A DNA stretch of 64,000 nt from NCBI GenBank assembly GCA_004299305.1, contig SCPZ01000099.1, forward strand, positions 22,455-86,454, in the 5' to 3' direction. The notes beneath the pieces were generated by a model. It was not told the origin of the DNA and searched no databases. It saw only the letters and a list, made by a program, of their open reading frames with translations. A program made the translations under genes and the position numbers. The first letter of the stretch is position 1, and every line of letters starts with the position of its first letter. This stretch comes from Methylobacter sp. (lineage in GTDB: Bacteria > Pseudomonadota > Gammaproteobacteria > Methylococcales > Methylomonadaceae). Positions 1 through 64,000 of this stretch are shown piece by piece.

Positions 1-150
1 AGAAAGTGAGTTTTTTAAGTTGATTTGTGATAGCCGTGGTAATTGATCCGCAGTAAACTGCTAATAAATGTACTATCGCTCTTACGCACTTCTGTTGTTA
101 AAAACGCGCTTATGTTATCATTGGCGGTTTTAAATACTAGGATTATATAA
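1..150. other. Upstream region of infA
   Basis: Non-coding leader of infA. A purine-rich AGGA lies about nine bases before the ATG and is the likely ribosome binding site. No confident -35/-10 pair can be picked by eye. Confidence 0.5.
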
Positions 151-369
151 ATGGCTAAAGAAGATCAAATTGAAATGGAAGGGAAGGTAATTGACACGCT
201 TCCTAATACCATGTTTCGCGTCGAGCTGGAAAATGGTCATATCGTGACTGCACATATCTCAGGAAAAATGCGTAAGCATTATATTCGTATTCTTACCGGA
301 GACAGCGTCAAAGTTGAAATGACTCCCTACGATTTAACCAAAGGTCGTATCACATTCCGTATGCGTTAA
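151..369 (+). CDS. infA: Translation initiation factor IF-1
   Basis: Encodes the 72-residue OB-fold factor that binds the ribosomal A site on the 30S subunit and helps IF-2 and IF-3 select the initiator tRNA. The protein starts [13 protein letters not shown] and ends ITFRMR. It is full length for the family and has the conserved core around [16 protein letters not shown]. It is convergent with clpA, the same neighbourhood (infA beside clpA/clpS) seen in E. coli and many gammaproteobacteria. A ten-base perfect hairpin directly after the stop separates the two genes. Identification is very secure. Confidence 0.98.
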
Positions 370-390
370 TCCTGTTATCGACAGGATTAA
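366..390. terminator. Hairpin between convergent infA and clpA
   Basis: A perfect 10-bp stem (TTAATCCTGT / ACAGGATTAA) with a five-base loop overlaps the infA stop codon and lies before the clpA stop. No long T-run follows on either strand, so it may be a weak or factor-assisted bidirectional terminator. Confidence 0.5.
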
Positions 391-417
391 CGCAAGTTCC
401 TTGATTAATTCTTCGTA

Positions 418-2691
418 CTAGAAGTTGGCTTCAGGGACAATCAAATCCGCGCTTTCTATAGCAAAGTTCAGTTCGTTATCTTTCACGTAAATTCGCACAT
501 GCCCGCCGTGCGCCAATTCGCCAAATAGTAAGTCATTAGCCAAAGGTTTTTTGATTTTCTCTTGAATGAGTCGCGCCATCGGTCTGGCCCCCATCTTCGG
601 ATCGCAGCCGTTTTCAGCCAACCATAACCGGGCATCGGCATCCAATGCCAGTGTTACGTGTTTGTCTGCCAGTAAGGCTTCCAATTCAAAGATGAATTTG
701 TCAACCACATGCCCGACAATTGAAATATCCAATGGTTTGAATTGGATGATGGCATCCAGACGGTTACGAAATTCCGGCGAGAAGCCTTTTTCGATGACCT
801 TTAGACTGTCGGTGGCATGATCCTGTTGGGTAAAGCCGATAGAGGCGCGGCTGCCTTCTTCCGCTCCTGCATTGGTGGTCATTACCAGGATGATGTTGCG
901 GAAATCCGCCTTTCGCCCATTATTGTCGGTCAATGAGCCGTGATCCATGACTTGTAATAACAGGTTAAATACATCAGGATGGGCTTTTTCCAGCTCGTCG
1001 AGCAGCAATACGGCATGGGGATGCTTGGTGATCTTTTCGGTTAATAGGCCGCCCTGATCAAAGCCCACATAACCTGGAGGTGCGCCTATCAGCCTGGAAA
1101 CGGTATGTCGCTCCATATATTCGGACATGTCGAAGCGAATTAACTCTACGCCCAATACCTTAGCCAGCTGCCGCGTCACTTCGGTTTTGCCTACGCCTGT
1201 AGGTCCCGCAAAAAGAAATGAACCGATGGTCTTTTGTGTATCCCTAAGGCCTGCACGCGATAATTTTATTGCTGATGCCAATGCTGAAATTGCCTCGTCT
1301 TGTCCAAAAACCAGCATTTTCAGGTTTTTTTCCAAGTTGCTAAGCTTGTCTATATCATTGGACGATACCGATTTTGCAGGTACTCTAGCGATTTTTGAGA
1401 CTATATCTTCTATTTCGGCAACATCAATAAGCTGTTTGCGATCAACTTCAGCTGTCATGCGTTGTTTTGCCCCTGCCTCATCAATCACATCAATGGCTTT
1501 ATCGGGCAAATGCCGATCGGTAATATAGCGATCCGATAATTCCGCCGCTACGCGTAATGCTTCAGAGGAATATTTAACGTCATGATGTTCTTCAAAGCGC
1601 GATTTAAGTCCTTTCAGAATCAGGATGGTGTCCTCAACGGAAGGCTCAAGGACGTCAACTTTCTGGAATCTCCGCGCTAGGGCATGATCTTTTTCGAAAA
1701 CTCCGCGATACTCCTGATAGGTGGTAGAGCCTATGCAACGCAATTGACCGGAAGCCAGCGCCGGTTTAATTAAATTGGATGCATCCATCACCCCGCCGGA
1801 AGCTGAACCTGCTCCGATAATAGTGTGAATTTCATCGATAAACAGGATCGAATCTGGTTCCTTATTGAGTTGAGTTAACAATGCTTTAAGTCGTTTTTCA
1901 AAGTCACCCCTGTATTTGGTTCCGGCAACCAGTGCGCCCAAATCCAGTGAATAAATCACACTGTTCCTCAAAACATCCGGCACCTGCTCTTCAACAATCC
2001 GTTTTGCTAAGCCTTCTGCAATAGCCGTTTTACCTACACCCGCTTCGCCGACCAACAAGGGATTGTTTTTACGGCGACGGCAAAGCGTTTGAATTGTGCG
2101 CTCAACCTCCGGCTCTCTGCCGATTAATGGATCAATTCGGCCTTTCAAGGCTTCTTCATTGAGATTAGTGGCGTACTTATCCAATGGACTGCCTGAGGCT
2201 TCGGCATCAGCATTGCCGGGTTCTGGCGGACGGCTACTTGACAAATCGTGATCGGGATCAATCTTTGAAATGCCGTGAGCCAGGTAATTAACTACATCCA
2301 GCCTTGAAATATCCTGTCTATTTAACAGGTAAACCGCGTGGGAATCTTGTTCGCTGAATAAGGCTACGAATAAATTAGCGCCGGAAACTTCTTTTTTGTC
2401 GGATGCCTGGACATGAAAAACAGCGCGTTGCAGCACCCGTTGAAAGCCCAAGGTAGGTTGGGTTTCCCGTTGAATGCCCATCGGAATCAGCGATGTGGTT
2501 TCATCAATAAATTGCGTCAACTGTCCGCGTAGAGCCTTAATGTCACAACCGCATGCGATCAAAATCGGTTGCGCAGAAGCATTTTCGAGCAATGCCAACA
2601 GCAAATGCTCAACCGTGATAAATTCATGCCGTTTATCATGTGCATTTTTAAAGGCGTTATTTAACGTCACTTCAAGTTCTTTACTTAACAT
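418..2691 (-). CDS. clpA: ATP-dependent Clp protease ATP-binding subunit ClpA
   Basis: AAA+ unfoldase that feeds substrates, including N-degron proteins handed over by ClpS, to the ClpP peptidase. It has an N-terminal Clp_N repeat domain (about residues 1-145) and two AAA modules with Walker A motifs GEAGVGKT and GPTGVGKT; Walker B of the first is LFIDEIH. I start at [14 protein letters not shown] rather than the longer track start because GGAG stands just upstream of this ATG and the extra 12 residues are not family-like. That gives 757 residues, essentially the E. coli length. It lies 14 bases downstream of clpS, so the two form an operon. Confidence 0.97.
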
Positions 2692-2705
2692 AAGCTCTCC
2701 AACCT

Positions 2706-3029
2706 CTACACTTCTTCCATCGAGCACATCAACGGATGTTGATGCTCTCGCGAATAGTCGTTAACTATATATACCTTAGTTTCAGCAACATCTTTAGAAT
2801 ATGTTCCGCACACACCCACCCCTTGCGTATGTACTTGCAGCATCACTTGAGTCGCCTTTTCTTCAGACATGGCAAAAAAATCCATTAAAATCTCAATTAC
2901 AAAATCCATGGGCGTAAAATCATCATTTAACAGAATAACCTTGTATAAAGGCGGTCTTTTTAACTTAGGCTTGGCTTCCTGAATAGCCAAACCGCCATCT
3001 TTATCTTTGAATGGATCAAAATCGGACAT
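2706..3029 (-). CDS. clpS: ATP-dependent Clp protease adaptor ClpS
   Basis: A 107-residue adaptor that binds proteins with destabilising N-terminal residues and delivers them to ClpA. The conserved core is plain: [20 protein letters not shown] followed by the helix carrying A-T-Q-V-M-L and then the [20 protein letters not shown] segment. The N-terminal tail is flexible and charged, as usual. It is the first gene of the clpS-clpA operon and is divergent from nudJ, with about 200 bases of shared upstream sequence. The ribosome binding site is weak. Confidence 0.97.
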
Positions 3030-3228
3030 AATCGTAATAATAAAATATTTGAGCTTCTAACATAGTGCCAATCTTGGTGAATTTCAACTCTTATGTTAGC
3101 AACAAAATAAACAAGGCTTATGCGAAAGGTTAACAACCTAATTGTATCTTTCTCCCTGCGTCTTCTTTTTACCAACATAATATCTCCAAATCCAGTAAAA
3201 TGTCAGCTTTCACAGCCGGAATTTTGCA

Positions 3229-3690
3229 ATGGTTTGGAAGCCACACGTTACAGTTGCCGCAGTTATTGAGCAAGATCGGCGATTTTTGCTCGTAGAAGAA
3301 GAAACCTCAAATGGACTTCAATTCAATCAACCTGCGGGCCATCTTGAACAAGGCGAGGATCTGATTGCTGCCGTCAAACGTGAAGTGTTGGAAGAAACTG
3401 CTTGGCGGTTTGAGCCCGAGCACGTTATTTCCATTCAACTTTGGCGAAAAAATCCTAAGTTTCCCAGCTTTGTTAGAGTGTGTTTCTCCGGTTATTGTCA
3501 TTCACATAATCCGATGCAACAACTGGATGAAGGCATAGTAGCCACTCACTGGTTAACGCGCGATCAAATCGAAGCTGAGCGCCATCGTCTGCGTAGCCCG
3601 TTAGTGCTTACCAGTATAGACGAATACCTCAACGGGCAGCGTCACCCCTTATCCTTGCTTAAATCATTTATTGATCTTGACTATGAGTAA
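3229..3690 (+). CDS. nudJ: NUDIX hydrolase, phosphatase NudJ family
   Basis: Probable pyrophosphohydrolase/phosphatase acting on nucleoside di- and triphosphates or thiamine pyrophosphate precursors, as known for NudJ. The Nudix box is intact: GHLEQGED followed by REVLEETAW, giving the G-x5-E-x7-RE-x2-EE pattern that binds magnesium. The length, 153 residues, equals E. coli NudJ. Its stop codon overlaps the mnmA start (ATGAGTAA), so the two are co-transcribed, as in E. coli where nudJ is also next to mnmA. Confidence 0.92.
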
Positions 3691-4846
3691 AAAAGTAATC
3701 GTCGGCATGTCCGGCGGTGTCGATTCTTCGGTAACCGCTTTACTGTTGTTGGAACAAGGCCATCACGTTACCGGCTTGTTTATGAAGAACTGGGAAGAAG
3801 ACGATGGCACCGAATACTGCACAGCAATGGAGGATCTCGCAGACGCCCAACAGGTTTGCGATAAATTGGGCATAGAATTAAAAACCGTCAATTTTGCCGC
3901 CGAATACTGGGATGAAGTATTTGAAGTATTCCTATCTGAATTTAAAGCAGGCCGCACTCCAAATCCCGATATTTTGTGCAACAAGCATGTTAAGTTTAAA
4001 GCCTTCCTGAATTATGCGATTGAAGATTTGGGTGCCGAATATATCGCTACAGGTCATTATGCGCGCGTGACTACGTTTCCAAGTTCCGTTCGTCCTGAGC
4101 CCTTCGGCTGCGCTCAGGAGAGCCTTGTCGAAGGAAGTCATGGGAGCGAGGACGAGTTCTTTTTGTTAAAAGGCTTGGACCCGAATAAAGAGCAGAGTTA
4201 TTTCCTGTATACGCTGGGACAGAAACAGCTATCACGCACTCTGTTTCCGATAGGTCATTTACATAAACCGGAAATCCGGGCCATGGCGGATAAAGCCGGT
4301 TTTGCCAATAGCCGTAAAAAGGATAGTACCGGTATCTGCTTTATCGGCGAGCGTAAATTTACTGAGTTTTTGCAACGCTATCTACCTACTCAGCCAGGTG
4401 AAATGCGCACCCCGGAAGGACAGACTATCGGCAAGCATCATGGTTTGATGTATTACACCTTCGGCCAACGCCAGGGTTTGGGCATAGGCGGTGTCAAGAA
4501 TGCGCCGGATGAGCCGTGGTATGTATTGGAAAAGGATTTGAAAAATAACGTGTTGATTGTTGGGCAGGGTCATGATCACCCCTTGATGCTGCATAATACT
4601 CTGGAAGCCAGTCAACTCGATTGGTGTAGCAATAGGCCGTTGATGGAGCCTATACGCTGTACTGCTAAAACCCGCTATCGTCAGGCGGATCAAGCGTGCT
4701 ATTTGGAACCGATAGGTAACGACAGATGCAAAGCTGTATTTGACCAGCCGCAACGGGCTATTACACCTGGCCAATCCGTCGTTTTTTATGATGGTGAAAT
4801 ATGTCTGGGCGGCGGGATTATAGAGTCTAAATATAATGAAAATTGA
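3683..4846 (+). CDS. mnmA: tRNA-specific 2-thiouridylase MnmA
   Basis: Uses ATP and persulfide sulfur to make 2-thiouridine at tRNA position 34. The N-terminal PP-loop SGGVDSS (residues 10-16) and both catalytic cysteines are present: C99 in NPDILCNKH and C219 in [10 protein letters not shown] start at [12 protein letters not shown] because the four residues before it use a TTG and are not conserved. The two cysteines are 120 residues apart instead of about 97 in E. coli. The surplus is a GC-rich repeat translated in frame after IATGHYAR (see the separate repeat entry). The gene overlaps nudJ upstream and the HEPN-like gene downstream. Confidence 0.96.
4077..4145 (+). repeat. Palindromic repeat inserted in frame in mnmA
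   Basis: The mnmA segment translating as [20 protein letters not shown] has no counterpart in E. coli MnmA. Its DNA holds a CCTGAGC / GCTCAGG stem around a CCTTCGGCTGC loop, followed by CCTT-gtcg-AAGG, which is the build of a mobile palindromic element. The added length is about 23 codons and keeps the frame. The protein stretch resembles the RPEPVEG-type repeats seen in other bacterial genomes; that match is from memory. Confidence 0.75.
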
Positions 4847-5270
4847 TTTTAAAAATGCCGCAGAACGCCATTATCGTGATGGAGAATTACTTTACACACA
4901 TTCATACTGGGCTAATGCTGATCAGTTTTACGGTTTGTCATCCGAATGCATTTTGAAACGTATCATTGCTGGTTTAGATCCAAGTAGCGTCGATCAGGCA
5001 ACGGGGGACTTTACGAACAGAAAGCATAGAAAACATTTTGACAATCATGATAGTTCCAAAGATTTATGGAGTTATTTTTCCATTACTTTTGCCGGGCGGC
5101 TTGCTCAGCATTCATTGCCAAGTGTAAATGGATTCAGCGATTGGGATATTTTTCAACGTTATGTCCACGAAAGCTATATCGACCAACACCGAGCGGATTC
5201 TCATCGTTTAGCAACTATTATTTTACATGAGCTATTTGATAACTTATTTGCTAATGGGGTGATTCAATGA
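4836..5270 (+). CDS. Small HEPN-like helical protein, first gene of a three-gene cassette
   Basis: A 144-residue, mostly helical protein of unknown function. The opening [19 protein letters not shown] and the following helix ending CILKRI look like a HEPN-type four-helix protein. Two R-x(4-6)-H arrangements exist: R65-x5-H71 and R124-x6-H131 in the last helix ([11 protein letters not shown]). The R-x4-6-H motif is the nuclease signature of active HEPN domains, but I cannot confirm the fold by eye. It overlaps mnmA by 11 bases and the ATPase gene downstream by ATGA, so translation is coupled. It sits where hflD is found in E. coli but shows no HflD similarity. Confidence 0.6.
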
Positions 5271-6565
5271 CTCATACCGTCAGGTTTCAAGACGCCCTAC
5301 CAATAGCCATCCAATTTACTGAAGAGCATTATGACTGTTTAGGGAAAGAACCTCCGGTTTTAATCCGTGATCTTTATGGAAAAATCCGCCTGTTTTTGCA
5401 CAGTGAACAAACTCCGCAACATAAAGCATTAGCGGAAAGCTTAACGGCTTTATTAGGGCATTTTTCTTATATTACCGATGCTGTTTTTATATATGAGCAG
5501 GATTTTTTTAACAGCAAAACTATTACTGATTCGCCTGATAAAATCCGTATTCCTGATACAAAACAACCTATTTACTTATTAGATAGGCAAATTACCGGAC
5601 AAGATTGGTTGCGCCAGCCCATACAAGAACAGCATCCACCCCGCGCCACTTTATTTGGTATTAAAGGCGGGGTCGGTCGTTCTACTGCGCTGGCTATCTG
5701 GGCCTGGGATTTAGCTAAACAAGGTAAAAAAGTGCTTGTTGTCGATTTAGATCTTGAATCGCCCGGTATAGGGCAAATTTTGTTGCCTCAAAAATATTTG
5801 CCTGATTTCGGTGTTATCGATTGGTTAGTTGAAGAAGCTGTAGGGCAAGCTGACGACCACTTATTGCGTGACATGGTTGCCACCAGCCCCTTAGCCGAAA
5901 CAAGTGAAGGCGTGATTCGAGTCGTAACTACCGCAGGAAGCAACGAACAGGATTACATTGCTAAACTGTCAAGAGTTTATATGGATATTAATCAAAATGG
6001 AGACACACTGGATTTTGCGCATCGACTCGCACGGTTGTTGCAGCAACTGGAAGCTCAGGAAAAACCTGATATTGTCTTGCTGGATAGCCGCGCCGGTATT
6101 CATGACATCGCCGCCATAGCGGTTAACCGTTTAACAGATATGGCATTTTTATTTGCAATCAATACCCCTCAGACTTGGCAAGCCTATCGTTATTTATTTT
6201 CCCATTGGCAAAAATGGAATGTTAATTTAACGACATTTAGAGAAAACTTGAAAATAGTAGCTGGAATGGTCCCTGAATTGGGACGAGAAGATTATATTTC
6301 CAGATGTAAAGAAGCAGCATATAACTTATTTTTAGAAACTATCTACGAACAAACAGCCGCAGAAGAACTGGATACGTTTAATTTTGCAGCAGACGATAAT
6401 TCTGCTCCTCATTTTCCGCTTGAAGTCTTATGGAACATAACCTTTCAAGAATTTAATCCGCAATCGGAAGATTATTTCAGAATCAATGGCGCACAATTAA
6501 ATGCCTGCTATGGCAATTTTCTACAGATGGCGACCCAACTCGTTTTAGGCGAATATATCTCATGA
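5267..6565 (+). CDS. KGGVGR-motif variant ParA/MinD-like ATPase
   Basis: A 432-residue protein with a poorly recognisable N-terminal region (about 1-125) followed by a SIMIBI P-loop domain. The deviant Walker A reads IKGGVGRSTA (K at 133), with Arg in place of the usual signature Lys-Thr. VVDLDLESPGIG (about 158-169) is the Walker A' region and IVLLDSRAG (about 269-277) the Walker B. This is the KGGVGR variant class found mostly in uncharacterised accessory operons. Four-base ATGA overlaps at both ends put it in one translationally coupled unit with the HEPN-like and second P-loop genes. Function is unknown; I infer a regulatory or sensing ATPase in a conflict-type system. Confidence 0.8.
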   Translation: MTHTVRFQDALPIAIQFTEEHYDCLGKEPPVLIRDLYGKIRLFLHSEQTPQHKALAESLTALLGHFSYITDAVFIYEQDFFNSKTITDSPDKIRIPDTKQPIYLLDRQITGQDWLRQPIQEQHPPRATLFGIKGGVGRSTALAIWAWDLAKQGKKVLVVDLDLESPGIGQILLPQKYLPDFGVIDWLVEEAVGQADDHLLRDMVATSPLAETSEGVIRVVTTAGSNEQDYIAKLSRVYMDINQNGDTLDFAHRLARLLQQLEAQEKPDIVLLDSRAGIHDIAAIAVNRLTDMAFLFAINTPQTWQAYRYLFSHWQKWNVNLTTFRENLKIVAGMVPELGREDYISRCKEAAYNLFLETIYEQTAAEELDTFNFAADDNSAPHFPLEVLWNITFQEFNPQSEDYFRINGAQLNACYGNFLQMATQLVLGEYIS

Positions 6566-7995
6566 GTGTTTTTCCAGTTGATGCTCTTCGACAAGCCTTT
6601 TTAACACTTCCTAAACAACCTAGGCAATCGGACAGCGAACCGATTGAGCTACGCTATTTTTATGCGCCTTTAAGCCATGCCAAGGCCCTGCATCCTGATA
6701 ATATGCTTGTTGAAGGTGTTTATGGTGCTGGTAAAAGTGAATGGTGCTTACAATTAAGTAAACTGGAGCGGCTTGGATTAATAGCAACTTTTTTACCACG
6801 GTCTGAATTAGAAAATGCCGATTGTAGTATTGGTTTTAGTCAAATGCTTTCTACAAATTATCCCAGCAAGGAAAGCATAGTAAAATTGTTAAATAATAAT
6901 ATTGATGCGCAAACTATCTGGAATACGATTATTGCTTTAGCTGTCTTAGAACAAACTGGTCACCCCAATAATTGGAACGATAAAATTAATTATTACGAAA
7001 AATACATTGACGATATTAATAATAGTTTGCAGTGTAAAGATGACGAATTATATGCATTAAACAAAAAACATATTGTTTTATTTGATGCTTTAAATTACGC
7101 AGCCGATGACAATAAAACTATAAAAAAATTATTAAAAGGCCTGTTACAGGCTGCTTTAAAGTTTCGTTCTTTTCGTGCTATACGCCTAAAAATTTTCATT
7201 CGTCCTGATATGCTGGAAGACTCATCTGTATATTCATTTGCTGGGGGATCGAAAGTTATTAATAATAAATTCTCTTTGGAATGGAATAACTTGGAGCTAT
7301 TTAATTTATTATGGCAATACTTAGGCAACTCCGCAGAAGGTGGAAAAGAATTCCGTGATGGGTGTGAACAACACTTTAACCAATCATGGAATAAACATCC
7401 AAATAGCAACATTTGGCAAATTCCAGATGAAATGCGTAGAAATGAAGCTTTACAGCGAGAAATTTTCCACGAACTCACTGGTGAATGGATGGGGGATACT
7501 CCAAAATCTGGTTATCCCTATTTATGGCTCCCCAATCATTTAGAAGACAGTCACGGCAAGGTTAGTCCATGTAGTTTTTTAGCAGCATTACATGAAGCGG
7601 CGGCTACAGATGATTTAATTGAAGAACAGCAATATCCTTTAAATTACCAAGCTCTTAGAAAAGGTGTGCAAAAGGCTTCTCAAATGCAAGTTCGCATATT
7701 CAATGAAAATTATCGTTGGATAGAAATATTATTAAAGGAAAAAGACATAAGCTTTCCTTGTGAATTTAGTGAGCTTGAGAGTTTTGAGACTAGATCAAAG
7801 ATTGAGGAGATTATTAATGAGCCAGGCACAATTCCACCGCCAAGTTATTCTGCGCAAGGTTTTGAAGGTATAAAACAAGATTTAGTCGATTTAGGTATTT
7901 TTCAATTAATGCATGATGGCAGAATCAATATGCCGGACGTTTATCGATTGGGTTACGGCCTAGGCAGAAAAGGAGGAGTAAAACCAGTCAGATAA
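6562..7995 (+). CDS. P-loop NTPase of the KGGVGR cassette, function unknown
   Basis: A 477-residue protein with Walker A GVYGAGKSEW (residues 52-61), a Walker B-like IVLFDAL (171-177) and a beta-strand LKIFIRPDM that could be a sensor strand, then a long alpha-helical middle. The C-terminus (LGIFQLMHDGRINMPDVYRLGYGL) looks like a winged-helix segment. The middle of the gene is clearly AT-richer than mnmA and purB, with runs such as AATAATAAT, suggesting horizontal acquisition. It starts in the ATGA overlap with the KGGVGR ATPase and is the last gene of the cassette. purB starts about 50 bases downstream with its own higher-GC codon use. Confidence 0.75.
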   Translation: MSVFPVDALRQAFLTLPKQPRQSDSEPIELRYFYAPLSHAKALHPDNMLVEGVYGAGKSEWCLQLSKLERLGLIATFLPRSELENADCSIGFSQMLSTNYPSKESIVKLLNNNIDAQTIWNTIIALAVLEQTGHPNNWNDKINYYEKYIDDINNSLQCKDDELYALNKKHIVLFDALNYAADDNKTIKKLLKGLLQAALKFRSFRAIRLKIFIRPDMLEDSSVYSFAGGSKVINNKFSLEWNNLELFNLLWQYLGNSAEGGKEFRDGCEQHFNQSWNKHPNSNIWQIPDEMRRNEALQREIFHELTGEWMGDTPKSGYPYLWLPNHLEDSHGKVSPCSFLAALHEAAATDDLIEEQQYPLNYQALRKGVQKASQMQVRIFNENYRWIEILLKEKDISFPCEFSELESFETRSKIEEIINEPGTIPPPSYSAQGFEGIKQDLVDLGIFQLMHDGRINMPDVYRLGYGLGRKGGVKPVR

Positions 7996-8040
7996 AGCTT
8001 AACATTTTTTATCCCACATTATTCTTCACAACTCGGATAA

Positions 8041-9408
<1,368 letters not shown>

Positions 9409-9423
9409 GTGGGTATCTTACCG

Positions 9424-9451
9424 CGCCTTAAAACACTGCTCTGATAAGGCG
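9424..9451 (+). terminator. Possible hairpin after purB
   Basis: CGCCTTA and TAAGGCG form a 7-bp stem with a 14-base loop shortly after the purB stop. No U-tract follows, so this is a weak candidate. Confidence 0.3.
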
Positions 9452-9641
9452 TATTTGCTGGAGTTTCAACTGTTTTTAAAGGCGTTGCCAGCACTAATAT
9501 TTGTTGGTATTGCAAAATAAATTACATGAGGTAAAAATATAGGGGTCGGTTCATAATAGTTTTCACCTTCTTTTCAAGGAAGGGTTCTCGAAAATCCGGC
9601 ATCGACAACAAAAATATAAACATTAATATGAGGAGAGAATT

Positions 9642-9980
9642 ATGAAAAAATTAGCATCTGTATGTGCAGGTTTATTATTTCTTTTAAGTACTTCTGTTTT
9701 TGCTGCAGAGAATTCCTCTGAAGCGCTGGAACACGCCAATGCTGCGGTAGTTCATGGTAAGGCGGGACATACGCCGCTTTTGCTTGAGCACGCAAAGGCG
9801 GCATTGGAAGATACCTTGGCGGCCTCCATAATAGCTAAGGGCGTGGCAAAAAACCATTTAGACGCTGGCGCTAAAGAGTTGCAAGAAGCTATTGATCAAG
9901 GCACTTTAGGCCATGTAGGCGTGGCCACGACACATGCTGAAGCTGCTGTAGAGCATATTAAAGCTGGCAGCAAGAAATAA
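9642..9980 (+). CDS. Secreted small metal-binding protein (SmbP-like)
   Basis: A 112-residue protein with a clear signal peptide (MKKLASVCAGLLFLLSTSVFA, cleavage probably after FA-AEN). The mature part is a helical bundle with repeats of the form EHANAAVVHGKAGH, LLEHAKAAL, LGHVGVATTHAEAAVEHI. This pattern matches SmbP, the small metal-binding periplasmic protein of Nitrosomonas that binds copper and other divalent metals through histidines. It has fewer histidines than SmbP. It has its own strong ribosome binding site (GAGGAGAG) and is followed by a strong terminator, so it is monocistronic. Confidence 0.85.
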   Translation: MKKLASVCAGLLFLLSTSVFAAENSSEALEHANAAVVHGKAGHTPLLLEHAKAALEDTLAASIIAKGVAKNHLDAGAKELQEAIDQGTLGHVGVATTHAEAAVEHIKAGSKK

Positions 9981-10006
9981 TTCGATATAGCTTCGATCGA
10001 AGGGAA

Positions 10007-10030
10007 GGGGCGGTTTTCCGCCCCTTTTTT
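10007..10030 (+). terminator. Rho-independent terminator of the SmbP-like gene
   Basis: GGGGCGG-tttt-CCGCCCC followed by TTTTTT: a 7-bp GC-rich stem, four-base loop and U-tract, 26 bases after the stop codon. A textbook intrinsic terminator on the plus strand, separating this gene from convergent lpdA. Confidence 0.93.
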
Positions 10031-10058
10031 GTAGTCATCTATACCACAATATTTACAA

Positions 10059-11531
10059 CTATTTTTTTATATAAAGATCGGTAATCGAGCCGGTGATTAT
10101 TTCAGCCGCGAAAGCGAAGGTTTCGGATAGCATCGGATGAGGGTGGATGGTCAAACCGACATCTTCGGCATCGGCCCCCATTTCCAGGGCTAATACCGCT
10201 TCAGCAATTAATTCACCGGCATTGGGGCCGGTCATGCCTGCACCGAGTATCCGGCCTGTTTCCTTTTCACAGAGTATTTTTGTCAAACCTTCCTTGCGTC
10301 CCAGCGTTAATGAGCGTCCGCTAGCTGCCCATGGAAAGACCGCTTTGTCATAAGCTATACCTTGTTGTTTGGCTTGATTTTCAGTTAAACCCATCCAGGT
10401 TACTTCAGGATCGGTGTAGGCAACAGCAGGAATGGTTAGGGCGTCGAATCCGGCTTTTAGGCCAGCCGCAACTTCGGCGGCAACTTTACCTTCATGGGTG
10501 GCTTTGTGCGCCAACATGGGGTTGCCGACTATATCACCTATCGCAAAGATATGAGGGATGTTGGTACGCTGTTGCTTATCGACAGCGATAAAGCCGAGCT
10601 CATCGACATTAACCCCGGCCAGCTCGGCACCGATCAACTTGCCGTTAGGTCTGCGTCCTACTGCGACTAAAACCGCATCAAATAACTCCGATTCCGGCGC
10701 GCCTTTGCCTTTATCGCCTATGCCGTCAGCCGACAGGGAACCGGCGCGGTCAAAGGAAACTTTCAAACCGTCTTCTTGGGCTTCAATGGAAGTAACCCGT
10801 GTTTCCAGCCAGATGTTTTTATATTGTTTTTTAATGCGTCGGTACAGCGGGGTAACCAAGTCGTTATCGCAACCGGGAATAATTTGATTCATTAGTTCGA
10901 CTACGCTGATTTCCGAGCCCAAGGCATGGTAAACCGTGGCCATTTCCAAGCCTATGATACCGCCGCCTACGATCAACAGTTTTTTAGGTATTTCTTTTAA
11001 CGCCAGCGCATCGGTCGAATTCCATAAACGCGGATCATCATTTGGGAAAACGGGGATTTTAGTGGGATGCGATCCTGCTGCAATAATTGCCTGTTCAAAG
11101 CTGACGGTTTTAACACCGGTTTCGGTTGTTATCTCAACTGTGTTGGCTGAGGTAAATAGTCCTGTGCCCTGAATCAAGGTTATTTTGCGTTGTTTTACCA
11201 GGCCTGCCAGTCCATCGCCCAATGTTTTGGTAACGCTTTCTTTCCATGATCGAATTTTGTTTATATCAACACTCGGTTTGCCGTAACTGAGGCCGTGTTG
11301 TTCGAATTCATTGACTTCATGAATGATCTGCGCGATATGCAGCAGAGCTTTAGAAGGAATACATCCGACATTAAGGCACACTCCGCCAAGAGCAGGGTAG
11401 CGCTCGATCAAGACCACCTGTTTGCCTAAATCGGCGGCGCGAAATGCTGCTGTGTATCCGCCGGGGCCGCCGCCCAGTACCAGAACTTCTGCATGTATTG
11501 CAGATTCATTAACCGCTGGATTAGCATCCAT
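10059..11531 (-). CDS. lpdA: Dihydrolipoyl dehydrogenase (E3)
   Basis: FAD flavoprotein that reoxidises the dihydrolipoyl group of the E2 subunit with NAD+. The FAD-binding GGGPGGYTAAF, redox-active disulfide GGVCLNVGCIPSK, NAD-binding GGGIIGLEMA and C-terminal HPHPMLSE (His-Glu pair) are all present. I start at MDANPAVNESAIHAEVLVLG because AGGAAG precedes this ATG and the longer track start would run into aceF. That gives 490 residues. Last gene of the aceE-aceF-lpdA operon, 49 bases after aceF. Confidence 0.96.
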   Translation of the reverse strand: MDANPAVNESAIHAEVLVLGGGPGGYTAAFRAADLGKQVVLIERYPALGGVCLNVGCIPSKALLHIAQIIHEVNEFEQHGLSYGKPSVDINKIRSWKESVTKTLGDGLAGLVKQRKITLIQGTGLFTSANTVEITTETGVKTVSFEQAIIAAGSHPTKIPVFPNDDPRLWNSTDALALKEIPKKLLIVGGGIIGLEMATVYHALGSEISVVELMNQIIPGCDNDLVTPLYRRIKKQYKNIWLETRVTSIEAQEDGLKVSFDRAGSLSADGIGDKGKGAPESELFDAVLVAVGRRPNGKLIGAELAGVNVDELGFIAVDKQQRTNIPHIFAIGDIVGNPMLAHKATHEGKVAAEVAAGLKAGFDALTIPAVAYTDPEVTWMGLTENQAKQQGIAYDKAVFPWAASGRSLTLGRKEGLTKILCEKETGRILGAGMTGPNAGELIAEAVLALEMGADAEDVGLTIHPHPMLSETFAFAAEIITGSITDLYIKK

Positions 11532-11580
11532 ATTATTCTTCCTGATTAAAGTTAAGTAACTACTCTGTACGTTCCATTTT

Positions 11581-12870
11581 TTAAAGTAACAACCTGCGAA
11601 TATCACCCAAATACTGTTTAATGACAGCCATGAAACGTGCCCCTTCCACGCCGTCAATCACGCGATGGTCGTAAGTTAGGTCGAGCGGTAACATTAAGCG
11701 AGGTATAAACTCCTTGCCATCCCAAACCGGCTGCATTTTGGCACGGGTAACGCCGAGTATCGCCACTTCCGGGGCATTGACGATAGGGGTAAAAGCCGTG
11801 CCGCCGATACCGCCGAGACTGGAAATGGTGATGCATCCACCTTGCATATCGCTAGGCATCAGCTTGCCCTGACGGGCTTTGTTGCTTTTTTCGGCCAGTT
11901 CGGCGGTTAATTCGTTAATGCCTTTTCGGTTGACGTCGCGCAGCACCGGTACCACTAAACCGTTGGGCGTATCGACCGCGATGCCGATATTGAAATATTT
12001 CTTGAAGATCAGTTTTTCGCCATCGGCAGACAGTGATGCGTTAAATTGCGGGAACTGTTCCATCGCAGAAACCAAGGCCTTGATTATAAAAACAAGGCCG
12101 GTGATTTTGACGTCATCCTTGGATTTTTCGGTGTTCAGCCCAATGCGGAACGCTTCCATTTCGGTGATGTCCGCCTCGTCATGGTAAGTAACCATAGGCA
12201 GGTTCAACCACACGCGACTCAGGTTTTGCCCGGTCAGTCGTTTGATCTTGTTTAGTTTTTGTTCTTCTATAGCACCGAATTGGGAGAAATCGACGCTCGG
12301 CATTGCCGGGATTCCGCTGCCGCTTTGCGCTACGCCTTCAGTTATGATCTTTTTAACGAAGTTTTTCACGTCGTCTTTTAAGATGCGTCCTTTACGGCCG
12401 CTGCCGACGGTGATTTTTTGTATATCAACGCCCAGTTCGCGGGCGAAAAGACGAACCGCCGGTGTGGCGTGAGCCGCTCTTGCTGAACCGATGCTGGGTT
12501 GTTGTTCTGCCTCCTGCATCTTTGCAGGCTCGGGTTCAGGGATAACAATAACCGGTTCAGGTGCTTTTTCCTCGCTTGCCGCCGCTTGCTGTACCGATTC
12601 TGCCGGTTGTGCGGGGCTAACCGCTTCGTCACTTGTCAATACTTTTGCAATTAAAGTCCCTTCCGAAACTTTATCGCCGGGTTTGATAAACAATTCCTGC
12701 ACCGTGCCCGTCGCGCTGGAGGGCAAATCTATGCTGGCTTTGTCGGTTTCAAGTATCGCCAAGGTTTGTTCCAGTTTTACCTCGTCGCCTAGTTTAACCA
12801 ATACGTCTACTACGTCGATATTTTCGACATTGCCAACATCAGGAACCTTAATTTCAATCAATAAAGCCAT
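11581..12870 (-). CDS. aceF: Dihydrolipoyllysine acetyltransferase (E2 of pyruvate dehydrogenase)
   Basis: The 429-residue core subunit that transfers acetyl groups to CoA. Order of domains: one lipoyl domain (residues 1-75, lipoylated Lys in LETDKASIDLP), an Ala/Pro/Glu-rich linker, the peripheral subunit-binding domain (about 130-170, HATPAVRLFARELGVD) and the catalytic domain ending with DHRVIDG. E. coli has three lipoyl domains; here only one is present, which is common in other proteobacteria. It lies 15 bases after aceE. Confidence 0.96.
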   Translation of the reverse strand: MALLIEIKVPDVGNVENIDVVDVLVKLGDEVKLEQTLAILETDKASIDLPSSATGTVQELFIKPGDKVSEGTLIAKVLTSDEAVSPAQPAESVQQAAASEEKAPEPVIVIPEPEPAKMQEAEQQPSIGSARAAHATPAVRLFARELGVDIQKITVGSGRKGRILKDDVKNFVKKIITEGVAQSGSGIPAMPSVDFSQFGAIEEQKLNKIKRLTGQNLSRVWLNLPMVTYHDEADITEMEAFRIGLNTEKSKDDVKITGLVFIIKALVSAMEQFPQFNASLSADGEKLIFKKYFNIGIAVDTPNGLVVPVLRDVNRKGINELTAELAEKSNKARQGKLMPSDMQGGCITISSLGGIGGTAFTPIVNAPEVAILGVTRAKMQPVWDGKEFIPRLMLPLDLTYDHRVIDGVEGARFMAVIKQYLGDIRRLLL

Positions 12871-12885
12871 TTTTGCGTTCTTCCG

Positions 12886-15564
12886 TTAAATTAGCCAAGG
12901 GGCCGCTGCTTCAGGGTTTATACCGTATTTGGCAATAGCCACATCCACTTTGGCGGCATCAAACTGCCCCAGGTCTGCCAAACTCTTTAGCGCTGCAATT
13001 GTGACATGATAGCGGTCTACCTCAAAAAAACGGCGCAGATTTTCGCGCGTATCGGAACGACCGAAGCCATCGGTACCCAATACCGTATAAGGGGAGGAAA
13101 TAAGACCGCGAATCTGTTCGGCAAAGGCGCGGGTGTAATCGCTGGCGGCTATCACCGGACCTTGCGCATTGGCAAGACAATGCGCCACATGGGCTTGCTT
13201 GGGCGTTTCGGTGGGATGCAGACGATTCCAGCGCTCACAGTATTGGCCGTTTCTAGCCAGTTCGGTAAAGCTGGTGCAGCTCCATAAGTCTGCTTCCACA
13301 CCCCAGTCATTGTGCAACAATTGGGCGGCTGCTTCGACTTCCCGGAAAATCGTTCCTGAGCCCAACAACTGCACCCGAGGCGCTACGGTGTTGGCGCTTT
13401 TCTTGAAGCTGTACATGCCTTTGAGTATGTCCAGCTCTACGCCTTTAGGCATAGCGGGATGGGCATAGTTTTCGTTCATCACCGTGATGTAATAGAAAAC
13501 ATCTTCTTGTTCGACATACATGCGTCGTAGACCGTCTTGAATGATTACCGCCAGTTCATAGGCATAAGTCGGATCGTAAGACACGCAATTAGGTACGGTT
13601 GCCGACATCAGATGACTGTGTCCGTCTTCATGTTGCAGGCCTTCGCCGTTCAGCGTGGTTCTGCCTGCCGTACCGCCCATTAAAAAGCCACGCGTACGTT
13701 GGTCGGCGGCGGCCCAGATTAAATCGCCGACCCGCTGGAAGCCGAACATCGAATAATAAATAAAAAACGGGATCATCGGTACATTATGCGTTGAGTACGA
13801 GGTGCCCGCCGCAATCCAATCACACAAACCGCCCGCTTCATTAATGCCTTCCTGCATGACCTGTCCATGTTTGTCTTCCTTGTAAAACATCAGCTGATCG
13901 GCGTCTTGCGGGGTATACAATTGCCCAACCTGTGACCAGATGCCCAGTTGGCGGAACATGCCTTCCATACCAAAAGTTCTTGATTCGTCGGGGACAATCG
14001 GTACGACACGTTTGCCGATGTTTTTGTCTTTAGCCAGAATGTTAAGCAGGCGGACAAAAGCCATGGTAGTGGAGATTTCGCGGCCTTCGCCGCTGGCTTC
14101 CAGCAACGGCTTGAAGTCGCTCAATACCGGCACATCCAAGGCATAAGACTTGGTTCTTCTGGCCGGCAAATGGCCGCCCAGTTCGTTACGACGCTTCTGC
14201 ATGTAAGCCAGCTCTTTTGAGCCTTCTGGAAAGCTCAGATAGGGCAGGTCGTTCAACTCTTCATCGGTAATCGGCAATGCATACCGGCTGCGAAAGTTGC
14301 TTAACGAACTGGGGCTCATTTTTTTCTGTTGATGAGAGATATTCTGGGCTTCTCCTGAATCGCCCATACCATAACCTTTAATGGTTTTAGCCAGGATGAC
14401 GGTGGGCTGTCCCTGATGATGCACTGCGGCATGGAAAGCGGCAAAAACTTTAACCGGATCATGTCCTCCGCGATTAAGTTCATAAATGTCGCGATCCGAC
14501 CAGTCGGAAACCATGGCTTTTAATTCCGGGGTATTAAAAAAGTGTTCACGAACATAGGCGCCGTCTTTAGCTTTAAAGGTTTGATAATCGCCATCGACGC
14601 AGGACATCATACGAGCCGCCAATAGCCCGTCTTTGTCACGCGCCAGTAATGCATCCCAACGTTGCCCCCAAACCAGCTTGATTACATTCCAACCGGCGCC
14701 GCGAAATTCACCTTCCAATTCCTGAATAATTTTGCCATTGCCCCGAACCGGTCCATCCAGGCGCTGCAAGTTGCAGTTGATAACAAAAATAAGATTGTCC
14801 AGTTTTTCCCGTCCGGCCATGCCTATGGCGCCCAAAGACTCGGGTTCATCGGTTTCGCCATCGCCAAGAAAGCTCCAGACTTTGCGACCTGAGGTATCGG
14901 CAAAACCGCGGTCTTGTAAATAGCGCATAAAACGCGCCTGATAAATAGCCATAATCGGCCCAAGGCCCATAGAAACCGTCGGAAACTGCCAAAAATCAGG
15001 CATCAACCAGGGGTGAGGATAAGACGGTAAGCCGTTACCGTTCACTTCCTGGCGAAAGTTATCCATCTGTTCCAGTGTCAAGCGCCCCAGCAAAAATGCA
15101 CGGGCATAATCACCCGGCGTTAAATGGCCTTGAGTAAAAATCAAATCGCCATCATGTTGATCTGAAGGCGCATGCCAAAAATGGTTATAACCGACATCAT
15201 ACAACGTTGCTGCCGAAGCAAAACTGGCGATATGTCCGCCGACGTTGGTATGCTTATTCGCCCGCAATACCATCATCATCGCATTCCAGCGGACATAAGC
15301 ACGAATTTTGTGTTCGATAGTCACGTCACCGGGAAACTGCGCTTGTTGCGCAACGGGAATGGTATTGAGATACGCTGTGTTGGCGCTGAAAGGGATATCA
15401 AATCCTGCATTCCGGGTTACTGCAACCAACTGCTCAATCAAAAAGTGTACACGCTCGCTGCCATCGTGATCCAGGACGGCTTGCAGCGCTTCAACCCACT
15501 CCCTGGTTTCTGCTGGATCGATGTCATTTAGTCCGGTGATTTTTGAGATTAAACTGTTGGTCAT
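12886..15564 (-). CDS. aceE: Pyruvate dehydrogenase E1 component, homodimeric type
   Basis: Thiamine-diphosphate enzyme that decarboxylates pyruvate and acetylates the lipoyl group of AceF. The 892 residues compare with 887 in E. coli. The ThDP-binding GDGETDEPES segment and later LNGEGLQHEDGHSH, SYDPTYAYELAV are conserved. First gene of the operon; AGGATC lies nine bases upstream of the ATG. The upstream 900 bases hold no convincing gene, so the promoter lies there. Confidence 0.97.
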   Translation of the reverse strand: MTNSLISKITGLNDIDPAETREWVEALQAVLDHDGSERVHFLIEQLVAVTRNAGFDIPFSANTAYLNTIPVAQQAQFPGDVTIEHKIRAYVRWNAMMMVLRANKHTNVGGHIASFASAATLYDVGYNHFWHAPSDQHDGDLIFTQGHLTPGDYARAFLLGRLTLEQMDNFRQEVNGNGLPSYPHPWLMPDFWQFPTVSMGLGPIMAIYQARFMRYLQDRGFADTSGRKVWSFLGDGETDEPESLGAIGMAGREKLDNLIFVINCNLQRLDGPVRGNGKIIQELEGEFRGAGWNVIKLVWGQRWDALLARDKDGLLAARMMSCVDGDYQTFKAKDGAYVREHFFNTPELKAMVSDWSDRDIYELNRGGHDPVKVFAAFHAAVHHQGQPTVILAKTIKGYGMGDSGEAQNISHQQKKMSPSSLSNFRSRYALPITDEELNDLPYLSFPEGSKELAYMQKRRNELGGHLPARRTKSYALDVPVLSDFKPLLEASGEGREISTTMAFVRLLNILAKDKNIGKRVVPIVPDESRTFGMEGMFRQLGIWSQVGQLYTPQDADQLMFYKEDKHGQVMQEGINEAGGLCDWIAAGTSYSTHNVPMIPFFIYYSMFGFQRVGDLIWAAADQRTRGFLMGGTAGRTTLNGEGLQHEDGHSHLMSATVPNCVSYDPTYAYELAVIIQDGLRRMYVEQEDVFYYITVMNENYAHPAMPKGVELDILKGMYSFKKSANTVAPRVQLLGSGTIFREVEAAAQLLHNDWGVEADLWSCTSFTELARNGQYCERWNRLHPTETPKQAHVAHCLANAQGPVIAASDYTRAFAEQIRGLISSPYTVLGTDGFGRSDTRENLRRFFEVDRYHVTIAALKSLADLGQFDAAKVDVAIAKYGINPEAAAPWLI

Positions 15565-16453
15565 TGATTGATCCTGTTACGACGGGTATGCATGGATTAA
15601 AGAAGTGTAAGTTAGGTTTACCCATAGGGCGCAAGAGCATAGCGTAACTTACGTACTCTAACTGAAATAGCTTAAAGGCCGGAAACGCTCTACTTATTGC
15701 GCATAGTATAAACAATGCAGGGGGGGCAATGCACCCGTTTTAGTCATTTTGATACTGAGAATGGGCTGATCGATTCGGGTTTAACTCGGATCGCAACTAT
15801 CCAAGAGTAATAATGGAAATCACACATCGTTACAACTGAACGAAGTTATCCATGAGCGCAGCATCAGTCGGTAATAGGCCAAAGTCGTTACGGCTAGTGT
15901 TTATCAATCATTGCCGTAGGTAGCGTAATACGGCAAATTTTTTTTTAGGATTCCTAGGATTTTTCTCTGTTTTTCTGGTTTTAATACCTGAGTAATTTTA
16001 ATGAATTGAGCTGGGTTAGTGAAGTAAATTAGCAGAAAGCAAGAGGTGATTTGTTCGATATAAACGATCAAATCGATTAAATCGATTGACAGAGATCGAT
16101 ATGAGTAATACAATTTTTTCCAAGATATTGCTTGATTGTGTTTGTATCGGCAGCGTAATAAATAAGTATTGCTAATCAAGGGTTACTAAGGAAATTGCAA
16201 TGCAAGAGAGCCGATAAGATGTTTTCATTATTGGTATCCGGCATATAAAGCGCGTTAGATATTGAGGTATTGAACCAATCATAACGTTGGCTTGGATTTC
16301 TGGAGTCGTAAAGCTGGGTTCTGTTGTAGATCAATACTTAGAGAAGCAACATTAGCACGGATTGCTTATGAGATTGATGGGGAAGGGGATAGGTCGGTGA
16401 TTTTAAAACAACGGCGGTTTAACGTGTAATTAATAGCAGTTTCTTTAAATCTT
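15565..16453. other. Long intergenic region upstream of aceE
   Basis: About 890 bases between the divergent aceE and M41-like genes. I see an 8-bp inverted pair (GTAAGTTA at 15607, TAACTTAC at 15645) close to aceE, a possible operator. There is an AT-rich stretch near 16065-16105 with repeated ATCGATT/AAATCGATT. A 91-codon ORF on the minus strand (15904-16179) lacks a recognisable family or good ribosome binding site and is probably spurious. Confidence 0.5.
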
Positions 16454-17200
16454 ATGGTGCTTAATATGAAACGAAACAAAGTAATTGAAGCTTTCGGTCA
16501 AGATAAATTAATAGAGCATAAACAACGCGTTGCTTTTCATGAAGCAGGGCATGCTGCAGGCATTCATTTAAATAATCAAGCTAGAAACCTGCCGCCGGTT
16601 TTTTTTAAAATTATTTTTAAAGAAATGAACGACCAGACAGCCTCGGATGTCATGGCTTATCAATCAACTCATGACGATTGTCTGGCACGAGTGGAAGGCG
16701 GGCGGTTAATTGAATTGTTACCCCCTTCTATTGATTGCTTAGTGCATGAATTAGCGGAACACGATGACATCATTGTGCAATTGGTAAAGGATTATATGAC
16801 AGCCTTTGAGGCGGACATTATTAATCTGCTTATCGGGCCTTTGGCTGAAGCTAAACATGTCGCGGACACCGATGATGAGTTGTTTAATCATAAGTTGGTT
16901 ACCCTGGACGCATTAAAAAATTATGGCGGCAGTTCCGATATTGCCTTGGCTAACGAATATTTACAATGTTTCTCTGCCGATAAACAACAACAAAATGAAA
17001 AATTGGCTGAGCTGTTTAGCATTGCATTTGATTTTATAAATAATGCAGCAAACTGGGCGGCTATTTCCAATCTAGCCGGATATATTCTAGGTAGTCGTAA
17101 AAATGTTATTTATTGCGAGGAAATTTTTTCAACGCTTGATCAGTCGGTAGCTCACTTTCAAAATCGGGTAAGCCAGACCAGGAGTTATCGCTATGGATAA
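16454..17200 (+). CDS. M41-like zinc metalloprotease domain protein
   Basis: A 248-residue soluble protein carrying the FtsH-type zinc motif VAFHEAGHAAG (HEAGH) near residues 27-37 without any AAA+ ATPase domain. Further on, LIGPLAEAKH and GGSSDIALANEYL recall the FtsH segments GGRAAEE and GASNDIxxAT, the latter carrying the third zinc ligand (Asp). Probably a stand-alone M41-family peptidase. Its 3' end overlaps the next gene, which encodes a degenerate FtsH AAA domain, by eight bases. An alternative ATG lies four codons in. No good ribosome binding site is seen. Confidence 0.7.
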   Translation: MVLNMKRNKVIEAFGQDKLIEHKQRVAFHEAGHAAGIHLNNQARNLPPVFFKIIFKEMNDQTASDVMAYQSTHDDCLARVEGGRLIELLPPSIDCLVHELAEHDDIIVQLVKDYMTAFEADIINLLIGPLAEAKHVADTDDELFNHKLVTLDALKNYGGSSDIALANEYLQCFSADKQQQNEKLAELFSIAFDFINNAANWAAISNLAGYILGSRKNVIYCEEIFSTLDQSVAHFQNRVSQTRSYRYG

Positions 17201-17588
17201 CTTAAAGAACAATATCATTACTGAGGGGCTCATGTTGTTGGGTAATCTCTTCGGTTATCTCAAAAAATTAGTGATGGTTGGTTTTCCATTTAAGCGAGAA
17301 CTTATAGAGTCCATCGATTTTTTAAGAACACTGGAAAATATCCATGGATTAGGTGGACGAATGGCTCAGGGCGAGCTATTGGAAGAGGGGCATGGAACTG
17401 AAAAAAACCTGTTGGCCTGTGCTGTTTCTGAGGAGGCTCAGGTGTTGTTCTTTAACATCAGCGGGTCGGAATTCATTGAACTGTATGTTAGTCCTGGCGT
17501 TGCCGGAATACGGGAACTTTGGAATAAAGCGGTGCTGTTTGCCGGACGTTTCGGTCACCAAGTTATTGTCGATAGACCGGGTGTCTAA
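17193..17588 (+). CDS. Degenerate FtsH-like AAA domain protein lacking Walker motifs
   Basis: A 131-residue protein whose residues 30-131 follow the FtsH AAA domain in order: IDFLRTLENIHGLGGRMAQG corresponds to the EIVDFLKxPxxFxxLGxRxPKG helix-loop, and FFNISGSEFIELYVSPGVAG to FFxISGSDFVEMFVGVGASR. Where FtsH has GPPGTGKT this has EGHGTEKN, and where FtsH has FIDEID it reads IVDRPG and then ends. ATP binding and hydrolysis should be lost. It is either a decayed ftsH fragment or a scaffold partner of the overlapping M41-like peptidase gene. Confidence 0.65.
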   Translation: MDNLKNNIITEGLMLLGNLFGYLKKLVMVGFPFKRELIESIDFLRTLENIHGLGGRMAQGELLEEGHGTEKNLLACAVSEEAQVLFFNISGSEFIELYVSPGVAGIRELWNKAVLFAGRFGHQVIVDRPGV

Positions 17589-17678
17589 GTTATCTTGGCA
17601 TCGTTCCGATATGCAGCGTCGTGTTTATTGACGGGTTTTCAATCTTCAACTTGGGCCCCGCGCAAAGGAGAACAGTTC

Positions 17679-17924
17679 ATGAAAATTAATAAGCCAGTAA
17701 CCGAAGTAAAGCATCTTTTTTGCGATAGCGACTTTGGCGTTTCAAATATCTTTACGGAAGACGAACTTAGAGACCAAGTAGCCATTTTTTTGGGTGAACG
17801 TTTGGCCGATGAGATTGTATTGGGACGACTATCAAGCGGGACTCGGAATGATTTGGAAAAAACCGGTGAGATCGCCAAAAATAATGACTGTAAGCCAAGT
17901 ATAAGCAAAAAATGGGGGAATTGA
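17679..17924 (+). pseudogene. Chimeric remnant: chemoreceptor 5' end fused to an FtsH peptidase fragment
   Basis: An 81-codon ORF with a good AAGGAG site. Its first 26 bases are identical to the start of the PAS chemoreceptor gene at 18215, and the next codons still resemble it ([18 protein letters not shown]). From IFTEDELRDQVAIFLGERLADE onward it matches the FtsH peptidase domain, including SSGTRNDLEKTGEIA for STGASNDIERATEIA, and then stops. No zinc motif is present. It reads as a recombination product between a chemoreceptor and an ftsH-like gene. I treat it as non-functional, although it could be translated. Confidence 0.6.
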
Positions 17925-18214
17925 GATTGTCTATGTTCACTAAGGTATCGCGGTTGCAGTGATGAATATAGTCCGTTTTAGAAGCCAAGAAGGAGAAGTG
18001 CGTGCTCATTAAATTACCGTCGCAAACAGTTTGGTATCGGAATACCGACCGATTTGTTACAAGAAAAAGATAACTACTCAGTGGTATCAGTGTTTCTATT
18101 TTTCTAGCTGCTGAGTGGAGAAGAACTTAAAAGCCGTAAGGCGCATAAGTGTAATCGAAACAAGAAAATCAATACTCCGTAAGTTAACCATTAGTTAAAT
18201 GGGAGGATCAGCAC

Positions 18215-20944
18215 ATGAAAATTAATAAGCCAGTAACCGATGTGGAACATGTTCTTAGCGACAGTGACTCTATTGTTTCCAACACCGATCTAAAAGGAGT
18301 GATCACCTACGCTAACGATACGTTTATTCGTATCAGCGGATATTCCAGAGAAGAGCTGATCGGGGCTCCACACAATATAGTGCGTCATCCCGATATGCCG
18401 CCCGAAGCCTTTGCAGATTTGTGGAGAGCGATGAAGGCCGCCCGCCCGTGGACCGGCATAGTCAAAAATCGCTGCAAAAACGGTGACTATTATTGGGTGT
18501 TGGCTAATGCCGCACCGATTCATGAAAATAATCAGCTGGTCGGTTACATGTCGGTGCGCAGTAAACCTGAGCGTGAACAAGTTGAGGCGGCCGATGCCGC
18601 TTATCGGTTATTTCGTGAAGGTAAGGCCGACAACCTGAAAATCCAGGATGGCAAAGTCGTTAAAGACACGCTGCTGTCACGGTTTAACGTATTCAAGTAT
18701 TTCAATATCAAAACCCGTCTGATTGCTATGGTCAGCCTGCTGTCGGTATTGCTGCTGGTTATCGGCAGTATAGGATTGTTCAGTATGCACAATGCCAAAG
18801 ACAGTCTGTTTACCGTGTATGAAAATCGTCTCCTGCCGATCAGCCAAATAACCTCGATTCAAACCTTACTGCTGACTAATCGACTCGCTATTGTCGACAG
18901 TCTTAATAACCCAAGCGCCGAGGTGATTTTGAAAAATACCGTCGAAGTGGAGCAAAACATCGACAAAATCACCCGGCTTAAGGATGCCTATATGGCTGCC
19001 CCGTTAAGCCATGAAGAAAAAATATTGGCAGACCAATTTGCCGAGTACAGAAAACACTTTGTGTCGGATGGATTAAAGCCGGCCATTACGGCCTTGCGAG
19101 CCAATGATATAACGCAGGCTTATAGGGTTGTTGCGGATAATATCAACACGCTTTACTTACCGGTCGGGAAGACTATTCAGCAGTTGCTGCAATTGCAGCT
19201 GGATGAGGCCAAGCAGGAGCTTGGGGCAGTCCAGTCACATTATGAGATGATTCGCAATATTTCCATTGGCCTGATCGGGATGGGTATTCCTATGGTTTTA
19301 TGGCTGGGCTTGGCCCTGATTCCTATCGTTATACATCCGCTCGAAGCAACCATTGCTCACTTCGGTCAAATTGCCCAGGGAAATTACAGGAATATCATTG
19401 AAATAGAACACAACAATGAAGTCGGAAAAGTCATGGAAGCCATTAAATCGATGCAGACCCGGCTCGGTTTTGATGTCGCGGAAACGCGGCGTATCGCCGA
19501 TGAAAACCTGTTGGTCAAGATTGCGTTGGATAACGTCAGTACGGGGGTCATGATTGCGGACAACAAGGGGGAAATTATTTATGTTAATAAGTCAGTCAGC
19601 GATATTTTCGGTAAAGCCGAGAAAGACATTCGTAAAGATTTGCCTAATTTCTCGGTAGATAAGCTGTTAGGTAGCAAAATTGACGGTTTTCATAAGAATC
19701 CTGAACATCAAGCATACTTACTCGCATCATTAACCGACACCTATATCGCCAGTATGGAATTAGGCGGTCGTTTCATGGCAGTCGCTGTCAATCCGGTTAT
19801 CAATGAACAGGGGGTGCATCTGGGATCGGTAGTCGAATGGCAGGATCGAACCGACGAAGTTGCGGTGGAAAAAGAGGTATCTACCATCGTGGTAGCCTCC
19901 AGTATGGGCGATTTCACCAAGCGCTTTGACTTGCATGGCAAAGCAGGTTTTCTGCGTGAGCTGGGCGAAGGTCTCAATCAAATGTTGTATACCAGCGCAA
20001 CCGGTCTCAATGAAGTGGTGCGTGTACTTGATGCGCTATCCCGTGGCGACTTGACGGAAACCATTACCAATGATTATCAAGGTACTTTTGGACAGCTTAA
20101 GGAAGACTCCAATACTACGGTCGAAAAACTTAAAGGAATCATCAATAAAATCAGGGATGCTACCGACAATATTAATGTCGGCGCTAAAGAAATTACGGTA
20201 GGTAACCATGATTTGTCGTATCGCACCGAACAACAATCCGCCAGTTTGCAAGAAACCGCCGCCAGCATGCAGGAACTTACCTCTACCGTACAAGCCAATG
20301 CCGAAAACGCCAAACAGGCCAATCAGCTTGTTATTGATGCTTCTAAGATAGCTGGTAGGGGAGGCGTCATTGTCGGCCAAGTTGTGACTACGATGGATGA
20401 ACTCAACGAAGCTTCGCACAAAATCAGTGACATTATTTCGGTAATTGATGACATCGCTTTTCAGACTAATATTCTCGCTTTCAACGCCGCCGTAGAAGCC
20501 GCTCGTGCCGGCGAGCACGGACAAGGTTTTGCGGTGGTAGCCGAAGAAGTGCGTCATCTTGCGCAACGCGCAGCCACATCCGCCGGGGAAATTAAAAATT
20601 TGATCGAGGGTTCGGTAGGAAAAATTAATGTCGGCACTAAACTGGCTGCCCAGGCAGGTTGTGCGATGGAAGAAATCCTTAGTTCTGTCAGTGGCGTCTC
20701 CAGCATGATGTCGGAAATAACCGCCGCCTCGGTTGAACAAAGCTCCGAGATCGAACAAATTAATTTAGCCATCACGCAAATGGATAATGTGATTCAACAA
20801 AATGCAGCTTTGGTTGAGCAAGCCGCTGTCGCCGCAGAATCACTTGAAGAACAAGCGCAAAATCTGGCTGTTATTGTGAGCTGTTTCAGGATAGATGGGG
20901 CAGGTATGCTTGTAAGTAGTAGGTGTGACACTTTGCAAAGCTAA
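18215..20944 (+). CDS. PAS-containing methyl-accepting chemotaxis protein
   Basis: A 909-residue receptor. N-terminal Aer-like PAS domain (about 15-125: [39 protein letters not shown]), transmembrane helix near 170-190, a four-helix sensor region, a second transmembrane helix near 350-375, HAMP, a second PAS-like domain ([20 protein letters not shown]), then the signalling hairpin with [20 protein letters not shown]. The tip has FNAAVEAA where Leu is usual before Asn. No CheR-docking pentapeptide at the C-terminus. Probably an energy or redox sensor. It is a paralogue of the receptor at 60263. GGGAGGA upstream is a strong ribosome binding site. Confidence 0.93.
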
Positions 20945-20983
20945 GCCATTTTATTGCCAGTCGCAAATCGACAGGAACTTACC

Positions 20984-23419
20984 ATGAAAGAGATCATTAA
21001 AAAATACCAACACTCAATAACGGTCGAGTCTATTACACGACTTATATTTGCATTGTTATGTGCTATTTTTGTCAGTAGTGCGATCACTCAATGGACCGTT
21101 CAATCGATGGCCCCGCTTCCGCATTGGGGCGAGTACGTGCTTTATTCAATCTTGCTGTTGTGTATGGTTTTTCCTAGCCTTTATATTTTTGAGGTGCGCC
21201 CGCTGGGATTCCTGATTGGCAAACTCGCCCAAGCTGAACGAACCGCACTTATCACGTCAGAATATTTGAGCAACCTGATTTCCTCCAGTTCGGTCATATT
21301 ATTTTCGATGCGGGCGGTGGGCAATCAGTTACACCCGGAATGGGTCAGCAGCGACAATCTTTATCGCCTGTTAGGCTACTCCGAGGAAGAAGCCTTGCAA
21401 CGAGATTGGTGGTTTAGGTGTTTACACGCTCAAGATCGAGATAGCGTGGTGGCTGCTACGGCAAAATTATTTCGGGGCGAAGCGGTTACTTGCGACTACC
21501 GTTTCATGCACAAAAACGGCAGTGAAGTTTGGATACACGATGAGCAAAAGTTGATGGACTATGATGAGGACGGCAAGCCGACGCATGTATTGTGTATGTG
21601 GTACGACATCACCCGGCAGAAAATGGTGGAGCAGGAACTGAATATCGCCTCTCATATGTTTGATTCACATGAGGGTATTATCGTTACCGATGCCAATATG
21701 GTCATCCAGCGGGTGAATCCCGCCTTTACCCAGATCACCGGTTATAGCGCCGACGACATTGTCGGAAAAATACCTGAGGAACTCAATTCCGGTCGACAAG
21801 ATGCGATGTTCTATCGTGCCATGTGGCAAACTATTCAACGAGACGGCTACTGGCAAGGGGAGATGTGGAACAAGCGCAAGAATGGCGAGATATATCCTGA
21901 GTGGTTCACCATCACCGCTATCAAGGATGGCGATGGTAACACCACCCATCATGTCGGTACTTTCTATGACATTACCGATCGCAACGGCTCGGAAGAGCGT
22001 ATCCGTATCCTTGCCTTTTATGATCCTCTTACTAAGCTACCTAATCGTCGCCTGCTCCAGGAGCGCATAGACCAAGCCATCGCTGCCAGTACTCATTCCC
22101 GGCAACATGCGGCGCTGTTATTTTTGGATCTGGATCGATTCAAGATACTCAATGACACATACGGTCATAATATGGGCGATCAGCTGCTGCTGGAGGTTAC
22201 AAGAAGGCTGCAATTTTGTGTACATGAAGACGACACCATCGCTCGGTTGGGCGGCGACGAGTTTGTGATGATACTCAATTCATTGGATAAATACGCCACT
22301 AAAGCCGCTGCTCAGGCAAAAAAACTGGCTGAAATGATTGGTGAGGCTTTGGCAAAACCTTATCATCTATTAGTTCCATTTAGCCAATCCAAAGCGACCA
22401 TCACCTATCACTCCAGCGCCAGTATCGGTGTCGTGCTGTTTTTGGGAGATGAGAAGAGCACTGAAGAGCTGATGAAATACGCTGACTTGTCCATGTACGA
22501 AGCCAAACATGCAGGGCGTGATACTGTGTGTATTTTCGACCCCGGTATGCAAACGGATATTATGGCGCGCGCCAGTTTGGAGGCGGATTTGCACCGTGGA
22601 TTGCAGGATAAGCAGTTTGTCTTGCACTACCAACCGCAAGTGGATACCGATGGCAATATAACCGGTTCCGAAGCGTTGGTGAGGTGGATACATCCACAGC
22701 GCGGCATGGTGTCTCCAATCGATTTTGTTCCGTTAGCCGAGGAAAGCGGTTTGATACTGCCGCTGGGGCTATGGGTTTTGGAAACCGCCTGCGCCCAGTT
22801 GGCGATATGGGGCGCCCGGCAAGAAACTGCGCATCTTACGCTGGCTGTAAATGTTAGCGCCCACCAGTTCCGTCAGGTCGATTTTGTCGAGCAGGTGTTA
22901 GAAGTGCTTGAGCGCACCGGCGCTGATCCTTTCAGGCTCAAACTGGAACTTACCGAAAGTCTGCTGGTATCTAATGTAGAGGATATTATTATCAAAATGA
23001 CGACATTAAAAGAGAAGGGGGTGTCCTTCTCCCTGGATGATTTCGGCACCGGTTATTCGTCACTCTCTTACCTGAAGCGACTGCCTCTGGATCAACTGAA
23101 AATTGACCAAGGTTTTGTCAGGGATGTTCTCATCGATCTTAACGATGCCGCTATTGCCAAGATGGTTATCGCCCTAGCCGAGAGTATGGGGCTGGTGGTT
23201 ATCGCCGAAGGTGTGGAAAGCGAGGAACAGAGGAGGTTTCTTGCTCGCCATGGTTGTCATGCTTATCAGGGCTATCTGTTTAGCAAGCCGCTATCGTTGG
23301 AACATTTTGAGGCGTATATAGCGGGGGCTGCTCAGAAGGAGGAGCTTGAATTTGACAATTATTCGGTGAGCACTGTTGATTCCGGGCGCATTCCGTATCA
23401 AGTCAGCGCGATAATTTAA
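20984..23419 (+). CDS. PAS-PAS-GGDEF-EAL cyclic di-GMP protein
   Basis: An 811-residue membrane protein: two N-terminal transmembrane helices (about 15-70), two PAS domains (about 95-215 and 215-340), GGDEF (about 350-510; LGGDEFVMIL intact) and EAL (about 545-800; SEALVRW, DDFGTGYSSL and AEGVES intact). Both catalytic modules look competent, so it could make or break c-di-GMP, with the PAS domains choosing. I start at MKEIIKKYQHS, which has AGGA upstream, not at the TTG of the track. It follows the chemoreceptor by 39 bases and may be co-transcribed. Confidence 0.93.
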   Translation: MKEIIKKYQHSITVESITRLIFALLCAIFVSSAITQWTVQSMAPLPHWGEYVLYSILLLCMVFPSLYIFEVRPLGFLIGKLAQAERTALITSEYLSNLISSSSVILFSMRAVGNQLHPEWVSSDNLYRLLGYSEEEALQRDWWFRCLHAQDRDSVVAATAKLFRGEAVTCDYRFMHKNGSEVWIHDEQKLMDYDEDGKPTHVLCMWYDITRQKMVEQELNIASHMFDSHEGIIVTDANMVIQRVNPAFTQITGYSADDIVGKIPEELNSGRQDAMFYRAMWQTIQRDGYWQGEMWNKRKNGEIYPEWFTITAIKDGDGNTTHHVGTFYDITDRNGSEERIRILAFYDPLTKLPNRRLLQERIDQAIAASTHSRQHAALLFLDLDRFKILNDTYGHNMGDQLLLEVTRRLQFCVHEDDTIARLGGDEFVMILNSLDKYATKAAAQAKKLAEMIGEALAKPYHLLVPFSQSKATITYHSSASIGVVLFLGDEKSTEELMKYADLSMYEAKHAGRDTVCIFDPGMQTDIMARASLEADLHRGLQDKQFVLHYQPQVDTDGNITGSEALVRWIHPQRGMVSPIDFVPLAEESGLILPLGLWVLETACAQLAIWGARQETAHLTLAVNVSAHQFRQVDFVEQVLEVLERTGADPFRLKLELTESLLVSNVEDIIIKMTTLKEKGVSFSLDDFGTGYSSLSYLKRLPLDQLKIDQGFVRDVLIDLNDAAIAKMVIALAESMGLVVIAEGVESEEQRRFLARHGCHAYQGYLFSKPLSLEHFEAYIAGAAQKEELEFDNYSVSTVDSGRIPYQVSAII

Positions 23420-23741
23420 AGTAACTTCTCACGCTCCTAAAGGCTTAACTTAATGGCAGTAACGCTCCAGCGCGGAAACCATGAGGATTAATTATAAGTA
23501 ATGGTGGGAGTATTTTTTGCTAACTTCAGAAATATGGATGGAAACTAATTATTTTCGGCCAGAAGAATTAAGCGGTAGGATAAGCCAAATTGCCGTTAGC
23601 TGAGGATTTAAGCGGCAAGTTGATGGACAAAAAATCAACAAATTTTACTACGGTGACAGTGGTTTTTTAATTTATCAGTATGTTGCTGTACAATAACGTA
23701 ATTTGCTTTAATTACCTTTGCAGTTAGGAACTTTTCCACTT
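23420..23741. other. Intergenic region before the HTH-receiver gene
   Basis: About 320 bases without a recognisable gene. The last part is AT-rich and likely holds the promoter of the next gene. I see no strong hairpin or repeat. Confidence 0.4.
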
Positions 23742-24308
23742 ATGGCCAGTAACGATAATAAACCTTATTTAACGCCCAGCGAGGCTGCCAAGCTATTAAT
23801 GGTGTCGCCAATCACTGTACGTGCATGGGCGCAAAAAGGCTTATTGTCTTCCGAAACAACGCCGGGCGGACACCGTCGTTTTCTGCGCGAGAATGTAGAA
23901 CAGTTTGCCAAGCAGACTAAAACGGCGCCACAGCGTAACGATTTGCGGATACTGGTCGTCGATGACGATAAACAGGTTACCGGGTATCTCGTCGAATTGC
24001 TTACCGGCCCGGACGAGCCCTTTATAGTTAGCTCCGCAGCCGATGGATTCGAGGCCGGCAGCAAAGTGTACAGCTTCGAACCGGACGTTATTTTGCTGGA
24101 TTTAATGATGCCGAAACTGGATGGATTTGCAGTCTGTCGCCAGATCAAAGCTGACCCTGATATCAGCGATATTCGCATAATAGCTATGACAGGCTATCCT
24201 AGCCCTGAAAACGAGCAACGAATCATTGAAGCAGGCGCAGAAATTTGTCTTTCCAAACCGCTGAATACCAAATTGTTGCTTGAGTTGCTGAAGGCCGGTT
24301 TGTCATGA
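23742..24308 (+). CDS. Response regulator with N-terminal MerR/excisionase-type helix-turn-helix
   Basis: 188 residues: an N-terminal helix-turn-helix of the MerR/excisionase type (YLTPSEAAKLLMVSPITVRAWAQKG, then TPGGHRRF) followed by a CheY-like receiver (ILVVDDD, phosphorylatable Asp in VILLDLMMPKLDG, Lys in CLSKPL). The domain order is inverted relative to usual response regulators, where the receiver comes first. Start chosen at MASNDNKPYL. It precedes the hybrid-type kinase genes by 38 bases, so the MASE3-like kinase is the likely partner. Confidence 0.88.
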   Translation: MASNDNKPYLTPSEAAKLLMVSPITVRAWAQKGLLSSETTPGGHRRFLRENVEQFAKQTKTAPQRNDLRILVVDDDKQVTGYLVELLTGPDEPFIVSSAADGFEAGSKVYSFEPDVILLDLMMPKLDGFAVCRQIKADPDISDIRIIAMTGYPSPENEQRIIEAGAEICLSKPLNTKLLLELLKAGLS

Positions 24309-24346
24309 TATTCCTATTGTAAACTTTTATCTCCCAACGGCTTCCA

Positions 24347-27127
24347 ATGAATAAGCTCATTAGCCTCTACAAATCGAGCCTGTTGGTAGGTATGAATCGC
24401 TACTGCCTGTTACTAGTATTGCTGGCTGGCGTGGCGATTTTGTTCTTTTTAGCACTCGGCACTTATTTTGTGATGCCGCAGCGCGACTTCCTGCTTTTGC
24501 ACACATTGCTGGAATTTTCCTCGGTCCTGATCGCATTTATGGTGTTTAGCGCGACTTGGTATAGTTTGCCGCCAAGCCGTTCAGTCAACATAACCTTGTT
24601 GGGTTGCGCCATGCTGGCTGCCGGTATACTGGATTTTGCTCATACGCTCTCTTACAACGGAATGCCTTTCTCTTCTGAAAAAGACCTTGCCCTCCGGTTG
24701 GCTGTTCGGTTTACCGTTGCGGCAGCACTCTGTGCAGTATCTTTCATGTCCCCGGCCTCCCTATGTAAGCCACAATCCCGATATGCGCTGCTGTTTGGCT
24801 TTAGCCTGTACTCGCTGTCAATCTATTGGTTTGTGTTTTTTTATCAGTCCATTTTGGCGCACAGCTACGGAGAAGGTTATGAATTAACCCAATTCAAAAT
24901 AGTCTGTGAGTGGAGCATTATTGGCCTGTTTGCTATTGCTGCAAGCCGTTTTTGGCGACCGGCCTACAATGCGGACACTATCAGCCTGCAAACCTATTTA
25001 TTTACAGCTGCCATGATTTTTATTATGAGTGAGATGTTTTTCATTCAGTACAAAACAACCGTGGATGCATTTAATGTATTAGGTCATCTTTACAAAGTTA
25101 TTGCTTATCTTGTTCTTTATCAGGTCGTATTTGTGACTACTATTCAGACCCCCTTTCATGAAATCGAGCAACAGGAAATGCGATACCGGCAATTGTTTGA
25201 AAATATGACCTCCTGCGGCGTGGTTTACCAAGCGGTTGATAATGGGGGGGACTTTGTTTTTTTAGAAGTCAATCATGCAGCGGAACGCACTGAAAAAATA
25301 GACAGGGAGAATTTTATAGGCAGGCGGGCGACTGAGCTTTTTCCGGGTATTGCCGAGTTCGGCTTGCTTGATGTATTGCGTCGAGTCTGGCGTACAGGGC
25401 GGCCCGAACATTTCCCCGTTAATTACTATCAAGATGAACGTATTGCCGGTTGGCGGGAAAACTACCTTTATCGCTTGACTGATGGCAATATTGTTGTCAT
25501 CTACGATGACATCAGCGAGCGCAAGGTGGCGGAACAGGCCTTACAGGAGAGAGAGAAACATTTTCGGGTGATTTTTGAAACCGCCGCCATCGGAATGGGA
25601 GAAGCTGATCCGGTGACGGGTAAAATCCTGCGGGTAAATTCGAAATTTTGTCGGATGACAGGCTATTCTGAACAAGAACTTCTATCCAAGACCTTTGCTA
25701 TGATTACTCATCCCGATGATCAAAAAATAAACATAGAAGGTTGGCGGCGTATGGTACGCGGAGAAGTTGCCGAGTATACGACTGACAAACGCTATATTCA
25801 CAAGGACGGACATGAAGTTTGGGCGCATTTGAATGTAGTCGCCCTCCGTGATGAAAGCGGTATGATTTTGCGTATCTTGGCTGTTATTGCCGATATTACT
25901 GAGCATAGCCTGATGGTAAAGGAGCTGTATTCGACTGCCGCCAAACTCGAAGAGAAGCAGGCTGAGCTGGAAGTGCAATATAGTGAGTTGCAACGCTCCC
26001 AAAATGCACTGCAAGAAACCAGCGATCGTTATATGGACCTGTTTGATTTTGCCCCCATCGGTTATCTCACCCTCACCGAGAAGGGACAAATTACTGAAAT
26101 TAACCTCACCGGGGCTGCCCTGCTGGGGGTCGATAAAAAGGCGGCAATGCTTCGCAGCATAGGCTCTTTTCTCCACCCCAAGGAATGTGATCGTTGGTAT
26201 CTGCATAACCAACTTACGCTGAGTCACAGCGATAAGCAAAGTGCTGAATTTCTCGTTCAGCGTGATGACGGCACGGTTTTTCATGCGTTTATGGATTGCC
26301 AACGCCGGGATACTTCAACATCCCCCGTAATTCGCATCTCATTCGCTGATATTACCGAACGTAAGTCGTTGGAGCAAAAATTGCGACAAGCCCAAAAAAT
26401 GGAGTCATTAGGGCAATTGAGCGGGGGAATTGCCCACGACTTCAATAATATTTTGGCCGCTATACTCGGTTACTCCAACCTAGCTTTGGAGCGATGCGTA
26501 TCCGATCCTTCGGATAAACTGGCTCGTTATTTGGGCGAAGTCATCTCCGCCGGGGAACGAGCTCGTGATCTGGTTGCTAAGATGCTTGCCTATAGTCGAA
26601 CTTCGTCGGATATGGCAAGTACGCCTTTGGATATGGCTCCAGAGGTTGAGCAAATTATCGCTGCGCTGTCCTCTTCTATTCCGGCAGGCATTAAAATTGC
26701 TTCCTATATTGAACCGGATGTTCCGTTGGTACGGATTAATCCGGTTGATGTACAACAGGTGCTAACTAATCTTGCAATCAATGCTCGCGACGCCATCGGT
26801 GAGCAAGGCCATATCGACATTATCCTGAAGCGTGTCAATATTAACCGCAAAGCCTGTACCATTTGCCACAATATTATCGATGGCGACTACGTAGTATTGG
26901 AAGTGAAAGACAGCGGTAGAGGTATCCCGACCAATGTGGAGCAACGTATTTTTGACCCGTTTTTTACCACCAAAGAGGTTGGCAATGGCTCGGGACTTGG
27001 GCTCAGCATGGTGCAGGGCATAGTTGTAAAAAATAAGGCACATTTACTGATAGAAACCAGCTCTGAGCAAGGCAGTTCTTTTCGAGTGTTGTTTCCCTTT
27101 GTGGATGAAGAGATGGTTGCTTCTTAA
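24347..27127 (+). CDS. Membrane PAS histidine kinase with MASE3-like sensor
   Basis: 926 residues. The N-terminal 260 residues form about seven hydrophobic helices in the MASE3 style (LLLHTLLEFSSVLIAFMVF, GILDFAHTLSYNGMP). Then come three PAS domains (about 280-395, 400-525, 560-680) with a coiled coil between the second and third. A HisKA domain follows, with phospho-acceptor His near 697 in GGIAHDFNNILAA, then a HATPase with NARDAIGEQG, DSGRGIP and GSGLGLSMV. A C-x2-C pair (CTIC) lies between the N and G1 boxes. It has no receiver of its own. Probably pairs with the HTH-receiver protein just upstream. Confidence 0.92.
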   Translation: MNKLISLYKSSLLVGMNRYCLLLVLLAGVAILFFLALGTYFVMPQRDFLLLHTLLEFSSVLIAFMVFSATWYSLPPSRSVNITLLGCAMLAAGILDFAHTLSYNGMPFSSEKDLALRLAVRFTVAAALCAVSFMSPASLCKPQSRYALLFGFSLYSLSIYWFVFFYQSILAHSYGEGYELTQFKIVCEWSIIGLFAIAASRFWRPAYNADTISLQTYLFTAAMIFIMSEMFFIQYKTTVDAFNVLGHLYKVIAYLVLYQVVFVTTIQTPFHEIEQQEMRYRQLFENMTSCGVVYQAVDNGGDFVFLEVNHAAERTEKIDRENFIGRRATELFPGIAEFGLLDVLRRVWRTGRPEHFPVNYYQDERIAGWRENYLYRLTDGNIVVIYDDISERKVAEQALQEREKHFRVIFETAAIGMGEADPVTGKILRVNSKFCRMTGYSEQELLSKTFAMITHPDDQKINIEGWRRMVRGEVAEYTTDKRYIHKDGHEVWAHLNVVALRDESGMILRILAVIADITEHSLMVKELYSTAAKLEEKQAELEVQYSELQRSQNALQETSDRYMDLFDFAPIGYLTLTEKGQITEINLTGAALLGVDKKAAMLRSIGSFLHPKECDRWYLHNQLTLSHSDKQSAEFLVQRDDGTVFHAFMDCQRRDTSTSPVIRISFADITERKSLEQKLRQAQKMESLGQLSGGIAHDFNNILAAILGYSNLALERCVSDPSDKLARYLGEVISAGERARDLVAKMLAYSRTSSDMASTPLDMAPEVEQIIAALSSSIPAGIKIASYIEPDVPLVRINPVDVQQVLTNLAINARDAIGEQGHIDIILKRVNINRKACTICHNIIDGDYVVLEVKDSGRGIPTNVEQRIFDPFFTTKEVGNGSGLGLSMVQGIVVKNKAHLLIETSSEQGSSFRVLFPFVDEEMVAS

Positions 27128-27272
27128 GTTGGATAGGTAGTAATACGGATTTATTATGGCTTGCAAACAAGAGATACTTCAACGGGTTTGCAACTACCTC
27201 TTTGCTAGGTACTTAGGCGAAACAGGAGCCGCGTAGCTGTGCGTCGAGCTGAAATAGCGAAATACACTTCTC

Positions 27273-27998
27273 ATGTTCAATAAATCAAACTCAGGTACTT
27301 TTGTGGGATCAACTGAAATAAAGCAGAGTAACCGTCAACACATGCAATTATCAGGGCAGCACTCAGTCATACATAACTGGAACGCTTGTATTGTCTTACT
27401 GGTAGGCTTATCAATAACCGGTTTTCTGGCTTATTCTTTTAAGTCGATAGAAGAATCCAGCGCCAAGGATAAAATTGTATCTGTTTGTAAACAAATACAA
27501 TTGAATATTGAAGCACGCTTAAACACACAAGAACAGGCACTGAAAGGGGGAGCGGCGCTATTTGATGCGTCCGAAATCGTTAGCCGCGGGGAATGGCATG
27601 ATTATGCCGCGCGGATTGAGTTGGATAATAATTTCAAGGGAATTCAGGGTTTTGGCTTTGCAGTGCTGATACCGCCTGCTCAGTTACCCGCCCATGTCGC
27701 ACAAATACGCCGGGAAGGTTTTCCCGATTATAAGGTTTGGCCGAATGAAACACGCGACATCTATACCTCAATCATTTATCTGGAGCCTTTCGAAGGGCGT
27801 AATCTGCGTGCCTTGGGCTATGATATGTACTCGGAACCGGTGCGTCGTGTCGCCATGGAAAAAGCCAGGGATGAAAATAAGGCGGCATTAACGGGTAGGG
27901 TCACGTTGGTACAGGAAACCGGGCAAGCTATTCAGTCCGGCATCTTGATGTATGTGCCTGTGTATCGAAACAATATGCCCATCGACACGGTCGAATAG
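27273..27998 (+). pseudogene. CHASE-domain sensor part of a kinase gene cut by an in-frame amber codon
   Basis: 241 residues: a transmembrane helix (IVLLVGLSITGFLAYSF), then a CHASE ligand-binding domain (GGAALFDAS, FPDYKVWP, GYDMYSEPVRRVAMEKA, LMYVPVYRNNMPIDTVE). It ends at TAG, but the same frame continues with RRIALFGWVYSPFRM, exactly what follows TVE in intact CHASE domains, into the kinase ORF at 28041. So this is the 5' half of one gene of about 900 codons (27273-29975). Either a nonsense mutation or a sequencing error created the stop. Confidence 0.8.
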
Positions 27999-28040
27999 CG
28001 CCGTATTGCTCTTTTCGGATGGGTCTACAGTCCTTTTCGC

Positions 28041-29975
28041 ATGAAAGACTTTATGCAAGGCATTAGCGATATTCCAAATCAAGATGTTATGCACATGAAG
28101 ATCTTTGATGGCCCTAACGCCACACCTTCAGCGCTGCTCTACGATAACTTGGACGGTCATTTGTCCTACTCTTATGCATTATCCTCCGAGACCCTGATTT
28201 GGCAGAGTTATATTGGAGGTAGAACATGGACCTTACAATTTACTCCGACGGCAAAATATCTCAACATCGATTACAGCAAAACAGGATTAGTTGCGGTTTG
28301 TGGATCAACCATCAGCCTGTTGCTTTTTTTCCTTATCCGTTCTTATCAAAATACCCGTCGCGATGCCTTATCAATTGCAGAAAAATTGACTGCGGAACTG
28401 CGCCAAAGCGAGGCGCGCTACCATATTCTGGTGGAGCAATCATCCGATGCTATTTTTCTTTGCGATTTGGAAACATTGGCGTTAGAGGAGGTCAATCTAC
28501 ATTTTTGTCAGATGCTTGGCTATACCTACAAGCAGAGTCGACAACTGCTGTTAACTGATATTGTTTCAACGCCGGAACCTGAAATCCATTCTAATTTTCA
28601 AGGCTTGATAGATGGTGGCTACCGTGGCTTGAAAGAACAGGTATTCCACACCAGCGATGGATCGCTGCTTGATGTCGAAGTGTCTCAAAGTGTAGTGCAA
28701 GTAGGTTTGAAGAAAAAAATTATAACCACAGTGCGCGATATTTCCCCGCGTAAGCGGGCGGAAGCCGAACGAGCTCAAATGGAGCGGCAATTACGGCAAT
28801 CTCAGAAAATGGAGGCGCTGGGTCAGTTAACCGGGGGCATCGCCCACGATTTTAATAATATTCTGGCGGCAATGCTGGGATATTCAAGTCTGGCGCAGAC
28901 TCGCTACGCTACGGATAAAGACAGCAAACTGACACATTATCTGGAGGAAATCACTAAGGCCGGTGAGCGGGCGCGAGACTTGGTGACTTGCATGTTGACT
29001 TATAGTCGCAGCCAGACCAATGAAATAACAGCCGCGATGGATCCCGCTCCTCTGGTTAAAGAGGTCATTAAAATGCTCAGCACCACTATCCCGTCCAGTA
29101 TTAAACTACAGGCCCAAGTTGATGACGATATTCCTGCAATCAGCATGAGTCCGGCGGAGTTACACCAGATTGTGATGAATCTGGTCATTAATGCCAGGGA
29201 TGCTATGGTTGAGCATGGATGTTTGGATCTTCGGTTGAGTACGCTGGTAGAAGCATCGGAGCTCTGTGTTTTTTGTAAACGCGTCAAGAATAATGCTTTA
29301 TGTCAGGGCGATATTTACGGTGAATATGTGAGTTTGAGTGTGACCGATACGGGATGCGGTATTAGTAATGAAAATATTAAACTGATTTTCGATCCTTTTT
29401 TTACCACTAAAGGCGTTGGTAAAGGCAGTGGTTTAGGACTCTCGGTAATTTATGGCATTGTTCGGCGTTCCGGTGGCTGCATTGTAGTGGATTCGCACCC
29501 CGGCAATGGTTCTACGTTTCAGGTGTTGCTGCCGGCGGCTAGCCATGCTGCGGTGGATTTACCGGCAGCCGCAACGCCGTTGCCGAGTATTTCAGGCGGT
29601 AACGGCGCTCGAATTCTGGTGGTGGACGATGAGCCTGCCTTGGTGCATTATTTGGCCGATTTGCTGGAGGGCCAGAATTATGTGGTAGATGTTTATACCG
29701 ATTCCGTCGAGGCTTTAAACTATTTTCGTACCAATCCACAGGGTATCGATGCGGTTATCACCGACCAGACTATGCCGAACAAGTCAGGTATTGAAATTGC
29801 CGACGCCATGCTGGCGCTACGTCCCGACCTGCCCGTATTCCTGTGCAGCGGTTATAGCGACAGCATTGATGAAAGCACTCAGTTGTTCGGTATCCGGCGT
29901 TTTTTTAATAAGCCGGTTAGCGCCACGGAACTGCTCATCGCTTTAAATGAAGAAATAACCCAACCGGTAATTTAG
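28041..29975 (+). CDS. PAS hybrid histidine kinase, 3' part of the amber-interrupted gene
   Basis: In the same reading frame as the CHASE fragment upstream. From this internal ATG it gives 644 residues: the end of the CHASE domain, a transmembrane helix (LVAVCGSTISLLLFFLI), one PAS domain (about 120-240), HisKA with His near 269 (GGIAHDFNNILAA), HATPase (NARDAMVEHG, GSGLGLSV) with a C-x2-C (CVFC), and a C-terminal receiver (LVVDDEPALVHY, Asp in AVITDQTMPNKSG). No ribosome binding site stands before this ATG, so independent translation is doubtful. The stop overlaps the convergent rbgA stop. Confidence 0.75.
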   Translation: MKDFMQGISDIPNQDVMHMKIFDGPNATPSALLYDNLDGHLSYSYALSSETLIWQSYIGGRTWTLQFTPTAKYLNIDYSKTGLVAVCGSTISLLLFFLIRSYQNTRRDALSIAEKLTAELRQSEARYHILVEQSSDAIFLCDLETLALEEVNLHFCQMLGYTYKQSRQLLLTDIVSTPEPEIHSNFQGLIDGGYRGLKEQVFHTSDGSLLDVEVSQSVVQVGLKKKIITTVRDISPRKRAEAERAQMERQLRQSQKMEALGQLTGGIAHDFNNILAAMLGYSSLAQTRYATDKDSKLTHYLEEITKAGERARDLVTCMLTYSRSQTNEITAAMDPAPLVKEVIKMLSTTIPSSIKLQAQVDDDIPAISMSPAELHQIVMNLVINARDAMVEHGCLDLRLSTLVEASELCVFCKRVKNNALCQGDIYGEYVSLSVTDTGCGISNENIKLIFDPFFTTKGVGKGSGLGLSVIYGIVRRSGGCIVVDSHPGNGSTFQVLLPAASHAAVDLPAAATPLPSISGGNGARILVVDDEPALVHYLADLLEGQNYVVDVYTDSVEALNYFRTNPQGIDAVITDQTMPNKSGIEIADAMLALRPDLPVFLCSGYSDSIDESTQLFGIRRFFNKPVSATELLIALNEEITQPVI

Positions 29976-30955
29976 CCTGATTTTTTCCATTTTTCTTTAC
30001 GCATTTTTTTCTTGGCTTCTTTTTGCTCACGAATAATCACCAGCTCGGCTAATTCCTTTTCCATCATCATCGGGGTTTCGAGGCTGATTCTGCCGATAGT
30101 TCCGGCGCGCAATTCAGCCAGCAGTATTTTGGACACTTTATCCATCTCGATGCGCCCGCCTGAGCGCAGGCAGCCGCGTTTTTTACCGATGACTTCCAGC
30201 AGCTGTTGCTCGCTTTCCGGGAGTTGCTCCAGTTGAAAGCGGGCTCTCAGTAAATCCGGGTAATGCTGCAACAGGTATTCGGCTGCGAAAAAAGCGATCT
30301 GGTCGTGACTGATTGCGGTATCCTTGATTGCGCCGGTGGTCGCCAGCCGGTAACCGCTGTTCTTGTTTTCGACGTTGGGCCAAAGCATTCCGGGCGTGTC
30401 TAACAGAATAATACCGTTGCCTATGTCGATGCGTTGTTGGGTCTTGGTGATGGCCGGTTCGTTGCCGGTTTTGGCGATCATTCTGCCGGCCAGTATATTG
30501 ATCAACGTGGATTTCCCGACATTGGGTATACCCATGATCAAGGTGTGGATGGGTTTTATGCCGGGCCGTCCTGCCCGGCCCCCTTCGGGTAAATGCAAAT
30601 CCGCTCCTGGCGGATTTGTGTCGCTACCGGCTTTAGTCGGCAACATCTTATGACACAGCTCGGTTAGTTGACGCATTTTCTCGGGCTGTTCGGTGGTCAG
30701 CGCCAGAGTTTTTACGCCTTGTTCTTGTTCCAAGTAGTTTTGCCATTGCAGGGTGATGTTAGGGTCGGCAAGATCGCTTTTGCTGAGTATTTTGATGCAA
30801 GGTTTGTCGCCGCGCAGGTCGGCGAGCATCGGGTTTTGGCTGCTGAACGGAATGCGCGCGTCCAGGATTTCGATGACCAGATCAACCTGGGGCAGGATTT
30901 CTTTGACCTCTTTGCTGGCCTTGTGCATATGGCCGGGATACCACTGAATAAGCAT
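29972..30955 (-). CDS. rbgA: Ribosome biogenesis GTPase YlqF/RbgA
   Basis: Circularly permuted GTPase of late 50S assembly. Motif order is G4 (SKSDLAD, near 58-64), G1 (GIPNVGKST, 142-150), then G3 (LLDTPGML). The N-terminal IQWYPGHMHKASKE is diagnostic. Length 327 compared with 282 in B. subtilis. Part of the surplus is a repeat-derived stretch before the G1 motif (GSDTNPPGADLHLPEGGRAG), listed separately. Convergent with the kinase gene; the two stop codons overlap. Confidence 0.93.
   Translation of the reverse strand: MLIQWYPGHMHKASKEVKEILPQVDLVIEILDARIPFSSQNPMLADLRGDKPCIKILSKSDLADPNITLQWQNYLEQEQGVKTLALTTEQPEKMRQLTELCHKMLPTKAGSDTNPPGADLHLPEGGRAGRPGIKPIHTLIMGIPNVGKSTLINILAGRMIAKTGNEPAITKTQQRIDIGNGIILLDTPGMLWPNVENKNSGYRLATTGAIKDTAISHDQIAFFAAEYLLQHYPDLLRARFQLEQLPESEQQLLEVIGKKRGCLRSGGRIEMDKVSKILLAELRAGTIGRISLETPMMMEKELAELVIIREQKEAKKKMRKEKWKKSG
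30560..30617. repeat. Double-hairpin repeat inside rbgA
   Basis: Two palindromes in a row: GCCGGGC-cgtcct-GCCCGGC (30560-30579) and AAATCCGC-tcctg-GCGGATTT (30597-30617). They encode a Gly/Pro-rich stretch of about 20 residues that is not part of the usual protein. The structure resembles a REP-type element inserted without breaking the frame. Confidence 0.65.
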
Positions 30956-31147
30956 GATGTTTAGACACTACCAAAATGATATATTTAAGCATCATAGTGA
31001 GATAATCAACAGTTATAAATACATACAAGGCTTAATCAATGAAAATAGTTAACATATTTGGGAGTGCGGTTTTTTGTGCAAACGTAGATAGAAAGTACTT
31101 TTATTGAAGAAATAGGGTAATTATTTTTGCTGTTGAGATTAATGTAT

Positions 31148-31747
31148 ATGAAACCGATAACAAGCAGTTTTTACGCGTATTTGTCACGGCTAAGATGGAT
31201 TAAACGCTGGGGGCTCAAGCGCAATGCACATGAAGAGAATGTCATGGAACATAGCTGGGAAGTGTCGGTTATTGCCCACACCTTAGCCTTAATTAAAAAT
31301 CGCTATTATGATGGCAATGTTGATGCTAATGCCATTGCTACGGCGGCTTTGTATCACGATATTACCGAAGTGATTACCGGTGATTTGCCCACGCCTATTA
31401 AATATCATTCCCAGGAAATTAGCGCCGCCTACAAACGGATTGAGCATCAGGCTGAGATTGAGTTGCTGGCTCTTTTACCGGTTGAGTTACAGGCTGATTT
31501 TCAGGTGCTGATTGATCACGACAACATGCCGCAGGAGCATATACAAATTATTAAAGCGGCGGATAAAATCTCGGCTTATCTCAAATGTCAGTCTGAGTTA
31601 AAGGCAGGGAATTTGGAATTTGAAATTGCTGCTGAGCAATTAGCTTTAATTATCGATGCATTGGACCAGCCAGAAGTTATTTTTTTCATGAAAACGTTTG
31701 CGCCCAGCTGCGGTTTGACACTGGATGGATTAATGAAAACCTATTAA
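31148..31747 (+). CDS. yfbR: 5'-deoxynucleotidase, YfbR family (HD domain)
   Basis: About 199 residues of HD-domain phosphohydrolase that removes phosphate from deoxyribonucleoside 5'-monophosphates. Metal-binding residues are visible: H in NVMEHSWEVSVIAH, HD in ALYHDITEVITGDLPTPIKY, and a late D in IKAADKISAYLKC. The start is uncertain: ATGs at 31142 and 31148 are both possible. I use MKPITSSFYAYLSRL because the family begins there. Length is the same as E. coli YfbR (199). Confidence 0.92.
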   Translation: MKPITSSFYAYLSRLRWIKRWGLKRNAHEENVMEHSWEVSVIAHTLALIKNRYYDGNVDANAIATAALYHDITEVITGDLPTPIKYHSQEISAAYKRIEHQAEIELLALLPVELQADFQVLIDHDNMPQEHIQIIKAADKISAYLKCQSELKAGNLEFEIAAEQLALIIDALDQPEVIFFMKTFAPSCGLTLDGLMKTY

Positions 31748-31967
31748 TCCGGTTTGAAGTGGGCTCAATAAAGCGGGGTTTTTTAGTATAAGGCTATCAA
31801 GTTATAATATTTTCGTTTATTAAAATAGGCGATAAAATAGACGTTTATCAAGCTGTTAGAGCGCAAACATTTAGCATCCTCTTTAGAAAATAGGGGGCTT
31901 AATAGTTGTGTTAGAGTCATCTGGTTTGTGTGAAAAAATAAAATAGACTATTACCCATGGAGAAGTT

Positions 31968-32183
31968 GTGAAACATCGATACACCATTGAACAAGCCAAA
32001 ATATTATTGGATATTTTGAAATACCATAACGCATCAACCATGCTGCCTTCGTTTCATCAGGTAAAGCAGGAAACACTTGACGAGGCCTTGGATAAGTTGC
32101 GATTGGAGTTGTCTGAATTTATTGCTACCGATGACGGGCTGGGCTTTATCGTCCCGATCCGGGATGAGAAGGGATTGTTTTAA
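31968..32183 (+). CDS. Small hypothetical protein
   Basis: 71 residues, GTG start behind GGAG. Sequence MKHRYTIEQAKILLDILKYHN then LDEALDKLRLELSEFIATDDG: two amphipathic helices, no signal peptide, no family I recognise. The good ribosome binding site and balanced composition suggest a real gene. It stands alone between yfbR and the DUF455 gene. Confidence 0.6.
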   Translation: MKHRYTIEQAKILLDILKYHNASTMLPSFHQVKQETLDEALDKLRLELSEFIATDDGLGFIVPIRDEKGLF

Positions 32184-32288
32184 TTGGACTATAGCGGTTT
32201 ATATTAAGCCATCTAGGCGGCGAAGAGTCGGCGTAGTGCTGTGCGCATAGAGCAACAGTAATTTAAAACATTAATCATAGCCTTGTGA

Positions 32289-33083
32289 ATGAAAAATTTA
32301 TTTGAATTTGCCGAGGCGTTTTTTCGTCAGGCCAATGTCGATGAAAAGTTAGCGCTGACGCACCAGGCTTGGCAGGCTTACATGGCTGGGGAGTTAACGT
32401 TTACCTCGGATATGCCTGTATTGCCAATAGAGCAGGTAATATTTCCTGAGCGACCGGAGTTATTGGCGCCACGCCAGATGCCTCGGCGGAAATTGACTAC
32501 AAGCGCCGGTGTTGCGGCGTTTTTTCATGCTATTGCCCACGTTGAATTTGTCGCCATTTATCTGGCTTGGGATATTTTGTATCGTTTTCGCGCCATGCCC
32601 GAGCAGTTTTACCTGGATTGGCTGCGTGTTGCGGATGAAGAAGCACAGCATTTTTCATTAATCAGGGCGCATTTGCGGGTTATGCAGGTTGAATACGGCG
32701 ATTTACCTGCGCACAGCGGCTTATGGGATCATGCCAAAGACACAGCCGATGATTTACCGGGCCGGTTGGCGATGGTTCCCCGCTGTATGGAAGCGCGGGG
32801 ATTGGATGTGACGCCAGCGCTTATTGAAAAATTCAGGATGCTGGGTGATGATGCAAGCGTGGCAATTTTAACGCGGATTTTAACCGACGAAGTAGGGCAT
32901 GTAGAGTTGGGTTCTTATTGGTTCAAGTTCGTTTGTCAACAACAGGGTTTTGAAGCCGAAGCCAAATACCGGGAGTTAATCGATCAGTATTATATTGGCG
33001 GTAAACCTAAAGGCCCGTTTAACAGGGAATTGCGTAAAATTGCCGGTTTTTCGGATGCTGAGCTGGATTGGCTGGAATGTTAA
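32289..33083 (+). CDS. DUF455 family ferritin-like protein
   Basis: 264 residues of the DUF455 family, predicted to fold as a ferritin-like four-helix bundle. Candidate di-metal ligands: H and E in HAIAHVEFVAIYLAWD, E-E-x2-H in ADEEAQHFSLI, and E-x2-H in ILTDEVGHVELGSYW. The biochemical role of the family is not established. The start codon has a weak ribosome binding site. A palindromic repeat follows the gene. Confidence 0.85.
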   Translation: MKNLFEFAEAFFRQANVDEKLALTHQAWQAYMAGELTFTSDMPVLPIEQVIFPERPELLAPRQMPRRKLTTSAGVAAFFHAIAHVEFVAIYLAWDILYRFRAMPEQFYLDWLRVADEEAQHFSLIRAHLRVMQVEYGDLPAHSGLWDHAKDTADDLPGRLAMVPRCMEARGLDVTPALIEKFRMLGDDASVAILTRILTDEVGHVELGSYWFKFVCQQQGFEAEAKYRELIDQYYIGGKPKGPFNRELRKIAGFSDAELDWLEC

Positions 33084-33108
33084 ATGTATAAGCAGGTTAG
33101 CAGCTTAT

Positions 33109-33222
33109 AATAGAACACGGATGCCAAAAGTAGGCGCCTCTAGGCGATACCGATGAGACGGATTTTTACTTAATTGTTTTATCAGTGATTATCAGCCTAA
33201 TTCGTATCATCCGTATTCTATT
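33109..33222. repeat. Dispersed palindromic element, copy C
   Basis: Contains TAGAACACGGATGCCAAAAG, the GGCGCCTCTAGGCG insert and a closing ATCATCCGTATTCTA, the same inner parts as the elements at 48263 and 56855. The terminal GTAACTATTCAGCG repeats are not seen here, so it is a truncated or diverged copy. Confidence 0.7.
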
Positions 33223-33283
33223 TGATGTGTCTTCGTGGTTTTATGCCTTATAGTTGATGTGTATGGAAAATCAGGAAACAACG

Positions 33284-34420
33284 ATGACTGACACTACAAC
33301 TAATCAGGATATACCGCCTACGCTGGAAGTCGTTAAACAGGATGACGAACAACAGTGCGTCAAATTATCCGGCAGTTGGAATCTTCGCAGTCTGGTAACA
33401 GCGCCCGCACTGAACCGGACAATCGGCTTGTACGCAGCTAAAAATATGTCCTGGGATATGCGTTCGGTTGAGGTGCTCGACAGCGCCGGCGCGTTGATAC
33501 TCTGGAAAGCATGGGGAAAAAGGCTGCCGGTTGCAGTGCAGATGCGCCCTGAGCATCTGCGCTTGTTCGAGCGCTGGCAAGTTCAGATCATTCCTAAATC
33601 CGAACCGGCCAAATACAATTTAAGCTTGGTCATTAAATACCTACGTCAAGTGCTTGCCAATTTTCGAGGGCAGCTGCTGCAATTGGTGACATTATTGGGC
33701 CAGCTGGTTTTGGATAGCGGCTACCTGTTACTGCATCCGGGGGAAATTCCCTGGTCGGAAATTTCCATTTCGATTTATGAATCCGGGGTTCGGGCTTTGG
33801 GCATTACCGCGCTGGTGGGTTTTTTGATCGGCATCGTGCTGAGTTATTTATCGGCATTGCAATTGAAGATTTTCGGGGCGGAGATTTACATCATCGATAT
33901 TCTGGGCTTGAGTATTATTCGTGAGCTGGGACCTTTGCTGGCCGCTATTTTAGTTGCCGGACGCTCAGGTTCGGCAATGACCGCGCAAATCGGTATCATG
34001 CGGGTTACCGAGGAACTCGATGCCTTGTCGGCGATGGGTATATCGCATTCCTTACGTTTGATTTTTCCCAAAGTAATGGCGCTGACCATGGTCCTGCCGC
34101 TGCTGAGCGTATGGACCAGCACGATGGCGCTGATCGGCGGGATGTTTTCTGCGCAAACTACGCTGGACATCAGTTATCAGCAATTTTTCCTTAAATTACC
34201 CGATGCGGTGCCGCTGGTTAACCTGCTGATCGGCTTGGGGAAAAGCGCTGTTTTCGGTTTGATGATTGCCTTGATTGCCTGTCATTTCGGTTTTCGGATT
34301 AAACCGAATACCGAAAGTCTAGGCAATGAGACCACTAATTCCGTGGTGGCTGCGATTACTGTGGTGATCATGGTCGATGCGGTATTCGCTATCCTGTTCA
34401 TGAATGTGGGGATGCCATGA
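33284..34420 (+). CDS. mlaE: STAS-MlaE fusion, lipid ABC transporter permease
   Basis: 378 residues. The first about 110 residues form a STAS-like domain (VKLSGSWNLRSL, VEVLDSAGALILWKAW). The rest is an MlaE-type permease with the family segments SIYESGVRALGITALVGF, LSIIRELGPLLAAILVAGRSG and MRVTEELDALSAMG, and five or six hydrophobic helices. Works with the MlaF-like ATPase and MCE protein downstream to move phospholipids between the membranes. E. coli keeps the STAS protein (MlaB) separate; here it is fused. Start chosen at MTDTTTNQD because AGGAAA precedes it. The stop overlaps mlaF (ATGA). Confidence 0.93.
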   Translation: MTDTTTNQDIPPTLEVVKQDDEQQCVKLSGSWNLRSLVTAPALNRTIGLYAAKNMSWDMRSVEVLDSAGALILWKAWGKRLPVAVQMRPEHLRLFERWQVQIIPKSEPAKYNLSLVIKYLRQVLANFRGQLLQLVTLLGQLVLDSGYLLLHPGEIPWSEISISIYESGVRALGITALVGFLIGIVLSYLSALQLKIFGAEIYIIDILGLSIIRELGPLLAAILVAGRSGSAMTAQIGIMRVTEELDALSAMGISHSLRLIFPKVMALTMVLPLLSVWTSTMALIGGMFSAQTTLDISYQQFFLKLPDAVPLVNLLIGLGKSAVFGLMIALIACHFGFRIKPNTESLGNETTNSVVAAITVVIMVDAVFAILFMNVGMP

Positions 34421-35310
34421 GCGCTTATGCAATTCAGTTGGAGCATATCTGGACCAGCTTTGCCGATTCCCATGCCGGTACAGACAAGATTGTCCATCAG
34501 GACATTAGTCTGTGTTTGGAACATGGCGAAATTCTGGGTTTGGTCGGCGCATCCGGTTGCGGCAAGACCACTTTATTGCGCGAAATTATCGGCTTGCAAG
34601 CACCCACGCGGGGCGAAGTGTTTGTGATGGGGCAGTCTTTAAAAAACACTAATTCCAATCACGGTCAGCGCTTGCGCAATAATTGCGGGGTGCTGTTCCA
34701 GAAAGGCGCGTTATTTAGCGTCTTAAATGTTTTCGATAATATTTCCTTTCCACTGCGGGAGCTGGGTTTTAAGGATGAGGAATTGATTGCGCGCATCGTG
34801 TTTATGAAGCTATCTATGGTCGGCTTGGCTGCCGGCGACGCCTGGTTAAAGCCTGCCGATTTGTCGGGCGGCATGATCAAGCGGGTGGCGCTGGCTCGCA
34901 CCATGGTGCTGGAGCCGGGCTTGTTGTTGCTTGATGAACCGACTTCGGGGCTCGATCCTATTTCCAGTGAGGATTTTGTCAGCCTGTTATCCGAGCTGCA
35001 TAAGGACCTGCATTTTACGGTAGTCATGGTGACCCATGATTTGGATATATTGAGGGATTTGTGTACGAAAGTCGCAGTGCTGGCTGATAACAAATTAGTT
35101 GCTTTTGGGACGCTGGCCGAGGTTTTAGACTGCAAGCATCCTTTTGTAGAGAAATTTTTTCATAATAAACGGGCCGAGCGGGTGTTTCAATATATCGCCA
35201 GGGATGGTGTGTATGCCGCAGGCCCGCCGGGAGCGGGCGCGGCGATCGCCAGGGATGGTGTGTATGCCGCCAGCCCGTCGGGCGCGGTTCAGGAGACTGC
35301 TCATGGGTAA
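34417..35310 (+). CDS. mlaF: MlaF-like ABC transporter ATP-binding protein
   Basis: 297 residues with Walker A GASGCGKTT, signature LSGGMIKR and Walker B LLLLDEPTSGLDP; the H-loop is VTHDLDI. ATPase of the lipid transport complex with the MlaE-type permease just upstream. The last 40 residues are odd: RDGVYAAGPPGAGAAIA and RDGVYAASPSGA are two translated copies of a 51-bp repeat, not part of the usual MlaF. The stop overlaps the MCE gene start (ATGGGTAA). Confidence 0.93.
   Translation: MSAYAIQLEHIWTSFADSHAGTDKIVHQDISLCLEHGEILGLVGASGCGKTTLLREIIGLQAPTRGEVFVMGQSLKNTNSNHGQRLRNNCGVLFQKGALFSVLNVFDNISFPLRELGFKDEELIARIVFMKLSMVGLAAGDAWLKPADLSGGMIKRVALARTMVLEPGLLLLDEPTSGLDPISSEDFVSLLSELHKDLHFTVVMVTHDLDILRDLCTKVAVLADNKLVAFGTLAEVLDCKHPFVEKFFHNKRAERVFQYIARDGVYAAGPPGAGAAIARDGVYAASPSGAVQETAHG
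35194..35290 (+). repeat. 51-bp tandem repeat at the 3' end of mlaF
   Basis: Two copies of ATCGCCAGGGATGGTGTGTATGCCGC start 51 bases apart (35194 and 35245), each followed by a GC-rich CCCGxCGGG-type palindrome. 51 is a multiple of three, so the mlaF frame is kept and the protein gains two RDGVYAA units. Confidence 0.8.
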
Positions 35311-36217
35311 AGAAAATCATGCACTCATTACCGGCTTGTTTTTAATTGCGTTGGTGACCGCATCGACAGCGATTATTTTCTGGATCGGCAGCATGGACCA
35401 GGAGAGAAATGTCTACGTCATTTCAACGCGAGCCTCGGTTTCCGGTCTTAATCCCGAATCGACGGTTTTTTACCGGGGCATAGCGGTGGGGAAGGTGCTG
35501 AATGTCCGCTTTGACCCTTTAGATTCCGGCACCATTCTGGTTCCGGTTGAAGTCGATAAAAACATCGTGTTGAGCAAAGGGGTTTACGCAACCTTGCGCT
35601 TAAAAGGGGTGACCGGTTTAACCCAGATTCAACTCGAAGACTCCGGTACTATTGCCGAAGCGTTATTGCCGGGGGATGATCCCGTGTCCAGGATTCCGTT
35701 GGTGCCGTCGTTGACCGACAAACTGATGGATTCAGGTGAAAATCTTCTGCATAAAGCCGATCATTTAATGCAGCGGCTGAGTGCCCTGCTAAACGATGAA
35801 AACGAGAAAAATATCGGTGGTATTCTAAATAACCTGAAATCATTGACCGACAAACTTTCCGAGTTGCAAAAAAGTGTCGATAAAGCGCTGGCCGGGGTGC
35901 CCGCATTGACTACCGATGCCCGAAAAACCCTGAATAATATCGATGCCTTGACTAACGACTTACAAGGTTTAACCAAAGACGTGCAAAATCTCAGTGTAAA
36001 AGCCAGCGGTCTGGTTGATAACGGGAAAACCACCGGAGACGCCTTGACCCAGACTACGTTACCGAAAATCAACAAGTTGTTGGCTGAATTGCAATCGACC
36101 ACGCAACAGGTAAAAAGAGTCGCTTCGATGTTGGAAAACGATCCACAGGGATTGCTGCTGGGGCCAAGTCAACAAGATGTAGGTCCAGGTGAGCCGGACT
36201 ATAAGGAACAGCAATGA
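35303..36217 (+). CDS. mlaD: MlaD-family MCE domain protein
   Basis: 304 residues: an N-terminal signal anchor (ALITGLFLIALVTASTAIIFWIG), an MCE domain (about 40-120: VSGLNPESTVFYRGIAVGKV, GTILVPVEV, LKGVTGLTQIQLED) and a long helical tail with Asn/Leu heptads (ALTNDLQGLTKDVQNLSVKA) that may form part of a tunnel or needle across the periplasm. Substrate-binding part of the lipid transporter. The track start lies inside mlaF repeat sequence; I choose MGKENHAL, which has AGGAG upstream. Overlaps the lipoprotein gene by ATGA. Confidence 0.93.
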   Translation: MGKENHALITGLFLIALVTASTAIIFWIGSMDQERNVYVISTRASVSGLNPESTVFYRGIAVGKVLNVRFDPLDSGTILVPVEVDKNIVLSKGVYATLRLKGVTGLTQIQLEDSGTIAEALLPGDDPVSRIPLVPSLTDKLMDSGENLLHKADHLMQRLSALLNDENEKNIGGILNNLKSLTDKLSELQKSVDKALAGVPALTTDARKTLNNIDALTNDLQGLTKDVQNLSVKASGLVDNGKTTGDALTQTTLPKINKLLAELQSTTQQVKRVASMLENDPQGLLLGPSQQDVGPGEPDYKEQQ

Positions 36218-36738
36218 AATACCTGTTAATAGGATGCTTGGTCTTTTTTGGCGGCTGTAGCGTTCCCGCCAAACAACCTGTACTGCATGATTTTGGCGTG
36301 CCTGTATCCGCCGCCGCTCAGCAAGTCAAAGCATCGGTTACCGTCAATGCCCCGACTTGGCTTTGGGATAACCGTATCCGCTATCGATTGCTTTTTGCCT
36401 CCCCCTCCCAAGTCAGGTTCTATGGATTAGATCGTTGGATCGCCTCGCCGCCTGAATTGCTTGAGCAGTTGTTGGGGAGCGGCAAGGCCCAGGATTACGC
36501 TTTGATAATTCAATTGCAGGATTTTGAGCAGCAATTCGATGCGCCTGATCGAGCACGCGTGGTGTTGCGTTTTTCAGTGGAAGTTTATTCTGCCAATAAT
36601 AAACAGAAGATCGGGACGCAGGCGTTTTATCTGCAACAAGCCACTAAAACCCCTGATGCAGCCGGTGCAATAAACGGCTTTATTGATTTAGCACAACAGG
36701 CTGCTGAAAAAATTCAGGGTTGGCTTATGGGATTATAA
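36214..36738 (+). CDS. ABC-type transport auxiliary lipoprotein
   Basis: 174 residues with a lipoprotein signal peptide (MKYLLIGCLVFFGGC, Cys15 acylated). The body matches the ABC transport auxiliary lipoprotein (PqiC-like) family: an early APTWLWDNRIRYRLLFASP segment and alternating beta strands with LIIQLQDFEQQF. Likely the outer-membrane partner of the Mla-like complex encoded upstream. Last gene of the four-gene operon. Confidence 0.88.
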   Translation: MKYLLIGCLVFFGGCSVPAKQPVLHDFGVPVSAAAQQVKASVTVNAPTWLWDNRIRYRLLFASPSQVRFYGLDRWIASPPELLEQLLGSGKAQDYALIIQLQDFEQQFDAPDRARVVLRFSVEVYSANNKQKIGTQAFYLQQATKTPDAAGAINGFIDLAQQAAEKIQGWLMGL

Positions 36739-36790
36739 AATCAGGCTCTGCGTATATAGTTAAACGATACTGGCTTAAAAGGCTTACCGG

Positions 36791-37168
36791 ATGATAGAGA
36801 CAAAACTTCGCGAATATGAAAATTTTCATATTGTGTTATGGCTTTTGAAAGATAGTTGTTGGTTGATGGAATGGAAGCTGGGAGGAATTATCATGATTGT
36901 GCCGACAATTGCGGCGGCTTTCCATATTACCTGGCTTGGACGAAAAAACGCCGCCAATTTGTTTCATAATTTAGCGATCAGTAACTGGATATGCGGTAAT
37001 GCTGTTTGGATGATAGGGGAATTCTTTTTTAATGACAGCTTTAGGCCTTTTGCTAAGGTATTTTTTTGCATCGGTGTTATGTTTCTTGCGGTCTATTATT
37101 TTGGCGTGTTACCGAAAGAAAAACGCTCTCGTCAAAAAACGGCAACGCTGGATCAATTGGGGTTGTAG
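36791..37168 (+). CDS. Small integral membrane protein
   Basis: 125 residues with three hydrophobic helices (GGIIMIVPTIAAAFHITWL, AISNWICGNAVWMIGEFFF, VFFCIGVMFLAVYYFGVL) and a charged C-terminus. AAGG lies shortly before the ATG. No family recognised with certainty; not clearly linked to the Mla operon 50 bases upstream. Confidence 0.7.
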   Translation: MIETKLREYENFHIVLWLLKDSCWLMEWKLGGIIMIVPTIAAAFHITWLGRKNAANLFHNLAISNWICGNAVWMIGEFFFNDSFRPFAKVFFCIGVMFLAVYYFGVLPKEKRSRQKTATLDQLGL

Positions 37169-37252
37169 AATCTTTTGTCAATCCGGTTTGAACTGTTCAG
37201 GTTTATATTGCCGACTCGGTAGCATCGATATTAGTCGACTTAATCCCCTTAT

Positions 37253-37280
37253 AGGCCTTAAGCATCCCTGCTTAAGGCCT
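37253..37280. terminator. Hairpin between the membrane protein gene and hsp20
   Basis: A perfect 12-bp stem AGGCCTTAAGCA-tccc-TGCTTAAGGCCT, lying after both convergent stops. No U-tract on either side, but the position suggests a bidirectional terminator. Confidence 0.6.
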
Positions 37281-37301
37281 AATGAAAAATTAAAATGCGT
37301 A

Positions 37302-37793
37302 CTAATCGATTTCGATGTTTTTGCGCTTGCTTTTTTCGGTTTTTGGAATGGTGACTTTCAATATTCCATCGGTGAACGATGCTTTTGCCTTATCACCATC
37401 GACATTGTCGGGTAAGGACAGGGTGCGCTGAAATTCGCCGCGCGTTATTTCGCGGCGGAAATATTTGCCTTTTTCCTCTTCCTTTTTTTCTTCTTTGGAG
37501 GACGTGCGGATGGTAATGGTCTGGTTGTGAATTGAGATATCCAAGTCTTCTTTTTTAACGCCCGGCAATGCCGCCTGAACTTCTATGTCATCATCGTGAT
37601 CGAGAATATCAACCTTCGGAAAGCTGATTTCCGGTAAGGTCGGCATATTCCAGTCTAACAATCGAGGCCATCTGCGTGAGAGGAAATCATCAAAAAAGTT
37701 GTCAAACTCATCAAATGACATCAACCCGCCGCGTGATGTTTTGGGCAATAATTCAGAATCTTTTTTTGTGGTGTCTATTTCTTTGTCGGTCAT
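37302..37793 (-). CDS. Hsp20/alpha-crystallin small heat shock protein
   Basis: 163 residues. N-terminal arm with FDEFDNFFDDFLSRRWPRL, alpha-crystallin domain (about 55-150: VDILDHDDDIEVQAALPGV, RREITRGEFQRTLSLPDNV, ASFTDGILKVTIPK). Ends IEID without a long extension. ATP-independent holdase. GGAG eight bases before the ATG. I see no obvious heat-shock promoter in the 60 bases upstream. Confidence 0.94.
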   Translation of the reverse strand: MTDKEIDTTKKDSELLPKTSRGGLMSFDEFDNFFDDFLSRRWPRLLDWNMPTLPEISFPKVDILDHDDDIEVQAALPGVKKEDLDISIHNQTITIRTSSKEEKKEEEKGKYFRREITRGEFQRTLSLPDNVDGDKAKASFTDGILKVTIPKTEKSKRKNIEID

Positions 37794-37860
37794 AAAATTG
37801 CTCCGGAAATATAATTGAATTAAGAATGTTAGCCTAATAGAGCGTTGCGACTATACATTG

Positions 37861-38049
37861 TTACAACAAAAGTTCTTGTTCCGCCTCAAGCCAGTCTTCA
37901 AGTTCGTAACCTGGTGCAAAATCTCTATTTTCAGCTTTGTAATAGGCTAGTTCAGCAATCTTGGCATCACGATCAGGAAGGCATATCGCTGAACGGTCTT
38001 CATCTGGATTTGAGATTTTTTTTTCATGTTTTTTAACAGTTGCAGCCAT
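37861..38049 (-). CDS. DUF2934-like small protein
   Basis: 62 residues, beginning MAATVKKHEKKIS and ending ENRDFAPGYELEDWLEAEQEL. The IAELAYYKAENRDFAPGYELEDWLEAE segment has the shape of the DUF2934 family (IAxxAYxxxExRG...DWLxAE). AGGGGTG stands in front of the ATG. Probably a real gene of unknown function, in the same direction as hsp20 and just upstream of it. Confidence 0.75.
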   Translation of the reverse strand: MAATVKKHEKKISNPDEDRSAICLPDRDAKIAELAYYKAENRDFAPGYELEDWLEAEQELLL

Positions 38050-38561
38050 TTTTCACCCCTAATAGTTAAGTATTGTCCTTTGGACTGTGTATAAAACAAA
38101 TAACTTCGCATTATTCGGCTACCTACTTTTAAGCCGGGACAACATCGCAACTCGCGAACGGTGCAATTCTTTTGGCGACGCGTGTTGCGAATTCCATGAC
38201 ATCATGGGCGCGGTCACGTCTTAAGTTGGTAGCCCATGATTCTAAATAGAAAAACGAGAAAAGATATTAGTAAAAACACCTACCGCCGCTGTTTGATTCA
38301 AAAACTGTCTATGATTCGCAGAATCAGTGTGGGCGTAATGTGGCTGGCGTGTTTTCGTCGCAAAAAATAGCCGTTTTTTGCTGATGCGCACGAAATAACT
38401 TCAACAACTAGCTTCCTCTCCTGCTGGACGACTGCATGGATGCAGGAGGTAGAGCAACGCAGGAGCAGTTGCCGAGAGGGCTGGGGTAACTCATACAGCC
38501 GATTTACAGATAACATTCCTTCAAGGGATGTTCTCTGTTCAAGTTATTTAGTTTTCATTTC
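38050..38561. other. Intergenic region with repeats
   Basis: About 510 bases without a convincing gene. It holds a CTCCTGC / GCAGGAG pair (38418, 38442) within a repeat-like stretch rich in GCAGGAG, and a degenerate copy of the 33-bp palindrome at 38506-38538. A 72-codon minus-strand ORF here is made of repeat sequence. Confidence 0.6.
38506..38538. repeat. 33-bp palindrome, degenerate copy
   Basis: ACAGATAACATTCCTTCAAG continuing GGATGTTCTCTGT: a near copy of the perfect palindrome at 41547 with a few mismatches. It lies between the DnaJ-Sel1 gene stop and the preceding repeat region. Confidence 0.8.
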
Positions 38562-39215
38562 TTACCTGCCTTCTGCCGCTTTTCGATACCAATAAGCAGC
38601 TTTAGTGTCATCCTTTGTTACGCCTTGCCCCGTTTTATATTTAAGAGCCAAATTGTATTGCGCATTTGCATTGCCTTGTTCTGCGGCTTTGAGATACCAC
38701 GAAACCGCTTCAGCATAGTCTTGTGTTACATGTTGACCCTGGTCATACATAACCCCTAAATTGAACTGGGCTTTTGCGTGGCCTTGATCCGCCAAGTGTT
38801 GATACAGTGAAAAGGCTTCTGCATGACGGCCTTGGTCGTTCAAGTCATATGCATGTTGAAAGGTAGCTTCACTATTAGTGTTTGATGGCGGTGGCTGCGG
38901 CGTGTCTTGCTTTTGACTATGCTGCTGTTCAGGTGCTTTGTCAGCTTCGTTGAACTGCGCCTTTTCACGTTGGTGTTTAGTTCGAGCTTCTTGCTCTCGA
39001 ATCCATGCGTTATGTTCCGCTCGCTTAGCCGGGTCTATTAATACGGCATAGGACGTGTTTACCAGTCTTATGACTCTTTCTGCTTCCTCGGCGCTGCCCT
39101 GGAATTTGTCGGGGTGAAAAGTTTGGCAAAGGGCTTTGTAAGCCGCTTTGATGACGCTAGCGGGAGCGTCTCTGGTAACCTTGAGGTTGTCGTAATGGGT
39201 ACGTATGTTAGCCAT
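38562..39215 (-). CDS. DnaJ domain protein with Sel1 repeats
   Basis: 217 residues: an N-terminal J domain (1-70) with intact HPD in TFHPDKFQG, a Gln/Pro-rich charged linker (about 75-115), and Sel1-like repeats (ADQGHAKAQFNLGVMYDQG, AEQGNANAQYNLALKYKTG). The J domain should stimulate a DnaK-type Hsp70, while Sel1 repeats are protein-protein scaffolds. The client is unknown. Lone gene, weak ribosome binding site. Confidence 0.9.
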   Translation of the reverse strand: MANIRTHYDNLKVTRDAPASVIKAAYKALCQTFHPDKFQGSAEEAERVIRLVNTSYAVLIDPAKRAEHNAWIREQEARTKHQREKAQFNEADKAPEQQHSQKQDTPQPPPSNTNSEATFQHAYDLNDQGRHAEAFSLYQHLADQGHAKAQFNLGVMYDQGQHVTQDYAEAVSWYLKAAEQGNANAQYNLALKYKTGQGVTKDDTKAAYWYRKAAEGR

Positions 39216-39431
39216 AGAACTTATTGTTATTTTTTTACCGTGGACGAAAATCGTGACAATTATACTGGTTCTATCGAACTAACCGCAAAAACGCGTAGTT
39301 TTACCGGCAAGCTTTAAATTCTTTTGCTTTGTAGGCGGTGGCTTTGGATAATAGCTGCTATGGCTTGTTTTCAGTTGGAAACACCAAACGCTTTAATTAG
39401 GCTTTGTGATGACAAAGCATGAGACGAGGAT

Positions 39432-41519
39432 ATGCAGAGAAAAGAATACCAGTTAAAACCGGGAAATCCTTATCCTTCCGGTTCCAGGGCTAAAAATAAG
39501 GGCGTTAATTTTTCCATTTTTAGTCGTTATGCAACGTATGTGGAGCTGTTGCTGTTTAGCACCTCAGATTGCGTTGAACCCTTTCAAACCATCGTGTTGC
39601 GGGAAGATATTAACCGCACCTTTTTTTCCTGGCATGTCTATGTGGTCGGGTTGCCGGTTGGCACATGGTATGCGTGGCGCATGGACGGTCCTAATCAAGT
39701 TCGAGCTGGGCTGCATTTCGATAAGGACAAGCAATTGATTGACCCTTGGGTGCGCGCAGTCAGCCATAAACGCTGGAGTCGCAAGGCGGCATGCCTGTCT
39801 GGCGACAATAAGCTTAGCGCTATGCGTTGCGTTGTCGTTGACGACCATTATGATTGGGAAGGCGATGTGCCGTTACGCATTCGCAGTGAAAAAGCCATTG
39901 TTTATGAACTGCATGTGGGCGGTTTTACCCGGCATCCCTCTGCACAAGTAGCTAATCCGGGTACCTTTGCAGGATTGATTGAAAAAATCCCTTACCTAAA
40001 AAAACTGGGCATTACCCATGTCGAACTATTGCCGGTAATGGCCTTCGATGAGCAGGATGTGCCTAAATATACGGCCGATATGGGGCTAAAAAACTATTGG
40101 GGTTACAGCACTCACAGTTTTTTCAGTCCGCATCCCGGTTACTGTGTGACCCCGGAGCAGGGCACTCATGTACAGGAATTTCGCGATTTGGTTAAAGCGC
40201 TGCATCAGGCCGGTATGGGCGTCATCATGGATGTGGTGTTTAATCATACTGCCGAGGCCGGGGCGGATGGACCGATTATTAATTTCAGGGGCGTGGGCGA
40301 TGATATTTTTTATCATCATGATAAGTTCGATAAAAGCATTCTGCATGACTACACCGGCTGCGGCAATACGGTAAACGCCAATCATCCACTGGTAGCTAAT
40401 TTTATTATCAGCTGCCTGGAATATTGGGTCAGGGAAATGCATGTCGATGGTTTTCGTTTTGACCTGGCTAGTGCGTTGGCCAGAGGGGAGGGGGGGGAAG
40501 TCCTGCAAGATCCGCCCTTGCTCTGGGGTATTGAGCTTTCAGAACAGCTGGCTAAAACCAAGCTGATTGCCGAGGCTTGGGATGCGGCAGGGCTGTATCA
40601 GGTCGGCAGCTTCCCCGGTTATCGCTGGGCCGAATGGAACGGCAGATACCGGGATGTTGTCCGGCGTTTTGTGCGCGGCGATAGCGGCTTGATCAATGAA
40701 CTTGCCACACGTCTTTGCGGCAGTAACGATCTATATGAACACAAAGGCCGACTGCCGATTAACAGCATTAACTTCGTCACCTGTCATGACGGTTTTACCC
40801 TGTACGATCTGTTCAGTTACAACGAAAAACATAATTATGCCAACGGCGAACATAACCAGGATGGCTGCAATAATAATTTAAGTTTTAATTGCGGTATTGA
40901 GGGGGAAACCGAAGATTCAAATATTCAGGCGTTGCGCAGAAAACAAGTGAAAAATGTTTTTGCCATATTGCTGCTTAGCCAGGGAGTTCCTATGCTGCTT
41001 GCCGGTGATGAGTTATTAAACAGCCAGCACGGCAATAATAACTGTTACTGCCAGGATAACGAATTGTCTTGGATAGACTGGAATATGACCAAGCAAAATA
41101 CCGATATGTTGCGTTTTGTTCAATTGATGATAGCGTTGCGTAAAAGGCACGCCTCGGTCATGCGTCGGCGTTTTTTGACCGGAAAGGCCGTCAATAGCCG
41201 GGGAATACCCGAAATTCAATGGCATGGTTCTGAAATCAATAAGCCCTTATGGAATGATTTTACCGCCAAAATTTTAGCTTTTACCCTGGCAGGCATTGAA
41301 AGCGACGAATCCGATCTGCATGTTGCAATGAATATGGCAGATCAGCAAGTGGTCATTGAACTGCCGGTTATTGCCGACCATGTGTGGTGTCTGGCTTTGG
41401 ATACGTCGCTGAAATCGCCTCAAGATATAGTACAGCCGTTAGATCAAAAGCCAGTGGGCGAAAAATCTTATTCGATAAATCCCCGTACTGTCGTGGTTTT
41501 TGAGAATAGGCATTGTTGA
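39432..41519 (+). CDS. glgX: Glycogen debranching enzyme GlgX (isoamylase family)
   Basis: 695-residue alpha-1,6-glucosidase of glycoside hydrolase family 13. N-terminal CBM48-like domain (GSRAKNKGVNFSIFSRYAT), then a TIM barrel with the four conserved regions: DVVFNHTAEAG, DGFRFDLASAL (nucleophile Asp), LIAEAWDAAG (acid Glu) and FVTCHDGFTLYDL. Trims branches from limit dextrin during glycogen breakdown. GAGG before the ATG. No other glycogen gene is adjacent. A perfect palindrome follows 27 bases after the stop. Confidence 0.95.
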   Translation: MQRKEYQLKPGNPYPSGSRAKNKGVNFSIFSRYATYVELLLFSTSDCVEPFQTIVLREDINRTFFSWHVYVVGLPVGTWYAWRMDGPNQVRAGLHFDKDKQLIDPWVRAVSHKRWSRKAACLSGDNKLSAMRCVVVDDHYDWEGDVPLRIRSEKAIVYELHVGGFTRHPSAQVANPGTFAGLIEKIPYLKKLGITHVELLPVMAFDEQDVPKYTADMGLKNYWGYSTHSFFSPHPGYCVTPEQGTHVQEFRDLVKALHQAGMGVIMDVVFNHTAEAGADGPIINFRGVGDDIFYHHDKFDKSILHDYTGCGNTVNANHPLVANFIISCLEYWVREMHVDGFRFDLASALARGEGGEVLQDPPLLWGIELSEQLAKTKLIAEAWDAAGLYQVGSFPGYRWAEWNGRYRDVVRRFVRGDSGLINELATRLCGSNDLYEHKGRLPINSINFVTCHDGFTLYDLFSYNEKHNYANGEHNQDGCNNNLSFNCGIEGETEDSNIQALRRKQVKNVFAILLLSQGVPMLLAGDELLNSQHGNNNCYCQDNELSWIDWNMTKQNTDMLRFVQLMIALRKRHASVMRRRFLTGKAVNSRGIPEIQWHGSEINKPLWNDFTAKILAFTLAGIESDESDLHVAMNMADQQVVIELPVIADHVWCLALDTSLKSPQDIVQPLDQKPVGEKSYSINPRTVVVFENRHC

Positions 41520-41546
41520 ATAATCGGGCTGACGACTTAAGCCGGG

Positions 41547-41579
41547 ACAGATAACATCCCTTCAAGGGATGTTATCTGT
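41547..41579. repeat. Perfect 33-bp palindrome after glgX
   Basis: ACAGATAACATCCCTT-c-AAGGGATGTTATCTGT: a 16-bp perfect stem with a single-base centre. Could act as a terminator for glgX and the convergent permease gene, but an imperfect copy at 38506 shows it is a dispersed repeat. Confidence 0.9.
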
Positions 41580-41649
41580 AAAATCGTCTCGCTTTAAATT
41601 GGAAGCCGGATTTTGCACTGCTTAAATCAACAGGATTAATATCCACGGC

Positions 41650-43056
41650 TTAATCGACTTTCTTCAACCGACTGTGTTGCACGGAATAAGAAAAATAAAC
41701 AATCAATCCAATAACCAACCAAACGATGAAGCGCAACCAGGTGAGGGCGGGTAAAAATGCCATTAGCGCAGAACAGGACAGCATGCCCAGTACCGGAAAT
41801 AACGGACTAAACGGCGAACGGAATGGGCGTTTCATAGTAGGCTTGGTGATGCGCAACACCAATACCCCTAAACAAACCAGCACGAATGCGGCCAAAGTGC
41901 CGATGTTGACCAGTTCGGCCAAATCGCCAAGCGGTATGAAGCCTGCGGCTATCGCCATGATAATGCCGCAAAGTACGATGACTCGGACCGGGGTTTGGGT
42001 TTTGGGATTAACTTCACTAAAGAACGGCGAGAGCAGACCATCACGGGACATCGCGAAGATAATGCGGGTCAGGGCGTAATACAGCACCAACATAACCGTA
42101 GTAAGGCCGGCAATAACGCCGGTTGAGATCAGTGCCGCCGCCCAGTTGTAACCGAGCAAATTCAGTGCGTGAGCGACAGGCGAGGATACGTTGAGTTCGG
42201 TGTAGTTTACGACGCCGGTGAGCAGGCCGGATACCAGGATGTAGATAAGGGTGCAAAAGCCCAGCGAGGTGACGATGCCGAAAGGCAGGTCGCGTTGCGG
42301 ATCGTTAGATTCGTCACCTGCCGTGGATACCGCATCGAAGCCGACATAAGCAAAAAACACCATGGATGCTCCAGCCAGAACGCCGGTGGTTTTACCGTCG
42401 GGCAGGGTTTGAAACCAACCGAACGGCATGAACGGGCGCCAGTTTTCGGGGTGGACGTTGAATATGGCGACCGCTATAAAAGTGATGATAGTAAGCAGCT
42501 TGACAAACACCATCGCGTTATTGACTTTGGCGCTGTGTTTTACGCCGATGATCAGTAGCGCCATTAGTATCAGGATGATGGTAGCCGCAGGCAGGTTGAT
42601 CAAGCCGCCGAGTTTGGGGGATTTGGTCAACATCTCCGGCAACGGTATGCCGATGGCCGACAGTGCATTGTCGAAATAACCGGACCAGCCGTTGGCGACG
42701 GTCGCTACGGCAAGGCTGTATTCCAGCAGTAAGTCCCAACCGATCATGAAGGCGAATATTTCACCGAAAGCAACGTAGCTGTAACCGTAGGCGCTGCCGC
42801 AGCCGCCGACCGAGGCGGATAATTCGGCATAAGACAAGGCAGCGAAAGCGCAGGCCAGTCCTGCGAGGACAAATGACAGTATCACGGCCGGCCCGGATTG
42901 GGTGGCCGCAGCAATGCCGGTCAGCACAAAGATACCGGTGCCGATAATCGCGCCTATGCCGAGAAAGGCCAAATCCCATTTAGACAGACACCGCTTGAGG
43001 CCGCTACTGTCATCATCCAAAGTCAGGTGTTTAGTGCGAAAAATTTGTATGGACAT
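41650..43056 (-). CDS. Amino acid permease, APC superfamily
   Basis: 468 residues and about 12 hydrophobic helices. The first helix contains the APC unwound motif GIGAIIGTGIFVLTG, and the N-terminal arm ends with LKRCLSKWDLAFLG. The segments SYAELSASVGGCGSAYGYSYV and GFDAVSTAGDESNDPQRDLP are typical of the cationic amino acid transporter / YfnA branch. Substrate cannot be told from sequence. Monocistronic. Confidence 0.9.
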   Translation of the reverse strand: MSIQIFRTKHLTLDDDSSGLKRCLSKWDLAFLGIGAIIGTGIFVLTGIAAATQSGPAVILSFVLAGLACAFAALSYAELSASVGGCGSAYGYSYVAFGEIFAFMIGWDLLLEYSLAVATVANGWSGYFDNALSAIGIPLPEMLTKSPKLGGLINLPAATIILILMALLIIGVKHSAKVNNAMVFVKLLTIITFIAVAIFNVHPENWRPFMPFGWFQTLPDGKTTGVLAGASMVFFAYVGFDAVSTAGDESNDPQRDLPFGIVTSLGFCTLIYILVSGLLTGVVNYTELNVSSPVAHALNLLGYNWAAALISTGVIAGLTTVMLVLYYALTRIIFAMSRDGLLSPFFSEVNPKTQTPVRVIVLCGIIMAIAAGFIPLGDLAELVNIGTLAAFVLVCLGVLVLRITKPTMKRPFRSPFSPLFPVLGMLSCSALMAFLPALTWLRFIVWLVIGLIVYFSYSVQHSRLKKVD

Positions 43057-43618
43057 GAGGGGGCTCTTGTTATTTAGTTGAAAATGAAGGGTAGGTTGGT
43101 GTGTTGTATTAGTGAATTATAGGGTTAATAGCAATAATCCCCAAAATAAGCCCAGCAAATTATTACTATGAACCTAAAAACCGCAGTTTATCCACGAAAA
43201 GCACGAAAGACACTAAATAAAACAATATGTTGTATTGATTTAGTAACTCACCCTTTGGGTAACGGCCTACGGCTTGAGAACCTTTTGAAATTTTTCGTGC
43301 TTTTCGTGGACGAAATGATTTTTCTAGGATGAAGGATATGAAAATAATGAAGGGAAGAGACTTGAGTGCTTTGTCGAATAAGGTGATTGCTGCGTAAGTG
43401 AAGTCATATTCAGGCCGACATGGCCGCTGATGTTTTATCAGCAATTCAGAGCAAATGATTTAATGAGCATTAAAATTGGAATCGGAGGATGGTGTGACCG
43501 CTTCTGATGATTCGGTCACGGGACGCACTGGTTTACTGGGATTCTCTCAGCTATTCTCCCCTGCGCATTTTTTTGTTTCTTTGAACTACATAATGCGCAG
43601 TGTCCTTATTTTCCACAA
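43057..43618. other. Intergenic region with inverted repeat
   Basis: About 560 bases without a gene. Holds a 17-bp inverted repeat CCACGAAAAGCACGAAA (43192-43208) and its exact complement (43293-43309) 84 bases apart, and a short hairpin GTGACCG / CGGTCAC (43494, 43513). The minus-strand ORF at 43166-43444 spans the repeat and looks spurious. Confidence 0.6.
43192..43309. repeat. Inverted repeat CCACGAAAAGCACGAAA
   Basis: Two exactly complementary 17-base arms bound a 118-bp element upstream of the permease gene. The arms are of a kind often seen as dispersed repeats; a related CACAAAGAACACCA pair lies near 59970. Confidence 0.7.
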
Positions 43619-44011
43619 TCAATTATCTTCCTGCTCTGGATTTTCGGCTTTGAACAATTCGGAGATAAGCTCAATTTCAGCTGCAAATTGAGGTAGTGCA
43701 GGGATTTTCCAGGCTTTTCCTGCGATGCGGGATAGTAAATTATTCAACCATAGCCGGTTCGATTGCGCTTGTTGAATGATTAACTGGTGAGATTCTTCGT
43801 CGCTAACAATGACAAAATTTTCCAGCCAAACTTCAATTGTCTCTGATTCACCGAGTAGCTGAATTTGAACGTATGCTTTTCGCGCTTCAAGGTCAAAATT
43901 AAAATCGACTAATTCTGCAATTCCCTTAAGTATTATATTTGCCACCCATATAATCATCATGTTGGGTGTCCATTTTATTGCCATTTTTATTAAATTGGTT
44001 TTAAAACTCAT
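43619..44011 (-). CDS. Hypothetical protein
   Basis: 130 residues, start ATG behind AAAGG. N-terminal hydrophobic stretch (NMMIIWVANIILKGIAELV), a strand-rich middle (DFNFDLEARKAYVQIQLLGE, IEVWLENFVIVSD) and a helical acidic C-terminus (FAAEIELISELFKAENPEQ). The middle looks like a small lipid- or membrane-associated beta domain. No family recognised. Same direction as the cheR-cheD-cheB genes but separated from cheB by about 170 bases. Confidence 0.65.
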   Translation of the reverse strand: MSFKTNLIKMAIKWTPNMMIIWVANIILKGIAELVDFNFDLEARKAYVQIQLLGESETIEVWLENFVIVSDEESHQLIIQQAQSNRLWLNNLLSRIAGKAWKIPALPQFAAEIELISELFKAENPEQEDN

Positions 44012-44178
44012 TTTTAGCCTTTATTTAGTTAGTTATGTGGTAAGTTGTTTAATTTTAAGCGTTTCTTGAGCAAGGAGTCGATAGGTGGGCGGCCCGAAAT
44101 GTCCTCCTTGATCAATGAGGTTATTGTTTGTATGCAGGCCCACTTTTCTGCACGACAAGTGATGAGTACCATAGAGAG

Positions 44179-45270
44179 TTAGCTTTTTTTAAACAGCGCC
44201 CTGGTAGGCGCCTGCATAATGAGTTGCGGAATGGCCGATAAAGGCAAAATGCCATCGACAGCGCCCAATTTGACCGCTTCTTTAGGCATGCCGTAGACCA
44301 CGCAACTGGTTTCATCTTGGGCTATTGTCAGCGCACCGGCGTCGTGCATTTCTTTCATGCCGTGAGCGCCATCATCCCCCATGCCGGTTAGGATAATGCC
44401 TACCGCATTAGCCCCGGCAGATTGCGCAGTGGAGCGGAATAATACGTCAACCGAGGGGCGGTGCCTACTGACCAGTGGGCCGTCTTTAACATCAACCCGG
44501 TACTGGGCGCCGCTACGTTGCAGCAACATGTGCCTGCCGCCGGGGGCGATTAAAACCAAACCGGGCAAGGCTCTATCATTTTGCTCGGCTTCTTTTACCG
44601 TAACTTGGCAAATGCCGTCCAACCTTTTGGCAAAGGCGGCCGTAAAATGTTCAGGCATGTGTTGTACTACGACAATGGGAGGGGCGGAACGCGGCAACTG
44701 GGTAAATAGGTATTCCAAGGCTTGCGTACCGCCGGTTGAGGTGCCGATGACGATCACCCGGTCGGTCGTTTGTATCATGGGTTTAAGGATGCTGGTGCTG
44801 AACACGCTGTCTGTATTTGCGGCGGCATGAATGGGCGTTGCGGTGCTCGACTTGATTATTCTGGGCCGGGACCCCGCAGCGGCCTTGATAACGTCGATAA
44901 TGGCGGCTTTGGATTCTTGCAGGAAGTTGCGCAAGTTTACTTTCGGCTTGGTGATAATATCGACCGCGCCGGAACTCATGGCCTGCATGGTTACTTCCGC
45001 ACCTTTCTCGGTTAAAGTGGAACAAATGACGACGGGGGTTGGGCGCTCACTCATCAATTTTTTAAGAAAAGTCACTCCGTCCATACGGGGCATTTCAATG
45101 TCCAATACAATGACATCGGGCCATTCGGTTTCCATGCGCTTCATCGCAAAAATAGGGTCAGGCGCAGCACCAATCACTTTTATGCCTGATACGCCGTCCA
45201 GCAACCCCGTCAATACCTGTCGCACTACGGCAGAATCATCGACAATCAATACTTTAATTTCATTTGACAT
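44179..45270 (-). CDS. cheB: Chemotaxis protein-glutamate methylesterase CheB
   Basis: Removes methyl esters from, and deamidates, chemoreceptor glutamines. Receiver domain 1-115 ([12 protein letters not shown], Asp57 in [13 protein letters not shown]), linker, and methylesterase domain with the serine of [12 protein letters not shown], His in [12 protein letters not shown] and Asp in [12 protein letters not shown] start at [15 protein letters not shown]; 363 residues. The 26 residues before it are not conserved. Third gene of cheR-cheD-cheB. Confidence 0.95.
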
Positions 45271-45430
45271 GTTTTTCGTTACTATTTCGCAGCCAAAAAC
45301 AGGATGCTGATAATTGTGATTAAATAAGATGCAACTATTCAGCAGCAAAAATGAAACGCCATAGATTTACAGGTTTTAAATCTGTAGCGAATTTAACATC
45401 AGCTGAGTCGTTAAGTTATTAATGGCGCAG

Positions 45431-46057
45431 CTACCAAAAATCGACTTGGTCCGGTGGCTGCGGGGTATGGATGACGGTATTTTTTTTCAAGAGGCGCCGT
45501 TCCTGTTGAATAACTGTCTGCTCTTCATAGTATTCGATATTTTTAACATAGACCGAAAAATCGCTCATCAGGAAAAAAATGTTACGGCCTATATTGCCCC
45601 CTAAACCGGAGGCTACCAATGGAATTCGCTCGGTTCGTAAGAAAGTTTTTATGAATTCGCAATTGACCTCACCGATAGATAGGCCGCCGCGTGACTCATT
45701 GCTCAGTTGCAGCACATCACCGCCGCCAAAGGCTTTGGCTTTTAAATGGATGCGTTGCGCGCCTTGCTTCAGCATTTTGTTGATCAGTAACTCCATGGCA
45801 TGGATGCCGTAGCGCCCGCTCTCGGTGCTTAATAAGGTCGCTTTGTGAGCTGTACCTAATAAGGCTGCATTATGAGCCGAGTGCTGCTGGGCCAGTAAAA
45901 AATGATTCATGCCTATCACACGATTAATCGGATCGTACAAACAAGCGGCTACGCATGACCCCAATAAGGTGGAAATGATTTCATTTTTTTTAGTAACGTA
46001 GCTTTCGCCGGGATCAATGATGACACGCGGCACGCCTTGATAATGTCCTATTTGCAT
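45431..46057 (-). CDS. cheD: Chemoreceptor glutamine deamidase CheD
   Basis: 208 residues. Catalytic Cys35 in LLGSCVAACLYD and His52 in GMNHFLLA are in place; FGGGDVLQLS and PLVASGLGGNIGRNIFF are typical. Deamidates receptor glutamines and in many bacteria binds CheC. It overlaps the 3' end of cheR by ten bases, so translation is coupled. Confidence 0.95.
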   Translation of the reverse strand: MQIGHYQGVPRVIIDPGESYVTKKNEIISTLLGSCVAACLYDPINRVIGMNHFLLAQQHSAHNAALLGTAHKATLLSTESGRYGIHAMELLINKMLKQGAQRIHLKAKAFGGGDVLQLSNESRGGLSIGEVNCEFIKTFLRTERIPLVASGLGGNIGRNIFFLMSDFSVYVKNIEYYEEQTVIQQERRLLKKNTVIHTPQPPDQVDFW

Positions 46058-46860
46058 GGTTTTCGATAAATTGAAGGTGTCACCATGGATAACTCGGTTT
46101 TAATGCTGTGCAAGGTTTCAGAATGGCTGATAAAAAAATAGCCGCCCGGTTTTAATGTTGAAATTACGCGCTGCACTATATCCTGTTTGGTTTCCGTATC
46201 AAAGTAGATCAAGACATTGCGCAAAAAAATAACATCAAAGTGGCCAAGGCTTTTGGGTAGTTGGGTTTTAAGGTTGACTTGGCCAAAACTTACATGGTTT
46301 CTTATTTTTTCATCGACGCGAAAATAGCCTTCTTGCGAACGGACGCCTTTCAGGCAATATTTATCCAGATAATGCTGGTCCATATTATCCAGTCTATCCA
46401 TCAAGTACACGCCTTTTTGTGCGGTTTCCAGTACATCGGTATTGACATCTGAGCCGAAAATCTCCCATTTTCTCATGCCCAGTCCTTCGGCTAAGACCAT
46501 ACCGATAGAGTAACTTTCTTCGCCAGTAGAGCTTGCAGCGCTCCACAGACGAAAATTATCGCCTCGCCAGGGTTTAATAATTTGTTCATGAAGAAAATCA
46601 AAATGCTTAGGTTCACGAAAAAAATACGTTTCGTTGGTGGTCAGTATATTAACCATCAATTGAAATTCGTGGGGATATTGCCCGGTATTCAGCAATTGGT
46701 AGTATTGACTATAGGTTTGCAAATCATAATGCAACAAGCGTTTGGCTAATCGGCTGGCGACCATGATTTTTTTTTCCGGTGCAAGTGCGATGCCTGCGTG
46801 ATCGTAAATAATGCGCCTGAAATGAGAAAACTCTTCGGTGCTGATGGGTTCAATGCTGAT
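46048..46860 (-). CDS. cheR: Chemotaxis methyltransferase CheR with a non-canonical start
   Basis: Methylates receptor glutamates using S-adenosylmethionine. The first ATG in frame is at 46764 (MVASRLAKRL), but in-frame sequence upstream encodes STEEFSHFRRIIYDHAGIAL and PEKKI, which match the start of CheR family proteins. Following this back reaches AGGGAG, six bases, then ATC-AGC-ATT-GAA. From the ATC the protein is 270 residues, the usual CheR length; from the ATG it is 238 and lacks part of the N-terminal domain. No ATG, GTG or TTG is in frame. SAM-binding LWSAASSTGEESYS and FLRNVLIYFD are intact. Start may be AUC, or the start codon has been lost. Confidence 0.85.
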   Translation of the reverse strand: MSIEPISTEEFSHFRRIIYDHAGIALAPEKKIMVASRLAKRLLHYDLQTYSQYYQLLNTGQYPHEFQLMVNILTTNETYFFREPKHFDFLHEQIIKPWRGDNFRLWSAASSTGEESYSIGMVLAEGLGMRKWEIFGSDVNTDVLETAQKGVYLMDRLDNMDQHYLDKYCLKGVRSQEGYFRVDEKIRNHVSFGQVNLKTQLPKSLGHFDVIFLRNVLIYFDTETKQDIVQRVISTLKPGGYFFISHSETLHSIKTELSMVTPSIYRKPCK

Positions 46861-47085
46861 AACAAACTCCCTATTATTGGTAATGAAATTAGAATAGCAC
46901 CCAGTGAAAATGTATAGTAGATTACATTTTTTACACGAACATTACATGCCTGGAACGCGGTGCCGATGAGTTTAAGGCTGATAACAAACATCTCAACTGT
47001 GTAATAAGATCGTAATGAAATCAAGATAGCACTAAGTGTTAATACATATTAAACTGCATCGTTTACAAGAACAACGGGGATTTTA
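46861..47085. promoter_or_regulatory. Divergent cheR / MCP-like upstream region with imperfect duplication
   Basis: The plus-strand sequence GGTGCTGATGGGTTCAATGC followed by TGATAACAAAC and about 80 further bases recurs about 120 bases downstream as GGTGCCGATGAGTTTAAGGC, TGATAACAAAC and so on, ending TTTACAAGAACA versus TTTACACGAACA. So the cheR 5' end plus upstream sequence is duplicated. The second copy keeps ATG-TTT-GTT-ATC-AGC on the minus strand where the real cheR copy has lost the ATG. Confidence 0.65.
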
Positions 47086-48249
47086 ATGCCGCAAGTCCGC
47101 AATAACAGCGACAGTCAATTTTTGTACGCTTCACTACCTGCATTGCCGGTTATTTTCGGCGGGCTGGTCGTTAGTTGGCAAGATGGGGCTGCTTTAGATA
47201 CCGTATGTGCCAGCTTATTGCTGGTGTTGTGCGGAATAGGGAGCGGTTTGTTTTTGTGGCATCGCCATGTTAACGAATTGGCTCACATCAATGCCTGTTG
47301 GGAGCATGACGAAAACAGCAAGATAGATGCAGTTGAGACCTATACCACCGAATTGGAGCGTCTGCTGTTGACCATAAGCCCGATACTTTCTCAACACGTA
47401 ATGGCTTCGCGGGAACATACCGAGCAGGAGATTATCTCGCTAACGAGTCGTTTTTCCGGCATGGTTAATGATCTTAAGCAGATCGTTGACAGTGCCGATA
47501 ATACCTTGAACGGTCAACACGATCATCTGGAAAGTATCACCAATACCACTCGCGATTTGCTGCAACCGGTCCTGGAATCGCTCAGACGGATTCATCAGGT
47601 GGAACACGGTGTTATGGGTGAGATACAAAAACTGTCAGGGTACATGAGCGGCCTGAATGCTACTGCCGCAGAAGTACACAATCTGGCTGGACAAATTAAC
47701 CGGTTGGCCAATGAAGCATCTTCAGTCGGCGAGCAAGGCTTTGCGGTTGTTGCAGGTAATGCGCGTAAATTGGCGGATGATGCTTTACAAATCGATCAGC
47801 GCTTGACTAACAATGCTACCGATATTATTGCCGCTGTAAATGCCACGGTAACAGTTTCGGAAAGTGCCGGACAGGTCGATGACTCAACATTGTTCCAGGC
47901 CGAAACTAATATTAACCAAACCTTATCCCAACTGAGACTGGCTTTAATCCACTACCGTGACGATATTGAAGCGCTCAGGAACAACGCCGAGCAAATTCGT
48001 GGCGAGATCAATAATGTGCTGGTGGCCTTGCAATTTCAGGACCGTGTTAGCCAAATATTAACGCAAGTCGAAAATAACTTGCTGAACCTGCAAAAAACTA
48101 TTGAAAAAATACAAAAACAAGGCCGCAATCGCGACGGCAATATGCTTCGCGTCGATGAAGCCGTGGAGCATATAGAAGAAAACTACAAGTCAGTCAGCTC
48201 TCGACCTAACCAGGCACAGGACGACTCAGACGACTTAACTTTTTTTTAA
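47086..48249 (+). CDS. MCP-like chemotaxis protein with shortened signalling tip
   Basis: 387 residues. Two closely spaced hydrophobic helices at the N-terminus (about 15-33 and 38-62), a helical region, and a signalling-like coiled coil where AGQINRLANEASSVGEQGFAVVAGNARKLA stands for the MCP tip. Compared with the usual [26 protein letters not shown] about six residues are missing at the tip. The C-terminal half has VLVALQFQDRVSQILTQV, a motif of MCP-like proteins that act with CheA. First gene of the right-pointing chemotaxis cluster. Confidence 0.75.
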   Translation: MPQVRNNSDSQFLYASLPALPVIFGGLVVSWQDGAALDTVCASLLLVLCGIGSGLFLWHRHVNELAHINACWEHDENSKIDAVETYTTELERLLLTISPILSQHVMASREHTEQEIISLTSRFSGMVNDLKQIVDSADNTLNGQHDHLESITNTTRDLLQPVLESLRRIHQVEHGVMGEIQKLSGYMSGLNATAAEVHNLAGQINRLANEASSVGEQGFAVVAGNARKLADDALQIDQRLTNNATDIIAAVNATVTVSESAGQVDDSTLFQAETNINQTLSQLRLALIHYRDDIEALRNNAEQIRGEINNVLVALQFQDRVSQILTQVENNLLNLQKTIEKIQKQGRNRDGNMLRVDEAVEHIEENYKSVSSRPNQAQDDSDDLTFF

Positions 48250-48262
48250 TCCGAATTTTATT

Positions 48263-48423
48263 GTAACTATTCAGCGTATGCTAAAAATGATTAATGGAAC
48301 ACGGATGACACTGATTAGACGGATAATCACCGATTAAAAACCCAGACTATTTTGAAAAAATCTGTGTAAATCTGTCCTATCCGTGTCATCCGTGTTCTAT
48401 TTCTTTTTTCGCTGAATAGTTAC
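48263..48423. repeat. Dispersed palindromic element, copy A (MITE-like)
   Basis: 161 bp bounded by GTAACTATTCAGCG and its complement CGCTGAATAGTTAC, with long complementary inner arms (GGAACACGGATGACAC... / ...GTCATCCGTGTTC). Nearly the same element lies inverted at 56855-57031. No coding capacity. Lies between the MCP-like gene and cheY. Confidence 0.9.
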
Positions 48424-48456
48424 ATTTTATTTTAAATCAACACCGGGCTTTAACGT

Positions 48457-48825
48457 ATGGCAAAAACAATTATGATCGTGGATGACTCGGCTTCAATGCG
48501 CCAAGTTGTTACCATTGCACTAAAAGGTGCGGGCTATGAGGTGATCGAAGCATCTGACGGCAAAGATGCGTTAAGCAAGCTGACGGGGGTAAAGATTCAT
48601 CTTATTGTCAGCGATATTAATATGCCGGTTATGGACGGCATTACCTTTGTTAAAGAAGTTAAACAACTCGATCATTACAAATTCACTCCCATCATCATGC
48701 TGACCACCGAAATGGAGCCGGAAAAAAAATTAGCGGCTAAGGAGGCCGGCGCTAAAGCCTGGGTAACCAAACCGTTTCAGCCTCCTATCTTACTCGCAGC
48801 CATTGCCAAATTAGTGCTGCCTTAA
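48457..48825 (+). CDS. cheY: CheY-type response regulator
   Basis: 122-residue single receiver domain: acidic pocket IMIVDDSASMRQV, phosphorylatable Asp in LIVSDINMPVMDG, Thr in MLTTE, Lys in WVTKPFQPP. Takes phosphate from CheA and probably signals to the flagellar or pilus motor. It is followed after 19 bases by the STAS gene and then cheA in one transcription unit. Confidence 0.93.
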   Translation: MAKTIMIVDDSASMRQVVTIALKGAGYEVIEASDGKDALSKLTGVKIHLIVSDINMPVMDGITFVKEVKQLDHYKFTPIIMLTTEMEPEKKLAAKEAGAKAWVTKPFQPPILLAAIAKLVLP

Positions 48826-48844
48826 CCCTCATCAGGGAGATGTC

Positions 48845-49177
48845 ATGACCGCAAAAGCTAAGAAAAACGACGGGACGCTGTGTGTATCCATTAAGGATGA
48901 CATGACCATCTACAATGCTGCATCACTAAAGGAAACGTTGTTAGGCTATTGCCAGCCCGGTACACATGAGTTGCAACTGGATTTATCGGCTGTGACTGAA
49001 ATAGACAGCGCGGGTTTGCAATTACTGCTGTTATTAAAGACAGAAGCGCAACAACGCGGCTTTACCCTGCGTTTGTTGCGGCATAGCGAAGCGGTGATTG
49101 AGGTTTTTGAGCTGCTTAAACTCAGTATGTATTTTGGCGATCCCATTGTTATCCCGGCTAATTGGAAAAAATCATGA
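48845..49177 (+). CDS. STAS domain protein
   Basis: 110-residue stand-alone STAS domain (anti-sigma factor antagonist fold): LCVSIKDDMTIYNAASLKETLL, LQLDLSAVTEIDSAGLQLLLLL with Ser in the position phosphorylated in SpoIIAA-type proteins, LRLLRHSEAVIEVFELL. Similar STAS proteins occur before cheA in many environmental gammaproteobacteria. Its stop overlaps the cheA start (ATGA). Confidence 0.92.
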   Translation: MTAKAKKNDGTLCVSIKDDMTIYNAASLKETLLGYCQPGTHELQLDLSAVTEIDSAGLQLLLLLKTEAQQRGFTLRLLRHSEAVIEVFELLKLSMYFGDPIVIPANWKKS

Positions 49178-51369
49178 GCGATATCAATCCCGCACTGGAA
49201 ACCTTTTCCCAGGAAGTTGACGAATTACTGACGGCAATGGAAGAAGCCTTGTTAGGTTTGGAAGCAATGCCTGACGATGCCGATTGCATCAACAGCATTT
49301 TCCGCGCCATGCATACCATCAAAGGCTCTTCCGGGTTGTTTGGTTTTGACGATGTGGTCGCCTTCACCCATGAGGTTGAAACCGTATTAGACCAAGTCAG
49401 GAATGGCGAACGTACGATTGACGCAGAACTCATCGCTGTTTTGCTGGCCTGTCAAGACCACACCGCTCGGATAATCCAGCATGTTCTTTGCAACGAGAAC
49501 GAACCGTTACCGGAGGAACTACAGCAGCAGGGTCAGGCGCTGATTGTCCAATTAACAGGGGAGTTGACCGTTACCGGCGGAATGCCCTCGACGCAACAGG
49601 AAAAAACCGGTCATTTTGAAGTCGATGCCAACACCACAGACAGTCGCGACAATTGGGTTATTAGCCTGACTTTCAAACAGAATGCCTTGCGTAACGGCAT
49701 GGACCCATTATCGTTTATTCGTTATCTGCAAACGCTGGGTAAAATCATTGAAGTGATTATTACCATGCCGACGATTCCTCGTATTGAGGATATGAATCCC
49801 GAAGACTGTTATCTTAATTTTAAAATAGCCTTTAACAGCAGCACGGATAAAAAAACCATAGAAGATGTTTTTGAGTTTGCCGAAGATGATTGCAACATTC
49901 ATATTTTGCCGCCGAATTCCAGGCAAGAACATTATCTGCTGCTGCTGGCGAATTTGCCGGAAGATCAAGTCAAACGCTTAGGTGAAATGCTGGTCGAGAT
50001 TGGCGCTTTAACTGAAAAAGAAGTCGTCAACATACTCAACGAGCAGCATGACAACAACAACAATGATGATGAGCCCAAACCCCTTGGCGAAATGCTGATT
50101 GCTAAAAACATTCTGCAACAACCCATTATAGAACAAGCACTTAAAAAGCAAGAAGCCGTCAAGCAAAAAATCAACAAGGAATCCAATTACATTCGGGTCG
50201 ATGCGGCCAAGCTGGGCTACCTGATTAACTTGGTCGGAGAGCTGGTGATTTCAGGCGCCGCGATGCGGCTGATGGTCGACAAACATGGTTTATCCGATGT
50301 CGATGATGTCGCCTCGACCATGAGCCACTTGGTGGAAGATATACGCGACACCGCCTTGCAATTGCGTATGGTGCAAATCGGTGAGACGTTTATGCGCTTC
50401 CAGAGAGTCGTGCATGATGTCAGCAAGGAGTTAGGCAAGCAAATTCAACTGCAAATCACCGGCGGCGAGTCCGAATTGGATAAAACCGTGGTCGAAAAAA
50501 TTAACGATCCATTAACCCACCTGGTGCGTAACTCGCTCGATCACGGCATTGAAACGCCCGCAGTGCGGTTACAGGCAGGCAAACCTGAAAAAGGCACCAT
50601 ACAGCTCAACGCTTATCATGATTCAGGACGCATCGTGATCCAGGTCAGTGATGATGGTCAAGGCCTGGACCCGGAAAAAATCGTCGCCAAAGCGATAGCC
50701 AAAGGACTGATTAAACCGGATCAAGCGCTCAGCAACAGTGAAATTTACAACCTTATTTTCGAACCTGGTTTAAGCACCAAAGAAGAAGCCAACAACCTGT
50801 CCGGTCGGGGCGTAGGCATGGACGTGGTCAGGCGCAATATCGAGTCATTACGCGGTAGCGTCTCCGTCGATAGCGAGTTGGGGCTAGGCACCACGGTAAC
50901 GATACACTTGCCGTTAACGTTGGCGATTATTGATGGCTTTATGGTGGAAGCGCAAAAGGAACGCTACATCATACCGCTGAGCATGGTTGAAGAATGCGTC
51001 GAAATGAGCGCCGATGAATGGCAAATTGATGACGTTCAGCATTATGTCAATTTACGAGGCCAAATTTTACCCTATTTACGTTTGGGCGATTTTTTCCACA
51101 AAAATAAAAAACATACCCCTGTTCAACGGGAAAGCCTGGTCGTTGTGCGTTTTGGCGAGGCAAAAGCGGGTTTTGTTGTAGATGAATTGCACGGCGAGAA
51201 TCAAACCGTCATCAAACCGCTCGGTAAGCTGTTTGAAAATCTTAATGGTATTGGCGGTGCAACCGTATTGGGCAGCGGCGATGTGGCGTTGATTCTTGAT
51301 GTGCAGGGGCTTATTCAGCACGCAAAAAAACGGGTAAATCCCACTTTGGCGCTGTCATCGGCGATTTAA
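49174..51369 (+). CDS. cheA: Chemotaxis histidine kinase CheA
   Basis: 731 residues from MSDINPALETF. P1 Hpt domain with His47 in FRAMHTIKGSSGLFG. A divergent P2 region follows (about 130-260). Next come two similar segments, RLGEMLVEIGALTEKEVVNIL (about 267-288) and PLGEMLIAKNILQQPIIEQAL (about 302-323), that look like the MshEN / GspE N-terminal repeats. Then the dimerisation domain (LINLVGELVISGAAM), HATPase (HLVRNSLDHGIE, VSDDGQGLD, SGRGVGMDVV) and a CheW-like domain. The extra repeats are not part of E. coli CheA. Start chosen inside the STAS stop. Confidence 0.95.
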   Translation: MSDINPALETFSQEVDELLTAMEEALLGLEAMPDDADCINSIFRAMHTIKGSSGLFGFDDVVAFTHEVETVLDQVRNGERTIDAELIAVLLACQDHTARIIQHVLCNENEPLPEELQQQGQALIVQLTGELTVTGGMPSTQQEKTGHFEVDANTTDSRDNWVISLTFKQNALRNGMDPLSFIRYLQTLGKIIEVIITMPTIPRIEDMNPEDCYLNFKIAFNSSTDKKTIEDVFEFAEDDCNIHILPPNSRQEHYLLLLANLPEDQVKRLGEMLVEIGALTEKEVVNILNEQHDNNNNDDEPKPLGEMLIAKNILQQPIIEQALKKQEAVKQKINKESNYIRVDAAKLGYLINLVGELVISGAAMRLMVDKHGLSDVDDVASTMSHLVEDIRDTALQLRMVQIGETFMRFQRVVHDVSKELGKQIQLQITGGESELDKTVVEKINDPLTHLVRNSLDHGIETPAVRLQAGKPEKGTIQLNAYHDSGRIVIQVSDDGQGLDPEKIVAKAIAKGLIKPDQALSNSEIYNLIFEPGLSTKEEANNLSGRGVGMDVVRRNIESLRGSVSVDSELGLGTTVTIHLPLTLAIIDGFMVEAQKERYIIPLSMVEECVEMSADEWQIDDVQHYVNLRGQILPYLRLGDFFHKNKKHTPVQRESLVVVRFGEAKAGFVVDELHGENQTVIKPLGKLFENLNGIGGATVLGSGDVALILDVQGLIQHAKKRVNPTLALSSAI

Positions 51370-51403
51370 AATTTATCTGAAAGTTGGAATAGTAGGAGTC
51401 ATT

Positions 51404-51859
51404 ATGACAACGGTTAATTACGAAGCGGATATTGTCGCTTGGGCTAATGAGCAAGCCTGGCTAGTTCGTAATAAAAAGTTTGAATTGCTGGATATTGAAC
51501 ATATCGCTGAGGAAATAGAAGACGTGGGTAAAAGTGAACAACGTGAACTGGCAAGTCGTATGGCTGTACTTCTTTGTCATCTTCTCAAGTGGCAATATCA
51601 ACCCGCGCGGCAGGGTGCAAGTTGGCAGGCCACAATAAGAACACAACGAGAGCGTATTAAACATCGTTTAAAGCGAACACCCAGTTTGAAAAGCTGTTTA
51701 AAAGATCCTGAATGGTGGGCTGACGCATGGGGGGATGCCCGTGACGCAGCGGAAAAGGAGACCGGAATTTCTTATGAAAAATTCCCTGAACAATGTCCTT
51801 GGACGGAGGAAAATATCTTATCGGATAACTGGTTTCCGCAGCTTTTTGAAATTAATTAA
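51404..51859 (+). CDS. DUF29 family protein
   Basis: 151 residues matching DUF29: ADIVAWANEQAWLVRNKKFE, LDIEHIAEEIEDVGKSEQRE, LLCHLLKWQYQPARQGASW, and a late DARDAAEKETG. A helical family of unknown function common in cyanobacteria and proteobacteria. It sits inside the chemotaxis cluster but the repeat region after it breaks any operon. A repeat-like TAACTACTTACCCTG begins right at the stop codon. Confidence 0.9.
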   Translation: MTTVNYEADIVAWANEQAWLVRNKKFELLDIEHIAEEIEDVGKSEQRELASRMAVLLCHLLKWQYQPARQGASWQATIRTQRERIKHRLKRTPSLKSCLKDPEWWADAWGDARDAAEKETGISYEKFPEQCPWTEENILSDNWFPQLFEIN

Positions 51860-52525
51860 TAACTACTTACCCTGATAGACACTGAATTTTGAGCGTCATA
51901 AAACATGTTGTTTAGAACGATAAGGTTCAAAGCCAGCTTTGAACTCAGGCAGCCACGCTTTCTGGAGTCCAAAGCTGGCTTTGGACTGTTCAACATCGGT
52001 TTTGCTCGTTCCCACGCTGGCGCGCTCATCGTTATACACAAGTGTCTGGGAGACACCGTCATCCCGGCAGGGATTGCCGGGATCCAGAGCACAGGGATGT
52101 GAATGCTTGATTTCATTGAGCAATTCCTGTGGCGAGAGTTGTTGCCTACTTCAGTATGCCATCCATGGCTTCTGGATCCCGGCAATCCCTGCCGGGATGA
52201 CGTGCTTTGAAATACTTGTGTATAAAGATGAGCGCGGCGCGTGGGAACGAGGAGGAACGTAGGGCGTGCCGTGCGCGCCTTAGCTCCCAAGGCGCGCACG
52301 CCCTACAGGGGAATTCCCCGGAAACAGGACAGCGTTGTGTATAACGATGAGCGCCGCAGTACGGGAACGATTTATCTTCGTCTGGAATGATCCTGCCGGA
52401 TGTGATGTTGATACGCTCTACAACGAATAAACCTTAACGTAACCGACTAACAATAATAGGCACAGGTACTCTATGAATACCAATGGTTTAATAATGAAAA
52501 CAAGACTATCAACGGGAGTTTCGCC
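51860..52525. repeat. Repeat-rich intergenic region with long nested inverted repeat
   Basis: About 665 bases without a gene. It begins with TAACTACTTACCCTG, then AAAGCCAGCTTTGAACT / AGTCCAAAGCTGGCTTTGG (51930-51987; the same element recurs near 60125). Then comes a long inverted repeat: 52008-52086 (GTTCCCACGC...GGGATCCAG) and 52172-52248. A hairpin of GGGCGTG-TGCGCGCCTT / AAGGCGCGCACGCCC (52262-52306) and a further copy of the GTGTATAxxGATGAGCGC unit (near 52336) follow. Confidence 0.8.
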
Positions 52526-54214
52526 ATGCTGAATAACCTCACTATTAAAGCCCGCCTGATTCTGGTTGTGGGTCTTATGTCCTTACTTGCCGTCACGCTG
52601 GGGATAATCGGCTTGAACGGGATGAAAAAAGCCAATGAAGGCTTGCGCACCGTTTATGAGGATCGCACTGTTCCGATGGGGCAGCTAGCCATAATTGATT
52701 CAAATTTGATACAGAATCGACTCGCAATTGTTAATTCTTTGGTGTTCAAGGATGAAACCCAGAAAAATATCGAACTGGTCAAGAACAATATTCAAGTGGT
52801 TAACAAGGCATGGGATGCGTATACGTCAACCTACCTAACCCCGGAAGAAAAAAAATTGGCCGATAAGTTTGCCAAGGATCGTAAACGATTTGTTGAAGAA
52901 GGATTAAACTCAACCCTGGAATATTTGGCTGCCGGAAATACCGAAGCCGCAGAAAAACATATCAGAGAAGCTGTACGCCCATTATTCGTGCCCGTTATGG
53001 AAGGCATAGATGCGTTGCAACAATTACAGCAGGATGTCGCCAAACAGGAATACGACTCTGCTAAAACCCGTTATGAAGACAGTCGTTTTATTTCGATAAC
53101 TCTTCTGGTGGTGGGTTTGTTGCTGGCAATGTTTATCGGTTTTATGCTGGTTCGAGGAATATCGCGTTCCCTTTTTGCGATGCAACAGTTTGCAGAGTCT
53201 TTAGCGAAAGGCGACCTGACTGCCAACATCGATCTCAACCAAAACGATGAAATTGCCGTCTTGGCTCAATCAATGACAGTCATGCGCGACCAACTTAGAG
53301 GTGTTGTACAGCAAGTTCGCACCAATTCCGACGCCTTGGGCAGCGCCTCACAGGAGATCAGCGCGACCGCCCAGTCCATCAGTCAAAGCGCTACCGAACA
53401 GGCTTCAGGCGTCGAGCAAACCACGACGTCCATCGAAGAGTTGAGCGCATCGGTTAAACAAAACGCCGATAACGCCAAGCTGACCAATAACATGGCAACG
53501 ACTGCGGCGACAGAAGCCGCCAATGGCGGGCAAGCCGTAAAACGCACCGTGGAGGCAATGAAGGAAATTGCCGATAAAATCGGTTTGATTGAAGATATTG
53601 CCTATAAAACCAATTTGTTGTCACTCAATGCTGCGATTGAAGCCGCCTTGGCCGGGGAGCACGGCAAAGGCTTTACTGTCGTTGCCGCCGAAGTCAGGAA
53701 ACTGGCGGAAAACAGCCGGGTAACCGCGCAAGAAATCAATAGCTTGGCTAAAAATAGCGTGAAGATTGCCGAAGACGCGGGTAACTTGTTAGAGAAAATG
53801 GTGCCCAATATCCAGAAAACCGCAGACTTGGTCGAAGAAATTACCGCATCTTCGGAAGAACAGGCACAAGGCATAGGCCATATCAGCGATGCGATCGGCC
53901 AGCTGGATAAAGCGGCGCAACAAAATGCATCGGGGTCGGAGGAGCTTGCCGCCACGGCAGAAGAACTGAGCGGTCAAGCCATGCAACTGCAACAGGTGAT
54001 GTCGTTCTTTAAAATTGATGCCAACCAAAGTCGTATGGGACAAGCGTTTACCCCGTCTAACAAACCTATAGGCGGAAACAGAAAAACCGGCAAAAAAACC
54101 GCCCCTCATTTTACTCCGGTCGGGTCTACGACAATAACTTCCAGGCCAGCGCTACCCGGTAAAGCGGGAGGGGGCAAACCTGAATTTAATGAGCATGATT
54201 TTGAACGATTTTGA
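52526..54214 (+). CDS. Methyl-accepting chemotaxis protein (MCP)
   Basis: 562 residues: transmembrane helix at 12-32, four-helix-bundle ligand-binding domain (about 35-185), transmembrane helix at 188-210, HAMP, and a long signalling coiled coil. The tip reads LNAAIEAALAGEHGKGF, with Leu where nearly all receptors have Arg (TTG at 53648). The neighbour receptor at 54820 has the normal [11 protein letters not shown] in otherwise almost identical sequence. The C-terminus EFNEHDFERF ends in DFERF, which fits the CheR-docking pentapeptide pattern. GGGAG before the ATG. Followed by cheW. Confidence 0.94.
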   Translation: MLNNLTIKARLILVVGLMSLLAVTLGIIGLNGMKKANEGLRTVYEDRTVPMGQLAIIDSNLIQNRLAIVNSLVFKDETQKNIELVKNNIQVVNKAWDAYTSTYLTPEEKKLADKFAKDRKRFVEEGLNSTLEYLAAGNTEAAEKHIREAVRPLFVPVMEGIDALQQLQQDVAKQEYDSAKTRYEDSRFISITLLVVGLLLAMFIGFMLVRGISRSLFAMQQFAESLAKGDLTANIDLNQNDEIAVLAQSMTVMRDQLRGVVQQVRTNSDALGSASQEISATAQSISQSATEQASGVEQTTTSIEELSASVKQNADNAKLTNNMATTAATEAANGGQAVKRTVEAMKEIADKIGLIEDIAYKTNLLSLNAAIEAALAGEHGKGFTVVAAEVRKLAENSRVTAQEINSLAKNSVKIAEDAGNLLEKMVPNIQKTADLVEEITASSEEQAQGIGHISDAIGQLDKAAQQNASGSEELAATAEELSGQAMQLQQVMSFFKIDANQSRMGQAFTPSNKPIGGNRKTGKKTAPHFTPVGSTTITSRPALPGKAGGGKPEFNEHDFERF

Positions 54215-54228
54215 CAGGTAGGATGAAT

Positions 54229-54795
54229 ATGGACCAATTAATACATAAAAAAGAGCACAAAACCGAGTTAATAGCTCATGATCAATTACGCCAGTACCTT
54301 ACTTTTCAGGCTGGCAATGAGAATCTGGCGATCAGTATTTTAGACGTCAAGGAAATTATCGAGCTTAACACCATTACCGACGTGCCGATGACGCCCGATT
54401 ATATCCGTGGCGTTATTAACTTGCGCGGTAATGTGGTGCCTGTCATCGATTTGTCGGCGCGCCTAGGAAGGCAAAGCAGTGAAATAACCAAACGCAGCTG
54501 TATTGTCTTAGTGCAGGTTGAATACAACGATGACGGCCAGTTATTGGGAATGTTGGTCGATGCCGTTGATGAAATCCTGGAAATTCCCGAAGTGAATATT
54601 ATGCCGCCTCCCGATTTTGGAGCCGATATTCGAACCGATTTTATTCAGTCGATGGGGCGAGTGGGGGACGAGTTTATTATTTTGCTGAATATCAATCGCG
54701 TACTTTCGATAAAAGAATTATCCCAGCTCAAACAGGTTGCTGATTACGAAGGCGGTAATGCAGGCAAAGAAACCAGCTTCGCTGCACTAAACTAA
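54229..54795 (+). CDS. cheW: Chemotaxis adaptor protein CheW
   Basis: About 188 residues. Couples receptors to CheA. CheW core: YLTFQAGNENLAISILDVKEII, the NLRGNVVPVIDLSARLG region, and ILEIPEVNIMPPPDFGADIRTDFIQSMGRV. I start at the MDQLIHKKEHK ATG because TAGGA lies five bases before it; an ATG at 54223 is also possible. The gene starts 15 bases after the stop of the first MCP and is followed by the second. Confidence 0.94.
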   Translation: MDQLIHKKEHKTELIAHDQLRQYLTFQAGNENLAISILDVKEIIELNTITDVPMTPDYIRGVINLRGNVVPVIDLSARLGRQSSEITKRSCIVLVQVEYNDDGQLLGMLVDAVDEILEIPEVNIMPPPDFGADIRTDFIQSMGRVGDEFIILLNINRVLSIKELSQLKQVADYEGGNAGKETSFAALN

Positions 54796-54819
54796 TAACT
54801 CACAAAAGGCTCATTCTTT

Positions 54820-56703
54820 ATGAACGTAAAAGACTTAAGTATAAAAACCAAGATATTAACCGGTGCCTTTATGTTGGTATTGATTACCTGCGGATTCGGC
54901 ATGTTGTCAAAACTTTACATAGGCAAAGTATCGGGCTCGCTATTCGGAATTACCGACAACAATGCTAAAGCGGTTGAATACGCAACCGGGGTCGAACGTA
55001 TGGCGCTATCGACCATCATGGAAGAAAAAAATTACCTGCTGGAAGAAAAAGACGAAGTGCAGCAGCGCGCCGAACAGGATCTCAAGGAATTAAACAGCTA
55101 CCTGGACAAAGTGGATGTCGTGGCGAAGCAATACAAAAACACCGAGTTATTGGGGCAATCGAAAACCGCAAGAGAAGGGGCGGCCCAGTACGCCGAGAAA
55201 TACAGGGCCGGTGTAGCAGCCTTGAAGGCCAACAAGCAAGCCGTAGCAGACATGGTGGAAAAGGGCGAGACTGTAGCCAAGGCGGCCGACAACTTTCTAA
55301 AAAGACAAGTCACCCTCTACACCGAAGCGATGAAGAAAGGTGTTAGCGGTCAGGAGCTTGATCAGTATGTCCAGCGTTATATCGTCGCGACCAACATCTC
55401 CGTTAAAGCGATGCAAATCATGCGCGAGGAAAAGGAAGAAGTTAATTACAAAAACCGTGAGTCATGGAAGAACATGCAAGTTTTATTGCCGGAGTTAATG
55501 GCCTTATATGACGATTTGCAAAAATTCGAATTGAGCGATGAAGCAACCAAATTGGTTGTAGAGGCTCGCAATGCAACGCGAGATTATAACCAGTCGGCCA
55601 AAAGCTGGATAGAAAACGACGATAAACTAAAGATTATTTTGAAGGATATGGCGAGCCTTGGCAGTAACGTTATCAAACAAGCGCAAGATGCCGAGGCCGC
55701 CGGCTATGCCCAGTTAGGTTCTGCGCGCACCGAAGCCGATCAACTGGTCAGTGAAGCTAACAGTATCATTATCGGCACCATCATTATTTCGATAGTGCTG
55801 GGCGTTATTATTGCGTTGTTTTTAGCCTCTATGATTACCAAGCCGATTATTTTAGGCGTTAAATTTGCCGAGTTGTTATCTGAAGGCGATCTTACTGCAC
55901 GGATTGATATTGACCAGAAAGACGAGATCGGCGTCTTGGCTAATGCGCTGAAAACAATGCGTGACCAGCTCAACAGCGTTGTGCAGCAAGTTCGAACCAA
56001 TTCCGATGCATTGGGCAGCGCCTCGCAGGAAATCAGCGCAACCGCCCAGGCCATTAGTCAAAGTGCGACCGAACAAGCCTCGGGTGTTGAACAAACCACG
56101 GCATCCATCGAAGAGTTGAGTTCCTCAGTCAAACAAAATGCCGATAATGCCAAACTAACCAACAATATGGCGACGACCGCAGCGGAAGAAGCCACGAATG
56201 GCGGCATAGCAGTAAAACGTACCGTAGAGGCGATGAAGGAAATCGCCGATAAAATCGGTTTAATTGAAGATATTGCTTATAAAACCAATTTGTTATCGCT
56301 TAATGCTGCGATTGAAGCGGCGCGTGCCGGTGAGCACGGCAAAGGTTTTACCGTCGTTGCCGCCGAAGTCAGGAAGCTGGCGGAAAACAGCCGGGTAACC
56401 GCGCAAGAAATCAATAGCCTGGCTAAAAACAGCGTCAAGATTGCCGAAGACGCCGGTATCCTGTTGGAAAAAATGGTGCCTAATATCCAGAAAACCGCAG
56501 ACTTGGTCGAAGAAATTACCGCCTCTTCAGAAGAGCAGGCGCAAGGTATAGGCCAGATCAGCGAGGCGGTTAATCAACTGGATAAGGCAGCCCAACAAAA
56601 TGCATCGGGGTCGGAAGAGCTTGCCGCGACAGCGGAAGAACTGAGCGGCCAAGCCATGCAACTGCAACAAGTTATGGCGTTCTTTAAAGTGGATAATCGT
56701 TAA
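54820..56703 (+). CDS. Methyl-accepting chemotaxis protein with long periplasmic helical domain
   Basis: 627 residues: TM1 at 14-33, a large all-helical periplasmic region of about 270 residues (the HBM type, IMEEKNYLLEEKDEVQQRAEQ), TM2 near 310-335, HAMP and signalling coiled coil with normal [17 protein letters not shown]. From HAMP onward it is almost identical to the receptor at 52526, so the two share recent gene conversion or duplication. No docking pentapeptide at the C-terminus (FFKVDNR). Confidence 0.94.
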   Translation: MNVKDLSIKTKILTGAFMLVLITCGFGMLSKLYIGKVSGSLFGITDNNAKAVEYATGVERMALSTIMEEKNYLLEEKDEVQQRAEQDLKELNSYLDKVDVVAKQYKNTELLGQSKTAREGAAQYAEKYRAGVAALKANKQAVADMVEKGETVAKAADNFLKRQVTLYTEAMKKGVSGQELDQYVQRYIVATNISVKAMQIMREEKEEVNYKNRESWKNMQVLLPELMALYDDLQKFELSDEATKLVVEARNATRDYNQSAKSWIENDDKLKIILKDMASLGSNVIKQAQDAEAAGYAQLGSARTEADQLVSEANSIIIGTIIISIVLGVIIALFLASMITKPIILGVKFAELLSEGDLTARIDIDQKDEIGVLANALKTMRDQLNSVVQQVRTNSDALGSASQEISATAQAISQSATEQASGVEQTTASIEELSSSVKQNADNAKLTNNMATTAAEEATNGGIAVKRTVEAMKEIADKIGLIEDIAYKTNLLSLNAAIEAARAGEHGKGFTVVAAEVRKLAENSRVTAQEINSLAKNSVKIAEDAGILLEKMVPNIQKTADLVEEITASSEEQAQGIGQISEAVNQLDKAAQQNASGSEELAATAEELSGQAMQLQQVMAFFKVDNR

Positions 56704-57068
56704 TTTGGCTGTGTTTTTCCTCATTTCGGCAACGATTGCGGGGGGGTCACGTATCGGTTCTGCATGATCAGCCCTAATGCAGGCGGTAAGGTGCGCTACG
56801 GGTCTAAGCCGGTTTAATCCTGCTTTCATAGCGTTATTTTTAGGAATAACAATTGTAACTATTCAGCGAAAAAAGAAATAGAACACGGATGCCAAAAGTA
56901 GGCGCCTCTAGGCGACACGGATAGGACGGATTTACGCAGATTTTTTTTCAAAATATTCTGGGTTTTTAATCGGTGATTATCCGTTTAATCCGTGTTCCAT
57001 TAATCATTTTTAGCATACGCTGAATAGTTACTAACAATTTTGTTTAAACTTGATTATCACAAAATACT
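56704..57068. other. Intergenic region carrying a MITE-like element
   Basis: About 365 bases. The second half is the dispersed element at 56855-57031; before it is a stretch with no recognisable feature. Confidence 0.6.
56855..57031. repeat. Dispersed palindromic element, copy B (MITE-like)
   Basis: 177 bp with the same ends as copy A (GTAACTATTCAGCG...CGCTGAATAGTTAC), in opposite orientation. It carries an extra CAAAAGTAGGCGCCTCTAGG insert that copy C also has. Lies directly upstream of the porin-like gene. Confidence 0.9.
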
Positions 57069-58568
57069 ATGAGCCGTATACAAGAAAATAGATCGGGTTT
57101 CTTTTGCTTCTTAGTTCTTTGTTTTGCTTTAGTCCCCGCTGTTAATGCCAAAACTAACGATGACGAGCATATTCGTGAAATTGTTGCCAGCCTACTGAAG
57201 GAAAAAGACCGGAAAATCGAACAGCTTGAAGCGCGCATCAAGCAATTGGAGCAAGGGAATCAGGTAAAGCAGGTTGCTGTGGAAGAACCAGCCAGGCAAA
57301 CTAAAAACGCCGTGGCAGAGTCAGACACGCCCCAGCCCAAACCCGTTGTCGATGCCGCCGCAAAAACAGTCGCAAGCAGCGGTAACGATGCAACAGTTAG
57401 CGGCAAACTGAAGGATTTGACTAAAAAAGTCGATGAACTGAAAGCGACCGCAGAAGCGAATGGCTTAAATATCAGCGGCTTTTTCGATATCAACGCAAAA
57501 ACCGGCAATCCCACCGACCAAACCTTTAGTGTCGGTTCCGTAGAGCTGGATCTCGATTATGCTCACGACGAACATTTCGGCGCCAGCACGGCGCTGGTGC
57601 TGTGCGGCGATTCATCGGGAGCCGGTTCTGACGCGCCCGCCCATATCTACTGCGGCGGCAGCGGTCCGGGTGGTCTGGGCGGAGGTAGCGCCGGTTTTGC
57701 CGCTGCGTTGGTCGATTACCATTTATTCAGCGACCGCATTCCTCCCCGTGGACGTATTTTCAATAATCAGGGATTGCACATTCAGGTCGGTCGTTTCGAC
57801 TTACCGTTCGGCACCGATTACCAAAACTTCGCCAACAAAGACCGGGTAACTATTACCGCGCCGCTCACCACGTCCAGAATGCAGCTGGGTGGTTACAACG
57901 CCGATGGCCTGCGTTCATACGGTTCATGGAATATGTTCAACTATTCGGTATTCTGGACCGATGCGATATATGCCAATGATGGTCATGCCATCGGCGGTCG
58001 ATTGGGCATGTCGTTGGGACAAAACGCTTATACGGTTCACCATAACAAGCCGGACGCTATCCAGGAAGGTATCGAATTCGGAGTATCCCATCTTAGCGAA
58101 CTGAATGGCAGTAACAACATCAGGAACACCGTTTACGGCGCCGATTTGAGCATCGGCTACGGTATGTTGCGCTTGCAGAACGAATTAATGTTGTTACAAG
58201 CGCATCAAGACGATTTTCTGGATGCCGACGGCAACATCGCGCTCACTACGACCGACACCCCTTTTGGCAGAAGCCGTCAACTGGGCTATCACGCGACGTT
58301 GATAGCCGATTTGGAAAGATTCATCAACTACCCGCTACGAGCCTTTGCCCGCTATGGCCGTTGGCAGCCCTCGCAAAGACTGGGTTTGGATTTCGATCGC
58401 AGTACAGTGGCCGTCAACAATATATCGATGTTAAGTTTGGGACTTAATTATCAATTCAGCGAGCATTTGCGCATCAAGTTCGAATACAACGACTCATTGG
58501 GTACCGAAATAGCGGAGCGTTACTTCAGCAAAAAATTGGGCATAGCCCAACTAGTCATGTCTTTTTAA
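57069..58568 (+). CDS. Outer membrane porin-like beta-barrel protein
   Basis: 499 residues. Signal peptide (cleavage near AVNA-KTN), a coiled coil (EKDRKIEQLEARIKQLEQG) and a long Ala/Pro/Lys linker, then a barrel from about residue 140 with alternating strands (VGSVELDLDYAHDEHFG, LHIQVGRFDLPFG, FEYNDSLGTEIAERYF). It ends in Phe, the outer-membrane signature. An extracellular loop is Gly/Ser-rich with two Cys. It stands one base before the tetrahaem cytochrome gene and is probably its partner. No exact family recognised. Confidence 0.8.
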   Translation: MSRIQENRSGFFCFLVLCFALVPAVNAKTNDDEHIREIVASLLKEKDRKIEQLEARIKQLEQGNQVKQVAVEEPARQTKNAVAESDTPQPKPVVDAAAKTVASSGNDATVSGKLKDLTKKVDELKATAEANGLNISGFFDINAKTGNPTDQTFSVGSVELDLDYAHDEHFGASTALVLCGDSSGAGSDAPAHIYCGGSGPGGLGGGSAGFAAALVDYHLFSDRIPPRGRIFNNQGLHIQVGRFDLPFGTDYQNFANKDRVTITAPLTTSRMQLGGYNADGLRSYGSWNMFNYSVFWTDAIYANDGHAIGGRLGMSLGQNAYTVHHNKPDAIQEGIEFGVSHLSELNGSNNIRNTVYGADLSIGYGMLRLQNELMLLQAHQDDFLDADGNIALTTTDTPFGRSRQLGYHATLIADLERFINYPLRAFARYGRWQPSQRLGLDFDRSTVAVNNISMLSLGLNYQFSEHLRIKFEYNDSLGTEIAERYFSKKLGIAQLVMSF

Positions 58569-58569
58569 T

Positions 58570-59082
58570 ATGAACAAACTTCTTAGATTTTTATTATCCG
58601 TCGGCAGCGGCTTAATGCTGTCGTTTATGCTGACCGCGCAAGCCGCCGATAACCCACATGTGGTATCCAAACAAGACGGTCCAGCCACCTGTGTTATCTG
58701 CCACAGCGACATACCGAAATTAAAGGACGACAATATCCTGATAAGCAAAAATCTGCCGGTTGATCTGAGCCGCTTCAGCCAAAATGGCGTGACCATGTGT
58801 TCATCCTGTCACGATCCCAATGTGGTTCATAAAGTCGGTGTGAATGTCGACTTTCCGGTACCGGCAGACTTACCCTTAAACCAAGATAACGAGATCATCT
58901 GTTTGACTTGCCACTACACCCATGGCAGTCTGGATAGCGATAAGCCGCAGGCCAGTTGCAGCATGATGGATAGAATGCTGAATGCCGAACGCTTGCATAA
59001 AAGCTTTTTACTTCGCCGAAACAATAGTGACGGCGAACTGTGTTTAATCTGTCACAATCCCAATCAAGGTACGAAGCAATGA
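58570..59082 (+). CDS. Tetrahaem c-type cytochrome, periplasmic
   Basis: 170 residues with a signal peptide (MNKLLRFLLSVGSGLMLSFM, cleavage near AQA-ADN) and four haem-binding CxxCH motifs: CVICH (41), CSSCH (77), CLTCH (111), CLICH (158). Extra histidines (HKVG, HYTHG) may be distal ligands. Resembles the doubled-CXXCH family. Electron carrier between the inner membrane and periplasm or outer membrane. The porin-like gene upstream and the HAMP gene overlapping downstream (ATGA) suggest a three-gene unit. Confidence 0.9.
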   Translation: MNKLLRFLLSVGSGLMLSFMLTAQAADNPHVVSKQDGPATCVICHSDIPKLKDDNILISKNLPVDLSRFSQNGVTMCSSCHDPNVVHKVGVNVDFPVPADLPLNQDNEIICLTCHYTHGSLDSDKPQASCSMMDRMLNAERLHKSFLLRRNNSDGELCLICHNPNQGTKQ

Positions 59083-59669
59083 ATAATAATTTGCTCAAAC
59101 GGCGTAGCGTTTTTATCAAAAAGGGTTTTCAGGGCCGCTTCATTCTCGGTATCTTAGCCATCATCCTGCTGTCCGGCCTGTGTTCTGCGCTGCTGATTTA
59201 TTGGATTACCGGCGATGAACTACGGGCTTGGTCACTATCGCCACATGCCAATATTGACAAAGCATCGGAACGACTGGGACTGTCGATTCTGATCGGCAAC
59301 GCGGTTTCGATTTTGGTGGCCGGAGCCGTTGCCGTGGTTGCTGTGTTGTATGCCTCGCACAAAATCGTTGGCCCCTTGCATAGATTTGAAACTCTATGCG
59401 AACAGGTGGGTAACGGTAATCTGGATGAACTTAACGCGTTAAGGGCAAACGATCAATTGCATGAATTAGCGCGAGCGTTTGACGATATGGTTGCCAAACT
59501 ACGCAGCCGCCGCGATCAGCAAGCTGGACTTCTAGTTGGCATTAACAACCACATCAGGGATTTAAAGAGCAGCGATAACCTGACAACAGAACAACTCAAT
59601 ATTCTTTCTGAGCTGGCTGAAGCGGTTGCGCAATTGAATAAACCTGATGACAAAGAGGGTAACTATTGA
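59079..59669 (+). CDS. HAMP domain membrane protein
   Basis: 196 residues from MNNNLLKRRS (start in ATGA overlap with the cytochrome gene). Two transmembrane helices (about 20-42 and 68-95) flank a short periplasmic loop, then HAMP (KIVGPLHRFETLCEQVGNGNL, ARAFDDMVAKLRS) and a short helical tail. No output domain such as a kinase or GGDEF. The combination with the cytochrome suggests a redox-linked signalling or anchoring protein. Function unknown. Confidence 0.8.
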   Translation: MNNNLLKRRSVFIKKGFQGRFILGILAIILLSGLCSALLIYWITGDELRAWSLSPHANIDKASERLGLSILIGNAVSILVAGAVAVVAVLYASHKIVGPLHRFETLCEQVGNGNLDELNALRANDQLHELARAFDDMVAKLRSRRDQQAGLLVGINNHIRDLKSSDNLTTEQLNILSELAEAVAQLNKPDDKEGNY

Positions 59670-59751
59670 GCTGCCACAGATACTGGCTCCAAATCTCTTT
59701 TAAGCTTGGGAACCAACGAAAATTTAAGGCAACTCGCAATAAATAAAATAC

Positions 59752-59909
59752 GTAACTTCAGCAGATAAAAAATAGCACACGGATGATGCGGATTAGACAG
59801 ATAATCACTGATAAAACTCTAAGTCATTAGAGTTGTTAAAAATCCGTTTAAATTCGTCCAATCAGTGTCATCCGTGTGCCATTATAAATTAGCCATGCTG
59901 AGTAGTTAA
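59752..59909. repeat. Dispersed palindromic element, copy D (MITE-like)
   Basis: Ends GTAACTTCAGCAG and GCTGAGTAGTTA, with CACACGGATGATGCGG / TCATCCGTGTGCC arms and AAACTCTAAGTC / ATTAGAGTTGTT centre. A diverged member of the family at 33109, 48263 and 56855. Confidence 0.8.
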
Positions 59910-60087
59910 GATTGTAGAATGTGGTGGTTTATTTTTGCGGGTTACCTAACGAGATTGATCAATTTATAAACCACAAAGAACACCAGGTTTACGATTTTTG
60001 TGAACTTGGTGTTCTTTGTGGTTTTATGCTTTAAACTGATATACAGCGTTTCAAACTCAGTTCCGTGCAAAATTTTTAAATTATTTG

Positions 60088-60228
60088 GTAACTACTCACC
60101 CTATGCTAATGCTGGCTCCTGTCATGTTCAAAGCCAGCTTTGAACTCCTATAGCACATTTTTCTGGAGTCCAAAGCTGGTTTTGGACAGTAAGAATCGGC
60201 TTTGCGGTTAAAAAGGGGGAGTAGTTAC
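60088..60228. repeat. MITE-like element with GTAACTACTC ends
   Basis: 141 bp with GTAACTACTCACCC at one end and GGGGGAGTAGTTAC at the other, holding CAAAGCCAGCTTTGAACT and AGTCCAAAGCTGGTTTTGGA. The inner part and left end also occur at 51860-51990. Terminal repeats resemble those of the other family. Confidence 0.8.
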
Positions 60229-60262
60229 ATTATTTGTTCCATTTCCAAAGAAAAAACACTTC

Positions 60263-63085
60263 ATGAAAATTAACATGCCGATCACCAATGTTGAACACGC
60301 TCTTACAGAGACTGATTCCATTGTTACCAAGACCGACCTGAAGGGGATCATTACTTATGCGGGTGATGATTTTATCCAAATCAGCGGGTTTACCAAGGAA
60401 GAGTTGATCGGTGCATCACATAACATAATACGCCATCCAGACATGCCGGTCGAAGCGTTCGAGGATTTGTGGAAATCGCTGAAAGCGGATCGCCCCTGGA
60501 CTGGGGTGGTCAAAAATCGCTGTAAAAACGGCGATTTTTACTGGGTGTTAGCCAACATCACACCTTATTATGAAAACGATCAGTTGGTCGGCTATATGTC
60601 GGAACGCAGTAAACCCAGCGCAAAACAAGTTGCAGAAGCTGTTGATGCCTACCGAAAGTTTCGTGAAGGTAAGGCGGATAATTTAAAAATCCAGGACGGG
60701 AAAATCGTTAAAAAAACCTTGTTCGGGAGATTTCCGTCATTAAAAAACATCAGCATTAAAGCCCGTCTATTGATGGTCATCGCTATCATGTCAGTCCTAC
60801 TGCTGGTTATCGGTGCTCTGGGAATTCTCGGCATGAGCAAGGACAGCGAGGGTTTACGCACCGTTCATAATCATCACATGCTGTCCTCTAATCGGATTTT
60901 CCAGGTTCAAAAGCTGCTGCTGACTAACCAGTTGCGTATTACCGCCTGTCTGTTCAATCCCACTCCCGAGTTGATCCAGAAAAATCTTGCCGAAGTGGGA
61001 CAAAACATCGCAACTATCAACGAGATCTGGGATGCGTATATTGCAAACTCTCTGGGTCCTGATGAAAAAAAGCTGGCGGATCAAGTTACAGTCGACAGGA
61101 ATCGTTTTGTAATGGAAGGCTTGCAGTCGGCTGTTTCGGCATTACGCAGCAATGATACCGCGCTTGCCAATAAGATTATCGAGGATAAGTTCGCCCCCCT
61201 TTACGAGCCGGTCGGCGAGGGGATTCAGAAATTATTGCAATTGCAGGTCGACGACACCTGGCAGGAATTAGAGGCAAGTCAGTCACGTTATTACAGCACC
61301 CGCGAAATCGCCGGCATCTTGATCGCCTTGGGTATTTTATTGGCGCTGTGCTTGAGTTTTTCCCTGCTGCGCTCCATCGTACCTCCGCTTAATACGGCTA
61401 TCAGTCATTTCCGTCAAATTGCCCAGGGTAATTATCATAATACAATTGAAATAAAAGGGAGGGACGAGGTTGGTAAGGTGATGGCGGCGCTTAAAGCTAT
61501 GCAGATCAAGCTGGGATTTGACATCGCAGACGCTAAACGTATTGCCGACGAATACCTGCGCATAAAAATTGCCTTGGATAATGTCAGTACCGGCGTGATG
61601 ATTGCCGACAATGAACGCAATATTATTTACGTTAATAAATCGGTAATTAATATGTTCGGCAAAGCCGAAGCCGACATTCGCAAGCAACTGCCGAATTTTT
61701 CTGCGGCAAATCTGATTGGAACCAATATTGATAATTTTCATAAGATTCCATCGCATCAGGCTAAGCTACTTGCCGAATCTACCGACAGCTTAAGCGCTAT
61801 CAGTCTCAACTGGGGTGACCGTTATATGGTGGTCACTGTCAATCCGGTTATTAGTTTTCAAAACAAGCGCATGGGCTCGGTGGCGGAGTGGTTGGATCGT
61901 ACTGCTGAGGTCATGGTGGAAAAAGAAGTGGCCGTTATTTTAGTTGCTGCGGTGATGGGCGACTTCACTCAACGTATAAACATGCAGGGCAAGGTAGGTT
62001 TTTATCGTGAGTTGAGTGAATCGATTAATCAGCTTATGCAAACCAGTGAGAGTGGTCTCAATGAAGCGGTGCGGGTATTCAATGCCTTGTCTCATGGGGA
62101 TTTGACCGAGAAAATTGTCAATTATTACTCCGGCACCTTTGGGCAACTCAAGGATGATGCCAATTCCACGGTGGATGATCTCAATGATATTATTGGCCAA
62201 ATTAAGCATGTCGCAGAGTCGATTCACAGTGCGGCTAAAGAAATCGCTCACGGCAACACGTCTTTGTCGCACCGAACCGAAGAACAAGCGGCCAGCTTGC
62301 AACAAACCACTGTCAGTATGCAAAAACTGACCTCGACGGTGCAACAAAATACCGAAAATGCCAAACATGCCAGTACGCTTGCTGTTAGCGCCTCGGATAC
62401 TGCCGGTAAGGGGGTCGCAGTAATCAACCAAGTAGTGAAAATGATGGAAGGAATTAATGAATCATCACGCAAGATTGTCGAGATTATTTCAGTCATAGAC
62501 AGCATTGCCTTCCAGACCAATATTCTTGCGCTCAATGCCGCAGTAGAAGCGGCTCGTGCCGGGGAACAGGGACGAGGCTTTGCGGTGGTGGCTGGTGAAG
62601 TGCGTAATCTCGCACAACGTGCCGCCGCCGCCGCTGGAGAAATCAAAAACCTGATTGGCGATTCGGTTGAGAAGGTTGAGGACGGCAGTAAACTGGTTAC
62701 GCAGGCCGGTTTAACCATGGAAGACATTGTTAACTCCATTCATGGCGTTACGACCATCATGACCGAAATCAGCGCAGCTTCTGTTGAGCAGTCTTCCGGG
62801 ATTGAACAAGTGAATATGGCTATATGCCAGATGGACGATGTAACCCAGCAAAATGCCGGCTTGGTAGAACAAGCCTCAGCCGCAGCAGAATCGCTGGAAG
62901 AGCAGACGCAACAGCTGACGCTAAGGGTGACGCATTTTAAAATGGCTGGCGATACGGATGTTGTGGATAGTTCTTTTTCTATAGTGCCGACTAAGAAGGT
63001 AAAAAATACGGCTCATATTTCAGTCGGGCATGTAGTCAAACTGGATCCACAGTCTTCTGATAGCGGCGGTTGGGAGGAATTTTAA
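60263..63085 (+). CDS. PAS-containing methyl-accepting chemotaxis protein
   Basis: 940-residue paralogue of the receptor at 18215 with the same order: Aer-like PAS (about 15-125, [18 protein letters not shown]), TM helix near 170-190, four-helix sensor, second TM, HAMP, inner PAS ([20 protein letters not shown]) and signalling hairpin ([20 protein letters not shown]). Unlike the paralogue it has an extension ending GGWEEF, which fits the xWxxF CheR-docking pentapeptide of major receptors. Probably an energy or redox taxis receptor. Confidence 0.94.
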
Positions 63086-63124
63086 TTCACCAAAGCGTTT
63101 TTTGCAGGCAATGAAGCCAAGATT

Positions 63125-63814
63125 ATGAATATTGACACAATCCAAATATGGCATGGCAATATCGACATCAAGGATGCCCATTATCAATACTACTGGCATA
63201 TTCTCAGTGCAGCCGAGCAAACACATGCCGAGAAAATAAAAAATGTTTTGTTACGCAAACGCTATGTAGAAGTGCATGGCCGTTTAAGAAACGTGCTGGC
63301 CCAAACCCTGAATGAACCTCCGGAAAAGATAAACATAAAAAAAGCCGAACATGGCAAACCTTATCTTGCCGACACGCCGGATATAGTGTTCAGCCTGTCT
63401 CATTCGGCCAGCGCGGTTGTTATTGCGGTTGGCCGAAACTGTCGCTTGGGGGTGGATATAGAAGTCTGTAAATTTAGAGCCAGTTTGGCTATGCTGGTCG
63501 ATAAATGTTTTTCTGAGGAAGAGATCGAATACTGGAATAAGCTGACTGACACTCAAAAAACAACCGAATTTTACCGTTTTTGGACACGTAAAGAAGCCTT
63601 CGTCAAAGCTACAGGACGCGGCATCGCGCTAGGATTGAATCAATGTGTTATTAACCCTGAAAAACCGGTCGAGTTTTTACGAGTTCCTGTTACTTACGGA
63701 CAGGCTTCATTATGGCATGTGTTGGACATGGATTTGGGGCAGGGTACTTGCAGCGCGTTAGTGACGGATAAGGCTGTTGTTGAAGTTAAGCTCATGCATT
63801 TGAAGAGCGACTAA
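63125..63814 (+). CDS. 4'-phosphopantetheinyl transferase
   Basis: 229 residues of the Sfp/AcpT superfamily that moves phosphopantetheine from CoA to carrier proteins. The magnesium-binding LGVDIEVC and the RFWTRKEAFVKATGRG motif are present, as are HGKPYLAD and FSLSHSASAVVIAVG. Size suggests the Sfp type with two half-domains. No synthase is adjacent, so the carrier protein is not identified. Confidence 0.93.
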   Translation: MNIDTIQIWHGNIDIKDAHYQYYWHILSAAEQTHAEKIKNVLLRKRYVEVHGRLRNVLAQTLNEPPEKINIKKAEHGKPYLADTPDIVFSLSHSASAVVIAVGRNCRLGVDIEVCKFRASLAMLVDKCFSEEEIEYWNKLTDTQKTTEFYRFWTRKEAFVKATGRGIALGLNQCVINPEKPVEFLRVPVTYGQASLWHVLDMDLGQGTCSALVTDKAVVEVKLMHLKSD

Positions 63815-64000
63815 TTTACCAAAATAAGCATACACGAAAGAAATCGGTATAGCTGCGGATCAATGTGAAAAACGATGTTAAGGCGATTTCCTGCGAAAAA
63901 TATACCCACCTGACTGGTCTTTTTGTCCGTCTCCTGCGTTGTAAAAATGGTTGCATAGCTTGCTATGCGCCCATTTTTACGCCTTGCAGACGAACAAAAA
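63815..64000. repeat. End of window: large imperfect palindrome
   Basis: From about 63920 to the window end: TTTTTGTCCGTCT, GTAAAAATGGTTGCATAG, then CTATGCGCCCATTTTTAC, CAGACGAACAAAAA. An about 80-bp imperfect hairpin of the kind that is dispersed in genomes. It may run past the window. The preceding hundred bases show no gene. Confidence 0.7.

Follow-up and report, generated by a model that had tools for sequence, protein, structure and literature searches.

Organization of the locus

In the window, that is, the whole stretch of DNA that was analysed (64,000 nucleotides, Methylobacter sp.), a trio of genes encodes a porin, a tetrahaem cytochrome and a HAMP-domain membrane protein (Table 1). 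The cytochrome gene starts at ATG 58570, with a gap of 1 nt after the porin gene, and it overlaps the HAMP gene by 4 nt (ATGA) when the latter is taken to start at ATG 59079. An alternative HAMP start at GTG 59040 was disfavoured; relatives begin at the residue matching ATG 59079.

Table 1 Features of the trio and its surroundings (positions within the window)
Feature	Position	Strand	Remarks
CheB, CheD and CheR genes	44179..46764	-	Same chemotaxis cluster
CheA	49162..51369	+	
Chemoreceptor, TarH/4HB-HAMP-MCP	52526..54214	+	
CheW	54211..54795	+	
Chemoreceptor (MCP)	54820..56703	+	Directly upstream of the trio (366 bp), same strand
Porin gene	57069..58568	+	Outer-membrane porin, first gene of the trio
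Cytochrome gene	58570..59082	+	Periplasmic tetrahaem c-type cytochrome, signal peptide
HAMP gene	59079..59669	+	HAMP-only inner-membrane protein with two transmembrane (TM) segments
Dispersed repeat	59760..59912	.	Between the trio and the PAS receptor; matched 71 times in the genome
PAS-4HB-HAMP-PAS-HAMP-MCP receptor	60263..63085	+	593 bp downstream of the trio; sensor not of the trio-linked type

The gene order in the window is CheB-CheD-CheR (minus strand), CheA, MCP, CheW, MCP and then the trio. This connection with CheA, CheW and two chemoreceptors directly upstream was absent from the preliminary description of the DNA, which had placed the porin one base before a tetrahaem periplasmic cytochrome overlapping a HAMP membrane protein without output domain. 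All of these features were borne out. The same description mentioned a PAS receptor just after the trio. Such a receptor exists, but the 593-bp gap before it spans the dispersed repeat and hairpins, and it is therefore probably not co-transcribed with the trio. Given this gap and its different sensor, it was rejected as the operon partner of the trio.

Related copies of the ~150-bp dispersed repeat are found on both sides of the trio (after the HAMP gene, and at 56873-57000 before the porin gene) and could aid its mobility. Between the cheR/D/B genes and cheA, a 387-aa protein (47086-48249) contains a degenerate chemoreceptor-tip-like stretch (GEQGFAVVAGNARKLADDA) and had no Pfam match.

Features of the three proteins

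The porin consists of a signal peptide, a periplasmic coiled coil (~30-64), a second helix (110-130) and a predicted barrel. The earlier label of a porin-like protein was right, but the match is weak by sequence, with an E-value of 0.011 to Porin_O_P and a score of 15.4 bits, below the curated cut-off of 20.9 (the best homologue in the alignment reached 3.7e-5). PDB sequence and profile searches with the porin gave nothing significant. An AlphaFold2 model of low confidence (pLDDT 57, pTM 0.57) has 16 strands and an N-terminal coiled coil. When this model was searched with Foldseek, the top 50 matches were general or specific porins, the best being OmpK36/OmpC, OmpM1, OprP/OprO and Occ porins (TM 0.32-0.41 of the query), and MtrB was not among these 50. 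Thus, at the fold level of a low-confidence model, the barrel does match simple nutrient porins, which the preliminary description had regarded as a finding against its proposal. No MtrB match was obtained by sequence for the window porin, and the MtrB family model had no match in the window genome in a search run with no positive control.

In OprP/OmpC-type porins, loop L3 forms the eyelet. Conservation of L3 (residues 245-276) is 82 %, compared with 37-76 % for the remaining long loops. Arginines in or around it (R227, R229, R242, R259, R270 and R282) are invariant. From the model, the porin looks like a 16-strand OprP/general type with a conserved L3 eyelet, unlike MtrB. Because L3 is conserved and the invariant arginines cluster there, the channel is perhaps selective and may prefer anions.

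The cytochrome carries the haem motifs CVICH, CSSCH, CLTCH and CLICH, i.e., four haems in ~145 residues, and matches Paired_CXXCH (5e-11) and Cytochrome_C7 (1e-5) in Pfam. Four CXXCH motifs were present in 24 of 24 homologues. Outside these motifs, His30, His87 and His118 are invariant (24/24) and His143 is variable (14/24), so the four haems would have only three invariant spare histidines. PDB sequence and profile searches with the cytochrome yielded nothing significant, and its AlphaFold2 model (pLDDT 52) was unusable. The gene is single copy in the 4.49-Mb window genome, and no match to it was found in the plasmid collection that was searched.

The HAMP protein has an N-in topology with TM segments at ~21-43 and ~69-91, followed by a HAMP domain at 93-142 (E-value 7e-8, above the curated cut-off) and a tail of ~50 aa; an output domain is absent. 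The periplasmic His56 is invariant (19/19), and the motif H94-K95-I-x-G-P-L-x-R at the start of the HAMP domain is invariant or nearly so in the same 19 sequences. Only generic HAMP matches were obtained in PDB sequence and profile searches.

Conservation of the trio

The cytochrome profile detected homologues in 37 of the 237 genomes of the family, representing 9 of 29 genera. A scan of 84,980 species placed 25 cytochrome loci in Methylococcales-type records, and the cytochrome also occurs in a second gammaproteobacterial family (L040/L083). Where a relative has the cytochrome, the porin and HAMP genes are nearly always present too, and the suspicion that the genes might not be co-conserved is thereby refuted. 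The order porin, cytochrome, HAMP is constant, with gaps of -4 to ~20 nt, judged from likely starts, at almost all loci. Locus L082 has the porin and cytochrome genes without the HAMP gene, and the short contig of L091 shows none either. A second, decayed copy in genome G890 (L093, 6814-8837) is interrupted by transposase-like genes, beside which its cytochrome gene is truncated, with HAMP-CheR-CheD left. A literature search, with most subscription journals outside its range, returned no description of a porin-cytochrome-HAMP cassette.

In a tree of the concatenated trio, the window grouped with L092 (G890) and L011 (Methylomonas STC_4) with a support of 0.995; the trios from congeneric species (L022, L024 and L029) fell elsewhere. 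This grouping with che-embedded Methylomonas trios suggests that the che-linked trio moved between Methylomonas and the Methylobacter-like lineage of the window, the linkage therefore having been inherited or transferred as a unit.

Related arrangements were seen in more distant bacteria. Triads of a HAMP-type protein, a 7-haem cytochrome and another HAMP-type protein occur in other Pseudomonadota (L079, 8523-10449; L080, 1173-3109; L081, 2866-4949). A HAMP-multihaem-HAMP triad in a Thermodesulfovibrionia (L036, 9427-11409) lies in an extracellular-electron-type cluster with a porin, NHL-like repeats and multihaem cytochromes.

Linkage to chemotaxis genes

A total of 33 trios with visible flanks were compared (window, L011-L035, L083, L089, L090, L092-L094 and L096). 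Flanking genes were called from ORFs with homology checks, and Pfam confirmed CheA, CheW, CheR, CheD and MCP. A chemotaxis gene was the immediate neighbour of 30 trios, and a chemoreceptor or che gene was found within three genes at 32 of the 33 loci. At L029 and L083 the MCP is two genes off, behind a dCache-PAS-GGDEF-EAL protein, and L020 is the sole trio without any che neighbour. At L031, ~1 kb containing nothing but doubtful small ORFs separates the trio from the receptor; the receptor at L089 is partly masked with the sensor alone visible, and that at L094 is frameshifted.

As the loci are related by descent and not phylogenetically independent, it is fairer to count distinct genomic surroundings, of which there are at least 8. 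With ~36 MCP genes in the window genome and ~4,100 genes assumed, an MCP is expected as immediate neighbour by chance at ~1.7 % of loci; when only eight contexts are counted, the chance of the observed linkage is <1e-11.

Two layouts were observed. In Class I, the trio lies inside or behind a che cluster, as in MCP-CheW-MCP-trio (L011, 59 bp before the porin gene), CheA-MCP-CheW-MCP-CheW-trio (L092) and MCP-MCP-CheW-[porin-cytochrome-HAMP]-CheR-CheD (L090 in G881, with overlaps of -4 to -14 nt). In Class II, an MCP gene follows the trio, mostly within 180 bp. Most Methylomonas have a gap of 0-15 bp (L021 has 99 bp), L033 and L034 have one of 4-5 bp, and most others have 53-176 bp. Operon-like linkage of the trio to MCP, CheW, CheR and CheD genes is thus conserved, as is expected of a chemotaxis component.

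The dCache-PAS-GGDEF-EAL gene directly before the porin gene (L029, 4875-8234; L083, 10514-13279) occurs in two distant lineages and suggests an output through c-di-GMP in place of chemotaxis.

Receptors linked to the trio

The cytoplasmic halves of the Class II receptors differ (538-aa HAMP-MCP, PAS-HAMP-MCP, multi-HAMP-MCP, and PAS with zinc-binding CZB). All of them share one family of periplasmic 4-helix sensor containing VVQ[IV]QQFLTDV[GS]ATH or a close form, and the kinship across receptor groups was evident from profile E-values of 1e-16 or better and an hhalign probability of 99.6 %. Of the 37 trio genomes, 18 have the 538-aa receptor, versus 1 of 200 others (Fisher p 7e-16, genomes being counted as independent of phylogeny), and 17 of its 19 copies adjoin the trio. 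One receptor of this type, in a genome without the trio cytochrome (L086, 7495-9111; G894), lies beside a GGDEF-EAL gene.

The sensor is absent from the nearby MCPs of the window itself. It is not exclusive to trios, and the window genome has several. One of them (L084, 2951-8319, contig C31) is the orthologue of the fourth-gene chemoreceptor linked to the trio at L024, away from the trio. Its neighbours, a histidine kinase and a response regulator, have homologues beside the L024 trio. The signalling genes are therefore reshuffled around the trio. No CXXCH motif was found among the 29 MCPs that were examined.

Proposed function

We propose that the trio serves as a periplasmic input module for chemoreceptors that reports redox state, or an electron acceptor or redox-active solute (probability about 0.5). 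It is probably a sensing input for steering and not an ordinary electron wire. This reading draws support from the co-conservation of genes that keep a fixed order and overlap or nearly so, and from a che neighbour in 30 of 33 trios across at least 8 surroundings versus ~1.7 % expected. It is supported also by trios spliced between CheW and CheR-CheD (G881) or behind CheA-MCP-CheW-MCP-CheW (G890). Furthermore, downstream MCPs share one sensor despite differing cytoplasmic halves, the 538-aa receptor tracks the trio (18/37 versus 1/200), the window trio groups with che-embedded Methylomonas trios, and the HAMP protein lacks an output domain. Against this reading are the distant cytochrome and HAMP-only sets without MCPs (L079-L081 and L036), on account of which the HAMP protein may be a mere anchor for the cytochrome. 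The locus without che neighbour (L020), the locus without HAMP gene (L082) and the position of the usual fourth receptor on another contig of the window genome (L084) also count against it.

Gene order, co-conservation, the chemotaxis and sensor-family linkage and the conserved residues were observed, and the fold class was predicted at low confidence; we infer the stimulus, the physical contacts, the direction of electron flow and the relay role of the HAMP protein. A small solute, perhaps an anion, would enter via the dedicated porin, and the solute or the respiratory chain would alter the redox state of the tetrahaem cytochrome. As docking site for the cytochrome, we envisage the short face that the HAMP-only protein exposes to the periplasm, the 4-helix sensor of the linked receptor, or both. 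Lacking an output itself, the HAMP protein would hand the change on laterally to the MCP-CheW-CheA array. It is possible, though we hold this more tentatively, that the whole constitutes a new multi-protein chemoreceptor by which methanotrophs steer by periplasmic redox. In such a receptor, a soluble periplasmic tetrahaem sensor with its own selective porin would act through a HAMP-only adaptor, possibly sharing haem ligation via His56, on MCPs of one sensor family.

The main rival is a respiratory or detoxifying periplasmic redox module. Here the porin imports a substrate, the cytochrome shuttles electrons, the HAMP protein is an anchor or dock, and the MCP serves ordinary energy taxis to that substrate with no physical coupling. 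Conservation of the L3 eyelet points to a selective channel, and the invariant His56 of the HAMP protein (19/19) would suit haem contact next to a cytochrome with three invariant spare histidines for four haems. HAMP-only proteins do occur beside multihaem cytochromes without MCPs (L036 and L079-L081), but L079 and L080 are near sigma-54 two-component genes and a two-component-regulator propeller, pointing to signalling. HAMP domains serve in signalling, and that of the trio protein still matches above the curated cut-off. As the cassette has no catalytic subunit or quinol dehydrogenase gene and the trio is spliced inside che operons, we regard this module as less likely than the sensory one. 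That the linkage is coincidental in view of the numerous MCP genes, or reflects common descent of a single arrangement, is nearly refuted. The genome does have ~36 MCP genes and many loci share ancestry, but the surroundings, the layout and the MCP types differ while the sensor family is one, and chance remains <1e-11 even with 8 contexts only.

Conduits of the MtrA type have at least 10 haems, a cytochrome that spans the membrane and a large MtrB/PioB-type barrel able to sheath it. The preliminary description had proposed a redox-sensing or extracellular-electron unit. Its redox-sensing or taxis half is strengthened by the co-conservation and by the che linkage at 32 of 33 loci; its extracellular half is unsupported. 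A porin-cytochrome complex conducting electrons across the outer membrane, with the HAMP protein and MCP as add-ons, would agree with the adjoining porin and multihaem cytochrome genes. Extracellular electron transfer by methanotrophs has been reported (PMC13322032), and Shewanella congregation requires both mtrBC/omcA and mcp_cache (PMC5789149). Such a conduit is nevertheless improbable here, since the barrel is predicted to be a 16-strand general/OprP porin with an L3 eyelet, MtrB is missing from the top 50 structural matches, its family model had no match in the window genome (in a search without positive control), there are 4 haems only, and a gene for a surface cytochrome is absent. Neither the surroundings of the window trio nor the flanks read at other loci contained an extracellular multihaem partner.

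Significance and comparison with known systems

The input module proposed above would be of use for understanding how bacteria couple swimming to electron transfer at the inner membrane or beyond it. Being located in a chemotaxis operon of cultured methanotrophs (Methylomonas), the cassette offers a genetically tractable system for this coupling. Methylomonas methanotrophs inhabit oxic-anoxic boundaries and control methane emission. The cassette also draws attention to HAMP-only proteins as a family that accompanies multihaem cytochromes in several lineages.

The gene set of the trio is absent from CetA/CetB, DcrA and Shewanella congregation. CetA/CetB of Campylobacter jejuni is described as a bipartite energy-taxis receptor in which CetB senses via an FAD-PAS domain (PMC13401364). 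Both systems would have the sensing and MCP parts on separate genes, involve HAMP and concern energy or redox taxis; in the trio the candidate sensor is instead a periplasmic tetrahaem cytochrome, accompanied by a dedicated porin and a HAMP-only membrane protein. The gene adjacency and HAMP-only architecture would fit such a bipartite receptor. DcrA of Desulfovibrio vulgaris (cited in PMC13401364) is a c-type haem chemoreceptor in which, too, c-type haem is proposed to report oxygen or redox to an MCP. In DcrA the haem is within the MCP, whereas the haems of the trio are on a separate protein (no CXXCH in 29 MCPs).

The porin-cytochrome complex of Methylobacter is a separate MtrA/MtrB locus with a decahaem cytochrome (PMC13322032). 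Like the trio, it is found in Methylococcales and places the gene for an outer-membrane barrel next to that for a multihaem cytochrome, but it pairs decahaem MtrA with an MtrB/PioB barrel where the trio has a tetrahaem cytochrome and a predicted 16-strand porin, and no HAMP or MCP gene is reported there (PMC13322032). In Shewanella congregation, cytochromes and chemoreceptors are coupled to movement toward electron acceptors, as is proposed for the trio, and both are needed (PMC5789149). There the genes are unlinked and the conduit is a general respiratory one (PMC5789149), whereas the trio forms a dedicated, linked cassette.
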